Positions 1 through 64,000 of a stretch of DNA of 64,000 nucleotides are shown piece after piece; the stretch's first letter is position 1, and the number at the start of each line of letters is the position of its first letter. Origin of the DNA: Plantibacter flavus. GTDB lineage: Bacteria > Actinomycetota > Actinomycetes > Actinomycetales > Microbacteriaceae. A program made the translations under genes and the position numbers. The notes beneath the pieces were generated by a model. The model saw only the letters and a program-made list of their open reading frames with translations. It was not told where the DNA came from and searched no databases. The DNA lies in the NCBI RefSeq assembly GCF_002024505.1, contig NZ_CP019402.1, forward strand, positions 186,001 to 250,000. Direction: 5' to 3'.

Positions 1-1
1 C

Positions 2-1495
2 TTCCGTGAAGACACCTTCGCCGAGATCCGCGACGCCTACCGCGCACACCTCCAGACGATGTTCGAGCTCGCCGGCATCGACGACGCCGCCGCACGCGCC
101 GACCGCGTGTTCGCCCTCGAGACGGCGATCGCGTCCAAGCACTGGGACAACGTGGCCACCCGCGACAGCGAGAAGACGTACAACCTGTACTCGTGGGACG
201 AAGCGGCGGCGCTCGCCGCGGGCGCCGACCTCGACGGCCCGGACCTCGCCGTCTGGCGCGACGCGATCGGCGCCGCCGACGCGGTGTTCGCCGAGATCGT
301 CGTGCGCGAGCCGAGCTTCCTCGAGGGCCTCGGCGAGCTCCTCGTCGCGGAGCAGCTCGAGTCCTGGAAGGACTGGCTGGCCTGGAAGGTCGTCCACGGT
401 GCCGCACCGTACCTCTCGGAGGAGTTCGGTCGTGCCAACTTCGACTTCTACGGCAAGACCCTCACCGGCACGCCGCAGCAGCGCGAGCGCTGGAAGCGCG
501 GCGTCTCGCTCGTCGAGGGCATGCTCGGCGAGGCCGTCGGCCGCATCTACGTCGACCGGCACTTCGGCGCCGCGTCGAAGGACGAGATGGACGTCCTCGT
601 CGGCTTCCTCGTCGAGGCGTACCGCGACAGCATCGAGAACCTCGAGTGGATGAGCCCCGAGACCCGCACGCGCGCGCTGGAGAAGCTCGACAAGTTCACG
701 CCCAAGATCGGTTTCCCCGTGAAGTGGCGCGACTACTCGGCGCTGGAGCTCGAAGCCGACGACCTGCTCGGCAACGTCCGTCGCGCCAGCCGGTTCGAGA
801 TGGACCGCGAGCTCGGCAAGATCGGTAAGCCACTCGACCGCGACGAGTGGTTCATGACGCCGCAGACGATCAACGCCTATTACAACCCCGGTTTCAACGA
901 GATCGTGTTCCCGGCCGCTATCCTCCAGTACCCGTTCTTCGACGCCGGCCGCGAAGCCGCCGCGAACTACGGGGCCATCGGCGCGGTCATCGGCCACGAG
1001 ATCGGGCACGGCTTCGACGACCAGGGGTCGAAGTTCGACGGCGACGGCCGACTCACCGACTGGTGGACCGAGGCCGACCGCGCGGCGTTCGAGGAGCGCA
1101 CCGCGTCGCTCATCGAGCAGTACAACGCGCTGGCTCCCGCCCAGGTGCCCGACCACCACGTCAACGGCGCCCTGACGATCGGCGAGAACATCGGCGACCT
1201 CGGCGGGCTCGGCATCGCCTGGAAGGCGTACCTGCTGTCGCTCGAAGGCGCCGAGCCGCCGGTCATCGACGGCCTCACCGGCGCGGAGCGGTTCTTCCTC
1301 TCCTGGGCGCAGGCCTGGCAGCAGAAGGGACGCGACGCGGAGGTCATCCGACTGCTGTCGATCGACCCGCACTCGCCGAACGAGTTCCGCTGTAACCAGA
1401 TCGTCCGGAACATCGACGCCTTCTACGAGGCGTTCGGCGTCACCGAGTCCGACGCCGCGTGGCTCGCCCCCGAGGAGCGCGTCACCATCTGGTAG
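2..1495 (+). CDS. M13 family zinc metallopeptidase (neprilysin/PepO-like), 5' partial
   Basis: The gene enters from the left edge; frame 2 is open from base 2, so the visible 497 residues are the C-terminal three quarters of a family usually about 640-680 aa long. The zinc site is complete: HEIGH supplies the two histidines and catalytic glutamate, and downstream GENIGDLGG supplies the third zinc ligand. The terminal DPHSPNEFR block and the final tryptophan two codons from the stop are also typical of M13. No signal peptide can be judged because the N-terminus is missing. In actinobacteria these enzymes are often cytoplasmic oligopeptidases; that role is inferred. The next gene, argG, has its own promoter, so the two are probably separate units. 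Confidence 0.93.
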   Translation, partial: FREDTFAEIRDAYRAHLQTMFELAGIDDAAARADRVFALETAIASKHWDNVATRDSEKTYNLYSWDEAAALAAGADLDGPDLAVWRDAIGAADAVFAEIVVREPSFLEGLGELLVAEQLESWKDWLAWKVVHGAAPYLSEEFGRANFDFYGKTLTGTPQQRERWKRGVSLVEGMLGEAVGRIYVDRHFGAASKDEMDVLVGFLVEAYRDSIENLEWMSPETRTRALEKLDKFTPKIGFPVKWRDYSALELEADDLLGNVRRASRFEMDRELGKIGKPLDRDEWFMTPQTINAYYNPGFNEIVFPAAILQYPFFDAGREAAANYGAIGAVIGHEIGHGFDDQGSKFDGDGRLTDWWTEADRAAFEERTASLIEQYNALAPAQVPDHHVNGALTIGENIGDLGGLGIAWKAYLLSLEGAEPPVIDGLTGAERFFLSWAQAWQQKGRDAEVIRLLSIDPHSPNEFRCNQIVRNIDAFYEAFGVTESDAAWLAPEERVTIW

Positions 1496-1644
1496 TGCCG
1501 CGTCTCGCGGAGCCTGTCGCCCCCTGCCGATGACCCCAGTAGTGGGACATGTGGGAGGGCGGTCGACGCTGCGAGAATCACTCTGGAGTCGACGAATCGT
1601 CATCCCGATGCACTCGAGAAGCTCATGGCGCGAGACCCGAATAG

Positions 1645-3228
<1,584 letters not shown>

Positions 3229-3247
3229 TCGCACCTCGCAACGCCGG

Positions 3248-3280
3248 ACGCCCGCCGCACTCCAGGAGTGCGGCGGGCGT
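3248..3280 (+). terminator. Rho-independent type terminator after argG
   Basis: A perfect 15-bp GC-rich stem (3248-3262 with 3266-3280) encloses a three-base loop and is followed by TTCTGT. It starts 19 nt after the argG stop codon, which fits a terminator for that gene. Confidence 0.8.
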
Positions 3281-3306
3281 TCTGTCGTGGTCCCTCCCGT
3301 TCCGTT

Positions 3307-3366
3307 CTCAGGAGTCCTGCGGCGTGTCGACCTGCAACCACGCCGACACACCGGACGACTCCTGAG
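3307..3366. repeat. Intergenic palindrome, CTCAGGA family, member 1
   Basis: The left end reads CTCAGGAGTCCTGCGGCGTG and the right end carries the mirrored GACTCCTGAG, with GTGTCG and CGACAC pairing inside. Related elements lie at 3381-3469, 9491-9565 and 35923-35992, all between genes. Confidence 0.6.
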
Positions 3367-3380
3367 TTGGGGACGGCAGG

Positions 3381-3469
3381 GGTTCACAACTCAGGACCGG
3401 TGCGGCGCGTCCCGCCGGACACGCCGGGTGGCCGATGCAACGCGCCGGGGCCGTCCTGAGTTGTGAACC
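3381..3469. repeat. Intergenic palindrome, CTCAGGA family, member 2
   Basis: GGTTCACAACTCAGGAC at the left is mirrored perfectly by its reverse complement ending at 3469, giving 17-bp outer arms around a GC-rich core containing GGACACGCCGG. It sits tail to tail between argG and the leftward amine oxidase gene, so it could also end transcription. Confidence 0.65.
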
Positions 3470-3477
3470 GACCAGGC

Positions 3478-4613
3478 CTACGCGGGGACGGGTGACTCCG
3501 CGTACCGCTCGGGCCGGAAGGTCGCGAGCAGCGGCGAGGGTTCGCCGTCGACGATCTCGTCCGCGAGGAGTTCACCGGCAATGAGCCCGAGCGTCGCACC
3601 GCTGTGGCTGAAGGCCGTGAAGAGGCCCGGCAGCTGCGGGACCGCACCGAAGACCGGCTCGCCGTCCCCGGGGATCGGCTTGTAGCCGGCCCCGATGTGG
3701 TCGAGTTCGAGGGTCGGGTTGCCGGCGAGCACCCGCGATCCCTCGGCCAACAGCCGCTCCACGGTCGAGTCCGAGATGTGCAGCGAGCCGTCGTCGCGGA
3801 CCTCGATCTCCTCCTCCGACCACGCGGAGTCCAGAGCGAAGCCGCCCTCCCTGGTGCGACGGACGGCCACCTTCGGCGTGTTGAGGACGGCGACGAGCTC
3901 GGATGCGGCGGGCTTCGTGAACGCGACGAACGCGGCCGGGCTCTGGTCGCCGATCGTGATGCCGAGTGCGGCGAGCTGGGCCGGGACGTCGGGACCTGTC
4001 GCCAGCAGGACCGCGTCGGCTTCGATGCGGTCGCCGTTCGCGAGCACCGCACCCACGGCACGTCCACCGGACGAGGCGATCTCGGCGCCGGCGTCCGTCA
4101 CGATCCGCCCGCCGCGGGCGACGAACTCGCGGGACAGCACCTCGATCACGGACGGCAGCTCGACCCAGCCCTCGCCCGGGTTGAAGATCGCGCCCTCCGC
4201 AGCCACGGCGGCCGGATCGACACCCGGCGTGACCGAGGCGACCTCCTCCGGAGCCAGCCACCGGGCGTCGTATCCGATGCCGCGCTCGTAGGCGAAGGTC
4301 TCCGCGTAGGACTCGCCCTCCGGTGCCCACATCAGTCCGCCGTCGAAGCGGAGGAAGTCCGCGCTCGGGATCTGCGCGGCGAAGGTCCGCCAGCGGTCGA
4401 TCCCGAGGACGCGGAGCGCGTGGTACTCGCTCGACCGCTGGGCTGCGGAGTTCAACCAGGCGAGCGATCGTCCCGAGGCGCCGCTGGCGAGAGAGCGGTC
4501 GGTCACGAGGGTCACGTCGGCACCTCGGCGGGCGAGGGCGACGGCGCTGGACGTTCCGAGGATGCCCCGCCGATCACGACGACGCGTCGGCTGGTCTGGG
4601 TGCTGCTGCTCAT
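3478..4613 (-). CDS. FAD-dependent D-amino-acid/glycine oxidase-like oxidoreductase (DAO fold), one-base frameshift near its start
   Basis: The protein resembles DAO-fold flavoenzymes that oxidise amines or amino acids: an N-terminal dinucleotide-binding region (VVVIGG, then ILGTSSAVALARRGADVTLV), a middle SGASGRSLAWLN segment, and a C-terminal GAGYKPIPGDGEP stretch leading to a second FAD-contact region. The gene starts at ATG 4613, which overlaps the stop of the upstream dehydrogenase as ATGA. The reading frame breaks inside the glycine-rich FAD loop near 4566: the run reads GGCGGGGCATC where GGCGGGGGCATC would restore the frame. One lost G in a homopolymer is the simplest cause, probably a sequencing error, though a true mutation cannot be excluded. 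It is the last gene of the uptake operon, so its substrate is probably the imported compound or a product of it. Confidence 0.8.
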
Positions 4614-5695
4614 GCTGTCTGCTCTTTCTGTTCTGGAATGGTGCGTTCGTGAGGTGCTGCGGCCGTGTGGACGGCCTCGATGATCTCGAGGACGGCGATC
4701 GCGTCGGCCGGATCGACCGGTGGAGGACCGCCGTCGTGGAGGGCGGTCGCCAGGAGGCGGGTGAAGGCGGCGTAGTCGCCGTCGGCCATCGGGACGGGCT
4801 CCGTGGCGCCGTCGATGCCGATCGAGCCCCAGCCGGACGGCTCTCGCAGGCCGAATCCCTCGTCACGCGGGTCGGCACCGGCCTTGAGTGCGGGCTCCTG
4901 GCCGTCGAGTCCCCACGAGGTGTAAGCGCCGGAGGAGCCGAGGACGCGGAACCGCGGGCCGGCTTGGGCGACGAGCGACCCCATCCACAGGTGCGACCGG
5001 ACCCCCGAACGGTGACGGAGCGCCACGAAGGCGTCGTCGTCCGCGACCGCTCCGGGCCGGACGACACCGAGTTCCGCCTGGACGTCCTCGACCTCGCCGA
5101 ACAGTTGGATGGCCTGGTCGATCACGTGCGTGCCGAGGTCGTAGAGGATGCCGCCGCCCTCCGCTGCGGTCGCGGCCGTCTTCCACGATGCGGGCGGATC
5201 GGGCTTCCACCACTCGAAGCGTGACTCGAAGCGATGGACGTGCCCGAGCGCGCCCTCGTCGAGCAGCCGCCGCACGGTCAGGAAGTCGCCGTCCCAGCGG
5301 CGGTTCTGGAAGACCGTGACGAGGCGGTCGGCAGCTGCAGCACGATCGACGACGGCCCGGCCCTCGGCCGCGGTGACGGCGAACGGCTTGTCGACCACGA
5401 CGTGCAGGCCGGCGTCCAGGGCGGCTGTCGCGAGAGCGGCGTGCGTGCCGGACGGCGAGCCGATGACCACGAGGTCGAGCTCGTCGGCTCGGGCGAAGAG
5501 CTCCTCGGCGGTCGACACGACCTGGACACCCGGGTACCGGCCGAGCGCCTCGGCCCGCCGATCCGGGTCGGAGGTCACGACGAGGTCGAGCGAGTAGTCG
5601 GGATCCGCGGCGAGGAACGGCGCGTGGAACACCGCGCCGGAGGTGCCGAAGCCGATGACGCCCGTCCTGATCGTGCCGGAGACGCGTGCCGCCAT
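4610..5695 (-). CDS. Gfo/Idh/MocA family oxidoreductase
   Basis: This is a 361-aa NAD(P)-dependent dehydrogenase of the Gfo/Idh/MocA family. The Rossmann motif VIGFGTSGAVFHAPFL lies at residues about 13-28, and VDKPFAV carries the active-site lysine of the family's (E/D)KP motif. GTHVIDQAI matches the catalytic region near the histidine in the C-terminal alpha/beta domain. Its ATG overlaps the stop of the ABC ATPase gene and its stop overlaps the start of the amine oxidase, so all are translated as one coupled operon. Members oxidise polyols, sugars or sugar amines; the substrate is not readable from sequence. Pairing with a DAO-type enzyme and an amino-acid-type importer suggests an amino sugar, opine or sugar-amino-acid conjugate. 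Confidence 0.9.
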   Translation of the reverse strand: MAARVSGTIRTGVIGFGTSGAVFHAPFLAADPDYSLDLVVTSDPDRRAEALGRYPGVQVVSTAEELFARADELDLVVIGSPSGTHAALATAALDAGLHVVVDKPFAVTAAEGRAVVDRAAAADRLVTVFQNRRWDGDFLTVRRLLDEGALGHVHRFESRFEWWKPDPPASWKTAATAAEGGGILYDLGTHVIDQAIQLFGEVEDVQAELGVVRPGAVADDDAFVALRHRSGVRSHLWMGSLVAQAGPRFRVLGSSGAYTSWGLDGQEPALKAGADPRDEGFGLREPSGWGSIGIDGATEPVPMADGDYAAFTRLLATALHDGGPPPVDPADAIAVLEIIEAVHTAAAPHERTIPEQKEQTA

Positions 5696-6465
5696 CAGAG
5701 GACCTCGGAGAGGAAGCGCTGCAGGCGGGGACTCTGCGGTGCGTCGAACAGCTGCGACGGGGTGCCCGCCTCGACCACGCGGCCCTCGTCCATGAACACG
5801 ACCTGGTCGGCGACCTTGCGGGCGAAGCCCATCTCGTGGGTCACGACGAGCATGGTCATGCCGCGCTGCGCCAGGCCGGCCATGAGGTTGAGGACGCCCT
5901 TCACGAGTTCGGGGTCGAGCGCGCTCGTGGCTTCGTCGAACAGCATGACCTCGGGTTCCATCGCGAGTGCCCTGGCGATCGCGACGCGCTGTTGCTGGCC
6001 GCCCGAGAGGTCGCGGGGTCGGTGGTCCGATCGTTCGCCGAGTCCGACGTCGTCGAGGCGTGCTGCCGCGACCCGGAGCGACTCGCTCTTCGACATGCCC
6101 TTCACGTTGCGGAGTGCGAGGGCCACGTTCTCGAGCGCGGTGTGGTCGGGGAAGAGGTTGAAGTGCTGGAAGACCAGGCCGACCCGCGTCCGGAGCCGTT
6201 CGGGCTTCATCTTCAGGGCACTCTCGCCGGCGAGGAGGACGTCGCCGGAGGTGGGCTCGTGCAGCCGGTTCACCCCGCGGAGCAGTGTCGACTTGCCCGA
6301 GCCCGACGGCCCGATGATGCAGGTGGTGGTGCCGGGCTCGACGTCGATGCTCACCTCGCGGATGACCTCGATGTCGCCGTACGCCATCGAGACATCGCGG
6401 AGCTCCAGGCTCGAGCCGCGGTAGAAGTGGCCGTCGGTGACGGGCAGGGGAGAGGTGTAGGTCAT
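5695..6465 (-). CDS. Polar amino acid ABC transporter, ATP-binding protein
   Basis: This 256-aa ATPase powers import by the transporter encoded just upstream in the operon. It has Walker A GPSGSGKS, the Q-loop in VFQHFNLF, the signature LSGGQQQ, Walker B VMLFDEATSALD and the switch histidine in VTHE. The VFQHFNLFPDHTALENV stretch is characteristic of the GlnQ/HisP polar amino acid branch. The start was set at ATG 6465, which overlaps the end of the permease gene by 4 bp and begins a short non-conserved leader before the ATPase core. The stop overlaps the next gene's start. Confidence 0.93.
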   Translation of the reverse strand: MTYTSPLPVTDGHFYRGSSLELRDVSMAYGDIEVIREVSIDVEPGTTTCIIGPSGSGKSTLLRGVNRLHEPTSGDVLLAGESALKMKPERLRTRVGLVFQHFNLFPDHTALENVALALRNVKGMSKSESLRVAAARLDDVGLGERSDHRPRDLSGGQQQRVAIARALAMEPEVMLFDEATSALDPELVKGVLNLMAGLAQRGMTMLVVTHEMGFARKVADQVVFMDEGRVVEAGTPSQLFDAPQSPRLQRFLSEVL

Positions 6466-7250
6466 GTGTTGCTCCCGGTGGTGACTGGCAGGGGTGGCTG
6501 CACTTCGTCGAGTTCGTCGAGGCCGCTCTTCGGCGGGGTGGCCTTCCGGCGTCCCGTGCGGAAGCGGTTGTCGAAGAAGTTGACGAGGTGGGTGAGGGGC
6601 ACGGTGATGACGAGGTAGAACAGACCCGCCATGACGAGTGGCGAGAGGTTGCCGGTGAGGACGGCCGCGTCCTGACCGACCCGGAACAGCTCGCGTTCGC
6701 TCACGAGGAGCCCGAGGAAGTAGACGAGGCTCGAGTCCTTGACGATGGCGATGAACTGGTTGACGAGCGCGGGGAGGACCCTGCGGATGCCCTGCGGCAC
6801 CACGACGAGTCGCATCGCCTTGCCGTAGCTCATGCCGAGCGCCCGGCACGCCTCGAGCTGGCCGCGGTCGACGCTCTGGATGCCGGCGCGGAAGATCTCG
6901 CCGATGTAGGCGGAGGCGATGAGGCTGAGCGCGAGGATGCCCAGCGGATAGGGCGAGGGGCCGAACAGCTGCTGGCTGAAGCGGGCGAAGCCCTGGCCGA
7001 TGAGGAGGATGGTGAGGATCGCCGGCAGGCCGCGGAACACGTCGGTGTAGATCCGCGCGGGTACTCGGAGCCAGCGTGAGGGCGAGATGCCCATGATGGC
7101 GATGATCATGCCGAGGACGACGCCGATCACCGTGGCGGCGATCGAGATGACGAGGGTGTTGACGAGCCCGGTGCCGAGCAGCTGCGGGAACACCTGCCAC
7201 ATCGCGTCGAAGTCGAAGAAGGTCTTGATGATGCTGTCGAGCCAGTCCAT
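6462..7250 (-). CDS. Amino acid ABC transporter permease (HisM/GlnP family)
   Basis: This 262-aa inner-membrane permease belongs to the His/Glu/Gln/Arg family. It has about five hydrophobic spans, including LVISIAATVIGVVLGMIIAI near residues 33-52. The EAA loop that contacts the ATPase lies around residues 136-155 and reads EACRALGMSYGKAM. Only one permease gene is present, so the channel is probably a homodimer. The C-terminal tail after the last membrane span is hydrophilic and not conserved. The gene lies between the binding protein and ATPase genes. Confidence 0.93.
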   Translation of the reverse strand: MDWLDSIIKTFFDFDAMWQVFPQLLGTGLVNTLVISIAATVIGVVLGMIIAIMGISPSRWLRVPARIYTDVFRGLPAILTILLIGQGFARFSQQLFGPSPYPLGILALSLIASAYIGEIFRAGIQSVDRGQLEACRALGMSYGKAMRLVVVPQGIRRVLPALVNQFIAIVKDSSLVYFLGLLVSERELFRVGQDAAVLTGNLSPLVMAGLFYLVITVPLTHLVNFFDNRFRTGRRKATPPKSGLDELDEVQPPLPVTTGSNT

Positions 7251-7319
7251 GCTGTCTGCTCCTGAGGGGTGGGATGGTGTGGTGCGGGCCGGTGCTCGGC
7301 CCGCACCACGAGACGGGGA

Positions 7320-8192
7320 CTACTCGGTCGACGAGGTCGGGCTGGGGCTGGAGGTCTGCTCCGCCTTCGGGAGGTACTGCTCGGGCATCGGAGAGCCCGG
7401 GAACCACTTCTGGTAGAGCTTCTTCCAGGTGCCGTCCTCCATCGCCTCGGCGAGGGCCTTGTCGAGGGCCTTCTTGAACTCGGGCTTGTCCTTCGCGATC
7501 GCGAACCCGGCCGGTGCGTCGAAGGACGGGATGTCGATGGCGTTGACGAGCCCGTACTGGGCCGCGTACTCCTTCGCCGCCTCGTAGTCGAGGAAGTGGG
7601 CGTCGATGCTGCCGCTGTTGACCGCCGAGATCGCCGAGTTGTTGTCGGGGAAGCGCACGAGCTCGGTGTCGGTGAAGTGCTTGACCGCGTAGGCCTCCTG
7701 GAGGGTTCCCTGGACGACGCCGAGGCGCTTGCCGGCGAGGCTGTCCGCGTCGGTGATGCCGGAGTCCTTCGCCGCCATGACCGTGAGGTACCCGGCGAGG
7801 TAACCGTCGGAGAAGTCGACCGTCTGCTCGCGCTCCTTGGTGATGCCGATGGCCGCGACGCCGACGTCGAACTGTCCGTTCGCGACGGCGGACAGCAGGC
7901 CGGAGAAGTCCTGCCCGGTGAAGACGACGTCGTCGATCCCGATCCGCTTGGCGACGTCGGTGAAGAGCTCGACGTCGAAGCCGGTGAACGTCCCGTCGGC
8001 GTCGGTGAAGGTGTACGGCTTCGAGTCGCCGAGGCTGGCGACGCGGATCTGTCCGGGGGTGATCAGTCCGTACGGGTTGTCCTCAGTGCTGCTGGCGGTT
8101 CCGGCACCACCGGAGCACGCGGAGAGGATGAGGGCGGTCGCCGCAGCGACGGCGAGGAGGGCCGTCCTGCGGAGGGTGAAGCGATTCGTCAC
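7320..8192 (-). CDS. Amino acid ABC transporter substrate-binding lipoprotein
   Basis: This is an extracellular solute-binding protein of family 3, tethered as a lipoprotein. The signal peptide ends at the lipobox LSAC, after a hydrophobic stretch at residues about 8-22, followed by a serine/glycine-rich linker. The mature part shows the family signature in [16 protein letters not shown] chose GTG 8192 ([13 protein letters not shown]) because it gives a proper signal peptide; the open frame extends further upstream but only into the operator region. It is the first gene of a five-gene leftward operon (binding protein, permease, ATPase, Gfo/Idh, FAD oxidase). It faces a LacI-type regulator across two palindromic operators. 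Confidence 0.92.
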
Positions 8193-8290
8193 GGCGAGTC
8201 CAATCGTGGGGAGGAGTTCGTGGTGCGTGGAGGGAACCGTCGGCTCGTGTCTTGTGGACGCCGTCAGCTCCATTGCTGTCGTTCTGCTGG

Positions 8291-8304
8291 TGAGACCGGT
8301 CTCA
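8291..8304. promoter_or_regulatory. Palindromic LacI-family operator, site 1
   Basis: TGAGACCGGTCTCA is a perfect 14-bp palindrome with the central CG typical of LacI/GalR operators. It lies about 100 bp upstream of the binding-protein start and a second copy follows 25 bp away, centre to centre. Confidence 0.75.
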
Positions 8305-8314
8305 ATGTCGTAGG

Positions 8315-8330
8315 TTGAGACCGGTCTCAA
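8315..8330. promoter_or_regulatory. Palindromic LacI-family operator, site 2
   Basis: TTGAGACCGGTCTCAA is a perfect 16-bp palindrome sharing a 14-bp core with the neighbouring site. It lies 70 bp before the divergent LacI-type gene, so the protein probably represses both the transport operon and itself. Confidence 0.78.
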
Positions 8331-8400
8331 CAGGTTGTCCAGGACAGTACCCTGGTTCTCGGACAACGTCAACGACGCAGCAGACCCCATCGGAGGGCAC

Positions 8401-9471
8401 ATGGCAACGGATCCGGGTACCGGCAGACGCGAGGCGACGGTGTCGGACGTCGCGAAGGCGGCTCGGGTCTCGAAGGCCACGGCGGCCCGCGCGCTCGGCG
8501 ACTACGGGGCCGTGAGCGACGACGTGCGGGACCGTGTGCAGGCCGCCGCGGAACGCCTCGGTTACCGCCCGAACGCCCTCGCGAAGAGCATGAACACGGG
8601 GAAGTCGAACACCATCGGGGTGGTCATCGGCGACATCGAGAACCCGTTCTTCGCTCGTGCGACCCGGGGGATCTCCGACGTCGCGCAGGCCGCCGGATTC
8701 GACCTCATCCTCGCCAATTCCGATGAGGAGGTCGACGCCGAGACGGCAGCGATCGAGCTCCTCCTCGACAAGCGCGTGGACGGGTTCATCGTCACGCCGG
8801 CCTCCTCGATCGAAACGAGAAGTTTACAAACGGCGCTCGCCGAGGGGCGTCCCGTGGTGCTCCTCGACCGTCGCGCGGCCGGTATGGAGGCCGACACGGT
8901 CGTCGCCGACAACGCCTCCGGGGCGGCCGCGGCAACCCGGCACCTCCTCGCCGCCGGACACCGTCGGATCGCGTTCATCTCGACGCTCGGGCACGGGGAG
9001 CCGTATGCCTCAGGGGACGATGTCGGCTCCACCTCGGTCGGCGATCGCATCGACGGGTTCACGAGTGCCCTCCGTGAGGCCGGCGTCGAGGATCCGGCCG
9101 CGTCCGTCCACCTCAACGCGCGTGCGGAGGGGATCGACGTCATCACCCGGAAGGTCCTCGGCGACCCGGACCCCGTGACCGCGATCATCGCCTCCGACAG
9201 CCTGGTCGGCTCCGCGGTCTTCCGGACCATCCGCGAACTCGGCCTCGCGATCCCCGACGACGTGTCGCTCATCGCCTTCGACGACGCCGACTGGACGAGC
9301 CTCACCACGCCACCCATCACCGTCGTGTCGCAGCCGATCTACGAACTCGGTGCGGAATCCGCACGCCGGTTGATCGCCCGGATCGGTGGGGCGGGGGCAG
9401 ACGCGGAGGAGTTCGTGCTCGCCCAGACGCTCATCGAGCGCGGCTCCGTGGCTGCGCCCCCGACCCGCTGA
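8401..9471 (+). CDS. LacI family transcriptional regulator (local repressor of the amino-acid-type uptake operon)
   Basis: This 356-aa protein has an N-terminal helix-turn-helix ([20 protein letters not shown], residues about 14-33) and the hinge helix in [13 protein letters not shown] periplasmic-binding-protein-like effector domain follows from about residue 65. The hinge alanine and leucine-type residue fit binding to a palindrome with a central CG, which matches the two GAGACCGGTCTC sites upstream. ATG 8401 is preceded by GGAGGG, slightly close at about 4 nt. An in-frame start at 8335 would add residues lying over the operator region, so I did not use it. The effector is presumably the imported compound or a breakdown product. 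Confidence 0.93.
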
Positions 9472-9490
9472 CCCGCCGACCTCGGTTCGT

Positions 9491-9565
9491 AACTCAGGAC
9501 TGCTGTGGCGTGTCGGGCGTGACACGCCGGGCGGGCGTCGCGACGCGCCGAGCCACTCCTGAGTT
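9491..9565. repeat. Intergenic palindrome, CTCAGGA family, member 3
   Basis: AACTCAGGA at the left and TCCTGAGTT at the right flank a GC-rich core containing GGCGTGTCGG and GACACGCCGG. It lies between convergent genes (the LacI-type regulator and the methyltransferase). Confidence 0.6.
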
Positions 9566-10208
9566 AGGGACGGCGACGGAGGACGAGGACGCTGTCGTCG
9601 AGCTCGGCGGGCTCACCGTCGGGCCCGATCGCGGCGCGCGCGACGAGGCCTGCGGTGACGACCTCCCAGTCGGTCGCCTCAAGCTCCAGCGAGGCGTGGA
9701 CCTCGTCGGGCGTCGGGAAGTGCGCGTGCGCGATGTGCTCGGTCGCCCAGGGCGGCGGACCGGCGTGGCCGACGACGAGGAGGGTGCCGCCGGGAGCGAC
9801 CGCCGATGCCGCGCGACGGAGGACCGCCTCGCGCGGGAACTCGACGGGGGAGTGCAGGAACGTCGCGGTAACGAGATCGAACGACGCCGACGGTTCCCAC
9901 TCGACGAGGTCGGCCTGCACCCAGGTGATGCGGTCGACGACCCCCGCCTCGCTCGCGGTCGACGCTCCGAGGGCGAGCGCGCTCGGAGAGATGTCGACGG
10001 CGGTCACGGACCAGCCCTGCCGGGCGAGCCAGACGGCGTCCGCGCCCTCTCCACTGCCGAGATCGAGTGCGGTGCCGGGCGCCAACGCGTCCACCTCGCG
10101 CTCGAGCGCGGCGTTCGGTTTGCCGCTCCACACCTGGCCGCGGCTGCTGTAACGGTGCTCCCAGAAGGCGGCGGGATCGGTGATGGCGGGCTCGTGCTCG
10201 GAGGTCAT
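9564..10208 (-). CDS. Class I SAM-dependent methyltransferase
   Basis: This 214-aa Rossmann-fold protein has the SAM-binding motif I ALDLGSGEGADAVWLA (residues about 56-71), the acidic residue after strand 2 (VTAVDIS) and a motif-IV-like FDLVTATFLHSP. It resembles small stand-alone methyltransferases and tellurite-resistance TehB-like proteins. The substrate cannot be told. ATG 10208 was chosen over a longer in-frame start at 10244, which adds only arginine-rich residues. No operon partner is evident. Confidence 0.85.
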   Translation of the reverse strand: MTSEHEPAITDPAAFWEHRYSSRGQVWSGKPNAALEREVDALAPGTALDLGSGEGADAVWLARQGWSVTAVDISPSALALGASTASEAGVVDRITWVQADLVEWEPSASFDLVTATFLHSPVEFPREAVLRRAASAVAPGGTLLVVGHAGPPPWATEHIAHAHFPTPDEVHASLELEATDWEVVTAGLVARAAIGPDGEPAELDDSVLVLRRRP

Positions 10209-10291
10209 GGCATCAGCCTGCCGTGACACCGGCCGCGGGCGCATGATTCTTGCCGGAACGGCAACTGAGGTTGTCGCAGCGCGGCCTTCGA

Positions 10292-10374
10292 CACTTCGAC
10301 AGGCTCTGTGACCGGGCTGCGGCTCAGTGACCGGGTTGCGGATGGGCTGATCCGGTCACTGAGCCTGTCGAAGT
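10292..10374. repeat. Inverted pair of the CTTCGACAGGCTCAG repeat (hairpin)
   Basis: CTTCGACAGGCTCTGTGACC at 10294-10313 faces its near-perfect reverse complement (GGTCACTGAGCCTGTCGAAG) at 10353-10372, with a partial copy (CTCAGTGACCGGG) inside the loop. The pair can form a stem of about 22 bp and lies between the methyltransferase start and the pepA stop. Confidence 0.7.
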
Positions 10375-10403
10375 GCTCGCGGGGAAAGACGGTCCGGTCG
10401 CCG

Positions 10404-10425
10404 CCCTTCGACAGGCTCAGGGACC
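10404..10425. repeat. CTTCGACAGGCTCAG repeat, single copy
   Basis: This further direct copy of the dispersed repeat ends 24 bp before the pepA stop codon. Other copies lie near 34189, 36490, 43722, 47651, 51977 and 52043. Confidence 0.7.
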
Positions 10426-10448
10426 TGGCATCGACGCCGCGTCCGGGG

Positions 10449-11993
10449 TCAGGCGCGGAAGTTGAGCGCCAGGTCGATCAGGAGGCGCGTGCCGTACCCG
10501 GTCGCACCCTTCGACCGCCACGACTCGTCCGACTCCACGAGCATGGTGCCGGCGATGTCGAGGTGCGCCCACGGGATGTCGCCGACGAACTCCGCGAGGA
10601 ACAGTGCGGCGAGCGTCGAACCGGCGAACCGGCCGCCGATGTTGGCGAGGTCCGCGACGTCCGAGTCGAGCTGCTTGCGGTAGCTGCGTTCGAGCGGCAG
10701 CTGCCACAGCTGCTCGTCGGTGGCCTTCGATGAGGCGAGCGTCTGGTCGACGATGCCCTGGTCGGTGCCGTGCACGGCCGCCGTCTTCGTGCCGAGCGCC
10801 ATGATCGCGGCACCGGTCAGCGTCGCGATGTCGACGATCGCGTCCGGTTCCTCTTCGACGGCGAGGCTCAGGCCGTCGGCGAGGACGAGGCGACCCTCCG
10901 CGTCGGTGTTCTTGATCTCCACGGTGGTGCCGTTGCGGAACGTCAGCACGTCGCCGAGCATCGTGGCCGAGCCCGAGGGCATGTTGTCCGTGCACATGAG
11001 GAACGCCGTGACGCTGCTCGTGCAGTGCAACTCCTCCAGCGCCGTCACGGCGGACAGGATCGCTCCGGCGCCCGCCATGTCCATCTTCATCGCCGCGTGG
11101 GACGGGTCGGACGGCTTGAGCGAGATGCCGCCCGAGTCGTACATGATGCCCTTGCCGACGAGTGCGAGGTGTCCTGCGGCCTCGATCAGCGAGCCGTCGT
11201 CGTCCTTCGGCGTGTACCGCAGCTTGATCATGCGCGGTTCCTCGACGCTACCGGCGTTGACGCCGAGCAGGCCCCCGAGACCGAGCTCGATGAGCGCGTC
11301 CTTGTCGAAGACCTCGACGTCGAGCCCGTTGGCGGCACCGAGCGTCTCGGCCACCTCGGCGAGGTCGGTCGCCGTGAGGTGTCCGGGAGGCGTGTTCGCG
11401 AGATCGCGCGCGAGGTTCGCCGAACGGGCGAGAACCTCGCCACGGTGTGCGCCCGTCGCGGTCTCGGGCAGGTCTTCAGCACCGGCGACGAGGTGGAGCG
11501 CGACGAGCGGGGTGCGCTTGGTCTCCCGCTTCAACTCGGTGTAGCGGTACCGGGCGAGGAGCGCGCCCTCGACGACGAGCTGCCCCGCGGAGGCCGGGTC
11601 GAGGTCGAACGACCGCGCCACGTCGAGGCCGATGCTCGCGAAGGAGGATGCCGCACGGGCGAAGGCAGCAGCGATGTCGCGGAGGGCTGCCGGGGTGCGC
11701 TTCTCGGGTGCACCGACGCCGACCGCGATGTACGTCGGGGCGTCCTGGCTGGGGATGACGAGCGTCTGGCCGATCTCGCCGGTGAAGCCGGCGCGGGACA
11801 GTGCCGCGCGGTCGAGTCCGAGCGCGGCGGGGATGTCGTCGCCGGCGCCGTCGGCTGCGGGGGCGACGGCCAGGCCGATCGCCTCGACACCCTCGGGGAT
11901 TTCGATCGCGACGCTCAGCTCGACCGCCTCGGCGTCGAGTGAGGGGGTGCGGGAGAAGGTCGGCGGGATCAGCTTGGTGGGGCGGGATGGCAT
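10449..11993 (-). CDS. pepA: Leucyl aminopeptidase (M17 family)
   Basis: This 514-aa cytoplasmic aminopeptidase removes N-terminal residues from peptides and uses two metal ions. The C-terminal catalytic domain carries the M17 signature NTDAEGRL. The metal-binding and catalytic lysine region reads VGKGIMYDSGGISLKPS, and KMDMAGAGAIL follows. The N-terminal domain (residues about 1-170) is the less conserved hexamerisation part. ATG 11993 was chosen because it gives the family's usual length of about 500 aa and follows AAGGAC; the frame stays open far upstream over the neighbouring gene, which is an artefact of high GC content. The gene is transcribed away from the divergent DUF4259 gene. Confidence 0.95.
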   Translation of the reverse strand: MPSRPTKLIPPTFSRTPSLDAEAVELSVAIEIPEGVEAIGLAVAPAADGAGDDIPAALGLDRAALSRAGFTGEIGQTLVIPSQDAPTYIAVGVGAPEKRTPAALRDIAAAFARAASSFASIGLDVARSFDLDPASAGQLVVEGALLARYRYTELKRETKRTPLVALHLVAGAEDLPETATGAHRGEVLARSANLARDLANTPPGHLTATDLAEVAETLGAANGLDVEVFDKDALIELGLGGLLGVNAGSVEEPRMIKLRYTPKDDDGSLIEAAGHLALVGKGIMYDSGGISLKPSDPSHAAMKMDMAGAGAILSAVTALEELHCTSSVTAFLMCTDNMPSGSATMLGDVLTFRNGTTVEIKNTDAEGRLVLADGLSLAVEEEPDAIVDIATLTGAAIMALGTKTAAVHGTDQGIVDQTLASSKATDEQLWQLPLERSYRKQLDSDVADLANIGGRFAGSTLAALFLAEFVGDIPWAHLDIAGTMLVESDESWRSKGATGYGTRLLIDLALNFRA

Positions 11994-12080
11994 GCAGCGT
12001 CCTTCGTCTCGGAATCGGGCTGGATCCATCGTATGGGCCTCACCTGGCCGCTGACGCGAGGGGTCTGGCAGGATGCCGGG

Positions 12081-12857
12081 ATGGGTGCATGGGGAACGGC
12101 GATCTTCTCGAACGACACGGCCTCGGACATCCGCACCGAGTACCGCGAGTACGTGCAGGACCGGGTGCCGGACGACGAGGCGACGCGACGGACCATCGCG
12201 TCGTTCGCCCATCTGGTGGAGCGCGAGGACGGTGAGCTGTGGATCCCGCTCGCGGCCGCGCAGAGTGAGGTCGGCCGGCTCGATCCCGAGGTGCGGACGC
12301 GGGCGCTCGCGGCGATCGATCGCGGTGCCGACCTCGAGCTGTGGGCCGAAGCGGGCCCGGGGGAGGTCGCCAGGCGGACCGCGGCCCTCGATTGTCTCCG
12401 CGAGCATCTCCTCGGCCCGCAGCCCGCACCGAAGCGCCTCCGACGATCGTGGCGCCATGTGGAGGACGACCTGACGCCGGGCGACGTCCTCGCGTTCACG
12501 GCGCCGAACGGACGGACGGCCCTGTTCCGGGTCGCCGGCATCCATCGGTCCCGATACGGTGACTCACCCGAGCTCGACGTGCTCGACTGGGTGGGCGAGC
12601 AGGTCCCCGGGCCGGAGACCCTGGCGACGCTGCGAGCGAAGCGCGAGCCGGCCTCGGGCAATCTGCCGGAGCGTCCGGTCGTCTGGCGGCCGGATCGGTT
12701 CCGCAAGACGGACCCGGTGTGGCACGAGGTCGGCTTCGTCCGTGTCGCACGCCTCGAGGGGTGGCCGAACCGGCCGGGCCGGACCCCTGGTCACTCCGGC
12801 CTCTGGCGGGTGCTCAACCTGGTCGTGACCCGCGACCTCCTCGACGGGACCTGGTGA
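12081..12857 (+). CDS. DUF4259 domain-containing protein
   Basis: The N-terminus MGAWGTAIFSNDTASD is diagnostic of the DUF4259 family, a group of uncharacterised soluble proteins whose members start with this M-G-x-W-G pattern. The family hallmark therefore fixes the start at ATG 12081 rather than an earlier in-frame ATG. The remaining 200 residues include a C-terminal half with no family I recognise. There is no signal peptide or membrane span. It is divergent from pepA with less than 90 bp between starts, and a two-way terminator follows. The function is unknown. Confidence 0.82.
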   Translation: MGAWGTAIFSNDTASDIRTEYREYVQDRVPDDEATRRTIASFAHLVEREDGELWIPLAAAQSEVGRLDPEVRTRALAAIDRGADLELWAEAGPGEVARRTAALDCLREHLLGPQPAPKRLRRSWRHVEDDLTPGDVLAFTAPNGRTALFRVAGIHRSRYGDSPELDVLDWVGEQVPGPETLATLRAKREPASGNLPERPVVWRPDRFRKTDPVWHEVGFVRVARLEGWPNRPGRTPGHSGLWRVLNLVVTRDLLDGTW

Positions 12858-12860
12858 GCT

Positions 12861-12905
12861 GAGGCGGATCGTCGCTCGCGGGGTGGGCGGGCGACGATCC
12901 GCCTC
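12861..12905. terminator. Bidirectional terminator hairpin
   Basis: A perfect 15-bp stem (12861-12875 with 12891-12905) has outer GCTGA and TCAGC ends that nearly continue it. It sits between the convergent DUF4259 and Gfo/Idh genes and can serve both. Confidence 0.75.
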
Positions 12906-12908
12906 ACC

Positions 12909-14048
12909 TCAGCGGGAGGCGACGAGCGCGCCCCGGACGTCGTCGCGCGGCTCGGTCTCGATCGCCTGCGCCTGCGCCTGGGCGAGCACGTCCGCGATGA
13001 CCACGCGCTCGCCGGACTCGGCGGACCGCACGGCGGCCTCCACCATCGCGAGGCTCAGCACGTTGGCGTGCACCTCACCCGAGGGGACACGCCCCGTGCG
13101 CAGGGCGTCGACGAACTCGACGAGCGAGCCCGCGATCTCCTCCGGCACGTCCGGCTCGAGCTCGGCGGTCTCGACCGCCGACGGAGCTCCGCCCTGCGGT
13201 GCGAGCTGCCGCTGCGGAGCGGAGTCGCCGTCCCAGACGGCCGTGCCGTACTCGCCGTTCACTCGCCAACTGCCGTTCCACGAGGTCTCCACGCCGTCCG
13301 CGCACCAGCTGCCGCTGTAGGTGTAGCGGACTCCTCCGGCGAACTCGAAGATCGCGGTCGCGGCGGCGTCGGCGGAGAACCAGCTCCACCCCGGGTTGTA
13401 CTCCTCGCAGTACACGGCGATCGGGTCGCTGCCGAGGACGTAGCGGGCGGCGTCGAAGGCATGGATCGCCATGTCGACGAGCAGCACGTGCGGCATCTCC
13501 TCGCGGAAGCCGCCGAAGTGCGGCGCCTTGAAGAACTCCGTCGTCGCGGACCCGAGCCGACCGAGCGTGGCGACCTGCTCCCGTAAGGCGGCGATCGACG
13601 CGTAGTAGCGACGCGACTGGCTGGTCATGAGCAGTTGCCCGCTTGCCTCGGCCGTCGCCGCCAGGGAAAGCGCCTGCGCGACGGTCGGTGCGATCGGCTT
13701 CTCGCAGAGCACCGGCAACCCGGCGAAGAGCGCCTCGGTGTTGACCGGGTGGTGCGCGGCGGGCACGGTGACGTTGACGACCGCGTCCGCCCCCGTCGCC
13801 TCGGCGACGACGGACACGCTGGTGCCGACGACGACACCCCCGGGGCCCACGACGAGCCCGGCCTCGGTCACCGCCGACTCCGCGAGGGCCGTGTCGAGGT
13901 CGACGACGCCGACGAGTTCCGTGTCCGGGTTCGCGAGGATCGTCCGCAACCACGCCCGTCCCATCCCGCCCGCACCGACGAGCACGAGCCGGACCGGCCT
14001 GATGGCGTCCGCGAGCGTCGCGAAGCCACCGTCGACAGGAGCACTCAT
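12909..14048 (-). CDS. Gfo/Idh/MocA family oxidoreductase (distal gene of the ThuA sugar operon)
   Basis: This 379-aa protein has the Rossmann loop [14 protein letters not shown], the family motif CEKPIAP with its active-site lysine, and [14 protein letters not shown] around the expected catalytic histidine. It is the last gene of a six-gene leftward operon, and its ATG overlaps the stop of the ThuA gene. ThuA-like proteins often pair with such a dehydrogenase (ThuB in rhizobial trehalose use) to oxidise a glucoside to its 3-keto form. That is family knowledge; assignment of this gene as the partner is inference. Confidence 0.88.
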
Positions 14049-14824
14049 CGCGCGAGCGCCCCTTCGTATCCGCGGCCGTTGTAGAAGTCCTCGGTCTCGT
14101 ACCGCAGCAGGACCGGCACCGCGCGTTCCGGACGCAGCGTCTGCGCCCACCGGACGCCGTTCGCGAGGACGCGACGGACGTGCTCGTGGTGGTAGACGGG
14201 GTAGTCCTGGTCGCCGGGGGAGAAGAAGAAGATCTTGCCGAAGCCGCGCTTGTAGGTCATGCCGGAACGGAAGACCTCGCCACCGGTGAAGGTCGAGAGG
14301 AAGACGAGCTCGTCGGGCGCGGGGACGTCGAAGAACTCGCCGTACATCTCCTGCGCCGGGATGATGAACGGGTGCGGGATCCCCTGGGCGATCGGGTGGG
14401 TGGGGTCGACGGTCCAGACGATCTCGCGGTCCTCCTCCGACCGCCACCGGAGCGTGCACGAGGTGCCCATGAGCTTGCCGAAGATCTTCGACCAGTGGCC
14501 GGAGTGCAGCACGAGCAGACCCATACCGGCGAGTACGTGCTGGTGCACGCGCTCGACGACCTCGTCGGCGACCTCGCCGTGAGCCGCATGGCCCCACCAG
14601 ACGAGCACGTCGGTCGCGGCGAGCACCTCCTCGGTGAGCCCGTGCTCCGGTTCGTCGAGCGTGGTCGTGGTGACCACGGCGTCGGCGCCGAGGTGCTCTT
14701 CGATGCCCTCCTTGATGGTCGTGTGCATGCCGTCCGGGTAGATGGCGCGGACCTTCTCCTCGATCTGCTCGTGGCGGTTCTCGCCCCAGACGAGGACGCG
14801 GATGGGGGTGCTGCTGTCGGACAT
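14045..14824 (-). CDS. ThuA domain-containing protein (trehalose-utilisation type)
   Basis: This 259-aa protein belongs to the ThuA-like class I glutamine amidotransferase-like fold. [17 protein letters not shown] opens the fold, [13 protein letters not shown] and [16 protein letters not shown] follow, and a YGEFFDVP segment lies toward the C-terminus. These match the ThuA branch that processes keto-sugars formed by Gfo/Idh enzymes. A good ribosome site (GAAGGAGC) precedes ATG 14824. It lies between the permease genes and a Gfo/Idh gene, so it probably acts in the cytoplasm on the imported sugar. The exact reaction is not shown by the sequence. Confidence 0.88.
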
Positions 14825-14883
14825 GGTGGTGCTCCTTCGAGGATGCGTTGCGTGGTCGGAGAGGGTGTCGGAGTGGTCGTCGG

Positions 14884-15765
14884 TCATTTCACGGCACCGC
14901 CCGTGGCGCCCGCGGCGATGAACCGCTGGGCGATGACGAGCAGCAGGATCGCGGGCAGGGACGAGAGGACGGCGGTCGCCATCACCGCGCTCCAGTTCGA
15001 GACCTGCGAGCCGAGGTACTGGTAGATGCCGAGCGTCACTGGCCGGACGTCCTCCGTCGTCGTCAGCGTCAGGGCGAACAGGAAGTCGCTCCAGGAGAAG
15101 AGGAAGGCGAACAGACCGGCGGTGATGAGCACGTTGCGGCTCACCGGGAGGACGATCGAGACGAAGGCCCGCACGTGCCCGGCGCCGTCGACCCGTGCCG
15201 CCTCCACGATCGACGGCGGGATGGTCTGCATCGACGCCCGCAGGATGAGGATCGCGAACGGGATGGCGTGCGAGGCGTCGGCGAGGATCAGCCCGGGGAT
15301 CGAATTGAGCAGGCCGAGGTCGTTGTACGCCGAGTAGAGGGCGTTCGCGATCACGATGCCCGGGATCATCTGGGCGATCAGGATCACGAGGAGGGCGATG
15401 CTGATCCACCGGAACCGGAACTGCGCGAGGGCGTAGGCCGCCGGGGCCGCGATCACCAGGCTGAGGACGACGGTTCCGAGCGAGATGACGAGGCTCGTGA
15501 CGAGGTGCCCGCCCTGGTCGGCGATCGCCTTCTCGTACCCGGCGAAGCTCGGGTTGACCGGGAAGAAGTCCCCGGTGAGCGTGTTGCCGGAGGGTTGCAG
15601 GGACGCGTTCACCATCCAGTAGACGGGGAAGAGCATGATCGCGAGGATGAGGATGCCGAGGACGGTGTAACCGAGGTGGCGCCGGTCGCCGCGGTGGCGA
15701 CGCGGGCCGACCGGGGCGAAGCGGCGCGTCTGCCGGCCGCCGGTCACGATGCTGGTCGTGGTCAT
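14884..15765 (-). CDS. Carbohydrate ABC transporter permease (MalG/CUT1 type)
   Basis: This 293-aa inner-membrane permease has about six spans; the first lies at residues about 31-50 ([20 protein letters not shown]). The ATPase-contact EAA loop reads [14 protein letters not shown] near residue 195. The family is the second permease of CUT1 sugar importers. It pairs with the MalF-type gene immediately upstream, separated by 14 bp. No ATPase gene is present in the locus, so it must share a housekeeping MsiK-like ATPase encoded elsewhere, as is usual in actinobacteria. Confidence 0.93.
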
Positions 15766-15779
15766 GAGGGTCCGTGTCC

Positions 15780-16778
15780 TTACTCGTCGACCGCGCGTCG
15801 GTTCACGCGCAGGTAGACGATGGCGAAGAGGAGCGAGATGACGATGAGGATGTTGCTGAAGGCCGCACCGACACCGAACTCGAAGTTCACGAACGACTCC
15901 TGATACGACCGCACCGCGAGGGTCTGGGTGGCGTTCGCCGGCCCGCCGTTCGTGAGGCCGAGGATGATGTCGAGCACCTTGATCGTGTAGACGACGCCGA
16001 GCACGAGCACGACGCTGACCACGGGGCGGAGGTTCGGCCAGGTGATGTGGCGGAACGCCTTCCAACCGGTCGCGCCGTCGAGCGCTCCCGCCTCGTAGAG
16101 CTCGTCGGGGATGTCCTGGAGGCCGCCGTAGAGGATCGTGACGTTGAACGGGATGCCGATCCAGATGTTGACGAGGACGACCGCGAACAGGGCCACCGAC
16201 GGGCTCGTCAGCCAGGGGACGCCCGACAGGCCGATGGAGCCGAGGGCGGCGTTTAGCACGCCGCTGTCCTGGTCGAGGATCGACCGCCAGGTGGCGCTCG
16301 ACACGATCAGGGGGAGGAGCCAGGGGAGCAGCAGCATCGCGCGGAGGAACGAGCTCAGGGGGAAGCGTCGCTTGAAGAAGACGGCGAGCGCGAGCCCGAT
16401 CACGAACTGCCCGGCGATCGACCCCACCGTGAACAACGCCGTGTTGAGCAGCGCCGGTGTGAACAGTTGGGAACTGAACACGGTCACGTAGTTCGCGAAC
16501 CCGACCCACGGCGCCTCGCCCGTGAAGAACGTCTTCGTCGTGTACTCCTGGAAGCTCATCGTGACGTTCTTGACGACCGGATAGCCGAAGAAGAGGACGA
16601 TGTAGAGCGCTGCGGGAAGGACGAAGCCGAGCTTGATCAGGTCTTCCCGGCGGAAGCGTCGGCTCCGGCGGCCGGCCCCGGCGGGGGTGCGCTTGGTCGG
16701 CGCGCCCCCGTCGGTGCCGCTGGACCGCTGGTCGGTCTTCCGGTCCTGGAGCGATGCTCCGGCGATGCCACTGCTCAT
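15780..16778 (-). CDS. Carbohydrate ABC transporter permease (MalF/CUT1 type)
   Basis: This 332-aa permease has a long arginine-rich cytoplasmic N-terminus (about 45 residues) and six predicted spans. The EAA loop [20 protein letters not shown] lies near residue 230, typical of the MalF branch. It is encoded 5 bp downstream of the binding-protein gene and 14 bp upstream of the MalG-type gene, so it forms the heteromeric channel with that protein. Confidence 0.93.
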
Positions 16779-16783
16779 CAGGA

Positions 16784-18043
16784 TCAGCCCGCGGCCGCCT
16801 GCTTGAACGCCTCTTCAGGCGTCGCCTGCCCGGTCAGGGCGAGCTGGATGGCGGTGTAGATCTCGGTCGCGGCCTCGGGCCACTCCTCGCCGAGCTCGCC
16901 GGTGCGCGAGCGGGCGTTGGCGACCTGCTCGGTGAACGCGGCCATCTCGGGGACCTTCGCGACGTACTGCTCGGCCAGGGCCGTCTTCGTCGGGACGGTG
17001 AAGCGGGCCTCCGCGAGGGCGAGCTGGTTCTCGTCGCTCGAGATGCACTCGACGAACTTCGCCGCCTTCGCCTGCTTGTCCTTGTCGCCGGTCACGGGGA
17101 CGGTCCAGACCTCGCCGCCGAGCGGGGCGACGGGCGTCTGGCCGGCCTTGTTGACCGGAACCTGCACGCTGCCGTACTTGAGGTTCGTGTCGGCGCTGAG
17201 GGCCGGGATCTGCCACGGACCGTTGATCATCATCGCGGCCTTACCGGCCATGAACTGGTCGTTCACGTCGGCCTGCGACCAGTTGATGACGCTCTTCGAC
17301 GCCGAACCCGAGTTCACGAGGTCGACCTGCAGCTGGAGCGCCTCGGCGACGGCGGGCGTCGTGAGGTCGGCCTCGTCGCCGCCGTTGGTCCACATGAACG
17401 GCAGGAACTGCCAGCTGCCCTCGTAGGTGGCGATGGAGCTGAAGGCCAGCCCGTAGGTGTCGCCCTCGGTCAGTGCCGCCGCGGCCGTCTTGAGTTCGTC
17501 CCACGTGGTCGGCGGGGTGATGCCCTTCGCCGCGAGGAGGTCCTCGTTGTAGAAGAGGCCGAGGGTGTTGACCGTCGGCGCCAGGCCGTAGACCTCCCCC
17601 TCGTAGCTCGCGGCGTCGAGGATGCCCTTCGCGAAGCCCGAGGTGTCGACGCCGTAGTCGCTGAGTGGCGAGAGTCCGCCGGTCGCGGCGATCTCCTGGA
17701 CGTCCGGGTTGTCGAGCATGAGGACGTCGGGCAGCGTCTTGGACGACGACTGCTGGAGCACCTTCTGGATGAGGTCCTTGCCGGGGACGGTTTCGCGCTT
17801 GATCTTCACGCCGACGTCGTCCGCGCACCGGTCGAGGGCTTCGCCCACGAGGGTCTTGTCGGGTTCGTTGTTGTAGTAGTCGAGGATCGTGAGGGTGTCG
17901 GCGTCGCCTCCAGCCGCCGCGCCACCGCCACCGCTGCACGCGGTGAGGGCGAACGGGGTGATCGCGAGGATCGCGAGCGATCCGAGCACGTGCGGCCGAC
18001 GGACGATGCGTGGCCGGGTGTCGCGGGTGGTCGTGGATCTCAT
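16784..18043 (-). CDS. Sugar ABC transporter substrate-binding lipoprotein (family 1)
   Basis: This 419-aa extracellular solute-binding protein has a signal peptide with hydrophobic core LGSLAILAITPFAL and lipobox LTAC, then a glycine/alanine linker. Family 1 features include the central NGPWQIPAL segment and ARFTVPTKTALAEQ near the C-terminus. ATG 18043 has a strong AAAGGAG ribosome site; an ATG 5 nt upstream is followed at once by a stop and is excluded. It supplies the sugar to the two permeases encoded just downstream. The ligand is unknown, but ThuA and Gfo/Idh partners point to a disaccharide or other glycoside. Confidence 0.93.
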   Translation of the reverse strand: MRSTTTRDTRPRIVRRPHVLGSLAILAITPFALTACSGGGGAAAGGDADTLTILDYYNNEPDKTLVGEALDRCADDVGVKIKRETVPGKDLIQKVLQQSSSKTLPDVLMLDNPDVQEIAATGGLSPLSDYGVDTSGFAKGILDAASYEGEVYGLAPTVNTLGLFYNEDLLAAKGITPPTTWDELKTAAAALTEGDTYGLAFSSIATYEGSWQFLPFMWTNGGDEADLTTPAVAEALQLQVDLVNSGSASKSVINWSQADVNDQFMAGKAAMMINGPWQIPALSADTNLKYGSVQVPVNKAGQTPVAPLGGEVWTVPVTGDKDKQAKAAKFVECISSDENQLALAEARFTVPTKTALAEQYVAKVPEMAAFTEQVANARSRTGELGEEWPEAATEIYTAIQLALTGQATPEEAFKQAAAG

Positions 18044-18113
18044 GTCATGGCTCCTTTGCCTGGTGAGTGGTGATCGTGATGCGGTGGTGATCGTGGTGCG
18101 GTGGGTGGTTCGG

Positions 18114-19346
18114 TCAGTGGTCGAGTGGGATCCAGGTGGCACCTGCGTCGGCGCTCGCCGAGACCGCGGCGAGCACGCGCTGCACCCGGAGGCCGTCGGC
18201 GAAGCCCGGTTCGGGCGCCCGGCCGGCGGCGAGGTCGCGGGCGAGGTCGGCGACCTCGTGGACGAAGGTGTGCTCGTAGCCGAGGCCGTGGCCGGCCGGC
18301 CACCAGGCGTCCGCATACGGGTGACCGGGTTCGGTGACGAGGATGCGCCGGAAGCCCGCCTCCTCGGCCGGGAGGGTGTGGTCGTGGAACTGCAGCTCGT
18401 TCATGCGCTCGAAGTCGAAGACGAGCGATCCGTCGGAGCCGTCGACCTCGATCCGCATCGCGTTCTTGCGGCCGGTGGCGAAGCGGGTGGCCTCGAAGGT
18501 CGCCAGGGCGCCGCCGTCGGTGCGGGCGATGAACACGACCGCGTCGTCGACGGTCACCCGCCCGGTGAGGGGTTCCGACACCTCGCCATCCTCAGGATCG
18601 CCCTCCGTGGTGGCGCTGAGGCCGCTCGACGAGGTGGGGAGCGGCCGTTCGGTGACGAAGGTCGAGGTCAGGGCGCTCACGCCGGTCAGTTCCTGCCCGG
18701 TGACGAACCGTGCGAGATCGATGATGTGGGCGCCGAGGTCACCGAGCGCACCGGAGCCGGCCTGGTCGGCGTCGAGTCGCCAGACGAGCGGGAAGGTGGG
18801 ATCCGCGATCCAGTCCTGCAGGTACTGGGCCCGGATGTGACGGATCGTCCCGAGGCGACCGTCGGTGACGAGCCGTCGTGCATAGGCGAGCGCGGGGGTG
18901 CGTCGGTAGCTGAAGCCGACCATCGCGCGCACGCCGCGCGCAGCCGCCCGTTCGGCCGCGGCGTTCATCCGCTCGGCCTCCTCCAGCGTGTTCGCGAGCG
19001 GCTTCTCGCAGAGGACGTGGATACCGGCGTCGAGTGCGGCGATCGCGATCTCAGCGTGGAGGTGGCCCGGGGTGCAGATGTCGATCACGTCGACGTCGCC
19101 ACGGCTGAGGAGCGCTCGCCAGTCGGTCTCGACGTCGGCGATCCCGAACCGGTCGGCGAACGCGCGGGCGGCGTCGGCATCGCGACCGCTGACGGCGACG
19201 AGCTCGACCCCGCGGCCGAGGTCGAAGAAGCGGGGAGCGGTGGTCCAGGCCTGCGCGTGGATGGTGCCCATGAAGCTGTACCCGACGATCGCGACGCGCA
19301 GTGGCTGCTCGGACCGGTTGTCGTCCGTGGTCGTCGGTACAGGCAT
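18114..19346 (-). CDS. Gfo/Idh/MocA family oxidoreductase (first gene of the ThuA sugar operon)
   Basis: This 410-aa dehydrogenase has the Rossmann loop VAIVGYSFMGTIHAQAW (a serine-phenylalanine variant of GxGxxG), CEKPLAN with the catalytic lysine, and GDLGAHIIDLARF around the expected histidine. A long C-terminal alpha/beta domain follows, as in glucose-fructose oxidoreductase relatives. ATG 19346 follows GAAGGAGCC at good spacing. It is the first gene after the operator-promoter region and the operon's second distinct Gfo/Idh enzyme, which suggests two successive or alternative oxidations of the imported glycoside. Confidence 0.9.
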   Translation of the reverse strand: MPVPTTTDDNRSEQPLRVAIVGYSFMGTIHAQAWTTAPRFFDLGRGVELVAVSGRDADAARAFADRFGIADVETDWRALLSRGDVDVIDICTPGHLHAEIAIAALDAGIHVLCEKPLANTLEEAERMNAAAERAAARGVRAMVGFSYRRTPALAYARRLVTDGRLGTIRHIRAQYLQDWIADPTFPLVWRLDADQAGSGALGDLGAHIIDLARFVTGQELTGVSALTSTFVTERPLPTSSSGLSATTEGDPEDGEVSEPLTGRVTVDDAVVFIARTDGGALATFEATRFATGRKNAMRIEVDGSDGSLVFDFERMNELQFHDHTLPAEEAGFRRILVTEPGHPYADAWWPAGHGLGYEHTFVHEVADLARDLAAGRAPEPGFADGLRVQRVLAAVSASADAGATWIPLDH

Positions 19347-19394
19347 CAGCACGGCTCCTTCGCCGGTCGAGGTCGGATCGCGCAGACCGGGAAG

Positions 19395-19406
19395 TTAACC
19401 GGTTTA
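19395..19406. promoter_or_regulatory. Palindromic LacI-family operator, left site
   Basis: TTAACCGGTTTA is a near-perfect palindrome with a central CG. It lies 49 bp upstream of the Gfo/Idh start, and an identical copy lies 67 bp away. Confidence 0.72.
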
Positions 19407-19461
19407 CTGCGCGCTTCGGGAACCAGCATGCACCGTGCCGCCGGAGTCGTCAAGAAGCAAT

Positions 19462-19473
19462 TTAACCGGTTTA
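19462..19473. promoter_or_regulatory. Palindromic LacI-family operator, right site
   Basis: TTAACCGGTTTA here is identical to the left site and is preceded by one more T. It lies about 57 bp upstream of the divergent LacI-type gene, so one protein probably controls both directions. Confidence 0.72.
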
Positions 19474-19529
19474 CCGAATCGTAATCCGTGAGAGACTGAC
19501 CGGACAGCACCGCACCTGAACGGGGATCC

Positions 19530-20543
19530 ATGGCAACGATGCGTGACGTCGCGCGACTCGCAGGGGTCTCGGTCGCCACGGTGTCGTTCGTCGTCAACGA
19601 TTCGAAGCCGGTGTCCCCGGCCACTCGACTGCGGGTGGAGTCGGCGATGGTCGAGTTGGACTTCCGCCGGAACGCGGTCGCCCGCGCTCTCGCGAGCCGT
19701 CGGACCCGCATCATCGCACTGCTGTTCCCGGTGTTGCAGCATCGACTGTCCGACAACGCGGCCCGCTTCTTCACCGGTGCTGCGGAGGCTGCTGCCGAGC
19801 TCGGGTACACCGTCGTCCTCTGGCCGGAGCCGAGCGAACCCGACGCGCTTCGCGAGTTCACCTCAGATGGCCTCATCGACGGCGTCATCCTCATGGAGGT
19901 GCGGCTCGACGACCATCGGGTCGACCGTCTGCTCGCGGCCGGGACGCCACTGACGCTCATCGGTCGGACGCGCGACCCCTCCGGTCTCGACTACGTCGAC
20001 GTCGACTTCGAGGGGATGGTCGAGTTGTCCATCGATCGTCTGCAGGCCCTCGGTCATCGGGAGTTCGCCCTGCTCGAGGAGGTCGAGCGGGCCGACCTCG
20101 ACGGCTACGGCCCAGTGGTCCGCGTGCAGGAGACGTTCCATGCCGTGTGCGCGGCCCGTGGACTCCGCGCTCGGACGCTCCAGTGCACTCCCGATCCAGC
20201 CGGTGGTCGCGAGATCGCGGCGACCCTCCAGGCGGAGGCGCCCGAGGTCACGGCCGTCCTCGTACTCAACGATCGGGCGGCCCTCGGTTTCGTGAGCGAG
20301 CTCGGCAGGCGCGGCGTCTCGGTCCCCGACGACGTGTCCGTCGTCCTCGTCGCCTCCACCCGAGAGGTGTCGGAAGCGGCCGACCCGGCGCTTGCCGTCA
20401 CATTGCTGCCCGCCGCCCAGCTCGGCCGGATGGGCGTCGAGACCCTCGTCGGCCGGCTCGACGGCACCCTCGGTGAACTGCGTCACGAACTCGTCATGGG
20501 CGCCTTCCTCGAGGGCGCGTCCCTCGCGCCGCCGCCCGATTGA
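19530..20543 (+). CDS. LacI family transcriptional regulator (local repressor of the ThuA sugar operon)
   Basis: This 337-aa regulator has a canonical N-terminal helix-turn-helix (MRDVARLAGVSVATVSFVVN) and hinge residues ARALASRR, followed by a two-lobed sugar-binding effector domain. It is divergent from the six-gene operon, and two identical TTAACCGGTTTA sites separate them. That arrangement makes it the likely repressor, released by the imported sugar or its oxidised form. It differs clearly from the other LacI-type protein in this window, and each has its own operator sequence. Confidence 0.93.
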   Translation: MATMRDVARLAGVSVATVSFVVNDSKPVSPATRLRVESAMVELDFRRNAVARALASRRTRIIALLFPVLQHRLSDNAARFFTGAAEAAAELGYTVVLWPEPSEPDALREFTSDGLIDGVILMEVRLDDHRVDRLLAAGTPLTLIGRTRDPSGLDYVDVDFEGMVELSIDRLQALGHREFALLEEVERADLDGYGPVVRVQETFHAVCAARGLRARTLQCTPDPAGGREIAATLQAEAPEVTAVLVLNDRAALGFVSELGRRGVSVPDDVSVVLVASTREVSEAADPALAVTLLPAAQLGRMGVETLVGRLDGTLGELRHELVMGAFLEGASLAPPPD

Positions 20544-20579
20544 GTCGTCTCGTCGCGTGAGCGGCCCTCGAGCGACCGG

Positions 20580-21020
20580 TCACCGCACCTCAGGGCGCCG
20601 GGAGGACTCCGCCGCTCGGTTCGCGATCGCCCGGTGCCGTGCCTGCCCGATCAGCGATTGGGTGTAGCCGACGCGGTTCATGGTGTCGTGTCGGGCGAAG
20701 TCGGTCGAGATCGGGACCTGCTCGGTGTAGGTGTACGGGCCGGCCTGGACGTTCACGGAGACGAACCCCGAGACACGCCTCTCCTTCGCGAAGAGGAACA
20801 GCAGGCTGAGGAAGAAGAACCAGATCAACACGATGACCAGCACGATGGCCCACGCCGGGGTGTGGGTGGTCGTCGAGGTCTGATCGCTCGACGTCACATT
20901 GACGTCCGCGAGTGGCCACGTGCCGGCGGGTGTCATGATCACGTCGTCAGTGACCCTGATGTTGCCGATCTGGACGAGGAGGGGCTGCGGCATCGGCGGG
21001 AGCTGGGTGGTCATGGGCAT
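20580..21020 (-). CDS. Small membrane protein, DUF6232-like
   Basis: This 146-aa protein begins with a short soluble segment (QIGNIRVTDDVIMTPAGTWPLADV), which recalls the DUF6232 family of small actinobacterial proteins with a central membrane hairpin. A strongly hydrophobic stretch (AWAIVLVIVLIWFFFLSLLFLFA) occupies residues about 57-79, and a polar tail follows. ATG 21020 and ATG 21014 are both possible starts. It stands alone between the LacI-type gene and the esterase gene. The family assignment is tentative and no function is known. Confidence 0.6.
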   Translation of the reverse strand: MPMTTQLPPMPQPLLVQIGNIRVTDDVIMTPAGTWPLADVNVTSSDQTSTTTHTPAWAIVLVIVLIWFFFLSLLFLFAKERRVSGFVSVNVQAGPYTYTEQVPISTDFARHDTMNRVGYTQSLIGQARHRAIANRAAESSRRPEVR

Positions 21021-21113
21021 CGACCATAACCAATCGGTTCAGACCGCCGCCGGAGTTCTCCACAGCCCTCGATGGAGCGGAGGCCGGGTCGAGGAGCCCT
21101 GTCCCCGTCCCGG

Positions 21114-22418
21114 TCACGGTCGTTGGAGGCCGATCCGCGGGTAGAGCGCGCGGAGCGTCTGGTCCAGCCCGCCCGTGAGTGAGCTGACCCCGTGGTCGCC
21201 GCCCGGTATCGCGAAGGTCTGGACCTTCCAGCCGGCGGCCGTCGCGGTGGCTGCGGCGCGCCCCATCATGTCGGTGTACACCGTGTCCGCGGTCCCGGCG
21301 GAGAAGAACGCCTCCGTGTCGGCGTATCTCGTCTTCGCCATGATGGTCGCCGGTTTGATCGCGTCGTACGCGTTCTGGTCGCCGTCGAACATCGTGCGCA
21401 GGCTGTCCGCAGGGACGCTGGCGCCCGGATACTCCTCACCCGAGACACTGACGACGTTGCCGAAGGTCTGCGGGTACTTGGCTCCGTAGTAGATCGCACA
21501 GCTGCCGCCGGCCGAGTATCCGGCGACCGTCCAGTCCTTCGGCGATTCGAGGATGTGCAGGTTCGCCTTCGCCCAGGGGAGGACGTCCTGCGTGACGTAG
21601 GTCTCCACCTTCCCGTACCGCCCGTCGATGCACAGCGGATCCACGGAAGGGTCGCCGAGCTGGTCCACGACGAGCGCGATGGGGGCGAGCCCCTGATGGT
21701 CGGCGGCGATCGCGTCGAGCGCCTCGCCGATCCACTTCGCGTCGGGGTCTCCCGGTTGTCCCATCATCATGAGGACGAAGGGGAGCGCCGGGGGATCTTT
21801 CACGAGCGCGGCGGGTGGGTAGTAGACCTGCGCCGGGCGGGCGTCGAACCCGGAGTTCGTGTTCGGGATCCGGTCGCCCGTGGGAAGCGGGCCGAACCTG
21901 CCTGTCTTCGGCAGGTCGGCCGGCGGCTTCCACGTCTCGTACAGCGGACGGGCCGGATCGCCGGTGGGCGTGCTCGTCGGTGTCACGAGGCTGATCGGCT
22001 TGCGGTTCTGGACGTGGAACATCGACCCGAGGGTGGTCTGGACGCCGTACGCGCCGTTGACGCCCAGCGCCGCGGTCGCGCCGAAGACGAGGATGCAGGC
22101 GACGGCGATGACGCGCCGCTGCCACGAGACGCGCCAGCAGATGGTGAGGACGGCGAGCGCGATGCCGGCGAAGACGCCGATCAACCAGGGCTCCGCGGCA
22201 CGGATCAACGGCCCGCCGAAGAGGTTGAGCACGTCGAAGAGCAGCCAGACCGTCCCCAGCGCGAGGAGCGCACCGGCCAGGAGGGCGATGGCGGCGCTCA
22301 GGTACCACAGCAGCCCGGACCGACGGATGACGAGGTACAGCAGGCCGGCGATGCTGAGCGCGTCGAGCACCCAGACGAGTGGACCGTCGATGACGTCGAG
22401 GTTCCACAGCCAGTCCAT
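21114..22418 (-). CDS. Membrane-anchored esterase, alpha/beta-hydrolase of the esterase D/antigen-85-like type
   Basis: The 434-aa protein has four hydrophobic spans in its first 125 residues and then a long hydrolase domain. The nucleophile elbow is GYSAGG, DQLGDP and EYPGAS segments follow, and the histidine is in PGGDHGVSS near the C-terminus. The order fits the putative-esterase (enterochelin esterase/mycolyltransferase-like) family with a membrane anchor, as seen in corynebacterial and microbacterial cell-envelope esterases. The catalytic domain would face outside after the fourth span. The substrate is unknown, and no neighbour gives a clear role. Confidence 0.82.
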   Translation of the reverse strand: MDWLWNLDVIDGPLVWVLDALSIAGLLYLVIRRSGLLWYLSAAIALLAGALLALGTVWLLFDVLNLFGGPLIRAAEPWLIGVFAGIALAVLTICWRVSWQRRVIAVACILVFGATAALGVNGAYGVQTTLGSMFHVQNRKPISLVTPTSTPTGDPARPLYETWKPPADLPKTGRFGPLPTGDRIPNTNSGFDARPAQVYYPPAALVKDPPALPFVLMMMGQPGDPDAKWIGEALDAIAADHQGLAPIALVVDQLGDPSVDPLCIDGRYGKVETYVTQDVLPWAKANLHILESPKDWTVAGYSAGGSCAIYYGAKYPQTFGNVVSVSGEEYPGASVPADSLRTMFDGDQNAYDAIKPATIMAKTRYADTEAFFSAGTADTVYTDMMGRAAATATAAGWKVQTFAIPGGDHGVSSLTGGLDQTLRALYPRIGLQRP

Positions 22419-22511
22419 CGATGCTCCGTCCTGCGTACCGCGATGGTTGTCAGGCTAAGCGGCCACCCTGAGCGGGACAAGGGCCGTTGGGCGTCCTCAC
22501 GGGCTCGCCCA

Positions 22512-22517
22512 TAGGAT
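22512..22517 (+). promoter_or_regulatory. Candidate -10 element of glyS
   Basis: TAGGAT fits TANNNT and lies about 86 bp before the glyS start, implying a leader of about 80 nt. No clear -35 box and no T-box-like structure were seen in this leader. Confidence 0.3.
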
Positions 22518-22602
22518 TGAGGGGTTCCGGGAGCGGGCGCCAGCCAGGCGTCAGCACCGGAAGGTACCGCCGCGTGGCAAGCGGCACGGAGGATCCACAC
22601 CC

Positions 22603-23994
22603 ATGGCAGAGCAGTCCCATCTCGAGTCCGTCATCACCCTGGCCCAGCACCGCGGCTTCGTCTTCCCGTCGGGAGACATCTACGGCGGTACGCGGTCTGC
22701 GTGGGATTACGGGCCCCTGGGCGTCGAGCTCAAGGAGAACATCAAGCGCCAGTGGTGGAACGCGTTCGTGCGTGGCCGCGGCGACATGGTCGGTCTCGAC
22801 TCCGCCGTCATCCTGCCCACCCCGGTCTGGGAGGCGTCCGGTCACGTCAAGGTCTTCAGCGACCCGCTGACCGAATCACTCATCACCCACAAGCGGTACC
22901 GGGCCGACCACCTGTTCGAGGCGTACGAGGCCGAGCACGGCCACCCGCCGGAGAACGGCCTCGCCGACATCCCCGACCCCGAGCACCCCTCGAAGGTCGG
23001 CCAGTGGACCGAGATCCGCCAGATGTCCGGCCTGCTGAAGACCTTCCTCGGCGTCGTCGACGACGAGTCTGGTCTCCACTACCTGCGTCCCGAGACCGCG
23101 CAGGGCATCTTCACGAACTTCGCGAACGTGCTGCAGACGGCCCGCAAGAAGCCGCCGTTCGGCATCGGCCAGATCGGCAAGGCGTTCCGCAACGAGATCA
23201 CGCCCGGCAACTTCATCTTCCGCACCCGCGAGTTCGAGCAGATGGAGATCGAGTTCTTCGTCGAGCCTGGCACGGACGACGAATGGCAGCAGACCTGGAT
23301 GGACCTCTGCTGGGCCTGGTTCATCGACCTCGGCATGACGCCCGACAACATCCGTTGGTTCGAGCACCCGCAGGAGAAGCTGGCGCACTACTCGAAGCGC
23401 ACCGTCGACATCGAGTACAAGTTCGGCTTCGCCGGCAGCGAGTGGGGCGAGCTCATGGGCGTCGCGAACCGCACCGACTACGACCTCAAGGTGCACGCCG
23501 AGCAGTCCGGCAAGGACCTCAGCTACTTCGACCAGGCCAAGAACGAGCGGTACATGCCGTACGTCATCGAGCCGTCGTTCGGTCTGACCCGTGCGCTCAT
23601 GGCCTTCCTCGTCGACGCGTACGAGGAGCAGGAGCTGCCGCCGAACGCCAAGGGCAAGATCGAGAAGCGCACCGTGCTGCACCTCGACCCGCGTCTCGCG
23701 CCCGTCAAGGTCGCCGTGCTGCCGCTGTCCCGCAACGAGGCGCTGTCGCCGCTCGCCCGCCAGATCGGCGACGAGCTGCGCGGCTCGTGGAACATCGACT
23801 TCGACGACTCGGGTGCGATCGGCCGCCGCTACCGTCGTCAGGACGAGATCGGCACCCCGTACTGCGTGACCGTCGACTTCGACTCGCTTGAGGACAACGC
23901 CGTGACGGTCCGCGACCGCGACAGCATGCAGCAGGAGCGTGTCGCCATCGACGAGCTGTACGCCTACCTCGCCACCCGCCTTAAGGGCGCGTAG
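22603..23994 (+). CDS. glyS: Glycyl-tRNA synthetase (single-chain, class II)
   Basis: This 463-aa enzyme charges tRNA-Gly with glycine. It is the eukaryote/actinobacteria-type homodimer, not the alpha/beta tetramer. Class II motifs are visible: [19 protein letters not shown] (motif 1 region), [14 protein letters not shown] (motif 2) and [11 protein letters not shown] (motif 3). The C-terminal anticodon-binding domain starts near residue 360 ([13 protein letters not shown]). ATG 22603 follows GGAGGA at good spacing. A strong terminator lies 18 bp after the stop. Confidence 0.97.
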
Positions 23995-24012
23995 GCCTCC
24001 GCCGCACACCTG

Positions 24013-24048
24013 AACGCCCGCTCGCCCAGGTATGGGCGAGCGGGCGTT
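24013..24048 (+). terminator. Rho-independent type terminator after glyS
   Basis: A perfect 16-bp stem (24013-24028 with 24033-24048) encloses a 4-base loop and is followed by TCTTC. It also lies at the end of the convergent dienelactone hydrolase gene and may act in both directions. Confidence 0.82.
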
Positions 24049-24089
24049 TCTTCGCCCGAGAATGGGCGAACGGATGCGGATCGCTCGGG

Positions 24090-24833
24090 TTAGGCGTTGC
24101 CGAGTGAGGTGTCGAGGAACGCGAGCGTCTTCACCCAGGCGTCGGCGGCCGCGTCCTCACGGTAGGTGATCGTGTTGGTGTCGTTGAAGAAGGCGTGACC
24201 GGCCTCGGGGTAGACGGTCGCGGTGAACTCGACCCGCGCGTCCTCCATCGTCGTGGTCAGCTCGGGCAGGCTCTTCATGAGGCCCTCGTCCTGGTCACCG
24301 TAGAACGCGAGGACGGGGCAGGCGATGCTCGTCACGGCCTCGGGCTCGGGCGGGTAGCCGTAGAACGGGACGGCGGCGCGGATGCGGCGGTCGGCCGCGG
24401 CGAGCGCGAAGCTGTAGCCGCCGCCGAAGCAGAAGCCGACGACGGCGACGCGGCCGTCGATCCCCTCCTCGTCGAACAGGGCGTCGACGGCCTTCCCCAG
24501 ATACCCGAGCGCCTCCTCGGCGTACTCGGGCGACTTCGAGGCCGAGAGCTTCTCGCGCAGCTTCGGCTGTGCCGCGGTCCTCGTCGCCTCGTCGCTGTTG
24601 AAGACGAGGCTCTCCAGCTCCGCACCGATCTCGGGCGTGACGCCGGCACCACTCAGGATGTCGGGCGCGATGACGAGGTACCCCTCCGCGGCGAAGCGGT
24701 CGGCGACGTCGGTGATGTGCGGGACGAGGCCCCAGATCTCGTGGATGAGCACGAGCCCGCCGCGGAGTTCGACGCCCTTCGGCGGGTCGGCGCGGTAGGC
24801 GGTGAGGCCCTTGGTCAGCGTGATGGTCGTCAT
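24090..24833 (-). CDS. Dienelactone hydrolase family protein
   Basis: This 247-aa alpha/beta hydrolase carries the cysteine nucleophile in GFCFGGGYS (near residue 133), which is the dienelactone hydrolase signature in place of serine. The acid YGDQDEG and the histidine EAGHAFFND complete the triad. VLIHEIWGL near the N-terminus forms the oxyanion region typical of the family. No aromatic-degradation genes lie nearby, so the physiological substrate is not known; many actinobacterial members are general esterases. It converges on glyS. Confidence 0.9.
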   Translation of the reverse strand: MTTITLTKGLTAYRADPPKGVELRGGLVLIHEIWGLVPHITDVADRFAAEGYLVIAPDILSGAGVTPEIGAELESLVFNSDEATRTAAQPKLREKLSASKSPEYAEEALGYLGKAVDALFDEEGIDGRVAVVGFCFGGGYSFALAAADRRIRAAVPFYGYPPEPEAVTSIACPVLAFYGDQDEGLMKSLPELTTTMEDARVEFTATVYPEAGHAFFNDTNTITYREDAAADAWVKTLAFLDTSLGNA

Positions 24834-24937
24834 ATCGCCAGTGTTCCAGCCGACCCTCCGCTCCGGCTGGGGGTTGCGCTGCCTCGCGAGTTATCCACAG
24901 ATTCTGGACGAGTATCCAAACTGATGTTTCAGATGAC

Positions 24938-24943
24938 TACAGT
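24938..24943 (+). promoter_or_regulatory. Candidate -10 element of the PKS operon
   Basis: TACAGT fits TANNNT and lies 7 nt before an in-frame GTG at 24950, a leaderless-like geometry. If transcription begins there, the ribosome could instead use the better-supported starts at 25028 or 25085. There is no clear -35 box. Confidence 0.35.
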
Positions 24944-25027
24944 CGGGCTGTGGCGTGCCCACGGGCCGGCTCTCCTCACCGCGAGGCGGCCCCGGGACCT
25001 CGACCCACTCCGTCCGGAGTCGTCGAC

Positions 25028-28000
25028 ATGCCGACCTGCCCCCTCGTTCCATCCGCGATCAACACCCTCGGAGGTTCTCTCGTCGTGCCCGTTCGACCAC
25101 TCGCCATCGTCGGCCTGTCCGCCCGCTTCGGTGGCGCGGCAGACGCCCACCAGTACTGGCACAACATCCTGGCGGCCCGACGCAGCGGCTCCGTCGTCCC
25201 CCGCTCGGGATGGGATCACGCCACCTTCTTCGCGCCGCACGACCCCAGAGCGGTGCATCACGCCTACTCCGACCAGGGTTCCTTCATCGACGACGTCGAG
25301 CAGTTCGCGGCGCGGCACTTTCGCATCCCGCCCAGCCGGGCGCACGCGATGGACCCGCAACATCGCCTGCTCCTCGAGGCTGCACGAGCCGCCTGGATCG
25401 ACGCCGGGTTCGAACGTCGTCGTGTCGACCGGTCGTCCGTCGGCGTGTTCGTCGGGATGGCCGCGAACGACTATCGAGAACTCACCTCCCTCCGCATCCG
25501 GGCGAAGCTCCTCGGCGACGACTCCATCCATCCCGAGCCCGCCGCAGCGGACCTCGGGGCGGCGCTGGCGGCGCGCGTCGCCGGCGTGCGTCCGTTCCAC
25601 GCGTTCTCGATGCCCGGGTGCCTGCCGAACATGGGGCCGGCGCTGGTGAGCAGCACGCTCGACCTCGGCGGCCCGAGCTTCGCCGTCGACGCCGCGTGTT
25701 CCAGCAGCCTCGTCGCGCTGCACCAGGCGGTCGCCGCCATCCGATCCGGGCAGTGCTCGGCGGCGCTCGTCGGCGGCGTCAACCTGAGCCTCGTCCCGGA
25801 TGCGATGGTCGCCTTCTCGCGGATCGGTGCACTGTCACGGAACGGGGTGTGCCGACCGTTCGACGGCGATGCCGACGGATTCCTCCTCGGCGAGGGCGTC
25901 GGCATGATCGTCGTCAAACCGCTCGAGGCCGCCATCGACGACCACGACGACGTCTACGCGGTCATCCGCGGCTCCGGGGTGTCCAACGACGGCCGGGCCG
26001 AAGGGCCGATGACGCCGACGACGGATGGACAGCTGGCGGCGCTCCGCCGGGCCTACGAGGACGCCGCGGCCGACCCCGCCGACCTGGGTGTCGTCGAGGC
26101 GCACGGCACGGCCACCCCGGTGGGCGACCGCACCGAGCTGGAATCGCTGGCGGCGCTGCGTCGTCGCGGGGCATCGCCGCACCGGACCGCCACGGTCACG
26201 GCCGTGAAGGCGCTCGTGGGGCACACGATGGCGGCGGCCGGGATCGCCGGCATCGTCAAAGCGGCACTCATGGCGAGGCATCGGGTCGTCCCCGGGCAGC
26301 CCCGCCTGCGTTCGGAGGCGCACACCGAGGTCCTCCGAGACGGCCGCCTGGCGCTCGCCTCACACGCCATCGACCCGGGCGACGACGGTCTGGGCCTCAT
26401 CGGCGTCAGCTCGTTCGGGTTCGGCGGCACCAACGCGCACGTGGTGCTCGAATCACCGCCGACGCGAGCAGGTCGAGTCCGTCGGCATGCCGCTGGGGGA
26501 CCGGCCGACGAAACGCTCCCGCACCTCCTCGTGTTCTCGGCCGCCGACCCCATGCTGCTCGGCGAGCACCTTCGTGCGGTCCTCGCCGTCCTCGAGGCCG
26601 CCGACGCACCGTCCATCGCCGGCCTCGCACGGACCCTGAGCTCTCGGGCGCTCGCGAGCACCCGGCTGGCGATCGTGTGCCGCACCGCCGCCGAGCTGAT
26701 CTCCGGGCTGTCGGCCGCCTTAGAGCAGCTCGCCCACGGAACCACCGGGGTGATCTCCGCGGACGTCTGCACCGGGGTCCATGTCGACGAGGCCGCTCGG
26801 CGGATCGCCTTCGTCTTCCCCGGGCAGGGCAGCCAGACCCCGCGGATGCAGTCGGACCTCCTCGATCGATTCCCCGCCTTCCGTGCAGCTGCCGAGACAC
26901 TGAACGAGCAGGTGCTCGAGGAGACCGGGGTCGATGTGCTCGCGGCGCTCTCCGCGGCCGACGCCGAGACCCCCTCCGGAATCGACCGTCTGACGTCCAC
27001 CGAGGTCTGCCAACCCGCGCTCGCGGTGACGGCGCTCGCCACCGTGGCGCTGTTGCGCGAGATCGGCGTGGAGCCCGACCTCGTCCTCGGGCACAGCGTC
27101 GGCGAGCTTCCCGCCCTGGCGACGGCGGGCGCGCTCGATGCGCCCGACGCCGTGCGGCTCGCCGCGGTCCGCGGACACCACATGCGATCGGCTGCGACGC
27201 GACCCGGCGACGGCATGACGGCCCTCGGCTGCGACGCCGAGCAGGCCGCAGCGCTCCTCAGCGGCATCGACGACGCGTGGATCGCGGCCGCCAACGATCC
27301 CCGGCAGACGGTGGTGAGTGGAACCGGCGAGGCCCTGCGAGCCGTCGCGGAACGGTGCGTCGAGCACGGGGTGTCGACTCAACCCCTGCGCGTCGCCACC
27401 GGGTTCCACTCGCCTCTGCTCGAGCCGATCCGGCCGGCCCTCGTGGCGGACCTGTCGCGGTTCCGGCCTCGCGCGCCGCAGGTGCAGCTCGTGTCGACCG
27501 TGACGGGCCGCACGGTCGAGACGGGCGAGGAGCTGGGTCGTCAGCTCGAGGAGAACGTCTTCTCCACGGTGCGGTTCCGCGAGGCGATCGAGTCGGCGTC
27601 CGCATCCGACGTCGGCGTCTACGTCCAGATCGGTGGGGGGTCGGCGCTGCTCGGGTCCGTCCGACGCTCCCTGGGTGATGCGCCCGACGTACGCGTCATC
27701 TCAAGCAGCGCGTCGGCGCCGGACGACGCGGCGACCTTCCTCCGACTCATCGGTCGGCTGACGGTGCTGGGCGCCGACCTCGACCTGGCATCGCTCGTCC
27801 CACCAGACACCGCGGGTGTGGCGCTGCCGATCGCGCCGCTGCCGACCGAGCCGTACTGGGTCGTCGGCCCGGACGCCGCCGCCCCGACGACCACGCCCCG
27901 AGAACCCACATCCGAGCCGCACCGACCACCCTCCCCCGTCGAACAGGATCCCCACTCCATGCACCACAACCCTCACGACCTGCCGCCCTCCCCCCTCGCC

Positions 28001-29788
28001 GGACGACCGTCGGCAGGACCGCCGATCCAGCCGCGAGCCGCCGACGCCCAGGCCGACCACCTGCCCGGACTGCTCGCCCTCATGAACCGCCAGCTGAGCC
28101 TCATCGAGGGTTCCGGGCAGGCCGGACGTGCGCCCGCGTCGACGAATCCGTTCCGTTGGTCGACGGAACCCGGCTCGCCGCAGTCGGAGGTGGTCGCCCG
28201 GATGGGCCTCGCAGCCTCCCGGTCGCATCGTGCCGAATACGACGCGGTCATCCTCGGCATGGTGTCGCGCATCAGCGGGTTCCCGCTGGACCTGATCCGG
28301 CCCGACATGCACCTCGTCGAACAGCTCGGATTCGATTCGCTGATGATGCGTGAGCTGATCACCCAGCTGCACACGGAGTGGCCATCGTTGCCGACCCCGG
28401 CGCAGCTCGGCGAGCGCTTCGCCGGACGGCCCACCGTGGAGCAGGTGCTGGACGGCGTCGGCTCCCTGCTGCACCCGTTCGCCGAGGAGCCGCAGCACCG
28501 GCTCCCGCGGGTCGAGACGAACCCGGTGGCTGCCGCTTCTCCGGCGCCGGCCGACCGCCCGACCCGATGGACCGAGGCCGACGCCCGCATCGAGTGCTTC
28601 CCGGAGGCGGTCGCCATGCGGGAACGCCGGCAGCAGACGGACCGCAACCCCTACTTCCTGCTGCATGAGGGGATCATCGACGCCACGACGACGATCGGCG
28701 ACGCCCAGCTCGTGAGCTTCTCCAGTTACAACTACCTCGGTGTCACCGGCCACCCCGTGGTCGCCGAGACGATCGCCGACGCCGTGGCCCGATACGGCAG
28801 CTCGGTGTCCGCCAGCCGGTTCCTGTCCGGTGAGCGCCCGATCCATGCCGAGCTCGAGCAGGAGCTCGCCGACCTCCTCCAGGTGGAGTCGGCGCTCACC
28901 CTGGTGAGCGGCCACGCGACGAACGTGAGCGTCATCGGGCACCTGGTGGAACCGGGCGACCTCATCGTCCACGACAGCCTCGCGCACGACAGCATCATCC
29001 AGGGGGCGAAGCTCTCCGGAGCCACCCGGCGGTCCTTTCCCCACAACGACGTGAACGCGCTCGACGAGCTCCTCAGCGCGATCCGCGGCGGGTTCCGCCG
29101 AGTCCTCATCGTCGTGGAGGGCGTCTACAGCATGGACGGCGACCTCGTGCCGCTCCCGCAGCTCATCGAGCTGAAGCGGCGGCACGGCGCACTGGTGCTC
29201 GTCGATGAGGCGCACAGCATCGGAACGGTGGGCGCCAACGGCGGCGGGGTCGGCGAACACTTCGGTGTCGACCGCTCGGACATCGACCTCTGGTGCGGCA
29301 CGATGTCGAAGTCGCTCGCCGGATGCGGCGGCTACGTCGGTGGCACCGCCGCCGCGATCGACTACCTCAAGTACTCCGTGCCCGGGTTCGTGTACAGCGT
29401 CGGCATCACCCCGGCGAACGCGGCCGCGTCACTCGCCGCCCTCCGGCTCATGCGCGACGAGCCCGAGCGCCTGAGCCGCCTGCGGCAGAACGCCGACCGC
29501 TTCCGCGAGACGGCCCGGGCCGCCGGCATCGACATCGGCGACAGCGCCGACTCGCCCGTCGTGCCGTGCATCGTCGGCAGCTCGGAACGGGCACTCGCCC
29601 TGGCGACGGCGCTCTTCGACCACGGCTTCAGCGTCAACCCGATCCTGTACCCGGCCGTGCCGGACGACCAGGCGCGGCTCCGCTTCTTCATCACCGCGGA
29701 GCACACCACCGAGCAGATCCAGCGGGTCGTGGACATCACGGCATCCGAACTCAACCGCATCACGCACGACATGAAGGTATCCGCATGA
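25028..29788 (+). CDS. Single-module type I PKS fused to alpha-oxoamine synthase (KS-AT-ACP-AOS), RedL C-terminal-like
   Basis: This 1,586-aa megasynthase has four domains. The ketosynthase (residues about 20-470) has catalytic Cys224 in DAACSSS, His359 in EAHGTATP and His399 in VGHTMAAAG. The acyltransferase (about 590-890) has Ser690 in GHSVGE; GFHS at the specificity site suggests malonyl-CoA. The ACP (about 1070-1150) has Ser1104 in GFDSLM for phosphopantetheine. The PLP-dependent alpha-oxoamine synthase (about 1190-1580) has DEAHSIG and Lys1428 in MSKSLAG. No KR, DH, ER or thioesterase is present. The order predicts one malonyl extension of an acyl starter, then release by decarboxylative condensation with an amino acid, as known for RedL in undecylprodigiosin synthesis. 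Start candidates are ATG 25028 (GGAG, 8 nt), GTG 25085 (GGAGG, 10 nt, nearest to the KS fold) and GTG 24950. It is the first gene of the operon and overlaps the exporter gene by ATGA. Confidence 0.93.
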   Translation: MPTCPLVPSAINTLGGSLVVPVRPLAIVGLSARFGGAADAHQYWHNILAARRSGSVVPRSGWDHATFFAPHDPRAVHHAYSDQGSFIDDVEQFAARHFRIPPSRAHAMDPQHRLLLEAARAAWIDAGFERRRVDRSSVGVFVGMAANDYRELTSLRIRAKLLGDDSIHPEPAAADLGAALAARVAGVRPFHAFSMPGCLPNMGPALVSSTLDLGGPSFAVDAACSSSLVALHQAVAAIRSGQCSAALVGGVNLSLVPDAMVAFSRIGALSRNGVCRPFDGDADGFLLGEGVGMIVVKPLEAAIDDHDDVYAVIRGSGVSNDGRAEGPMTPTTDGQLAALRRAYEDAAADPADLGVVEAHGTATPVGDRTELESLAALRRRGASPHRTATVTAVKALVGHTMAAAGIAGIVKAALMARHRVVPGQPRLRSEAHTEVLRDGRLALASHAIDPGDDGLGLIGVSSFGFGGTNAHVVLESPPTRAGRVRRHAAGGPADETLPHLLVFSAADPMLLGEHLRAVLAVLEAADAPSIAGLARTLSSRALASTRLAIVCRTAAELISGLSAALEQLAHGTTGVISADVCTGVHVDEAARRIAFVFPGQGSQTPRMQSDLLDRFPAFRAAAETLNEQVLEETGVDVLAALSAADAETPSGIDRLTSTEVCQPALAVTALATVALLREIGVEPDLVLGHSVGELPALATAGALDAPDAVRLAAVRGHHMRSAATRPGDGMTALGCDAEQAAALLSGIDDAWIAAANDPRQTVVSGTGEALRAVAERCVEHGVSTQPLRVATGFHSPLLEPIRPALVADLSRFRPRAPQVQLVSTVTGRTVETGEELGRQLEENVFSTVRFREAIESASASDVGVYVQIGGGSALLGSVRRSLGDAPDVRVISSSASAPDDAATFLRLIGRLTVLGADLDLASLVPPDTAGVALPIAPLPTEPYWVVGPDAAAPTTTPREPTSEPHRPPSPVEQDPHSMHHNPHDLPPSPLAGRPSAGPPIQPRAADAQADHLPGLLALMNRQLSLIEGSGQAGRAPASTNPFRWSTEPGSPQSEVVARMGLAASRSHRAEYDAVILGMVSRISGFPLDLIRPDMHLVEQLGFDSLMMRELITQLHTEWPSLPTPAQLGERFAGRPTVEQVLDGVGSLLHPFAEEPQHRLPRVETNPVAAASPAPADRPTRWTEADARIECFPEAVAMRERRQQTDRNPYFLLHEGIIDATTTIGDAQLVSFSSYNYLGVTGHPVVAETIADAVARYGSSVSASRFLSGERPIHAELEQELADLLQVESALTLVSGHATNVSVIGHLVEPGDLIVHDSLAHDSIIQGAKLSGATRRSFPHNDVNALDELLSAIRGGFRRVLIVVEGVYSMDGDLVPLPQLIELKRRHGALVLVDEAHSIGTVGANGGGVGEHFGVDRSDIDLWCGTMSKSLAGCGGYVGGTAAAIDYLKYSVPGFVYSVGITPANAAASLAALRLMRDEPERLSRLRQNADRFRETARAAGIDIGDSADSPVVPCIVGSSERALALATALFDHGFSVNPILYPAVPDDQARLRFFITAEHTTEQIQRVVDITASELNRITHDMKVSA

Positions 29789-31941
29789 CGAACCACTCCA
29801 GAACGACACCCAGACGACGGGCGGTGATCACGCTCCTGATCGGCCTGGTGTTCGCGATCGTGGCGGGCATCGCGGGGGCCGACGTCCTCGACAACCTCAA
29901 GACGGGCGGGTTCGACGACCCGCAGTCCGAATCCGTGGCCGCAGCGGACGTGCTCGCCGACCGGTTCCCGGGCAGCGACCCGAAACTCCTCCTCGTCGTG
30001 GACGTCTCCGACGGACTCGACAGCGCCGCCGGCAGGGAGGCGCTCGACGACATCGTCGGTGCTGTGGACGACGTGGACGGCGCCAGCGTCACCGGCTCCT
30101 ACGCCGACTCGGAGCAGCTGCGGAGCGGCACCGACCGCGGCGTCGTGCTCGTGGCGCTCGCCGGAGACGAGGACACCGTGCAGCGCGCGACCACCGCGCT
30201 CCGCGGGACGATCACCGACGAGGTGACGTCGGCCACGGTCCGGTTCGGTGGCATCGCGGGGATCAACGACGACCTCAACGCGCAGGTCAAGACGGACATC
30301 ATCGTGGCGGAGACGATCGCCATCCCGATCACCCTCGTGCTGCTGTTCTTCGCGTTCCGCGGAGTGGTGGCTGCTCTGCTGCCCGTCGGCGTCGCGGGCG
30401 TCACGATCCTCGGATCCCTCGGCCTGCTGAACGTGGTTGCACAGCTCACCTCGGTCTCCCTGTTCGCGGTCAACCTCGTCACCGCATTGGGCCTCGGACT
30501 CGCCATCGACTACTGCCTGCTGTTCCTCACCCGCTATCGGGACGAACGCGCGGGTGGAGCCACCGACGAGGAGGCGTTGCGGATCGCTCGGCGGACGACC
30601 GGCCGGACCATCGTGTTCAGCGGCGTCGTCGTCGCCGCGGCGCTCGCCACGCTGATGCTGTTCGACCAGTACTTCCTGCGCTCGTTCGCCATCGCGGGAC
30701 TCGTCATCGTGGCCTGCTCCGTGGTGGGCGCGGTCGTCCTGCTGCCCGCAGCCCTCACCCTCCTGGGTCGCAGGATCGACTGGGGCCGACTGCGCTCCCG
30801 CCGCCCGGCCGGGGCCGAGGGCCGGTTCTGGTACCGGGTGGGCGACCACGCGTATCGCCGTCCGTGGTCGGCGGTGCCCGTGATCGCGCTGCTCATCGCC
30901 ATGGCCGCGCCATTTGCGCACGCCGAGTTCGGGGTGCCCGACGAACGAGTGCTCCCCGCCGGCGCCGAGAGTCGTGTCGTGGCGGACATCATGCGGTCCG
31001 ACTTCGACGTCGCCGAGGCGGACGCCGTCTCCGTCGTCACCGAGGACTGGGCGGGGACGGACCGCGAGCTCGACGAGTACGCCGCCGAACTCTCCTCGAT
31101 CACGGGCGTCGAGGCCGTCACGACGTCCCTCGGCAGCTTCGTCGACGGACGCCTCGTGGCTCCGGCCGACGCGCGGACGGAGCAGCACTTCCGCGACGGT
31201 TCGGCGCTCTGGCTGCAGGTTGCAACCGACGTCGTCCCGTACTCGCCCGAGGGCTCGGAGCTCGTCCGCGACGTCCGTGCGGTGGACCCTGGAGCCGCCT
31301 CGACCGTCCTGGTCGGTGGCCTCGCGGCGCAGATGATCGACATCGGTGACTCCATCTCGGCGCGTCTGCCGTTCGCCGCCGCGGCCATCGCGCTCATGAC
31401 GCTGATCATCCTCTTCCTGTTCACGGGGAGCGTGCTGCTCCCGATCAAGGCGCTGGTGCTGAACGTGGTCGGTCTGGTCGGCATCCTGGGCGTCATCGTG
31501 TTCCTCTTCCAGGACGGCAACCTGTCGGACGTGCTCGGCTTCACCCCGTCACCCATCGCCATCTCGATCCCGATCCTGCTGTTCTGCATCGCCTTCGGGC
31601 TCTCGATGGACTACGAGGTGTTCCTCCTCGCTCGGATCCAGGAACGCGTCCGTGCCACGGGCGATCTCGCGGAGGCGGTGCGGAGCGGACTCGGCGCGAG
31701 CGGTCCGATCATCACGGCCGCAGCGGCGATCCTCGCGGTGTCGTTCTTCGCCATGGCGACCTCCGGAGTGTCGATCATCAAGATGCTCGGCATCGGAACC
31801 GGTATCGCGATCCTCATCGACGCCATCCTGATCCGCGGCGTGCTCGTCCCGGTCTTCATGCGCGTCGCCGGGCGATACAACTGGTGGGCGCCGCGGTGGC
31901 TCGCGGCGATCCATCGCCGCATCGGGATCACGGAGGACTGA
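29785..31941 (+). CDS. MMPL/RND family transporter (putative product exporter)
   Basis: This 718-aa membrane protein has the MMPL layout: a first span at residues about 13-35, a large extracellular loop, a block of spans around residues 170-345, a second loop, then a second block around residues 520-700. GLAIDYCLLFLTRYRDE and GLSMDYEVFLLARIQE are the paired aspartate-bearing motifs of proton-driven RND/MMPL pumps. MMPL proteins in actinobacteria commonly export lipids made by linked PKS genes. The start overlaps the PKS stop (ATGA) and the stop abuts the next ATG, so export of the PKS-AOS product is the natural inference. Confidence 0.93.
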   Translation: MTNHSRTTPRRRAVITLLIGLVFAIVAGIAGADVLDNLKTGGFDDPQSESVAAADVLADRFPGSDPKLLLVVDVSDGLDSAAGREALDDIVGAVDDVDGASVTGSYADSEQLRSGTDRGVVLVALAGDEDTVQRATTALRGTITDEVTSATVRFGGIAGINDDLNAQVKTDIIVAETIAIPITLVLLFFAFRGVVAALLPVGVAGVTILGSLGLLNVVAQLTSVSLFAVNLVTALGLGLAIDYCLLFLTRYRDERAGGATDEEALRIARRTTGRTIVFSGVVVAAALATLMLFDQYFLRSFAIAGLVIVACSVVGAVVLLPAALTLLGRRIDWGRLRSRRPAGAEGRFWYRVGDHAYRRPWSAVPVIALLIAMAAPFAHAEFGVPDERVLPAGAESRVVADIMRSDFDVAEADAVSVVTEDWAGTDRELDEYAAELSSITGVEAVTTSLGSFVDGRLVAPADARTEQHFRDGSALWLQVATDVVPYSPEGSELVRDVRAVDPGAASTVLVGGLAAQMIDIGDSISARLPFAAAAIALMTLIILFLFTGSVLLPIKALVLNVVGLVGILGVIVFLFQDGNLSDVLGFTPSPIAISIPILLFCIAFGLSMDYEVFLLARIQERVRATGDLAEAVRSGLGASGPIITAAAAILAVSFFAMATSGVSIIKMLGIGTGIAILIDAILIRGVLVPVFMRVAGRYNWWAPRWLAAIHRRIGITED

Positions 31942-32949
31942 ATGGACTCGCGGTTCAGCGGCCTGTCGGCCGATGACGACCTCTCGGCGCTCGTGTCCGA
32001 GGCGGCTCGCGCGGCGAACGCCCACAACACGCAGCCGTGGGTCGTGGACCCTCAGGGCGACGAACTCGTCCTCCGCCGGGATCGCACTCGCACCCTCGGC
32101 GCGAGCGATCCGCGAGGACGCGACACGATGTTGTCGTTCGGGGCGTTCGTCGAGTCACTCCTCATCTGTGCGGCCTCCGCCGGTGTCGGACTGCGCTTCG
32201 AGGCTGCAACCGGCGGTGACGCGGAGACCGATGAGGTCGGCCGGTTCTCGCGCCACCCGGAGGGCTACCAGACGAGGTTCTCCTCGGCGGACGTCCGTGG
32301 ACGACGCGTCTGGCGAGGGCGATGGCGGGACGGCGCTCCCGGACCGGATCTCCTCCAGGAGGCCGCGGTGGAGGCGGAGCGCAGGGGTTTCCGGCTCGTC
32401 TCCATGCCGACCCGGGACGCGCGCCCGATCCTCGTGCGCGCCAACCGGTGGTTCTTCGGCGAGCAGGCGATCGTCGCCGAGCTCGATCAGTGGACCAGGC
32501 TCTCACCAGGACATCCGCGGTACGACGAGGACGGCCTCAACGACGCGATGCTCGTGCTGTCGAAGGTCGAACGAGCCGGCCTGCGGACGCTGATCAGCCC
32601 GCGGGTGTTCCGCGCGCTTCGCGGCGTCGGGCTGCCCGGGTTGTTGGCGAGGATGTCGGCCTCCGCGACCCAGGGCTCCGGCACCGTCCTCGGTGTCGTC
32701 GGCCCCGCCGGGGCTCGGCATGAACTCGCCGCGGGGCGACTGCTCACCCGGCTCTGGCTCGGCTTCCAGCGCAACGGCCTGTACGTGCACCCGCAGAGCG
32801 CGCCGCTCGACTGTCCTGAGAGCCGGGTCATGCTCGACGAACGCTGGAACGTCGCCCGGGACGAGCAGCTCGTCGCCTGGTTCCGGGTCGGCGTCCCCGC
32901 CTCCGACCCCGCGGCGCGCGTGGCGTCCCCGCGTCGGTCGGGTGGCTGA
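31942..32949 (+). CDS. Acg-type nitroreductase-family FMN protein
   Basis: This 335-aa protein resembles the Acg family, a duplicated nitroreductase fold found in actinobacteria. ARAANAHNTQPWVV near residue 25 is the FMN-site motif typical of that group, and the C-terminal GVGPAGARHELAAGRLL, RLWLGFQRNGLYVHPQS stretch matches the second half. The start is fixed by direct abutment to the exporter stop; GGAGG lies about 3-8 nt upstream. In this operon it may oxidise or reduce the PKS-AOS product, for example a pyrroline ring. That is inference, because many Acg proteins only sequester flavin. Confidence 0.82.
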   Translation: MDSRFSGLSADDDLSALVSEAARAANAHNTQPWVVDPQGDELVLRRDRTRTLGASDPRGRDTMLSFGAFVESLLICAASAGVGLRFEAATGGDAETDEVGRFSRHPEGYQTRFSSADVRGRRVWRGRWRDGAPGPDLLQEAAVEAERRGFRLVSMPTRDARPILVRANRWFFGEQAIVAELDQWTRLSPGHPRYDEDGLNDAMLVLSKVERAGLRTLISPRVFRALRGVGLPGLLARMSASATQGSGTVLGVVGPAGARHELAAGRLLTRLWLGFQRNGLYVHPQSAPLDCPESRVMLDERWNVARDEQLVAWFRVGVPASDPAARVASPRRSGG

Positions 32950-34180
32950 ATCCGCAGCCGCGGTGGTCGACGCTCTCCGGATGCAGGTGCCGCCGGGCGT
33001 CGTCGTCTCGGCGTCCGTCGGCACCGCATCCGGGCCGTTCCGGGCCCGTCCGACCTCGGCTGGTCGCAGCGCCGAATCCGACTCGGCGCGCGACTGCGCC
33101 AGGGCGGCACTCGCGATGCTCGGCCAGCGCTCCACGGACATCCCGACGGGGGAGGGCGGGCAACCGGTCTGGCCGGCCGGCTTCGTCGGGAGTCTCTCGC
33201 ACTGCCCCGGTTTCACGATCGCAGCCGTCGGTCGCGTCGGCGTCGCGAGCGCCATCGGGATCGACGTCGAGGTGCACCGGCCCATCCGTCCCGCCGTCGC
33301 GGCGACGATCGTCTGCGGGAGTGAGGCGTCCATGCTCGCGCGACTCGCCTCGAGCCATCCGGCCGTCGCGTGGGGCGCCGTGCTGTGGAGCGTCAAGGAG
33401 AGCGTCTTCAAGGCGTGGTACCCGCTCACCGGGCGATGGGTCGACTACACCTCATGTGAGGTGGTGATCCACCCGGATCGGGGCTCGTTCGACGCACGGG
33501 TCGTCGCGCCGGCCGGCCCGACCACGCCGCGCACCTTTGCCGGCCGATGGTCGGTGGTGGGCACCCACCTCTGCAGCGTCGTCATCGTTCCGGTCTCGCG
33601 GCGACAGGACGGGGACCGGCTGATCCGGTCCACGCGGGTACCGTTGAGGACGATGTCGGAGACCGCAGGAGGAGGGGCCATGCCGGACGAGGAACAGACG
33701 ACGACCGACTGGCGCGCAGTGGCCGCCGCCCTCGCGAACGACGACACCCGGACGGTGTACGCACAACTCGCCCTCGGGCAGGAGCCCGATCTGGGCGCCA
33801 CCCAGCGTGCTGTGCGACGGGCCGAGCAGAGCGTCCAGACGTTGTCTCGGGCGGGCCTGCTGGACGACGGCGGGCGTGTCTCGGGCGAGGTGTTCCGAGA
33901 CCTTCTCGCAGCCGCCGCACCGCCGAAGCGCGAAGGAATCGACCGCTTCCTGGTCGACGGTCGGATCGTGCAGTACCCGTCGAATCCCGACGAGCGGCAG
34001 GCGCTGTTACAGCGGGTCGCGGCATCAGCGCTCCAGCCGGACGAGGTGGTCGACGAAGCTGAGATCAACGAGCGGTTGTCCGCGTTCCACGACGACGTCG
34101 CGGTACTTCGGCGGTACCTCGTGGACGCACAGCTCGTCGAGCGCACGCGCTCGGGGACCGAGTACGCGCTCGTCACCTGA
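32942..34180 (+). CDS. 4'-phosphopantetheinyl transferase (Sfp/EntD type) in frame with a C-terminal DUF2087 domain
   Basis: The first 220 residues form a Sfp-superfamily enzyme that loads the phosphopantetheine arm onto carrier proteins: GSLSHCPGF, the metal-binding AIGIDVE and WSVKESVFK are all present. The ACP of the adjacent PKS is the likely target. The frame then runs without a stop into a segment (from about residue 247) matching DUF2087 regulators, including GIDRFLVDGRIVQYPSNPDERQALL. GTG 32942 overlaps the previous stop by 8 bp; ATG 32981 is an alternative. An AGGAGG before ATG 33680 suggests the DUF2087 part may also be made separately (166 aa). A one-base overcall would also produce this fusion, since the next frame stops at 33621. 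Confidence 0.82.
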   Translation: MAESAAAVVDALRMQVPPGVVVSASVGTASGPFRARPTSAGRSAESDSARDCARAALAMLGQRSTDIPTGEGGQPVWPAGFVGSLSHCPGFTIAAVGRVGVASAIGIDVEVHRPIRPAVAATIVCGSEASMLARLASSHPAVAWGAVLWSVKESVFKAWYPLTGRWVDYTSCEVVIHPDRGSFDARVVAPAGPTTPRTFAGRWSVVGTHLCSVVIVPVSRRQDGDRLIRSTRVPLRTMSETAGGGAMPDEEQTTTDWRAVAAALANDDTRTVYAQLALGQEPDLGATQRAVRRAEQSVQTLSRAGLLDDGGRVSGEVFRDLLAAAAPPKREGIDRFLVDGRIVQYPSNPDERQALLQRVAASALQPDEVVDEAEINERLSAFHDDVAVLRRYLVDAQLVERTRSGTEYALVT

Positions 34181-34188
34181 GTCAGCCG

Positions 34189-34210
34189 CCCTTCGACAGG
34201 CTCAGGGACC
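34189..34210. repeat. CTTCGACAGGCTCAG repeat with degenerate direct copies
   Basis: One full copy begins 9 bp after the PPTase-DUF2087 stop. It is followed by shortened direct repeats of GAGGCTCAG plus GGGAGCGGGG up to about 34250. The array lies between convergent genes. Confidence 0.6.
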
Positions 34211-34261
34211 GGGGTGAGGCTCAGGGAGCGGGGTGAGGCTCAGTGCCCGGGACCGACTGCG

Positions 34262-35893
34262 TCAGGCGCGGATGTCCTTCGTGAGCTCCTCCACGAGGGC
34301 TGCCCGCTGCTCACGGGTGGACGGCCGACCCTCGGCGTCGGGACGCTCCTGCCACGGGAACGGTCCAGTGGCGCGGCGGTACTCGACCCCGAGGGCGTCG
34401 AGGCGGGCGAGGTGCTGCTGCAGCCGTGCCTCGAAGCCCGCGAGGTCGCGCTCGCGGCCGACCCAGGCGACCTCGGCGAGGGCGCACAGTCGCGGATACG
34501 CCTGGTAGTCGATGACGCGGGCGGAGTCCATGTGCTCGGTCCAGATGTTCGCCTGCACCCCGATGATGTGCTCGGCCTGCGCCTCCGTCAGCTCCGCCGG
34601 CACGGGCTCGAAGGTGTACACCTCCGAGACCGTCAGTGGCGGCCCGACCGGGATCGGTTCACCCGGGAGCTCCGACTCGCGGTAGTCGAGGTAGACGCGG
34701 TCGTCCGGGCAGGCGATGACGTCGTAGCCCTGTCGTGCGGCGGCGACCGCACCGAACTCGCCGCGCCAGGAGGCGACGGTCGCGTCCTTCGGCAATCCGC
34801 CGCCCTCGAGGATCTCGTCCCAGCCGTACAGGCGCCGGCCCGCGGCTGACAGGTGCGCCTCGAGCTGGCGGATGAACCACGCCTGCAGCGCTTCGACGGT
34901 GTCCAGCCCACGCTCGGCCATGAGGGCCTGCGTTCGAGCGCTCGCCGCCCAGCGGGTCTTCTTCGCCTCGTCGCCGCCGACGCCGATGAAGGTCGACGGG
35001 AACAGCTCCATGACCTCGTCGAACACGGTCCGGAAGAACGCGACCGTCTCCTCGCCCATGTCGAGGATCGCCTCGTTGATGCCCCACCGTGTCCACACCG
35101 ACGGCTCGTCCGCGTCCTGCGCGACGTCCGGCACACCCAGCTCGGGGTAGGCGGCGATGATCGCTCGCGCATGGCCGGGCAGGTCGATCTCGGGGACGAC
35201 CGTGATGGACCGCTCAGCGGCGTAGGCGACGATCTCGCGCAGGTCGGCCTTCGTGTAGAAGCCGCCGTGCGGGCGGCCGTCGCCCGGAGCGTGCCGCGCT
35301 GCACCGTGCTGGCTCTCGGTCCGCCACCCGCCGACCTCGGTCAGCTTCGGGAAGGCGTCGATCTGGATGCGCCAGCCTTGGTCGTCGGTGAGGTGGAAGT
35401 GGAGGACGTTGAGCTTGTGGCGTGCGGCGAGGTCGATGAACCGCAGCACGTCGGACGTGGGGAGGAAGTGCCGTGCCACGTCGAGCATGACGCCGCGCCA
35501 GCCGAAGCGCGGGGCGTCGTCGATGGTCGTCGCCGGGACGGTCCAGTCGACGCCGGGGACGAGCGCACGGCGGTTGACCACCGGTGGGAGGAGCTGGGTC
35601 AGGGTCACCGCACCGGAGAACGCGCCGGAGGCGTCGGCGGCGACGATGCGCACACCGTCCGCGTCGACCACGAGTCGGTAGCCGCCGGCCGCGACGGTGT
35701 CGTCGTGGATGAACGCGATGCTGTCGGTCCGCATGTCGATCCGTGCGTCGAGGTCGAACCCGGTCGACGTCTGCAGCACCCCGCGCAACCAGCGGGTCGC
35801 GGCCGTGAAGCGGCGGTCACCGCCGAGCCCGGTCGTCTCGCTCAGCGTGAAGGCGCCGTCGTGCTGCTGGATGGACACGGGCAGTGGAAGCAT
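34262..35893 (-). CDS. Beta-N-acetylhexosaminidase (GH20)
   Basis: This 543-aa enzyme removes terminal N-acetylglucosamine or N-acetylgalactosamine residues. An N-terminal GH20b-like domain (residues about 1-130) precedes the catalytic barrel, which opens with GWRGVMLDVARHF. NVLHFHLTDDQGWRIQ and the catalytic pair GGDE near residue 310 are diagnostic. There is no signal peptide, so it acts in the cytoplasm on imported sugars such as chitin or peptidoglycan fragments. It is the gene downstream of a D-aminoacylase remnant and may once have shared its strong promoter. Confidence 0.95.
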   Translation of the reverse strand: MLPLPVSIQQHDGAFTLSETTGLGGDRRFTAATRWLRGVLQTSTGFDLDARIDMRTDSIAFIHDDTVAAGGYRLVVDADGVRIVAADASGAFSGAVTLTQLLPPVVNRRALVPGVDWTVPATTIDDAPRFGWRGVMLDVARHFLPTSDVLRFIDLAARHKLNVLHFHLTDDQGWRIQIDAFPKLTEVGGWRTESQHGAARHAPGDGRPHGGFYTKADLREIVAYAAERSITVVPEIDLPGHARAIIAAYPELGVPDVAQDADEPSVWTRWGINEAILDMGEETVAFFRTVFDEVMELFPSTFIGVGGDEAKKTRWAASARTQALMAERGLDTVEALQAWFIRQLEAHLSAAGRRLYGWDEILEGGGLPKDATVASWRGEFGAVAAARQGYDVIACPDDRVYLDYRESELPGEPIPVGPPLTVSEVYTFEPVPAELTEAQAEHIIGVQANIWTEHMDSARVIDYQAYPRLCALAEVAWVGRERDLAGFEARLQQHLARLDALGVEYRRATGPFPWQERPDAEGRPSTREQRAALVEELTKDIRA

Positions 35894-35922
35894 CGGTGGT
35901 TCTCTCCTCGAGTGCTGATGGG

Positions 35923-35992
35923 CCGTTCTCAGGACATCCGCGGCGCGGCTGGCCGGGAACCCGGTGACACGCCGGAGGACTCCTGAGAACGG
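35923..35992. repeat. Intergenic palindrome, CTCAGGA family, member 4
   Basis: CCGTTCTCAGGA is mirrored perfectly by TCCTGAGAACGG, 12-bp arms around a core with GTGACACGCCGG. It lies upstream of the GH20 start and downstream of the D-aminoacylase remnant. Confidence 0.65.
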
Positions 35993-36008
35993 TTCCGGAT
36001 GGTGGAGG

Positions 36009-36392
36009 TCAGGACGGGCGGTCGACGAGGGTGGTGAGGCGGTCGGCGATCAGCGTATCCGAGACGACGGTGAGCGGCGACTGACCGGCCTCGGCGGCGA
36101 GCTCGGCGATGCTGCGGCCGACGAGCTCGCGGAGGTCGGGGTGCGACACCTGCGCGATGCGCACAGCGGACCAGTCGACGCGCTCGTCGAACGGCGGCTC
36201 GGCGAAGGCCCGTTCGAGTTCGTCGACGACGGCGTCGTCACGGAGGCGGTCGATGACGGCGTCGCCGCCACCGCCGGTCACCCAGGTGGGCAGCAGGGCG
36301 GTGAGGGCGGTGCCGCGGAGGACGCCGTCGAGCAGGATGGTGCCGGTGCCGTGATCCATGGGCCGCTCTCCAGTCGTCGGGCGATTGCGCAT
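36009..36392 (-). pseudogene. Remnant of N-acyl-D-amino-acid deacylase (D-aminoacylase)
   Basis: The 127-aa reading frame resembles an internal stretch of the roughly 500-aa D-aminoacylase/amidohydrolase family: LLPTWVTGGGGDAVIDRLRD, then HPDLRELVGRSIAELAAEAGQSP. The metal-binding HxH and catalytic residues are absent, so it cannot be active in the known way. ATG 36359 is a possible alternative start. A consensus promoter directly upstream suggests that an intact gene once stood here and that internal deletion left a small in-frame piece. It could still be expressed as a short protein. The family resemblance is by eye. Confidence 0.55.
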
Positions 36393-36395
36393 GTT

Positions 36396-36409
36396 GCAAC
36401 GGGGGTTGC
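36396..36409. promoter_or_regulatory. Inverted repeat GCAAC-N4-GTTGC, possible operator
   Basis: The repeat lies 15-28 bp downstream of the -10 box of the leftward promoter, where a bound repressor would block transcription. No regulator gene is adjacent, so its partner is unknown. Confidence 0.4.
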
Positions 36410-36423
36410 GTCAATGCCCGACA

Positions 36424-36452
36424 ACTGTAAAGGGTCCGAACAAACGTGTCAA
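36424..36452 (-). promoter_or_regulatory. Near-consensus sigma-70 type promoter (leftward)
   Basis: On the minus strand TTGACA (36447-36452) and TACAGT (36424-36429) are separated by exactly 17 bp. It points at the D-aminoacylase remnant and GH20 gene. It is the best -35/-10 pair in the window. Confidence 0.75.
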
Positions 36453-36489
36453 CGGTGCGGAGACGGGGTCGCTGGGAGCGTGGCTCGGC

Positions 36490-36510
36490 ACTTCGACAAG
36501 CTCAGTGACC
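36490..36510. repeat. CTTCGACAAGCTCAG repeat copy
   Basis: This single direct copy of the dispersed repeat (AAG variant) is followed by a partial CTTGGTGACCGGGGG copy at 36523. It lies between the glycoside operon end and the leftward promoter. Confidence 0.65.
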
Positions 36511-36563
36511 GGGGGAAGTAACTTGGTGACCGGGGGAGGGCCTCGGCTCCGCGGTCGGGGCGC

Positions 36564-38306
36564 CTACTCCACGAGGCGGAGGCGGACCGCCATGAACTGC
36601 CGACCGGGCAGCTCGACGCGCACCGTGCCGGAGTGCGTCCCTGGCAGGGTCTCGACCGTCATGTTCCAGGTGTCGAGCACGTCGACGTGGAACTCGCCCT
36701 CGGGGAGGAAGACGTTGCGGAACCGCGGCCGGTTGAAGCCGAAGTAGCCGATGACGTAGCGGCCGGCCACCCCGCCCCACGGCACGTCCCAGTCGCCGGG
36801 CAGCGGGTCGAGGACGCCCGTCGGGGACTCCGCCGAGATGCGTTCCAGGAACGCGACGCGGTCGGGACTCGAACCGATGAGCGGACCGCCCTTCGACCAG
36901 AACAGCTCCTCCCGGTCGTTGAGGTAGGTCTCGCCGTGGCCGACGTAGCCGCCGCGGATCGCACCCTCCCAGAACCGTCGCACCATCTCCTCACCGGTGA
37001 TGTTGCCCCAGCCCTGGTCGATGTCGCCCTCGTAGGCGCACTCGTCGATGACGATCGGCTTGCCCCATTGCTCACGCCAGGCGTCGGTGTTCTCCGCGGT
37101 CCGGTAGACGTCGACGCGCTGCACGCTGCAGTGCGTGATCCACGGCTTGGTGTAGTCGTAGAACCCCTGGCAGTTGTGGATGGAGTTGAGGTGGTCGTGC
37201 GGGTCCTCCGCGCCGACGACCGCCGCGAGCCGCTCCCAGTCGTCGTTCGTCTTCGCCCAGAGCAGGTCGTACTCGTTCGCCATCGACCACCACACGTTCG
37301 CGAACGCGGCGAGCCGGCGGACGGCGTAGCGGAGGTACCGTTCGTCGACGGCCGGACCGAGGTCCGCGAAGCCCCAGCGGTCGTAGGCGTGGAAGAGGAT
37401 GAGGTCCGCTTCGATGCCGAGCGCGCCGAGCTGGGTGATGCGCCGCTCGAGGTTCGCCCAGTACGCCGGGTCGAACCGCTCGTGGTCGAACCCGTCGGCG
37501 AGCGAGCCGACGAAGGGGAACGTCTCCGGCTCGTTCGCGTTGTAGAGGTACGACTTCGGGAACACGCACATGCGGATCTTCGTGAACGGTGCGGCCTCCA
37601 GGGCGCGCAGCGTCTGCTCCTGCAGTTCCTCGGGCTGGTGCGTCCAGGCGTAGGCGGTCGTGCCGAGCGGGCGGTGGCGGGTGCCGTCCGCATGGGCGAA
37701 GTGGAAGCCGTCGACGCGCACCGGTCCGTGGCTGTCCGTCGCCGCGGCCGACACGGTGAACGTGCCGGCGACGCCGTCGAGCGAGCGGGCGGTCGAGCTC
37801 GTGGTGAACGACCACTCGCCCTGCTCCTCGGCGAGCAGCCGTACCAGGTACCGTCCGTCGCCGTCGTAGAACCCGCCGACGGTGAGCTCGCGTGCACCGT
37901 TCGTGAACGTCGCGCCGAGTTCCACGTCGACGAACGGGTTGCTGTGCGACGGCCCGTCCAGCCGGATCTCCACGACGCCGTACTGCGGGACGTCGCCGGG
38001 GGCCGTCAGGGTCGCCGAGCCGCGCGGGACGTCCTGGCTCTCGTAGTCGGGAGCGGGCTCGATCGCGGCGCCGTAGGGTGCGCGGGCCTCGGGACCGTCG
38101 TCGACCTGTGCGAGCGCCGCCCAGAGACGATCCTTCGCCGCGTCGTCCTGGAGCTCGGGCACGATCGCCGACAGCTGCCCGAGCCGGATGCTCCGGAACT
38201 GCTTGGCCATCGGCGATGCGGCGATGCCGGGCAGGAACTGCTCGAGGACGGTGCGACCCGCCGGGCTCTCGATGACGTCTCCGAAGGCGGAACTGCGGTC
38301 GAACAT
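36564..38306 (-). CDS. DUF5060/DUF5605 glycoside-hydrolase-like protein (apiosidase-type barrel)
   Basis: This 580-aa protein carries an N-terminal beta-sandwich of DUF5060 type (QYGVVEIRLDGPSHSNPFVDVEL, residues about 108-190). An apiosidase/DUF4038-like (beta/alpha)8 barrel follows from about residue 200 (PLGTTAYAWTHQ), with WWSMANEYD near residue 345 holding a probable acid/base glutamate and IVIDECAYEG a probable nucleophile. A C-terminal DUF5605-type sandwich ends the protein. The residue assignments follow the general clan A pattern and are inference. There is no signal peptide. It is the last gene of the glycoside operon and has a GGAG site 5 nt before ATG 38306. Confidence 0.82.
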   Translation of the reverse strand: MFDRSSAFGDVIESPAGRTVLEQFLPGIAASPMAKQFRSIRLGQLSAIVPELQDDAAKDRLWAALAQVDDGPEARAPYGAAIEPAPDYESQDVPRGSATLTAPGDVPQYGVVEIRLDGPSHSNPFVDVELGATFTNGARELTVGGFYDGDGRYLVRLLAEEQGEWSFTTSSTARSLDGVAGTFTVSAAATDSHGPVRVDGFHFAHADGTRHRPLGTTAYAWTHQPEELQEQTLRALEAAPFTKIRMCVFPKSYLYNANEPETFPFVGSLADGFDHERFDPAYWANLERRITQLGALGIEADLILFHAYDRWGFADLGPAVDERYLRYAVRRLAAFANVWWSMANEYDLLWAKTNDDWERLAAVVGAEDPHDHLNSIHNCQGFYDYTKPWITHCSVQRVDVYRTAENTDAWREQWGKPIVIDECAYEGDIDQGWGNITGEEMVRRFWEGAIRGGYVGHGETYLNDREELFWSKGGPLIGSSPDRVAFLERISAESPTGVLDPLPGDWDVPWGGVAGRYVIGYFGFNRPRFRNVFLPEGEFHVDVLDTWNMTVETLPGTHSGTVRVELPGRQFMAVRLRLVE

Positions 38307-38396
38307 GGATCTCCTGTGATCGGCCGAGCGGGTCGGCGGCGGGGTGCTACTGGTGCAGGCGGTGCGAGTGTTGCACGTGGAACGGTCGAGTGGGGG

Positions 38397-41222
38397 TTAT
38401 CGCGCAACTCCTGGTGCCGGAGTGGCTGCAGCCAGCGCCGCGTCCACGTCGTCGAGCATCGACGGCGGCGTGAACATGAGGAGCTGACGGACGGTCCGAC
38501 CACGACTCCACTGGGTGCCGCGGCGGATGTCGTCGGCCTTGGCCTGATCGTGGGCACCCACCGAGCGCAGGAGGGCGTCGTACGAGGCCGGTCGGTCGAT
38601 GATCTCGGAGAGCGGCGAGTCGAGGCCGAGCGTGATGTCGTCGGGAGTCGAGCCGGCGTCCGTGACCTCGACCGTCCAGTCGTGACGACCGGACCCGACC
38701 GTCTCCTCGGGGGCACCCGGCAACGCGACCGTCGCCGTCGTGTTCGGCGGCACGACCGCCGACACGCGGAGTGAGGACCCATCGCGTCGCCACGCCACCG
38801 ACGCCTCGCCGTAGGGCGTGACATGTCGGGCTTCGGCGTGGTCGAGCCCGTCGATCGGCCGCGGCGCGATCCGGAGTTCGCGGTAGCCGGGAGCCGCGGG
38901 CGCGAGGCCGGCCACGGTGCGGTGCAGCCAGTCGGCGACGGCGCCGAGCGCGTAGTGGTTGAACGAGGTCATCTCGCCCGGGTTGACCGAGCCGTCCTCG
39001 AGCAGGCTGTCCCAGCGCTCCCAGATCGTGGTCGCGCCCTTGGTGACGGGCGAGAGCCAGGACGGGTTCTCGGTCTGGAGCATGAGGCGGCCGGCCGCGC
39101 GGAGGTGTCCGCCGTCGGCGAGTGCGTCGGTGATGAGTGGCGTCCCCACGAAACCGGTGCCGATGCGGTAGCCGTCTGCGCGGACGAGGTCGGCCAGGCG
39201 GTCCGCGAGGCGTTGTCGGACGGTGGGATCGTCGACGAGGTCGAACCGCAGGGCGAGGGCGTACGCGGTCGGCGCGTCGGACATCATCCGGCCGGCGGGC
39301 GTCACGTACTCGGCGGTGAAGGCCGCCCGACTCCGCTCGGCCAGTTCGCCGTATCGCTCGGCGTCCGCCGTCTCCCCGAGGAGCCCGGCGGTGTCGGCGA
39401 GGATCCGGAGGGAACGCGCGTGATAGGCGCTCGCGACGATGTCCGAGTCGACCCTGGCCTTCGCCGGCTGGTCCGGCGGCGCGCTCGGGTCGAGCCAGTC
39501 GCCGAGCTGGAAGGTGTTCGACCAGAGACCGTCGGTGCTCACCCGGAGGACGGCCTCCACCCAGGAGCGCATCGACGGGTACTGCTCGCGCAGGATCCCG
39601 AGGTCGCCGTAGCGCTCGTGGAGCACCCACGGCACGACGGTCGCCGCGTCGCCCCAGGCCGCGGTCGGACCGCCACCGGCGAAGCCGGACAGCGCGGCCG
39701 GGACCACCATCGGGACGACACCGTCCTGGTGTCCCTGCTCGAGCGCGAGGTCGCGCAGCCAGGAGTCGAGGAAGGCGGAGCTGTCGTAGAGGAAGCTCGC
39801 GGTCGGGGCGAAGACCTGCAGGTCACCCGTCCAGCCGAGTCGTTCGTCGCGCTGCGGGCAGTCGGTCGGGATGCTCAGGAAATTGCCGCGCATGCCCCAG
39901 ACGACGTTCTCGTGGAGACGGTCGAGTAGCTCGTGCGAGGAGGAGAACCAACCCGTGCGCGTGAGGTCGCTGTGGAGGACGACGGCGGTGACCGACGCCG
40001 GGTCGAACGCGCCCGGCCAGCCGTCGATCTGCGCGTAGCGGAAGCCGTGGAAGGTGAAGCGCGGCTCGATCGTCTGCTCGCCGTCGCCCGAGAGCGTGAC
40101 GTGGTCGGTGGCCGCGGCGTTGCGGAGGGGACGCAGGGCGAGTTCGCCCTCGTCGAGGACCTCCGCGTGCCGGAGCGTGAGCGTCGTGCCCCGCGGGCCG
40201 GCGACGGTGAGCCGGAGGCGGCCGACGAGGTTCTGGCCGAAGTCGAGGATGGTCGCGCCCGTCGGCGAGGTGAGCACCTCCGCCACCGCGCGCTCCTCGA
40301 TGCGACGGACGGGCGCGGCGATGCGGGCCTCCGGCACCGGGTGCGCGGCGTCGTCGACGAGGGCCGGGGCCCAGGTGGACGCGTCGGACGCCGTCGTCGA
40401 CCAGCCGGGTTCGGCCAGGGTGGTGTCGATCGCCTCGCCGGCGTAGATGCCGCTGTCGACGAGCTCGGCACCGTCGGCCGCCGACCAGCTCGCATCGGTG
40501 ACGAGCGTCTCCGTCGTCCCGTCGAGGTAGTCGAGCTGCAGCTGGGCGGCGAAGCGTGGCTGGTCGCCGTAGATCCGCTCGGCGAACTGGAAGAACCCGT
40601 AGCGCTCGGTGTACCAGGCACCGGCGACGGTCGCGGCGAGGACGTTCTCGCCCGGCTCGACGAGTGCGGTGACGTCGACGGTCTCGTGCACGAGGCGGTC
40701 GCCGTAGGCGGTCCAGCCGGGGGAGAGCACGTCCTCCGAGGCGGGAACCCCGTTGAGCTGTGGTTCGGCGGCACCGAGCGCGGTCCAGAACAGCCGGGCG
40801 CGACGGACGGGCTGCTCGACGGTGAACGTGCGGCGCACCCGGATCGGTTGCGCCGGACGCCCGGGCGCCGCGAGACCGATGAAGCGGGCGGCCCAGGCTC
40901 CGTCGGCGAGGAACGCGGCTTCGACGTCGATCGGCTCGCTCCAGGGTGTCTCCTCACCGGCGGTCGACGCGGCACGGACCTCGACGGCGCGCACCTCGTC
41001 CGGCGCGAGCGGCGGGAACGGCCAGGAGACGAGGACGGAGTCGCGGCCCTCGACGCGCGCCGTGGCACCACTGCCGTCCCGGAGCTCGGCCCAGGCTTGC
41101 ACCCAGTCGGCGCCCGATGTCTCGACGGTCCAGCTCAATCGAGGCGTCGGTGTCGCGACCGCGGGACTGTCGTCACGGGTCTCCGCCCGCAGACGGCCGA
41201 TCTGCGCGACGTGCGCGGTCAT
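38397..41222 (-). CDS. Alpha-L-rhamnosidase (GH78)
   Basis: This 941-aa enzyme releases terminal L-rhamnose from plant glycosides and pectin fragments. Beta-sandwich domains precede a C-terminal (alpha/alpha)6 barrel: residues 330-400 (ATILDFGQNLVGRLRL) form the typical N-domain, and NFLSIPTDCPQRDERLGWTGD near residue 465 is the GH78 hallmark with the catalytic carboxylates. There is no signal peptide, so it works on imported glycosides. Its ATG overlaps the stop of the GH3 gene, giving translational coupling. A frameshifted second copy lies at 55497-58311. Confidence 0.96.
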   Translation of the reverse strand: MTAHVAQIGRLRAETRDDSPAVATPTPRLSWTVETSGADWVQAWAELRDGSGATARVEGRDSVLVSWPFPPLAPDEVRAVEVRAASTAGEETPWSEPIDVEAAFLADGAWAARFIGLAAPGRPAQPIRVRRTFTVEQPVRRARLFWTALGAAEPQLNGVPASEDVLSPGWTAYGDRLVHETVDVTALVEPGENVLAATVAGAWYTERYGFFQFAERIYGDQPRFAAQLQLDYLDGTTETLVTDASWSAADGAELVDSGIYAGEAIDTTLAEPGWSTTASDASTWAPALVDDAAHPVPEARIAAPVRRIEERAVAEVLTSPTGATILDFGQNLVGRLRLTVAGPRGTTLTLRHAEVLDEGELALRPLRNAAATDHVTLSGDGEQTIEPRFTFHGFRYAQIDGWPGAFDPASVTAVVLHSDLTRTGWFSSSHELLDRLHENVVWGMRGNFLSIPTDCPQRDERLGWTGDLQVFAPTASFLYDSSAFLDSWLRDLALEQGHQDGVVPMVVPAALSGFAGGGPTAAWGDAATVVPWVLHERYGDLGILREQYPSMRSWVEAVLRVSTDGLWSNTFQLGDWLDPSAPPDQPAKARVDSDIVASAYHARSLRILADTAGLLGETADAERYGELAERSRAAFTAEYVTPAGRMMSDAPTAYALALRFDLVDDPTVRQRLADRLADLVRADGYRIGTGFVGTPLITDALADGGHLRAAGRLMLQTENPSWLSPVTKGATTIWERWDSLLEDGSVNPGEMTSFNHYALGAVADWLHRTVAGLAPAAPGYRELRIAPRPIDGLDHAEARHVTPYGEASVAWRRDGSSLRVSAVVPPNTTATVALPGAPEETVGSGRHDWTVEVTDAGSTPDDITLGLDSPLSEIIDRPASYDALLRSVGAHDQAKADDIRRGTQWSRGRTVRQLLMFTPPSMLDDVDAALAAATPAPGVAR

Positions 41223-43696
41223 CGGGAGGTCCCTGCCGCAATGGTGACGACGTGCTCGTCCACGAGGTCGACGACGGACGATCCGATCCGGAGGGTGACG
41301 TCACCTGGCTCGACCTGCCAGCCGTCCGCCCATTGGGCGAAGATCCGCGCAGGCAGGGCGACCTCCCAGGCGACCGATTCGCCGGCGCCCGCGCGGACGA
41401 CGGCCGATCCGACGAGCCAGCGTACGGGGCGGTCGACCGAGGAGTCCGGTCGCTCCGCGTACACCTGCACGACGTGCTTGCCGGCGCGGTCACCGGTGTT
41501 CGTCGCGGTCCCGGAGACGCGGGCGTCACCGGAGGCGACGTCACCCGAGACCTCGCCACCGTCGATGGACCAGCTCGTGTACCCGAGCCCGTGCCCGAAC
41601 CAGTAGGCGGGCGTGGCACCCGAGCGGAGCCATGCGCGGTAGCCGATGTGGATGCCCTCCTCGTAGCGGAGCACGCCGTCCACCGGGGTGACGTCGAGCA
41701 CCGGGACGTCGTCGAGCGTCGCAGCCCAGGTGGTGCTCAGGCGACCGCCGGGTTCGGCGACACCGAGGAGCACGTCGGCCAGGGCGTTGCCCATCTCCTG
41801 CCCGCCGAACCAGCCGAGGAGCACGGCGGCGACCTCGTCGCTCCAGGGGAGCAGGACCGGGGCGCCGGAGTTGACGATCACGACGGTGCGTGGGTTCACG
41901 GCGGCGACGGCCCGGACGAGCTCGTCCTGACGGCCGGGGAGTGTGAGGCCACTGCGGTCCCAGCCCTCCGATTCGACCTTCGAGTTCGTGCCGACGACCA
42001 CGACGGCGACATCGGCCGCGCGGGCCGCCTCGACCGCCTGGGCGATGAGGGCGTCGGGGTCGGAGTCGTCGGGAGCGCGACCGACGGTGACGCTGATCGC
42101 GCCAAGACCGTTCTCGCTCGGGGAGAGGTCGAACTCCGCGCGGAGTTCGACGGCGACGTCGGCCTGGGCGGCGAACGCCCCCGTCGCCGACGGCGGGGCG
42201 AGCAGCGCCGCGCCGAGGTCGTTCCCGACGACCACGGGTTGCTCGTCGACGAGGAGGACGCCGTCGACGAAGAGCCGGCCGTGGAGCCCCGTGGCGAAGC
42301 CGAGCCGCAGCTGCTCGGTGGCCTCCGGTGTGTACGTGGTGGTGAGCACGAGCTGCGACGCCGTGGTGACCGGGGCGTCGCCGCCGAACCAGACGAGCGC
42401 GGTGGAACGGCGGTCCTCGGTGAAGAGTTCCGCACCGTCGGCGTCGAGGAAGGTGGCGACGAGACCGGGGTCACCCGTGCGAGGGTTGGTGAGGCGCTCG
42501 AGCGGCAGTTCTGCGACGCCCTCCTGCACGATCGCGCCGACGGCGTAGTCGATCGTCGCCTCGGGGAGCGCGAGTCGGAGCCCCTCGAGCGGGCTGACGG
42601 TGTGTTCGGGGAGGACCGTCGCACTGCCACCGCCCTGGGTGCGGGAGTCGCGGGCATTGTGCCCGATGACGGCGACGCGGGTGAGCGTGGCCGCGTCGAG
42701 GGGCAGGGTGCCGTCGTTGTCGAGGAGCACGACGCCCTCGGTCTCGGCCTCGCGGGAGAAGGCGACCCCGTCGACCGGGGCCGGTGCCAGCGCCTCGTCA
42801 CCGAGTGCGCCGACGCGGACCGCGAGGGCGAGGAGTCGGGCGACCTTGCGGTCGACGTCGGATTCGGCGACGCGTCCGTCGCGGACGGCCTCGACGAGTG
42901 CCGCGCTCCATGCGGGAGCGGGACCGGGCATGGCGAGGTCCTGCGACGCCGGCGCCGAGCCGAGGCTGCGGACACCGGTCCAGTCGCTGACGACGACGCC
43001 GTCGAAGCCCCACTCCGAGTTGAGCGGCGTCTCCAGCAGGTCGTTCTCGCTCATCGTGACGCCGTCGACGGAGTTGTAGGCGCTCATGATCGCCCAAGTG
43101 CCGGCCTCGGTCACCGTGCGCTCGAACGGCGCGAGGTAGAGCTCGCGGAGGGCGCGCTCGCTCGCGCGCACGTCGACCGTGAAGCGGTCGGTCTCGGAGT
43201 CGTTGGCGACGTAGTGCTTCGGGGTCGCGGCGACGCCGTTGTCCTGCAGGCCGCTGACGTAGGCGGCCGCGAGCGAGCCGGTCAGTTCCGGGTCCTCGCT
43301 GAACGCCTCGAAGTGCCGCCCGCCGAGCGGTGAGCGGTGGAGGTTGATGGTCGGGCCGAGGACGACGTCGACGCCCTTGCGGCGGGCCTCGGCCGCCGCG
43401 ACGGCGCCGTATCGGTAGGCGAGCGACGGGTCCCAGGAGGACGCCAGCGCGGTCGCCGACGGGAGGTTGATCGACGGCGAGCGCTCGTCCCACAGCGGAC
43501 CGCGGACGCCGGCCGGGCCGTCGGACAGCACCATGGCGCGCAGGCCGATCTTCTCGAGCGGGACCGTGGTCCAGAAGTCGGCGCCGGAGACGAGTGCGAC
43601 CTTCTCCTCGAGGTCGAGCCGGGCGACGAGGGCGTCGATCGCCGCGGTGTCGACGGGCTTCGTGGCGGCGGCGTGCCGGGGAGTGGTGATGGTCAT
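41219..43696 (-). CDS. Beta-glucosidase (GH3) with PA14 insert
   Basis: This 825-aa glycosidase has a GH3 N-terminal barrel starting at ALVARLDLEEKVALVSG; GVRG and KHYVAND mark substrate-binding residues, and VVVSDW contains the catalytic aspartate nucleophile. A PA14-type beta insertion (about residues 390-530) lies within the GH3 C-terminal domain, and a fibronectin-III-like domain closes the protein. ATG 43696 was preferred over an in-frame ATG at 43732 that lies in the CTTCGACA repeat. The protein has no signal peptide and is cytoplasmic. It probably removes beta-linked glucose from imported plant glycosides after or alongside GH78. Confidence 0.95.
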   Translation of the reverse strand: MTITTPRHAAATKPVDTAAIDALVARLDLEEKVALVSGADFWTTVPLEKIGLRAMVLSDGPAGVRGPLWDERSPSINLPSATALASSWDPSLAYRYGAVAAAEARRKGVDVVLGPTINLHRSPLGGRHFEAFSEDPELTGSLAAAYVSGLQDNGVAATPKHYVANDSETDRFTVDVRASERALRELYLAPFERTVTEAGTWAIMSAYNSVDGVTMSENDLLETPLNSEWGFDGVVVSDWTGVRSLGSAPASQDLAMPGPAPAWSAALVEAVRDGRVAESDVDRKVARLLALAVRVGALGDEALAPAPVDGVAFSREAETEGVVLLDNDGTLPLDAATLTRVAVIGHNARDSRTQGGGSATVLPEHTVSPLEGLRLALPEATIDYAVGAIVQEGVAELPLERLTNPRTGDPGLVATFLDADGAELFTEDRRSTALVWFGGDAPVTTASQLVLTTTYTPEATEQLRLGFATGLHGRLFVDGVLLVDEQPVVVGNDLGAALLAPPSATGAFAAQADVAVELRAEFDLSPSENGLGAISVTVGRAPDDSDPDALIAQAVEAARAADVAVVVVGTNSKVESEGWDRSGLTLPGRQDELVRAVAAVNPRTVVIVNSGAPVLLPWSDEVAAVLLGWFGGQEMGNALADVLLGVAEPGGRLSTTWAATLDDVPVLDVTPVDGVLRYEEGIHIGYRAWLRSGATPAYWFGHGLGYTSWSIDGGEVSGDVASGDARVSGTATNTGDRAGKHVVQVYAERPDSSVDRPVRWLVGSAVVRAGAGESVAWEVALPARIFAQWADGWQVEPGDVTLRIGSSVVDLVDEHVVTIAAGTSR

Positions 43697-43721
43697 GCGA
43701 TGTGGGTCCGTTCTGGGGTGG

Positions 43722-43743
43722 CCCTTCGACAAGCTCGGGGACC
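43722..43743. repeat. CTTCGACAAGCTCGG repeat copy between GH3 and dppF
   Basis: One copy lies in the 153-bp gap between the transporter and hydrolase genes, followed by GGTCTCGGGGACCG-type half copies up to 43790. The matching site in the duplicated segment is at 60782. Confidence 0.6.
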
Positions 43744-43849
43744 GGTTGTGGGGTCTCGGGGACCGATGGTGGGTGGGTCTCGGGAACCGGATGGTGCGCC
43801 CGGCCGGCCAGGTTCCTGGCCCCGGCCGACCGGGCGGTCGAAGCGACGG

Positions 43850-44701
43850 TCAGGCGGCGGACTCCGCCGCACGCTGCTCGTCGATGAGGCGGCGGCGCTC
43901 CACCCGGCGGTCCTCCTGGCGGTCCGGGTCGGGGATCGGTGCCGCCATGAACAGGCGCTGCGTGTAGGGGTGGGCCGGGTGCGCCGTCACCTGGTCGCCG
44001 TCGCCGGACTCGACGATCTCGCCGTGGTACATGACCGCCACGCGGTGGCTGATGTGCCGGACGACCGCGAGGTCGTGCGAGATGAACAGGTAGGCGACGC
44101 CCGTCTGCTCCTGAATGTCGATGAAGAGGTCCAGGACCCGCGCCTGCGTCGACAGGTCGAGGGCCGACACGGGCTCGTCGCACACGATGAGCTTCGGATC
44201 GAGGGCGAGCGCCCTGGCTATCGCGATGCGCTGCCGCTGCCCGCCCGAGAACTCGCGGGGGAGCCGTGAGGCCGCGCCGGTCGGCAGCTGCACCTGGTCG
44301 AGCAGGGATCCGACGCGCTTGCGGGCGTCAGCAGCGGAGACGCCGCGGACGGTGAGCGGCTCGGTGAGGATCTGCTCGATCGTGAGCGAGGGGTTGAGCG
44401 AGGAGTACGGGTCCTGGAACACGACCTGGATCTCCGAGCTCAGCGCCCGGCGCTCCTTGCGCTTCAGGTGCCCGATCTCCTGGTCGCGGTAGCGGATGCT
44501 GCCGCCGGTGACCGGGGCGAGGCCCAGCACGGCGCGACCGAGCGTGGTCTTGCCGGAGCCGGACTCGCCGACGAGGCCGACGGTCTCACCGGGCTTGATG
44601 TCGATCGACACGCCCTTGAGCGCCTTGAACGACTGGGCACGGAACCCCTTGCCCGGGTACTCGACTTCGAGGTCCTTCACCTCGAGCAGTGACGACGTCA
44701 T
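43850..44701 (-). CDS. Peptide-family ABC transporter ATP-binding protein (DppF type)
   Basis: This 283-aa ATPase has Walker A GESGSGKT, the Q-loop in VVFQDPYSSLNP, signature FSGGQRQ, Walker [13 protein letters not shown] and the switch histidine in [12 protein letters not shown] ([11 protein letters not shown]) near the C-terminus is the hallmark of the oligopeptide/dipeptide/nickel branch. Its start overlaps the stop of the permease-ATPase gene. Despite the family name, its position with three glycosidase genes suggests oligosaccharide or glycoside import. A damaged second copy lies at 60909-61764. Confidence 0.94.
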   Translation of the reverse strand: MTSSLLEVKDLEVEYPGKGFRAQSFKALKGVSIDIKPGETVGLVGESGSGKTTLGRAVLGLAPVTGGSIRYRDQEIGHLKRKERRALSSEIQVVFQDPYSSLNPSLTIEQILTEPLTVRGVSAADARKRVGSLLDQVQLPTGAASRLPREFSGGQRQRIAIARALALDPKLIVCDEPVSALDLSTQARVLDLFIDIQEQTGVAYLFISHDLAVVRHISHRVAVMYHGEIVESGDGDQVTAHPAHPYTQRLFMAAPIPDPDRQEDRRVERRRLIDEQRAAESAA

Positions 44702-46557
44702 CGGGTCTCTCCTGTCAGGTTCGTCGCGAGTGCCGGTCGGGCGGGACCCTCGTCGAGGATCGCGCCGAGCAGCGACTGCGTGTACGGGTGCTGCGCGTGG
44801 TTGAAGATCGAGCGCACCGGCCCGGTCTCCACGATGAGGCCGTTCTGCATGACCGAGACGCGGTCGCAGAGGTCGGCGACCACACCGAAGTTGTGCGTCA
44901 CGAGGAGCATCGCCATGTGGCGTTCCGCCTGGAGGTCGCGCAGCAGGTCCAGGACCTCGGCTTGCACGGTCACATCGAGCGCGGTGGTGGGCTCGTCGGC
45001 GATGATGATGTCCGGGTCCGTCGAGACGGCGCCGGCGATGAGCACACGCTGCGCCATACCGCCCGAGACCTCGTGCGGGAATGCGGCGAAGGTGCGCTTG
45101 GGGTTCGGGATGCCGACCCGCTCGAGCAGGGCGAGTGCCTTGTCCGTCGCCTCCTTCTTGCTGAGGCCGAGGGTGACGCGCAGGGGTTCGACGAGCTGGC
45201 TGCCGATCGTGAACGCCGGGTCGAGGTTCGACATCGGCTCCTGCGGGATGTAGCCGATGCGCTTGCCGCGGATGGCCGTGTACTCGCGCTCCCCGAGGGT
45301 GTCGAGCCGGGTGCCCTCGTAGCGGATCGTCCCGTCGGTGACCCGACCGCCGCGCGGCAGGAGCCCGAGGACACCCCACGCGGTCTGGGTCTTGCCCGAG
45401 CCGGACTCGCCGATGAGGCCGTGGACCTCGCCCTTGCGGATGTCGAGGTCGACGCCGTGGACGACCTCGGTCACGCGCCCGCCCTCCTGGTCGTAGCCGA
45501 CGCGGAGGTCGCGGACGCTGAGGACGAGCTCCTCGGCGCGGACGGCGGCGCGGGCGTCGTCGTCGTGGCGGATGGGCGGGACACCGACGATCTCGTCCTC
45601 ACTGATCCCGGAGGTGCTGATCGACTGCGTGACGATCGTGTTCGAGCCCGTCTTCGACGTCGTCACGATCTTGCGACGGCGCCGACGGACGGACACGGTG
45701 CGCTCGAGCTCGTCGCGCATCGCGTTGGCGAGCAGGGTGAGCGCGATGCAGGTGAGCGCGATCGCGAGCGACGGCCAGACCATGAGGATCGGTGCCTTGT
45801 AGATGTTCGTGAAGCCGTCGTTGAGCATCGAGCCCCAGGTCGGCACCGACAGGTCGCCGAGACCGAGGAACTCGAGGCCGGACTGGATCGCGATGGCGAT
45901 GCCCGCGATGATCGCCGACTGGATGATGATCGGTGCGCGGACGACGGAGAGGATGTGCCTGCCGATGATGCGCGGGTCGCTGAGTCCCGAGACCCGGGCG
46001 GCGTCGACGTAGAGCTCCGAGCGGACGGCCGTGACCGCCGCGTAGACGAGGCGGAAGTAGGAGGGCGAGAGCAGGATGCCGAAGATCGCCATCGAGATCC
46101 AGACCGACGGGCCGAGGACGGCGCGGGCGGCCAGCAGGACGACGATGCCGGGCAGCGCCATGATGAGGCCCGTGAACCACGAGGACACGGAGTCGAACCA
46201 CCCCTGGTAGTACCCGGCGATCAGTCCGGCGACAACCCCGATGACGATCGCGACGACGAGGGCGAGGAGTGCTGCGGCGACGCTGATCTGGGTGGCGGCG
46301 AGCAGGCGGGAGAACACGTCGCGCCCGGCGCTGTCCGCTCCGAGGAGGTGGTCGGCACTCGGTGGCGCAAGGACCTGCTGCAGGGACGCGAGGTTCGGGT
46401 CCTGCGGGGCGATGAGCGGTCCGAAGATCGCGACGACCCCGATGAGCACGAGGAACACGAGGGACGCGGCGCCGATCGGGCGCTTGAGGAGCCGGCGCAG
46501 GAGGTTGACGCGGACCTGCGGGGTCGGGACGGTGAGCGGGGTTTCGATGGCGGTCAT
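44698..46557 (-). CDS. Fused peptide-family ABC permease/ATP-binding protein (DppC-DppD)
   Basis: This 619-aa protein joins two usually separate subunits. Residues about 1-290 are a DppC-type permease with six spans, including GLIMALPGIVVLLAARAV and the ATPase-contact segment EYV-like ELYVDAARVSGLSDPRI. Residues about 340-619 are a DppD-type ATPase with Walker A GESGSGKT, signature VSGGMAQ, Walker B IIIADEPTTALD and HPYTQSLLGA. The arginine-rich linker (around 290-340) shows no break. The ORF is continuous and this fusion type is known in actinobacteria. Starts and stops overlap the neighbouring transporter genes by ATGA. Confidence 0.92.
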   Translation of the reverse strand: MTAIETPLTVPTPQVRVNLLRRLLKRPIGAASLVFLVLIGVVAIFGPLIAPQDPNLASLQQVLAPPSADHLLGADSAGRDVFSRLLAATQISVAAALLALVVAIVIGVVAGLIAGYYQGWFDSVSSWFTGLIMALPGIVVLLAARAVLGPSVWISMAIFGILLSPSYFRLVYAAVTAVRSELYVDAARVSGLSDPRIIGRHILSVVRAPIIIQSAIIAGIAIAIQSGLEFLGLGDLSVPTWGSMLNDGFTNIYKAPILMVWPSLAIALTCIALTLLANAMRDELERTVSVRRRRRKIVTTSKTGSNTIVTQSISTSGISEDEIVGVPPIRHDDDARAAVRAEELVLSVRDLRVGYDQEGGRVTEVVHGVDLDIRKGEVHGLIGESGSGKTQTAWGVLGLLPRGGRVTDGTIRYEGTRLDTLGEREYTAIRGKRIGYIPQEPMSNLDPAFTIGSQLVEPLRVTLGLSKKEATDKALALLERVGIPNPKRTFAAFPHEVSGGMAQRVLIAGAVSTDPDIIIADEPTTALDVTVQAEVLDLLRDLQAERHMAMLLVTHNFGVVADLCDRVSVMQNGLIVETGPVRSIFNHAQHPYTQSLLGAILDEGPARPALATNLTGETR

Positions 46558-47495
46558 GACAGTCGCACCTTCGGGTTGAGCGCAGCCTGCGCGAGGTCGA
46601 TGAGCAGGTTGACGACGACGACGATGATGGCCGTCGCAATGACGACCCCCATGACGATGGGGATGTCGCCCTGGGTCGTGGCCTGCACGGCGAGTTGACC
46701 GATGCCCGGGAGGGCGAAGATCTGCTCGATGATGACGGCGCCGCCGAGGAGGCCGATGAACTGCACGGCGAGGACGGCGAGGGCGGGGCCGCCGGCGTTC
46801 CGCAGCACGTGCTTGTAGATGACGCGGCCCGTACCGAGCCCGCGGCTGCGGAGCGTCCGGACGTAGTCCTTCGACATCGCGTCGACGACGGAACCGCGCA
46901 CCTGCTGCGAGACCGTCGCGATGGCGCCGATCGCGAGGGCGATGATCGGCAATGTCACCGAGGCGACCCAGCCGGAGAAGGACGTGGTGATCGGGATGTA
47001 CCCGGTGGCTTTGAACAGGCGGAGGTTGATCGCGAAGGTGATGACGAGCACGAGCGCGATGAGGAAGCTGGGGATCGCGAAGCCGATGACGGAGATGAAC
47101 TGGACGACGTTGTCGATCCATCCACCGCGACGGGCGGCGAGGACACCGAGGATGACGGACACGATCGCGGCGATGATGGTCGCGCCGAGCACGATCGAGA
47201 GGGTGACGGCGAGGCGGCCGGTGACGCCCGAGGACACGAGCTGGCCGGTGAACCACGAGCGGCCGAGGTCGCCCTGGAAGGCGGAGGCGATCCAGTCGAG
47301 GTACTGCACCGGCAACGGGCGGTCGAGGCCGAGTTCGGCGGCCTTCTTCGCGACGGTCTCGGTGGTGGCGCTCTGGCCGAGGATCCGGCGGGCGATGTCG
47401 CCGCCGCCGAGGTAGAGGAGGGAGTACGCGATCACGGAGATCACGAAGATGAGGACGACGCCGGACACCAGGCGTCTGAGGATGAATCCGAGCAT
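46554..47495 (-). CDS. Peptide-family ABC transporter permease (DppB type)
   Basis: This 313-aa permease has six predicted spans, the first at residues about 9-29 (LVSGVVLIFVISVIAYSLLY). A large outside loop follows, and the ATPase-contact segment SKDYVRTLRSRGLG near residue 200 is typical of DppB/OppB. It forms the channel with the permease half of the next gene. The binding-protein gene lies upstream across a 207-bp gap holding a hairpin and repeats. Confidence 0.94.
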   Translation of the reverse strand: MLGFILRRLVSGVVLIFVISVIAYSLLYLGGGDIARRILGQSATTETVAKKAAELGLDRPLPVQYLDWIASAFQGDLGRSWFTGQLVSSGVTGRLAVTLSIVLGATIIAAIVSVILGVLAARRGGWIDNVVQFISVIGFAIPSFLIALVLVITFAINLRLFKATGYIPITTSFSGWVASVTLPIIALAIGAIATVSQQVRGSVVDAMSKDYVRTLRSRGLGTGRVIYKHVLRNAGGPALAVLAVQFIGLLGGAVIIEQIFALPGIGQLAVQATTQGDIPIVMGVVIATAIIVVVVNLLIDLAQAALNPKVRLS

Positions 47496-47534
47496 GGGTC
47501 ACTCCAGGAAGTGGGTGAGTGAGGGGTGTTGGGG

Positions 47535-47571
47535 CCGGCCCGCCCGAGCGCTGGACACTCTGGCGGGCCGG
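47535..47571 (-). terminator. Hairpin between binding-protein and permease genes
   Basis: A 10-bp stem (47535-47544 with 47562-47571, CCGGCCCGCC and its complement) lies in the gap after the binding-protein gene. Such stems often lower expression of the membrane components relative to the binding protein. Attenuation here is inferred. Confidence 0.5.
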
Positions 47572-47602
47572 GGTCGATACGACACGTGCGACCGGTCGGT
47601 CC

Positions 47603-47696
47603 CGGTCCCGGAGCCTGTCGACGGCCGGGCCTGCGACGGGTTCCGGTTCCGGTCCCTGAGCCTGTCGAAGGGCGGACCCGCGACAGGCTCAGGACC
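47603..47696. repeat. Cluster of three CTTCGACAGGCTCAG repeats
   Basis: A variant (GGAGCCTGTCGAC) at about 47609, a full inverse copy at 47651-47673 and a shorter direct copy at 47680-47696 form a small inverted array. It stops 6 bp before the binding-protein stop codon. Confidence 0.6.
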
Positions 47697-47702
47697 AGCG
47701 GA

Positions 47703-49222
47703 CTACTTCGGCTGGATGTCGTAGATGGACGGGTACGCGTTCGTCGGGATCATCTTGACGGTCGTGTTGGCGTCCGTCGCGAAGCTGCCCTGCACCCGGT
47801 AGAACGGGGCGAACCACGCCTGCTCGACGATGTACTGGTTCAGTTCCTTCGCGACCTTGCCCTGCGTCGCCTCATCGCCGTACTGGATCTGCTTGATGTA
47901 CTCGTCGACCTTCGGGTCGTCGTACTTGAAGGGGTTGAAGACGGCGTTCGGGCGATCATGAACTGGATGAGCTGCCAGTCCGGGTTCTGCTCCAGCGCCA
48001 TGAAGGAGACCGGGAACTTCGGGGCCAGGAGGTCGGCGATGAAGTTGTTGCCCGGGTCCGTGTACTCGGCGGTGATCCCGACGTCGGCCAGCTGCTGCGA
48101 GATCAGCGTGTAGGTGGTGGCGCCGAGCACCGTGGAGGACGGCATCGAGAGCGTCAGACCGTCGGCGTAACCCGCCTCGGCGAGCAGCTCCTTGGCCTTC
48201 TCGGGGTCGTAGCCGTAGCGGTCGTCGAGCGACTTGTCGAAGGCGGGGGAGTTCTCCGGGAAGACCTGACCCGTGACCGTGCCGTTGTCGTTCTGCAGCG
48301 CCTTGAGCAGAGCCGGGCGGTCGAACGCGTAGTTGATGGCCTGACGGACGCGGACGTCGGCGATCGCCGGGTTCATCGTGCCGGCGCGGTCGAGGAGCAG
48401 CATGCCCTGGAAGTCGAGCTCGTTGGCGTTGACGGTCCAGCCGGCGCCCTCGACCTCGGCGAGGTTGTCGTTGTTCGCGAGCTTGATGCCGTTGACCTCG
48501 CCCGACTTGACGGCGTTCAGGCCGGCGGTCGCGTCTTGGAGGACGTTGATGGTCAGCTTGTCGTAGTGCTGCCAGTCCTTGTTCCAGTAGTCGGGGTTCG
48601 CGGTGTAGCTGTAGCTCGTGCCGGTGACGGTCGCGGCCGTGTCGAGCACGTACGGTCCGGAGCCGACCGGGTTGGTGGCGAGGTCGGGGCTGTCGAACGA
48701 CTCCGCGCTGGCGATCAGGCCGGGGTCGCGGGTGAGGTAGTTGAGCATGGCCGGGTCCGGCGCGCTCAGGGTGATGACCACGGTGGTGTCGTCGGGCGCC
48801 TCGACGGAGGCGACACCCGCGAAGTAGCCGGCGTCGGGGGAGGTGCCGGTCTTGAAGCGCTCGAGGTTCTGCTTGACGACGTCGGCGGTGAGCTTCGACT
48901 TGTCGGTGAAGGTGACGTCGTCGCGGATCTTGAGGGTCAGGACGGTGTTGTCGTCGTTGTACTCGTAGGAGGTCGCGAGCGACGGCACGATCTCGCCGTC
49001 GGCTGTGGCGACGAGCAGGGTGTCGAAGACGGCCTGGTAGAAGGGCGAGCGGTTGCCCCATTCGGAGCCGGCCGGGTCGAACGTGGTGGGGGGAGTGATC
49101 GCACCCAGGATCAGGGTGCCACCGGAGCCGCTGTCAGAGCCGGAGGTGCTACCGGAGCATCCGGTGAGCACGAGTGCAGCAGCGGTGACCGCGACGGCTG
49201 CGGTCGTCTTCCATCGGAACAT
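47703..49222 (-). CDS. Peptide-family ABC transporter substrate-binding lipoprotein (family 5), one-base frameshift
   Basis: The protein has a lipoprotein signal (lipobox VLTGC near residue 22) and the SBP family 5 layout: LILGAITPPTTFDPAG at the start, LATSYEYNDDNTVLTLKIRDDV, and VRVRQAINYAFDR in the centre. About 425 residues read cleanly, then the frame breaks near 47955; the rest (NAVFNPFKYDDPKVDEYI to SIYDIQPK) continues in the next frame. GCCCCG would restore the frame where the sequence has GCCCG, so one lost base in a C run is the likely cause. The joined protein of about 506 aa would be a normal family length. It leads the leftward glycoside operon and presumably binds the oligosaccharide or glycoside that its neighbours cleave. 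Confidence 0.86.
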
Positions 49223-49403
49223 CTTTGTCCATTCGCTGTGAGCAATCCCTCATCGGATCGCTGGTGATTGAGGACGCTAGCACGAAAGCCGAGTGGTCAC
49301 TAGCTTTTTGTTTTCGACCATGTCACAGTTGGATCACGACCAGGCCGCGGCGTTCGACGGGGAACGCGCTATCGTGAAGCCGTCCGAAGGGGGAGGTCGT
49401 CCG

Positions 49404-50030
49404 ATGACATCGGTCAAGACCGGGAACAAGCCGCAGGGGAAGCCCCGCGGTGCATATGCGAAAACCGGTATGAAGCGCGTCGCGATCCTCGACGCCGCGC
49501 TCGCCGTCTTCGCCAACGGGGGATATCGCGCGGGTTCGCTTCGGGAGGTGGCCGCGCAGGTGGGGATGAGCGAGGCAGGACTCCTGCACCACTTCCCGAA
49601 CAAGAGCGCGCTGCTCGCCGCCGTGCTGTCCCACCGCGACGACCTCTCGGCGACGCTCGTCCCGATGGACGGCGACGACCCGATCGAGACGCTCCGGGGG
49701 CTGGTCGCACTCGCCCGGTACAACGCTTCCGTGCCCGGCGTGGTCGCGCTCTACTGCACGCTCTCGGCGGAGGCGACCTCGCCCGACCACCCGGCGCACG
49801 ACTACTTCGTCGAGCGCTACGAGGGCACGCGCGCGCGGCTCGAGCGCACCTTCGGGTTGCTCGTCTCCGCAGGACGCGTGCGGGCCGGCTTCCCCACCAC
49901 CAGCGCGGCCTTCATGACCCTCGCGCTCATGGACGGCCTGCAGGTGCAGTGGCTGCTCGCGCCGGAGTCGGTCGACATGGCGGACGAGCTCCACGCCTTC
50001 CTGTCGGGGCTCCTCGGTACCGAGCTCTAG
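49404..50030 (+). CDS. TetR family transcriptional regulator
   Basis: This 208-aa protein has an N-terminal TetR-type DNA-binding helix bundle, AILDAALAVFANGGYRAGSLREVAAQVGMSEAGLLHHF, typical to the final helix, and a variable ligand domain after residue 80. ATG 49404 follows GGGAGG at good spacing; an earlier in-frame start at 49293 would precede the likely promoter. It is divergent from the glycoside transport operon, with 181 bp between starts, so it is the obvious candidate regulator. The AGTG-N2-CACT inverted repeat near 49292 could be its site, but that is weak. Confidence 0.9.
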   Translation: MTSVKTGNKPQGKPRGAYAKTGMKRVAILDAALAVFANGGYRAGSLREVAAQVGMSEAGLLHHFPNKSALLAAVLSHRDDLSATLVPMDGDDPIETLRGLVALARYNASVPGVVALYCTLSAEATSPDHPAHDYFVERYEGTRARLERTFGLLVSAGRVRAGFPTTSAAFMTLALMDGLQVQWLLAPESVDMADELHAFLSGLLGTEL

Positions 50031-50126
50031 GCGCCGAGCGGCCGGCGCGGCACCAGGAGGTCCGCCCCTGGGCAGGAGCCTTCGAGCGAGTGGGTCCTGC
50101 TGCGGCGCTGATCTCCTGCTGTCGCG

Positions 50127-51257
50127 CTACGGCGTCGTCGCCCGTGCGTCGCGCAGGTCCGCGCCGACGGAGACGTACGAGACGCCGCGGCGGTGCCGGG
50201 TGAACGGTACGGAGACGACGGCCGTGGCGACGATGACGAAACTGAGGATCCCGATGATCCCGACGATCGTCTGCGTGAGGCCGCTCGTGGCGTCGGGTAT
50301 CTGCGCGGCGGTCGTCGTGGCGATGTACGGCAGGGCCACGACGGACCCGCGGTAGAGGCGCCGCGCCGCCGATCCGCGTCCGTCCGGCCACTGCGGAGCG
50401 AGCCAGACGAGGCGCTGCCCGAGCGACGCACCGCTCCCGATGAGCGCCGGCAGCACGATCACGAGGACGACCGTGCCCGCACCGATGCTGAGCACCTCGG
50501 GCAGCGTCGGGTCGTTGGCGGTCCCGGTCGCACCCGTGAGCAGGACGCGTGGGACGACGAACACGAGCGACAGCACCGTGATCGACAGGTTCACGGCGAA
50601 CGCGTCGAGGACCATGCCGAACCAGCGTCGCCAGACGGTGATGGGTCGCGCCCGGTCGCGGGTGGCGCGCAGGGCTCGCGCGCTCGGCATCCACCCGAGG
50701 ACGATCGGGGCGATGAGTGCTCCGATCGCGGCCCCGGCCGTGTTCGTGATCACGTCGTCGACGTCGGCCACCCGGTAGGCGCATTCGTACAAACCCCAGA
50801 TGCCCGTGTACTGCGTCGACTCGATCAGCAGGGAGACGAGCGCCCCGAGCAGGATGGAGACACCGAGCCCACGGTTCCAGTACCGCCGCGCGATGGCGCC
50901 GAACGGGATGAAGAGGATCACGTTCAGGACGACCTGCAGGAACGCGTGGCTCGTCAGGGTGCTCAGGACCGAGAGCCCGGCGGTCTCCCGTGCGATGTCC
51001 GCGATCGAGTGACCGGGGATCAGCTCGAGCGCCCCGTGGGCCGTGCTGCAGTTCGCGCGCTCATCGGGCAGTGGCAGCAGCGTGTAGGCGACGAGGGCCA
51101 CCGCGTAGACACTGACCGCCGCAGCACCGATCACCCGGGGAAGCGACATCTGGCCGTAGCGACGGACTTGAACGAGCAGGATCGGACCGAGGACGGCGAA
51201 GAAGATCACCGTGCCGCCGACGAGTCCGACCCACGCCTGCCATGTCCACCCGCTCAT
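50127..51257 (-). CDS. VanZ-like protein with C-terminal RDD domain
   Basis: This 376-aa membrane protein joins two small families. The VanZ-like N-terminal part (residues about 1-200) has several spans and the LNVILFIPFGAIARRYW, ESTQY and DVDDVITNTAGAAIGAL signatures. The C-terminal part (about 215-365) has an RDD-type start, WRRWFGMVLDAFAVNL, and three more spans. Such VanZ/RDD proteins are common in actinobacteria. VanZ relatives affect resistance to glycopeptides in some species, but no resistance genes lie nearby, so this role is not implied. Confidence 0.85.
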   Translation of the reverse strand: MSGWTWQAWVGLVGGTVIFFAVLGPILLVQVRRYGQMSLPRVIGAAAVSVYAVALVAYTLLPLPDERANCSTAHGALELIPGHSIADIARETAGLSVLSTLTSHAFLQVVLNVILFIPFGAIARRYWNRGLGVSILLGALVSLLIESTQYTGIWGLYECAYRVADVDDVITNTAGAAIGALIAPIVLGWMPSARALRATRDRARPITVWRRWFGMVLDAFAVNLSITVLSLVFVVPRVLLTGATGTANDPTLPEVLSIGAGTVVLVIVLPALIGSGASLGQRLVWLAPQWPDGRGSAARRLYRGSVVALPYIATTTAAQIPDATSGLTQTIVGIIGILSFVIVATAVVSVPFTRHRRGVSYVSVGADLRDARATTP

Positions 51258-51374
51258 TCCGACAACTGTAGGGCGCTCGCCGCGCCGGCGGCATCAGTCG
51301 GCGGACGGACCCCGGTCATCCTGCAGAGGGTGCCGAACGGCGGATCCCGCGCTCGATGCAGGCGATGATGGAGT

Positions 51375-51973
51375 GTGCCGACGCTCATCGTGACCACCCA
51401 TCCCGACCCGACTCCCTCACCCATCACCTCGCCCAGCGGCTCGCGCAGGAGCTGCGCTCGACCTCGGACCCGGCCGGCGTCGAGGTCGCGGACCTGGCTG
51501 CGGAGGGCTTCGACCCGCGGTACACGCTCGCGGACCGCCACACCTACCGCGTCGGCGGGGACTTCACCCCGGACGTGGCCGCCGAGCAGGAGCGGCTCGA
51601 CCGGGCCACCGACCTCGTGCTCGTGTTCCCGGTGTACTGGTGGTCGACGCCCGCGCTCCTCAAGGGCTGGTTCGACCGCGTCTTCGTCAACGGCTGGGCG
51701 TTCGGCCTCGACGCGGACGGCGGGATCGTCCGGAAGCTCGACCGCCTGCGCGTGCACCTCGTGCCGATCGCGGGCGACGACGCCGGGGTCTACGACCGCC
51801 ACGGCTACGAGCAGGCGATGCGGACGCAGCTCGAGCACGGCATCGTCGACTTCTGTGGCGCTCGCCGCGGCGTGACGACCTTCCTCCATGACTCGGAGGG
51901 CGAGGACGCCGACGCGCGAACGCGCGCGGTCGAGGCCGCGGTGGACGCGGTCGTCGAGGCGATCCGCGCCTGA
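51375..51973 (+). CDS. NAD(P)H oxidoreductase of the flavodoxin-fold (NQO/KefF-like) family, one-base frameshift
   Basis: The N-terminus MPTLIVTTHPDP (GTG 51375) is the start of the flavodoxin-like NAD(P)H dehydrogenase family, whose next residues are normally DS(L/F). Here the frame breaks at about 51411 and the rest, SLTHHLAQRLAQE onward, reads in the next frame to the stop at 51973. One missing G in ACCCGACTCC would restore it. LVLVFPVYWWSTPALLKGWFDRVF and NGWAFG are conserved in the family. The repaired protein would be about 199 aa, a normal length. It acts as a quinone or small-molecule reductase. Confidence 0.82.
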
Positions 51974-51976
51974 CCG

Positions 51977-52065
51977 CCCTTCGACGGGCTCAGGGACCGG
52001 GACTCGGTCACTGACCCGAACCCCGGTCACTGAACCGAACTCCGGTCACTGAGCCTGTCGAAGTG
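51977..52065. repeat. Inverted pair of CTTCGACAGGCTCAG repeats with partial copies
   Basis: A direct copy (CTTCGACGGGCTCAG variant) at 51977-51998 faces an inverse copy at 52043-52065. Partial CGGTCACTGA units lie between them. The pair abuts the stop of the GntR gene and may form a terminator-like hairpin. Confidence 0.65.
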
Positions 52066-52800
52066 CTACGCCGTGAGGGTGCGGTTGAGGCGCTCGGTCG
52101 CGGTGTCCATGTGGTGCTGCATCGCAGCCGTGGCCGCCGCGGGGTCGCCCGACATGATCGCCTCGTAGACGGCTCGTGCTCCTCGAAGGCGCGCTGGGCG
52201 TCGACGTCCTCGTGGATGCCGCGCTCCACCCAGATGCGGAGGAGCGAGCGGATGCTCTGCAGGAGGTCGGAGAGCACGCGGTTCCCGGTGGCCGAGGCGA
52301 GCTCCAGGTGGAACTTCAGGTCGGCCTCGATGAACTTGGTGCGATTGGCGCCGCCTCGCTCATGGCGGTGAGGTGGTTGCGCAGCCGGTTGCGTGCCATG
52401 TCGTCCATGCGCGTCGCGGCGAGGCCGGCAGCGAAGACCTCCAGCTGACCGCGCACCTCGATGAGTTCGCGGGTCCGCGGCTCGCCGAGCATGAGGCCCC
52501 AGCTGAGCGTCTCGGGGAGGAGTTCGGAGACGCTGCCGCGGAGGTAGGTGCCGCTGCCCGGGCGGACGTCGACGACGCCGAGGATCTCGAGCGCCGCCAG
52601 GGCCTCGCGGACGGCGGACCGCCGATGCCGAGGGACGCGGCGAGCTGACGCTCCGGTGGGAGGCGGGTCCCCGGGGCGATCTCACCGCTCGTGAAGTGGT
52701 CGAGCAGGCGCTTCGCGACGGCGGAGACGGCGGATCCCACGGCGACCGGTCCGAGGCTGGACGAGATGTCGTCGGTCGGCCGATCCGGGAACGCAGGCAT
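52066..52800 (-). pseudogene. GntR family regulator, FadR/FCD subgroup, broken by three one-base frameshifts
   Basis: Pieces in three frames together form a FadR-type repressor. The winged-helix part is AVAKRLLDHFTSGEIAPGTRLPPERQLAASLGI at residues about 20-52, followed (after a shift near 52621) by the usual recognition helix in another frame. The FCD domain part ANRTKFIEADLKFHLELASATGNRVL then follows a shift near 52353, and another shift near 52170 precedes the C-terminus. Each shift can be repaired by adding one G or C in a short run (for example GGCCGG for GGCGG). The 735-bp span fits a 245-aa protein. Three such lesions in one gene fit sequencing error better than decay. It is divergent from an MFS gene whose promoter carries a palindrome. 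Confidence 0.75.
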
Positions 52801-52844
52801 GGGTTCACTGTATCGCGGCGGGTCGGCATGCCGGAGCCCACTGC

Positions 52845-52873
52845 TTGAATTGGTCAACCGGTTGATGTATCGT
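52845..52873 (+). promoter_or_regulatory. Promoter with embedded operator for the MFS-dhaK operon
   Basis: TTGAAT (52845-52850) and TATCGT (52868-52873) are spaced exactly 17 bp. The spacer contains the perfect 12-bp palindrome TCAACCGGTTGA (52854-52865). The GntR/FadR-type product of the adjacent gene is the likely repressor, acting by blocking RNA polymerase. Confidence 0.72.
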
Positions 52874-52939
52874 TCATTCCGGTCCGGCCCGGACCACGCC
52901 CTGCCCGCGGCATCGATGCCGCCCACCCGAGGAGTCATA

Positions 52940-54317
52940 GTGGACACCACCGCCCCGCGGCCAACCGGCTGTCGAGCGATCAGCCATCCGGAAGGTCTCG
53001 ATCCGTCTCGTGCCGTTCGTGGCGCTGATGTTCTTCATCAACTACCTGGACCGCACCGCGATCGGCTTCGCCGCCCCCAACGGCATGAACGAGGACCTCG
53101 CGCTCTCCGCCGCCCAGTTCGGCTTCGCGTCCGGCGTCTTCTTCATCGGCTACATCCTGCTCGAGGTGCCCAGCAACCTCGCGCTCAACAAGTTCGGTGC
53201 CCGCCGCTGGCTCGCCCGCATCATGGTCACCTGGGGTATCGTCGCGGTCCTGTTCACCTGGGTCGCCAACTTCGAGCAGCTCGCGATCCTCCGCTTCGTG
53301 CTCGGTGTCGCCGAAGCCGGTTTCTTCCCCGGAGCGATCCTCTTCCTGAGCCTCTGGGTCCCGGCCAAGCACCGCAGCAAGATCCTCGCCCTCTTCTACC
53401 TGGCGCAGCCGCTCACCACCGTCATCGGCGCACCCCTCGCCGGGTGGCTCATCGGTCAGCACGGCGTGTTCTTCGGTCTCGAGGGCTGGCGCTTCATGTT
53501 CCTCGGCGTCGGACTCCCGGCCATCCTCATCGGTGTCATCGCCTGGTTCTACCTGAAGGACCGTCCGTCCGAGGCCAAGTGGCTCACCCCCGAGGAGCAG
53601 ACCTGGCTCACCGCGGCTCTCGCACACGAGAAGGCCACCACGGAGCAGAAGCAGGGCCACGTCAGCCTCAAGCACGCGTTCACGAGCGGTCGCGTCTGGA
53701 TGCTCGCGTTCATCTACTTCGGCTTCATCTACGGCCTCTACGCGCTCGGCTTCTTCCTCCCCACGATCATCGAGGGCTTCCAGGAGACGTTCGGAACCGA
53801 GTTCAACGTCATGCAGAAGGGCCTCATCACGGCGATCCCGTACGTGCCGGCCGCCATCGCCCTGTACTTCTGGTCTCGTGATGCGACGCGCCGTGGCCTG
53901 AAGACCTGGCACATCGTGATCCCCGCGATCGTCGGTGCCGTGAGCATCCCGCTCGCGCTCTTCGCCAACTCGCCCGCCCTCACCATCGCGGTCATCGCGG
54001 TCACCGCCATGGCGATCTTCGCCGCGCTGCCGAACTTCTGGACGCTGCCCACGCAGTTCCTCACCGGTGCGGCAGCGGCCGCTGGTATCGCGCTCATCAA
54101 CACGGTCGGCAACCTCGCCGGGTTCTCGGCGCCGTACATCACCGGTGCCGTCGCGGACCTCACCAAGGTCGGCGACACCCCGCAGTACGTCGTCCCGATG
54201 TTCATCGTCGGTGGCTTCATGATGATCTCCGCCACGCTCATGGTGATCCTCTCGAAGCAGCGGAGCTCTCGCGAGCTGCGCGTCTCGCACGACGACCTCA
54301 CGGGTAAGACCCGATGA
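52940..54317 (+). CDS. MFS transporter, anion:cation symporter (ACS) type, two one-base frameshifts near the start
   Basis: From residue about 25 on, the protein reads cleanly with twelve hydrophobic spans and the ACS layout: DRTAIGFAAPNGMNEDL, GYILLEVPSNLALNKFGARRWLARIM (with the MFS loop 2-3 motif) and a GVAEAGFFPGAILFLSLW segment in span 4. The GTG 52940 start gives VDTTAP, then AANRLSSDQ in the second frame and AIRKVSIRLVPF in the third. Two single-base losses near 52957 and 52982 are the likely cause. Such carriers take up organic acids or sugar acids. Its stop overlaps the dhaK ATG, so it was cotranscribed with a dihydroxyacetone-type kinase. Confidence 0.84.
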
Positions 54318-54560
54318 CGCGCCTCTTCAACGACCCGGCGGACTTCGCCGACGAGATGATCGACGGCTTCGTCGCCGCGAACCGTGACCAGGTCCGGCGC
54401 GTGACCGGTGGTGTCGTCCGGAGCACCCCGGACGCCCGAGGGCACGGTCGCGCTCGTTATCGGCGGTGGCTCCGGCCACTACCCGGCGTTCGGCGGCATC
54501 GTCGGCCAGGGCCTCGCGCACGGTGCGGCGATGGGCAACCTGTTCGCGTCGCCGTCGTTC
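54314..54560 (+). pseudogene. Dihydroxyacetone/erythrulose-type kinase DhaK domain, truncated by the duplication junction
   Basis: The start overlaps the MFS stop as ATGA. MTRLFNDPADFADEMIDGF and the second-frame ALVIGGGSGHYPAFGG, GQGLAHGAAMGNLFASPS are unmistakable DhaK N-terminal segments. An extra G near 54430 shifts the frame between them. At GNLFASPS the gene stops and DNA matching the minus strand of the DUF5605 gene begins. The intact protein should have a long C-terminal domain with the substrate-binding histidine, which is not in this window. Together with the MFS carrier and GntR regulator it suggests use of a C3 or C4 ketose. Confidence 0.8.
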
Positions 54561-55407
54561 GCCCAGTACGCCGGGTCGAACCGCTCGTGGTCGAACCCGT
54601 CGGCGAGCGAGCCGACGAAGGGGAACGTCTCCGGCTCGTTCGCGTTGTAGAGGTACGACTTCGGGAACACGCACATGCGGATCTTCGTGAACGGTGCGGC
54701 CTCCAGGGCGCGCAGCGTCTGCTCCTGCAGTTCCTCGGGCTGGTGCGTCCAGGCGTAGGCGGTCGTGCCGAGCGGGCGGTGGCGGGTGCCGTCCGCATGG
54801 GCGAAGTGGAAGCCGTCGACGCGCACCGGTCCGTGGCTGTCCGTCGCGCGGCCGACACGGTGAACGTGCCGGCGACGCCGTCGAGCGAGCGGGCGGTCGA
54901 GCTCGTGGTGAACGACCACTCGCCCTGCTCCTCGGCGAGCAGCCGTACCAGGTACGTCCGTCGCCGTCGTAGAACCCGCCGACGGTGAGCTCGCGTGCAC
55001 CGTTCGTGAACGTCGCGCCGAGTTCCACGTCGACGAACGGGTTGCTGTGCGACGGCCCGTCCAGCCGGATCTCCACGACGCCGTACTGCGGGACGTCGCC
55101 GGGGGCCGTCAGGGTCGCCGAGCCGCGCGGACGTCCTGGCTCTCGTAGTCGGGAGCGGGCTCGATCGCGCGCCGTAGGGTGCGCGGGCCTCGGGACCGTC
55201 GTCGACCTGTGCGAGCGCCGCCCAGAGACGATCCTTCGCCGCGTCGTCCTGGAGCTCGGGCACGATCGCCGACAGCTGCCCGAGCCGGATGCTCCGGAAC
55301 TGCTTGGCCATCGGCGATGCGGCGATGCCGGGCAGGAACTGCTCGAGGACGGTGCGACCCGCCGGGCTCTCGATGACGTCTCCGAAGGCGGAACTGCGGT
55401 CGAACAT
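54557..55407 (-). pseudogene. DUF5605 gene, second copy, truncated and frameshifted
   Basis: This fragment covers residues 1 to about 283 of the protein at 36564-38306, ending at AYWAN where the sequence jumps into dhaK. At least four single-base deletions (near 54846, 54955, 55130 and 55168) shift the frame relative to the first copy. All catalytic barrel residues after the break are missing, so no functional product is possible. Confidence 0.88.
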
Positions 55408-55496
55408 GGATCTCCTGTGATCGGCCGAGCGGGGTCGGCGCGGGTGCTACTGGTGCAGGCGGTGCGAGTGTTGCACGTGGAACGGTCGAGTGGGGG

Positions 55497-58311
55497 TTAT
55501 CGCGCAACTCCTGGTGCCGGAGTGGCTGCAGCCAGCGCCGCGTCCACGTCGTCGAGCGATCGACGGCGGCGTGAACATGAGGAGCTGACGGACGGTCCGA
55601 CCACGACTCCACTGGGTGCCGCGGCGGATGTCGTCGGCCTTGGCCTGATCGTGGGCACCCACCGAGCGCAGGAGGCGTCGTACGAGGCCGGTCGGTCGAT
55701 GATCTCGGAGAGCGGCGAGTCGAGGCCGAGCGTGATGTCGTCGGGAGTCGAGCCGGCGTCCGTGACCTCGACCGTCCAGTCGTGACGACCGGACCCGACC
55801 GTCTCCTCGGGGCACCCGGCAACGCGACCGTCGCCGTCGTGTTCGGCGGCACGACCGCCGACACGCGGAGTGAGGACCCATCGCGTCGCCACGCCACCGA
55901 CGCCTCGCCGTAGGGCGTGACATGTCGGGCTTCGCGTGGTCGAGCCCGTCGATCGGCCGCGGCGCGATCCGGAGTTCGCGGTAGCCGGGAGCCGCGGGCG
56001 CGAGGCCGGCCACGGTGCGGTGCAGCCAGTCGGCGACGGCGCCGAGCGCGTAGTGGTTGAACGAGGTCATCTCGCCCGGGTTGACCGAGCCGTCCTCGAG
56101 CAGGCTGTCCCAGCGCTCCCAGATCGTGGTCGCGCCCTTGGTGACGGGCGAGAGCCAGGACGGGTTCTCGGTCTGGAGCATGAGGCGGCCGGCCGCGGAG
56201 GTGTCCGCCGTCGGCGAGTGCGTCGGTGATGAGTGGCGTCCCCACGAAACCGGTGCCGATGCGGTAGCCGTCTGCGCGGACGAGGTCGGCCAGGCGGTCC
56301 GCGAGGCGTTGTCGGACGGTGGGATCGTCGACGAGGTCGAACCGCAGGGCGAGGGCGTACGCGGTCGGCGCGTCGGACATCATCCGGCCGGCGGCGTCAC
56401 GTACTCGGCGGTGAAGGCCGCCCGACTCCGCTCGGCCAGTTCGCCGTATCGCTCGGCGTCCGCCGTCTCCCCGAGGAGCCCGGCGGTGTCGGCGAGGATC
56501 CGGAGGGAACGCGCGTGATAGGCGCTCGCGACGATGTCCGAGTCGACCCTGGCCTTCGCCGGCTGGTCCGGCGGCGCGCTCGGGTCGAGCCAGTCGCCGA
56601 GCTGGAAGGTGTTCGACCAGAGACCGTCGGTGCTCACCCGGGACGGCCTCCACCCAGGAGCGCATCGACGGGTACTGCTCGCGCAGGATCCCGAGGTCGC
56701 CGTAGCGCTCGTGGAGCACCCACGGCACGACGGTCGCCGCGTCGCCCCAGGCCGCGGTCGGACCGCCACCGGCGAAGCCGGACAGCGCGGCCGGACCACC
56801 ATCGGGACGACACCGTCCTGGTGTCCCTGCTCGAGCGCGAGGTCGCGCAGCCAGGAGTCGAGGAAGGCGGAGCTGTCGTAGAGGAAGCTCGCGGTCGGGG
56901 CGAAGACCTGCAGGTCACCCGTCCAGCCGAGTCGTTCGTCGCGCTGCGGGCAGTCGGTCGGGATGCTCAGGAAATTGCCGCGCATGCCCCAGACGACGTT
57001 CTCGTGGAGACGGTCGAGTAGCTCGTGCGAGGAGGAGAACCAACCCGTGCGCGTGAGGTCGCTGTGGAGGACGACGGCGGTGACCGACGCCGGGTCGAAC
57101 GCGCCCGGCCAGCCGTCGATCTGCGCGTAGCGGAAGCCGTGGAAGGTGAAGCGCGGCTCGATCGTCTGCTCGCCGTCGCCCGAGAGCGTGACGTGGTCGG
57201 TGGCCGCGGCGTTGCGGAGGGGACGCAGGGCGAGTTCGCCCTCGTCGAGGACCTCCGCGTGCCGGAGCGTGAGCGTCGTGCCCCGCGGGCCGGCGACGGT
57301 GAGCCGGAGGCGGCCGACGAGGTTCTGGCCGAAGTCGAGGATGGTCGCGCCCCGCGGCGAGGTGAGCACCTCCGCCACCGCGCGCTCCTCGATGCGACGG
57401 ACGGGCGCGGCGATGCGGGCCTCCGGCACCGGGTGCGCGGCGTCGTCGACGAGGGCCGGGGCCCAGGTGGACGCGTCGGACGCCGTCGTCGACCAGCCGG
57501 GTTCGGCCAGGGTGGTGTCGATCGCCTCGCCGGCGTAGATGCCGCTGTCGACGAGCTCGGCACCGTCGGCCGCCGACCAGCTCGCATCGGTGACGAGCGT
57601 CTCCGTCGTCCCGTCGAGGTAGTCGAGCTGCAGCTGGGCGGCGAAGCGTGGCTGGTCGCCGTAGATCCGCTCGGCGAACTGGAAGAACCCGTAGCGCTCG
57701 GTGTACCAGGCACCGGCGACGGTCGCGGCGAGGACGTTCTCGCCCGGCTCGACGAGTGCGGTGACGTCGACGGTCTCGTGCACGAGGCGGTCGCCGTAGG
57801 CGGTCCAGCCGGGGGAGAGCACGTCCTCCGAGGCGGGAACCCCGTTGAGCTGTGGTTCGGCGGCACCGAGCGCGGTCCAGAACAGCCGGGCGCGACGGAC
57901 GGGCTGCTCGACGGTGAACGTGCGGCGCACCCGGATCGGTTGCGCCGGACGCCCGGGCGCCGCGAGACCGATGAAGCGGGCGGCCCAGGCTCCGTCGGCG
58001 AGGAACGCGGCTTCGACGTCGATCGGCTCGCTCCAGGGTGTCTCCTCACCGGCGGTCGACGCGGCACGGACCTCGACGGCGCGCACCTCGTCCGGCGCGA
58101 GCGGCGGGAACGGCCAGGAGACGAGGACGGAGTCGCGGCCCTCGACGCGCGCCGTGGCACCACTGCCGTCCCGGAGCTCGGCCCAGGCTTGCACCCAGTC
58201 GGCGCCCGATGTCTCGACGGTCCAGCTCAATCGAGGCGTCGTGTCGCGACGCGGACTGTCGTCACGGGTCTCCGCCCGCAGACGGCCGATCTGCGCGACG
58301 TGCGCGGTCAT
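55497..58311 (-). pseudogene. Alpha-L-rhamnosidase (GH78), second copy, frameshifted
   Basis: This copy aligns along its whole length with the GH78 gene at 38397-41222 but is 11 bp shorter net. Scattered one-base deletions, plus one insertion near 55557, break the C-terminal half into several frames. The middle part (roughly 56900-58200) is clean and includes the ILDFGQNLVGR segment; one substitution near 57353 changes a threonine-glycine codon pair. The indels fall in homopolymer runs at random codon positions. Confidence 0.9.
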
Positions 58312-60756
58312 CGGAGGTCCCTGCCGCAATGGTGACGACGTGCTCGTCCACGAGGTCGACGACGGACGATCCGATCCGGAGGGTGACGTCACCTGGCTCG
58401 ACCTGCCAGCCGTCCGCCCATTGGGCGAAGATCCGCGCAGGCAGGGCGACCTCCCAGGCGACCGATTCGCCGGCGCCCGCGGACGACGGCCGATCCGACG
58501 AGCCAGCGTACGGGCGGTCGACCGAGGAGTCCGGTCGCTCCGCGTACACCTGCACGACGTGCTTGCCGGCGCGGTCACCGGTGTTCGTCGCGGTCCCGGA
58601 GACGCGGGCGTCACCGGAGGCGACGTCACCCGAGACCTCGCCACCGTCGATGGACCAGCTCGTGTACCCGAGCCCGTGCCCGAACCAGTAGGCGGGCGTG
58701 GCACCCGAGCGGAGCCATGCGCGGTAGCCGATGTGGATGCCCTCCTCGTAGCGGAGCACGCCGTCCACCGGGGTGACGTCGAGCACCGGGACGTCGTCGA
58801 GCGTCGCAGCCCAGGTGGTGCTCAGGCGACCGCCGGGTTCGGCGACACCGAGGAGCACGTCGGCCAGGGCGTTGCCCATCTCCTGCCCGCCGAACCAGCC
58901 GAGGAGCACGGCGGCGACCTCGTCGCTCCAGGGGAGCAGGACCGGGCGCCGGAGTTGACGATCACGACGGTGCGTGGTTCACGCGGCGACGGCCCGGACG
59001 AGCTCGTCCTGACGGCCGGGGAGTGTGAGGCCACTGCGGTCCCAGCCCTCCGATTCGACCTTCGAGTTCGTGCCGACGACCACGACGGCGACATCGGCCG
59101 CGCGGCCGCCTCGACCGCCTGGGCGATGAGGGGTCGGGGTCGAGTCGTCGGGAGCGCGACCGACGGTGACGCTGATCGCGCCAAGACCGTTCTCGCTCGG
59201 GAGAGGTCGCGCGCGGAGTTCGACGGCGACGTCGGCCTGGGCGGCGAACGCCCCCGTCGCCGACGGGGGGCGAGCAGCGCCGCGCCGAGGTCGTTCCCGA
59301 CGACCACGGGTTGCTCGTCGACGAGGAGGACGCCGTCGACGAAGAGCCGCCGTGGAGCCCCGTGGCGAAGCCGAGCCGCAGCTGCTCGGTGGCCTCCGGT
59401 GTACGTGGTGGTGAGCACGAGCTGCGACGCCGTGGTGACCGGGGCGTCGCCGCCGAACCAGACGAGCGCGGTGGAACGGCGGTCCTCGGTGAAGAGTTCC
59501 GCACCGTCGGCGTCGAGGAAGGTGGCGACGAGACCGGGGTCACCCGTGCGAGGGTTGGTGAGGCGCTCGAGCGGCAGTTCTGCGACGCCCTCCTGCACGA
59601 TCGCGCCGACGGCGTAGTCGATCGTCGCCTCGGGAGCGCGAGTCGGAGCCCCTCGAGCGGCTGACGGTGTGTTCGGGAGGACCGTCGCACTGCCACCGCC
59701 CTGGGTGCGGGAGTCGCGGGCATTGTGCCCGATGACGGCGACGCGGGTGAGCGTGGCCGCGTCGAGGGCAGGGTGCCGTCGTTGTCGAGGAGCACGACGC
59801 CCTCGGTCTCGGCCTCGCGGGAGAAGGCGACCCCGTCGACCGGGGCCGGTGCCAGCGCCTCGTCACCGAGTGCGCCGACGCGGACCGCGAGGGCGAGGAG
59901 TCGGGCGACCTTGCGGTCGACGTCGGATTCGGCGACGCGTCCGTCGCGGACGGCCTCGACGAGTGCCGCGCTCCATGCGGGAGCGGGACCGGCATGGCGA
60001 GGTCCTGCGACGCCGGCGCCGAGCCGAGGCTGCGGACACCGGTCCAGTCGCTGACGACGACGCCGTCGAAGCCCCACTCCGAGTTGAGCGGCGTCTCCAG
60101 CAGGTCGTTCTCGCTCATCGTGACGCCGTCGACGGAGTTGTAGGCGCTCATGATCGCCCAAGTGCCGGCCTCGGTCACCGTGCGCTCGAACGGCGCGAGG
60201 TAGAGCTCGCGGAGGGCGCGCTCGCTCGCGCGCACGTCGACCGTGAAGCGGTCGGTCTCGGAGTCGTTGGCGACGTAGTGCTTCGGGGTCGCGGCGACGC
60301 CGTTGTCCTGCAGGCCGCTGACGTAGGCGGCCGCGAGCGAGCCGGTCAGTTCCGGGTCCTCGCTGAACGCCTCGAAGTGCCGCCCGCCGAGCGGTGAGCG
60401 GTGGAGGTTGATGGTCGGGCCGAGGACGACGTCGACGCCCTTGCGGCGGCCTCGGCCGCCGCGACGGCGCCGTATCGGTAGGCGAGCGACGGGTCCCAGG
60501 AGGACGCCAGCGCGGTCGCCGACGGGAGGTTGATCGACGGCGAGCGCTCGTCCCACAGCGGACCGCGGACGCCGGCCGGGCCGTCGGACAGCACCATGGC
60601 GCGCAGGCCGATCTTCTCGAGCGGGACCGTGGTCCAGAAGTCGGCGCCGGAGACGAGTGCGACCTTCTCCTCGAGGTCGAGCCGGGCGACGAGGGCGTCG
60701 ATCGCCGCGGTGTCGACGGGCTTCGTGGCGGCGTGCCGGGGAGTGGTGATGGTCAT
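58308..60756 (-). pseudogene. Beta-glucosidase (GH3), second copy, frameshifted
   Basis: This copy aligns throughout with the GH3 gene at 41219-43696 and is 29 bp shorter net. Deletions are dense between about 58950 and 59800, which covers the PA14 insert and the GH3 C-terminal domain. The N-terminal part including the KHYVAND segment is mostly intact, with short shifts near 59990 and 60450. No full-length product could be made from the sequence as written. Confidence 0.9.
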
Positions 60757-60908
60757 GCGATGTGGGTCCGTTCTGGGGTGGCCCTTCGACAAGCTCGGGG
60801 ACCGGTTGTGGGGTCTCGGGGACCGATGGTGGGTGGGTCTCGGGAACCGGATGGTGCGCCCGGCCGCCAGGTTCCTGGCCCCGGCCGACCGGGCGGTCGA
60901 AGCGACGG

Positions 60909-61760
<852 letters not shown>

Positions 61761-61764
<4 letters not shown>

Positions 61765-63589
61765 CGGGTCTCTCCTGTCAGGTTCGTCGCGAGTGCCGGT
61801 CGGCGGGACCCTCGTCGAGGATCGCGCCGAGCAGCGACTGCGTGTACGGTGCTGCGCGTGGTTGAAGATCGAGCGCACCGGCCCGGTCTCACGATGAGGC
61901 CGTTCTGCATGACCGAGACGCGGTCGCAGAGGTCGGCGACCACACGAAGTTGTGCGTCACGAGGAGCATCGCGTTCCGCCTGGAGGTCGCGCAGCAGGTC
62001 CAGGACCTCGGCTTGCACGGTCACATCGAGCGCGGTGGTGGGCTCGTCGGCGATGATGATGTCCGGGTCCGTCGAGACGGCGCCGGCGATGAGCACACGC
62101 TGCGCCATACCGCCCGAGACCTCGTGCGGGAATGCGGCGAAGGTGCGCTTGGGGTTCGGGATGCCGACCCGCTCGAGCAGGGCGAGTGCCTTGTCCGTCG
62201 CCTCCTTCTTGCTGAGGCCGAGGGTGACGCGCAGGGGTTCGACGAGCTGGCTGCCGATCGTGAACGCCGGTCGAGGTTCGACATCGGCTCCTGCGGGATG
62301 TAGCCGATGCGCTTGCCGCGGATGGCCGTGTACTCGCGCTCCCCGAGGGTGTCGAGCCGGGTGCCCTCGTAGCGGATCGTCCCGTCGGTGACCCGACCGC
62401 CGCGCGGCAGGAGCCGAGGACACCCCACGCGTCTGGGTCTTGCCCGAGCCGGACTCGCCGATGAGGCGTGACCTCGCCCTTGCGGATGTCGAGGTCGACG
62501 CCGTGGACGACCTCGGTCACGCGCCCGCCCTCCTGGTCGTAGCGACGCGGAGGTCGCGACGCTGAGGACGAGCTCCTCGGCGCGGACGGCGGCGCGGCGT
62601 CGTCGTCGTGGCGGATGGGCGGGACACCGACGATCTCGTCCTCACTGATCCCGGAGGTGCTGATCGACTGCGTGACGATCGTGTTCGAGCCCGTCTTCGA
62701 ACGTCGTCACGATCTTGCGACGGCGCGACGGACGGACACGGTGCGCTCGAGCTCGTCGCGCATCGCGTTGGCGAGCAGGGTGAGCGCGATGCAGGTGAGC
62801 GCGATCGCGAGCGACGGCCAGACCATGAGGATCGGTGCCTTGTAGATGTTCGTGAAGCCGTCGTTGAGCATCGAGCCCAGGTCGGCACCGACAGGTCGCC
62901 GAGACCGAGGAACTCGAGGCCGGACTGGATCGCGATGGCGATGCCCGCGATGATCGCCGACTGGATGATGATCGGTGCGCGGACGACGGAGAGGATGTGC
63001 CTGCCGATGATGCGCGGGTCGCTGAGTCCCGAGACCCGGCGGCGTCGACGTAGAGCTCCGAGCGGACGGCCGTGACCGCCGCGTAGACGAGCGGAAGTAG
63101 GAGGGCGAGAGCAGGATGCCGAAGATCGCCATCGAGATCCAGACGACGGGCCGAGGACGGCGCGGCGGCCAGCAGGACGACGATGCCGGGCAGCGCCATG
63201 ATGAGGCCGTGAACCACGAGGACACGGAGTCGAACCACCCCTGGTAGTACCCGGCGATCAGTCCGGCGACAACCCCGATGACGATCGCGACGACGAGGGC
63301 GAGAGTGCTGCGGCGACGCTGATCTGGGTGGCGGCGAGCAGGCGGGAGAACACGTCGCGCCCGGCGCTGTCCGCTCCGAGGAGGTGTCGGCACTCGGTGG
63401 CGCAAGGACCTGCTGCAGGGACGCGAGGTTCGGTCCTGCGGGGCGATGAGCGGTCCGAAGATCGCGACGACCCCGATGAGCACGAGGAACACGAGGGACG
63501 CGCGCCGATCGGGCGCTTGAGGAGCCGGCGCAGGAGGTTGACGCGGACCTGCGGGGTCGGACGGTGAGCGGGGTTTCGATGGCGGTCAT
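61761..63589 (-). pseudogene. Fused DppC-DppD, second copy, frameshifted
   Basis: This copy aligns with the gene at 44698-46557 over its whole length with a net loss of 31 bp. Deletions are spread through both halves, including the Walker A region near 62450 and several spans of the permease half (62880-63540). Open pieces such as the signature-loop region around 62110 survive between breaks. The gene order and ATGA overlaps of the first copy are kept. Confidence 0.9.
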
Positions 63590-64000
63590 GACAGTCGCAC
63601 CTTCGGGTTGAGCGCAGCCTGCGCGAGGTCGATGAGCAGGTTGACGACGACGACGATGATGGCCGTCGCAATGACGACCCCCATGACGATGGGGATGTCG
63701 CCCTGGGTCGTGGCCTGCACGGCGAGTTGACCGATGCCCGGGAGGGCGAAGATCTGCTCGATGATGACGGCGCCGCCGAGGAGGCCGATGAACTGCACGG
63801 CGAGGACGGCGAGGGCGGGGCCGCCGGCGTTCCGCAGCACGTGCTTGTAGATGACGCGGCCCGTACCGAGCCCGCGGCTGCGGAGCGTCCGGACGTAGTC
63901 CTTCGACATCGCGTCGACGACGGAACCGCGCACCTGCTGCGAGACCGTCGCGATGGCGCCGATCGCGAGGGCGATGATCGGCAATGTCACCGAGGCGACC
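63586..64000 (-). CDS. DppB-type permease, second copy, cut by the window edge
   Basis: The last 137 residues of the permease are identical to those of the gene at 46554-47495 and the frame is open to the edge. It has no indels, unlike the 9 kb to its left. The start lies beyond the window. Confidence 0.85.
   Translation of the reverse strand, partial: VASVTLPIIALAIGAIATVSQQVRGSVVDAMSKDYVRTLRSRGLGTGRVIYKHVLRNAGGPALAVLAVQFIGLLGGAVIIEQIFALPGIGQLAVQATTQGDIPIVMGVVIATAIIVVVVNLLIDLAQAALNPKVRLS

Follow-up and report, generated by a model that had tools for sequence, protein, structure and literature searches.

What does a bacterium make with a polyketide synthase (PKS) that ends in an alpha-oxoamine synthase (AOS) domain and is encoded in one tight gene set with an exporter, a flavoprotein and a phosphopantetheinyl transferase (PPTase)? 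The question is raised by a locus of Plantibacter flavus that lies within a 64-kb stretch of DNA, referred to here as the window. Our preferred reading, to which we would give a probability of roughly 55%, is that the product is a small exported lipid, an aminoketone or pyrrole derived from an acyl chain and made most likely via serine.

The cassette (Table 1) is compactly organised. The MMPL exporter gene starts at 29785 and overlaps the PKS stop codon (ATGA), the flavoprotein gene starts at 31942, the first base past the MMPL stop, and the PPTase gene has a GTG start at 32942 that overlaps the flavoprotein stop. An initial annotation had described four coupled genes: the coupling is borne out, but the last open reading frame merges a PPTase with a separate DUF2087 gene. 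Judged from the sequence, the PPTase gene has no stop codon of its own left in this genome, and its frame reads on through the DUF2087 protein as far as 34180. The latter has a start at 33680 preceded by its own purine-rich stretch resembling a ribosome-binding site; the two proteins are encoded in separate frames at three related loci (L005, L006 and L124) and the DUF2087 gene is absent from a fourth (L007). That they are kept apart in relatives led us to reject the idea of a new PPTase–DUF2087 fusion protein. The PPTase scores 108 bits against the NCBIfam PptT model, below the cut-off of 365.

Table 1 Features of the cassette, in window coordinates
Feature	Position	Strand	Basis or remark
Cassette, 9.3-kb	24882..34187	+	Between dienelactone-hydrolase gene and GH20 gene
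KS-AT-ACP-AOS polyketide synthase, 1,586 aa	25028..29788	+	Pfam, active sites; start most plausibly the ATG at 25028, stop at 29788
KS piece (query)	25088-26707	+	Part of PKS
AT piece (query)	26798-27877	+	Part of PKS
ACP piece (query)	28208-28477	+	Part of PKS
AOS piece (query)	28613-29785	+	Part of PKS
Ser1263 codon, AOS position for amino-acid specificity (corresponds to V79 of ThAOS)	28814..28816	+	Alignments
MMPL exporter, 718 aa, MmpL3-like	29785..31941	+	Pfam MMPL 258 bits; solved relatives; motifs
Acg-family flavin-dependent oxidase, RedV-like	31942..32949	+	NF047509, AlphaFold2 model, profile match
Sfp/PptT-type phosphopantetheinyl transferase	32942..33612 (end approximate)	+	Pfam 4PPT_N, ACPS; extent from relatives
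DUF2087 protein, 166 aa	33680..34180	+	Pfam PF09860 69 bits

Evidence that the cassette behaves as a unit comes from other Plantibacter genomes. The PKS is present in five of seven (the source genome counted). In two cassette-free genomes (G004 and G005), the dienelactone-hydrolase and GH20 genes adjoin each other and, in alignment to both, similarity to the window ends at 24881 and restarts at 34188, thus marking the cassette as a single 9.3-kb unit that has been acquired or lost entire. No direct repeats of at least 22 nt were found between 23950 and 34400. No consensus promoters or terminators were found above the level of shuffled sequences, a result that is uninformative at this G+C content. 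The five-gene cassette is compact enough to be transferred to a laboratory host as a single piece.

The PKS matches Pfam models for a KS (N-terminal, C-terminal and extension), an AT, an ACP and a class I/II PLP domain (Aminotran_1_2), the ACP match being weak at 20.9 bits against a cut-off of 20.8. No KR, DH, ER or TE domain was found in the protein with Pfam, confirming the initial description of a synthase lacking reductive domains and a thioesterase. Reading the sequence likewise confirmed the length of 1,586 amino acids given in that description (an nr record from a Plantibacter strain has 1,585) and the catalytic residues C224, H359, H399, S690, S1104 and K1428, all six of which are present at the positions named. 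Among 120 listed nr relatives, simple patterns recovered the KS cysteine in 110, the AT histidine in 115 and the AOS stacking histidine in 119. The AT carries the signature GHSVGE plus GFHSP, with relatives mostly having xAFHSP at the second site; the signature is of the malonyl type. The best NCBIfam match of the whole protein, PKS_plus_SDR, reaches 614 bits against a cut-off of 1740.

How does the PKS relate to the prodiginine enzyme RedL, of which it had been proposed to be the C-terminal half standing alone? The two share the KS-AT-ACP-AOS domain order (Pfam) and probably the logic of malonyl extension followed by AOS release, and the AOS of RedL is 48–53% identical to that of the window, compared with 37–39% for RedN. 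RedL differs, however, in having an N-terminal A-ACP loading pair that is absent from the window PKS (Pfam). In the AOS tree, five RedL sequences form a clade of their own with 100/100 support, the window AOS lying outside it, and RedN falls in a separate and distant clade. The trees do not place the window AOS more closely within the PKS-AOS clade: a 41-row group has a support of 85/93, and a second tree is a polytomy. The window PKS is thus not well described as a RedL half, given its placement outside the RedL clade and a serine rather than a threonine at the key position discussed below; going by alignment and tree, it is more likely to represent a separate lineage. What does stand from the earlier proposal is a RedL-like architecture with its own exporter and PPTase and, as the likely logic, the use of a starter, one malonyl unit and release by the AOS.

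The key position is that of Ser1263. Alignment places a threonine here in all five RedL proteins, a serine in all four RedN proteins and a valine in the KBL-like protein encoded elsewhere in the same genome. Among the 120 listed of 7,792 nr matches, the residue is serine in 111 and alanine in seven, with two not fitting the pattern. E. coli AONS, one of the comparison enzymes, is an alanine user. The equivalent residue in ThAOS, Val79, influences the choice of amino acid; in other enzymes the position is occupied by valine (KBL), serine (SPT and E. coli AONS), threonine (R. capsulatus ALAS) or leucine (Alb29) (PMC11906848). As RedL takes glycine and RedN serine (PMC11188435), Ser1263 makes glycine less likely for the window enzyme, and the glycine named in the initial annotation now appears a poorer candidate than serine. 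That we rank glycine behind serine and alanine is nevertheless only a lean drawn from sequence and not a proof, because the V79S variant of ThAOS still accepts glycine (PMC11906848) and because four AOS sequences outside Plantibacter, from group (c) described below (L039, L040, L043 and L099), have alanine at this position. Nor does this one residue decide the amino acid, given the serine in E. coli AONS. As a testable rule, pyrrole-forming synthases that use serine may differ from those that use glycine in having serine instead of threonine here.

The source of the acyl starter was approached through the rest of the genome. A fatty-acyl-AMP ligase (FAAL) encoded elsewhere was considered and rejected: the FAAL C-terminal domain has no match in the genome, a single contig of 4.21 Mb, but is matched in the B. 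subtilis and C. glutamicum control genomes. Away from the cassette, the genome has two stretches separated by 1.6 kb, one resembling a KS and the other an AT, which are presumably FabF and FabD. Taken together, the missing FAAL domain and the FabF/FabD-like pair point to acyl-ACP from fatty acid synthesis as the likely starter.

Among proteins of solved structure, the exporter is most similar to MmpL3, scoring 287 bits where MmpL4/5 give no more than 95, and a motif check located both Asp-Tyr pairs, which we take to have a functional role. Its score against the NCBIfam MmpL3 equivalog model NF052608 is 329.6 bits, under the cut-off of 1400, and we therefore refer to it as MmpL3-like, not MmpL3.

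The flavoprotein scores 128.9 bits on the NCBIfam model NF047509, under the cut-off of 199. Its AlphaFold2 model (pLDDT 84.5) finds MsAcg (2YMV) as its best PDB fold, with a TM score of 0.70 and 19% identity, and 2YMV is also the only sequence match in the PDB; as modelled, the protein has an Acg-type fold. A link to prodiginine synthesis comes from the red clusters, in which an Acg-family gene is found upstream, at the place of RedV, in four of four readable clusters (G443, G609, G859 and G691), with a RedU-like PPTase beside it in three. From the gene order in S. coelicolor we take this gene to be RedV. Two of the four encoded proteins were scored on NF047509, giving 133 and 114 bits, both under the cut-off of 199, and the other two match this pair by tblastn at 42–43%. 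Profile comparison of the flavoprotein family with the four RedV-position proteins gave a probability of 99.3% over 319 columns at 22% identity. A fifth red cluster (G834), available as partial DNA only, showed no Acg-family gene.

RedV/PigM oxidises the hydroxymethyl group of serine-derived HBM to an aldehyde (PMC11188435), so that a serine-using AOS and a RedV-like oxidase would make a coherent pair. The resemblance to RedN/PigH and RedV is twofold, in the serine at the specificity position and in the Acg-family oxidase that accompanies RedN, but the window product would differ in being a monopyrrole with an alkyl chain. The wider prodiginine machinery is not found nearby. By tblastn against the 64-kb window, RedH has no match and RedN matches only the ACP-AOS of the PKS itself, in agreement with the initial view that no RedH-like or RedN-like gene is present; nor does the window encode a second AOS. 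Apart from matches to the PKS itself, RedV and RedU were the only red proteins among those tried to give a match in the window, and a weak one. A different precedent is offered by TyzC and OxzB, which desaturate N-acyl amino acids (PMC10404671). The reactions described there for flavin-dependent oxidases are desaturations, and the flavoprotein may therefore desaturate instead. Like the window protein, TyzC and OxzB are Acg-type oxidases of the nitroreductase superfamily in a lipid pathway, and tyz lies near mmpL9; unlike it, they are partnered with ThiF-type enzymes acting on N-acyl amino acids, in pathways described without a PKS-AOS (PMC10404671). More broadly, Acg-family flavoproteins may serve as oxidases of AOS products.

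How widespread is this gene set? Among 249 Microbacteriaceae genomes, ACP-AOS matches at E ≤ 1e-70 were found in four, all Plantibacter and thus one of 85 genera. The suggestion that the system is new in this family holds to the extent that only Plantibacter has it among the 85 genera sampled, but Streptomyces commonly carries a PKS of this type. Across the class, a search at E ≤ 1e-90 picked up 18 of 394 genomes, from 9 of 138 genera; within a Streptomyces-like genus, one at E ≤ 1e-130 picked up 40 of 295. Both counts take in RedL and AT-less proteins. Further afield, a metagenomic PKS (63% identical, among the nr matches listed) and a flavoprotein (58% identical) each come from a 10,267-base contig, probably the same one. 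For all these 40 genomes with related ACP-AOS genes, we found no product in the openly licensed literature for the MMPL/PPTase-linked type, and a table in a 2013 survey of PLP domains includes seven assembly-line proteins with Aminotran_1_2 but no free-standing KS-AT-ACP-AOS (PMC3870968).

The surroundings of 19 places from the class search (the window's own excluded) and, with those, of 37 of the 45 places from the genus search were sorted into six groups by domain content and AOS tree; the groups were set after seeing the tree and the genes, and the fractions that follow therefore describe the groups and are not a blind test. Group (a) comprises 19 Streptomyces-like KS-AT-ACP-AOS loci, with an MMPL gene near the PKS in 15 and a PPTase gene in 13; one member (L089) lacks the KS and AT in the DNA covered. 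Ten Streptomyces-like clusters of the order MMPL, KS-AT-ACP-AOS, PPTase (L037, L084, L085, L087, L091, L093, L094, L097, L100 and L101) have the same PKS, exporter and PPTase as the window and an AOS 62–67% identical to it. They differ in that no Acg flavoprotein was found and that, in many, a gene for a PAS-SpoIIE phosphatase then follows. No Acg gene was found in any of the 19 loci of this main Streptomyces-like clade, which places oxidation outside the common core. Group (b) consists of 14 KS-ACP-AOS loci in which the AOS has no AT next to it, the only AT match, at one locus, being some 9 kb distant; an MMPL gene occurs in two and a PPTase gene in none of the 14.

Group (c) contains L039, L040, L043, L048 and L099, with an Acg gene in four of the five, an MMPL gene in three and a PPTase match in none. 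In the class sample, L048 has the order PKS-MMPL-Acg and L039 PKS-Acg. Only two matches to the flavoprotein at E ≤ 1e-30 occur in the 295 Streptomyces-like genomes (L043 and L099), and both adjoin a PKS-AOS gene and an MMPL gene, which makes the flavoprotein a cleaner test of association than the group fractions. The remaining loci comprise group (d), with a fatty-acyl-AMP ligase in L041, L042 and L047 (the last also having weak MMPL pieces, E 5e-14) and an AMP-binding/aldehyde-dehydrogenase protein in L038; group (e), the red clusters L049, L050, L135, L138 and L141; and group (f), L051–L055, of which L053–L055 have a PKS open reading frame of 2,100–2,230 amino acids with the AOS outside it. 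No MMPL gene was found in the DNA covered for L038, L039, L040, L041 or L042. The initial annotation had allowed that its reading would fail were the neighbours not conserved with the PKS in related genomes; because they do recur with the PKS in relatives, that objection falls away.

The pathway that we envisage, every substrate, step and product of which we infer, would begin with the PPTase arming the ACP of the PKS. No FAAL-type acyl-AMP ligase would be involved, the KS taking its fatty acyl group straight from cellular fatty acid synthesis, and the AT would load malonyl; a single condensation would then give a beta-ketoacyl-ACP, which would stay in that form because the PKS has no reducing domain. 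Release by the AOS would be a decarboxylative condensation with an amino acid, L-serine being the most likely and L-alanine the second. The resulting amino-diketone would close to a 2-alkyl-4-hydroxypyrrole (4-keto-pyrroline), which with serine as the substrate would carry a 5-hydroxymethyl group. This ring product might then be oxidised by the Acg-family flavoprotein, as the hydroxymethyl-bipyrrole HBM is reported to be by RedV, to an alkyl-hydroxypyrrole carbaldehyde, and the MmpL3-like pump would carry the product out. In its fullest form this amounts to prodiginine-type logic outside the red clusters, with a RedL-type synthase, a RedN-like choice of serine, a RedV-type oxidase, a RedU-type PPTase and an MmpL3-like pump gathered in one cassette for an exported alkyl-hydroxypyrrole carbaldehyde. 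We advance this complete version tentatively, as a possibility with the odds against it; if true, such a carbaldehyde would add a new class to the pyrrole lipids of bacteria.

Other outcomes would follow from a change in substrate. Were glycine used, as in RedL, the product would be a plain 2-alkyl-4-keto-pyrroline or aminoketone. The shared domain order and the 48–53% AOS identity speak for this, but with threonine in every RedL where the window has serine, and with the window outside the RedL clade, we think it unlikely. Slightly less likely again is a sphingoid base. In this case the AOS would condense a saturated acyl chain with serine in the manner of a serine palmitoyltransferase, as in Pseudomonas SgaAB, the reductive steps being supplied from elsewhere. 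The best solved relative of the window AOS is indeed a serine palmitoyltransferase (3A2B), Ser1263 is compatible with the use of serine, and in Pseudomonas fluorescens MYb115 SgaA and SgaB pair a PKS with a serine-using AOS to make a lipid (PMC12134224). The Pseudomonas system differs, however, in that its genes are separate, its products are long-chain sphinganines and it includes SgaC, proposed to reduce ketosphinganine, and the parts of that account consulted mention neither an MMPL protein nor a flavoprotein (PMC12134224). The window PKS, by contrast, has no KR, DH or ER domain, no dehydrogenase-type reductase is found among the cassette genes, and the actinobacterial loci with a large PKS frame and an AOS outside it (L053–L055) fall in another AOS clade.

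Pks13 acts together with a FAAL. If the window PKS joined two fatty acyl chains by Claisen condensation, as Pks13 does, release by the AOS would give a branched envelope lipid for an MmpL3-like pump. Among NCBIfam models, Pks13 comes second for the window PKS and the exporter is of the corresponding type, but the match reaches 440 bits, far under the cut-off of 2100, and the AT signature is malonyl-type, on which grounds the double condensation was rejected; the FAAL C-terminal domain is also matched nowhere in the genome, and we regard this outcome as improbable. Least probable of all, and by our estimate very much so, is that the gene set is decaying or idle, without present function. It is absent from two of the seven Plantibacter genomes, and the PPTase has lost its stop here and shows the highest dN/dS in the cassette (up to 0.56). 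The catalytic residues are nevertheless intact and the aligned frames of the cassette genes contain no stops across five genomes; the gene set is real, intact and has recurring partners. In comparison with four relatives, dN/dS is 0.22–0.26 for the PKS, 0.09–0.16 for the MMPL exporter, 0.33–0.40 for the flavoprotein and 0.38–0.56 for the PPTase, values that are all below 1 yet above those of the flanking genes (0–0.10).

The phosphopantetheinyl transferase (PPTase) reading frame in the Plantibacter flavus genome continues into the DUF2087 protein. In three of the four relatives compared at this point the two are separate, and in the remaining one DUF2087 is missing. A 21-base element, CCTTCGACAGGCTCAGGGACC, occurs nine times within the window at up to two mismatches (expected, 0).

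Many of the 19 Streptomyces-like KS-AT-ACP-AOS loci (AOS, alpha-oxoamine synthase) that form group (a) carry a gene for a PAS-SpoIIE phosphatase 3' of the PKS or the PPTase, and this protein is perhaps a regulator.

Two further arrangements were seen in other genomes. At three loci (L053, L054 and L055), a PKS ORF of 2,100–2,230 amino acids is adjoined by an AOS lying outside that ORF, with an MMPL exporter nearby at L053 and L055; these are possibly actinobacterial lipid pathways resembling the Pseudomonas SgaAB sphinganine pathway. A Streptomyces-like clade of 14 loci (L045, L046, L102–L113) encodes KS-ACP-AOS synthases with no AT adjoining the AOS, an orphan family that would require an AT in trans. 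A TetR match was found at 11 of the 12 loci examined in this clade.

Positions of the features in the window and loci in other genomes
Feature	Window position	Loci	Remark
PPTase–DUF2087 read-through	32942-34180		
Copy of the 21-base element	34190-34210		Just beyond the right border of the cassette; 8 more copies elsewhere in the window
PAS-SpoIIE phosphatase gene after PKS/PPTase		L084, L085, L087, L089-L094, L096, L098; also L037, L044
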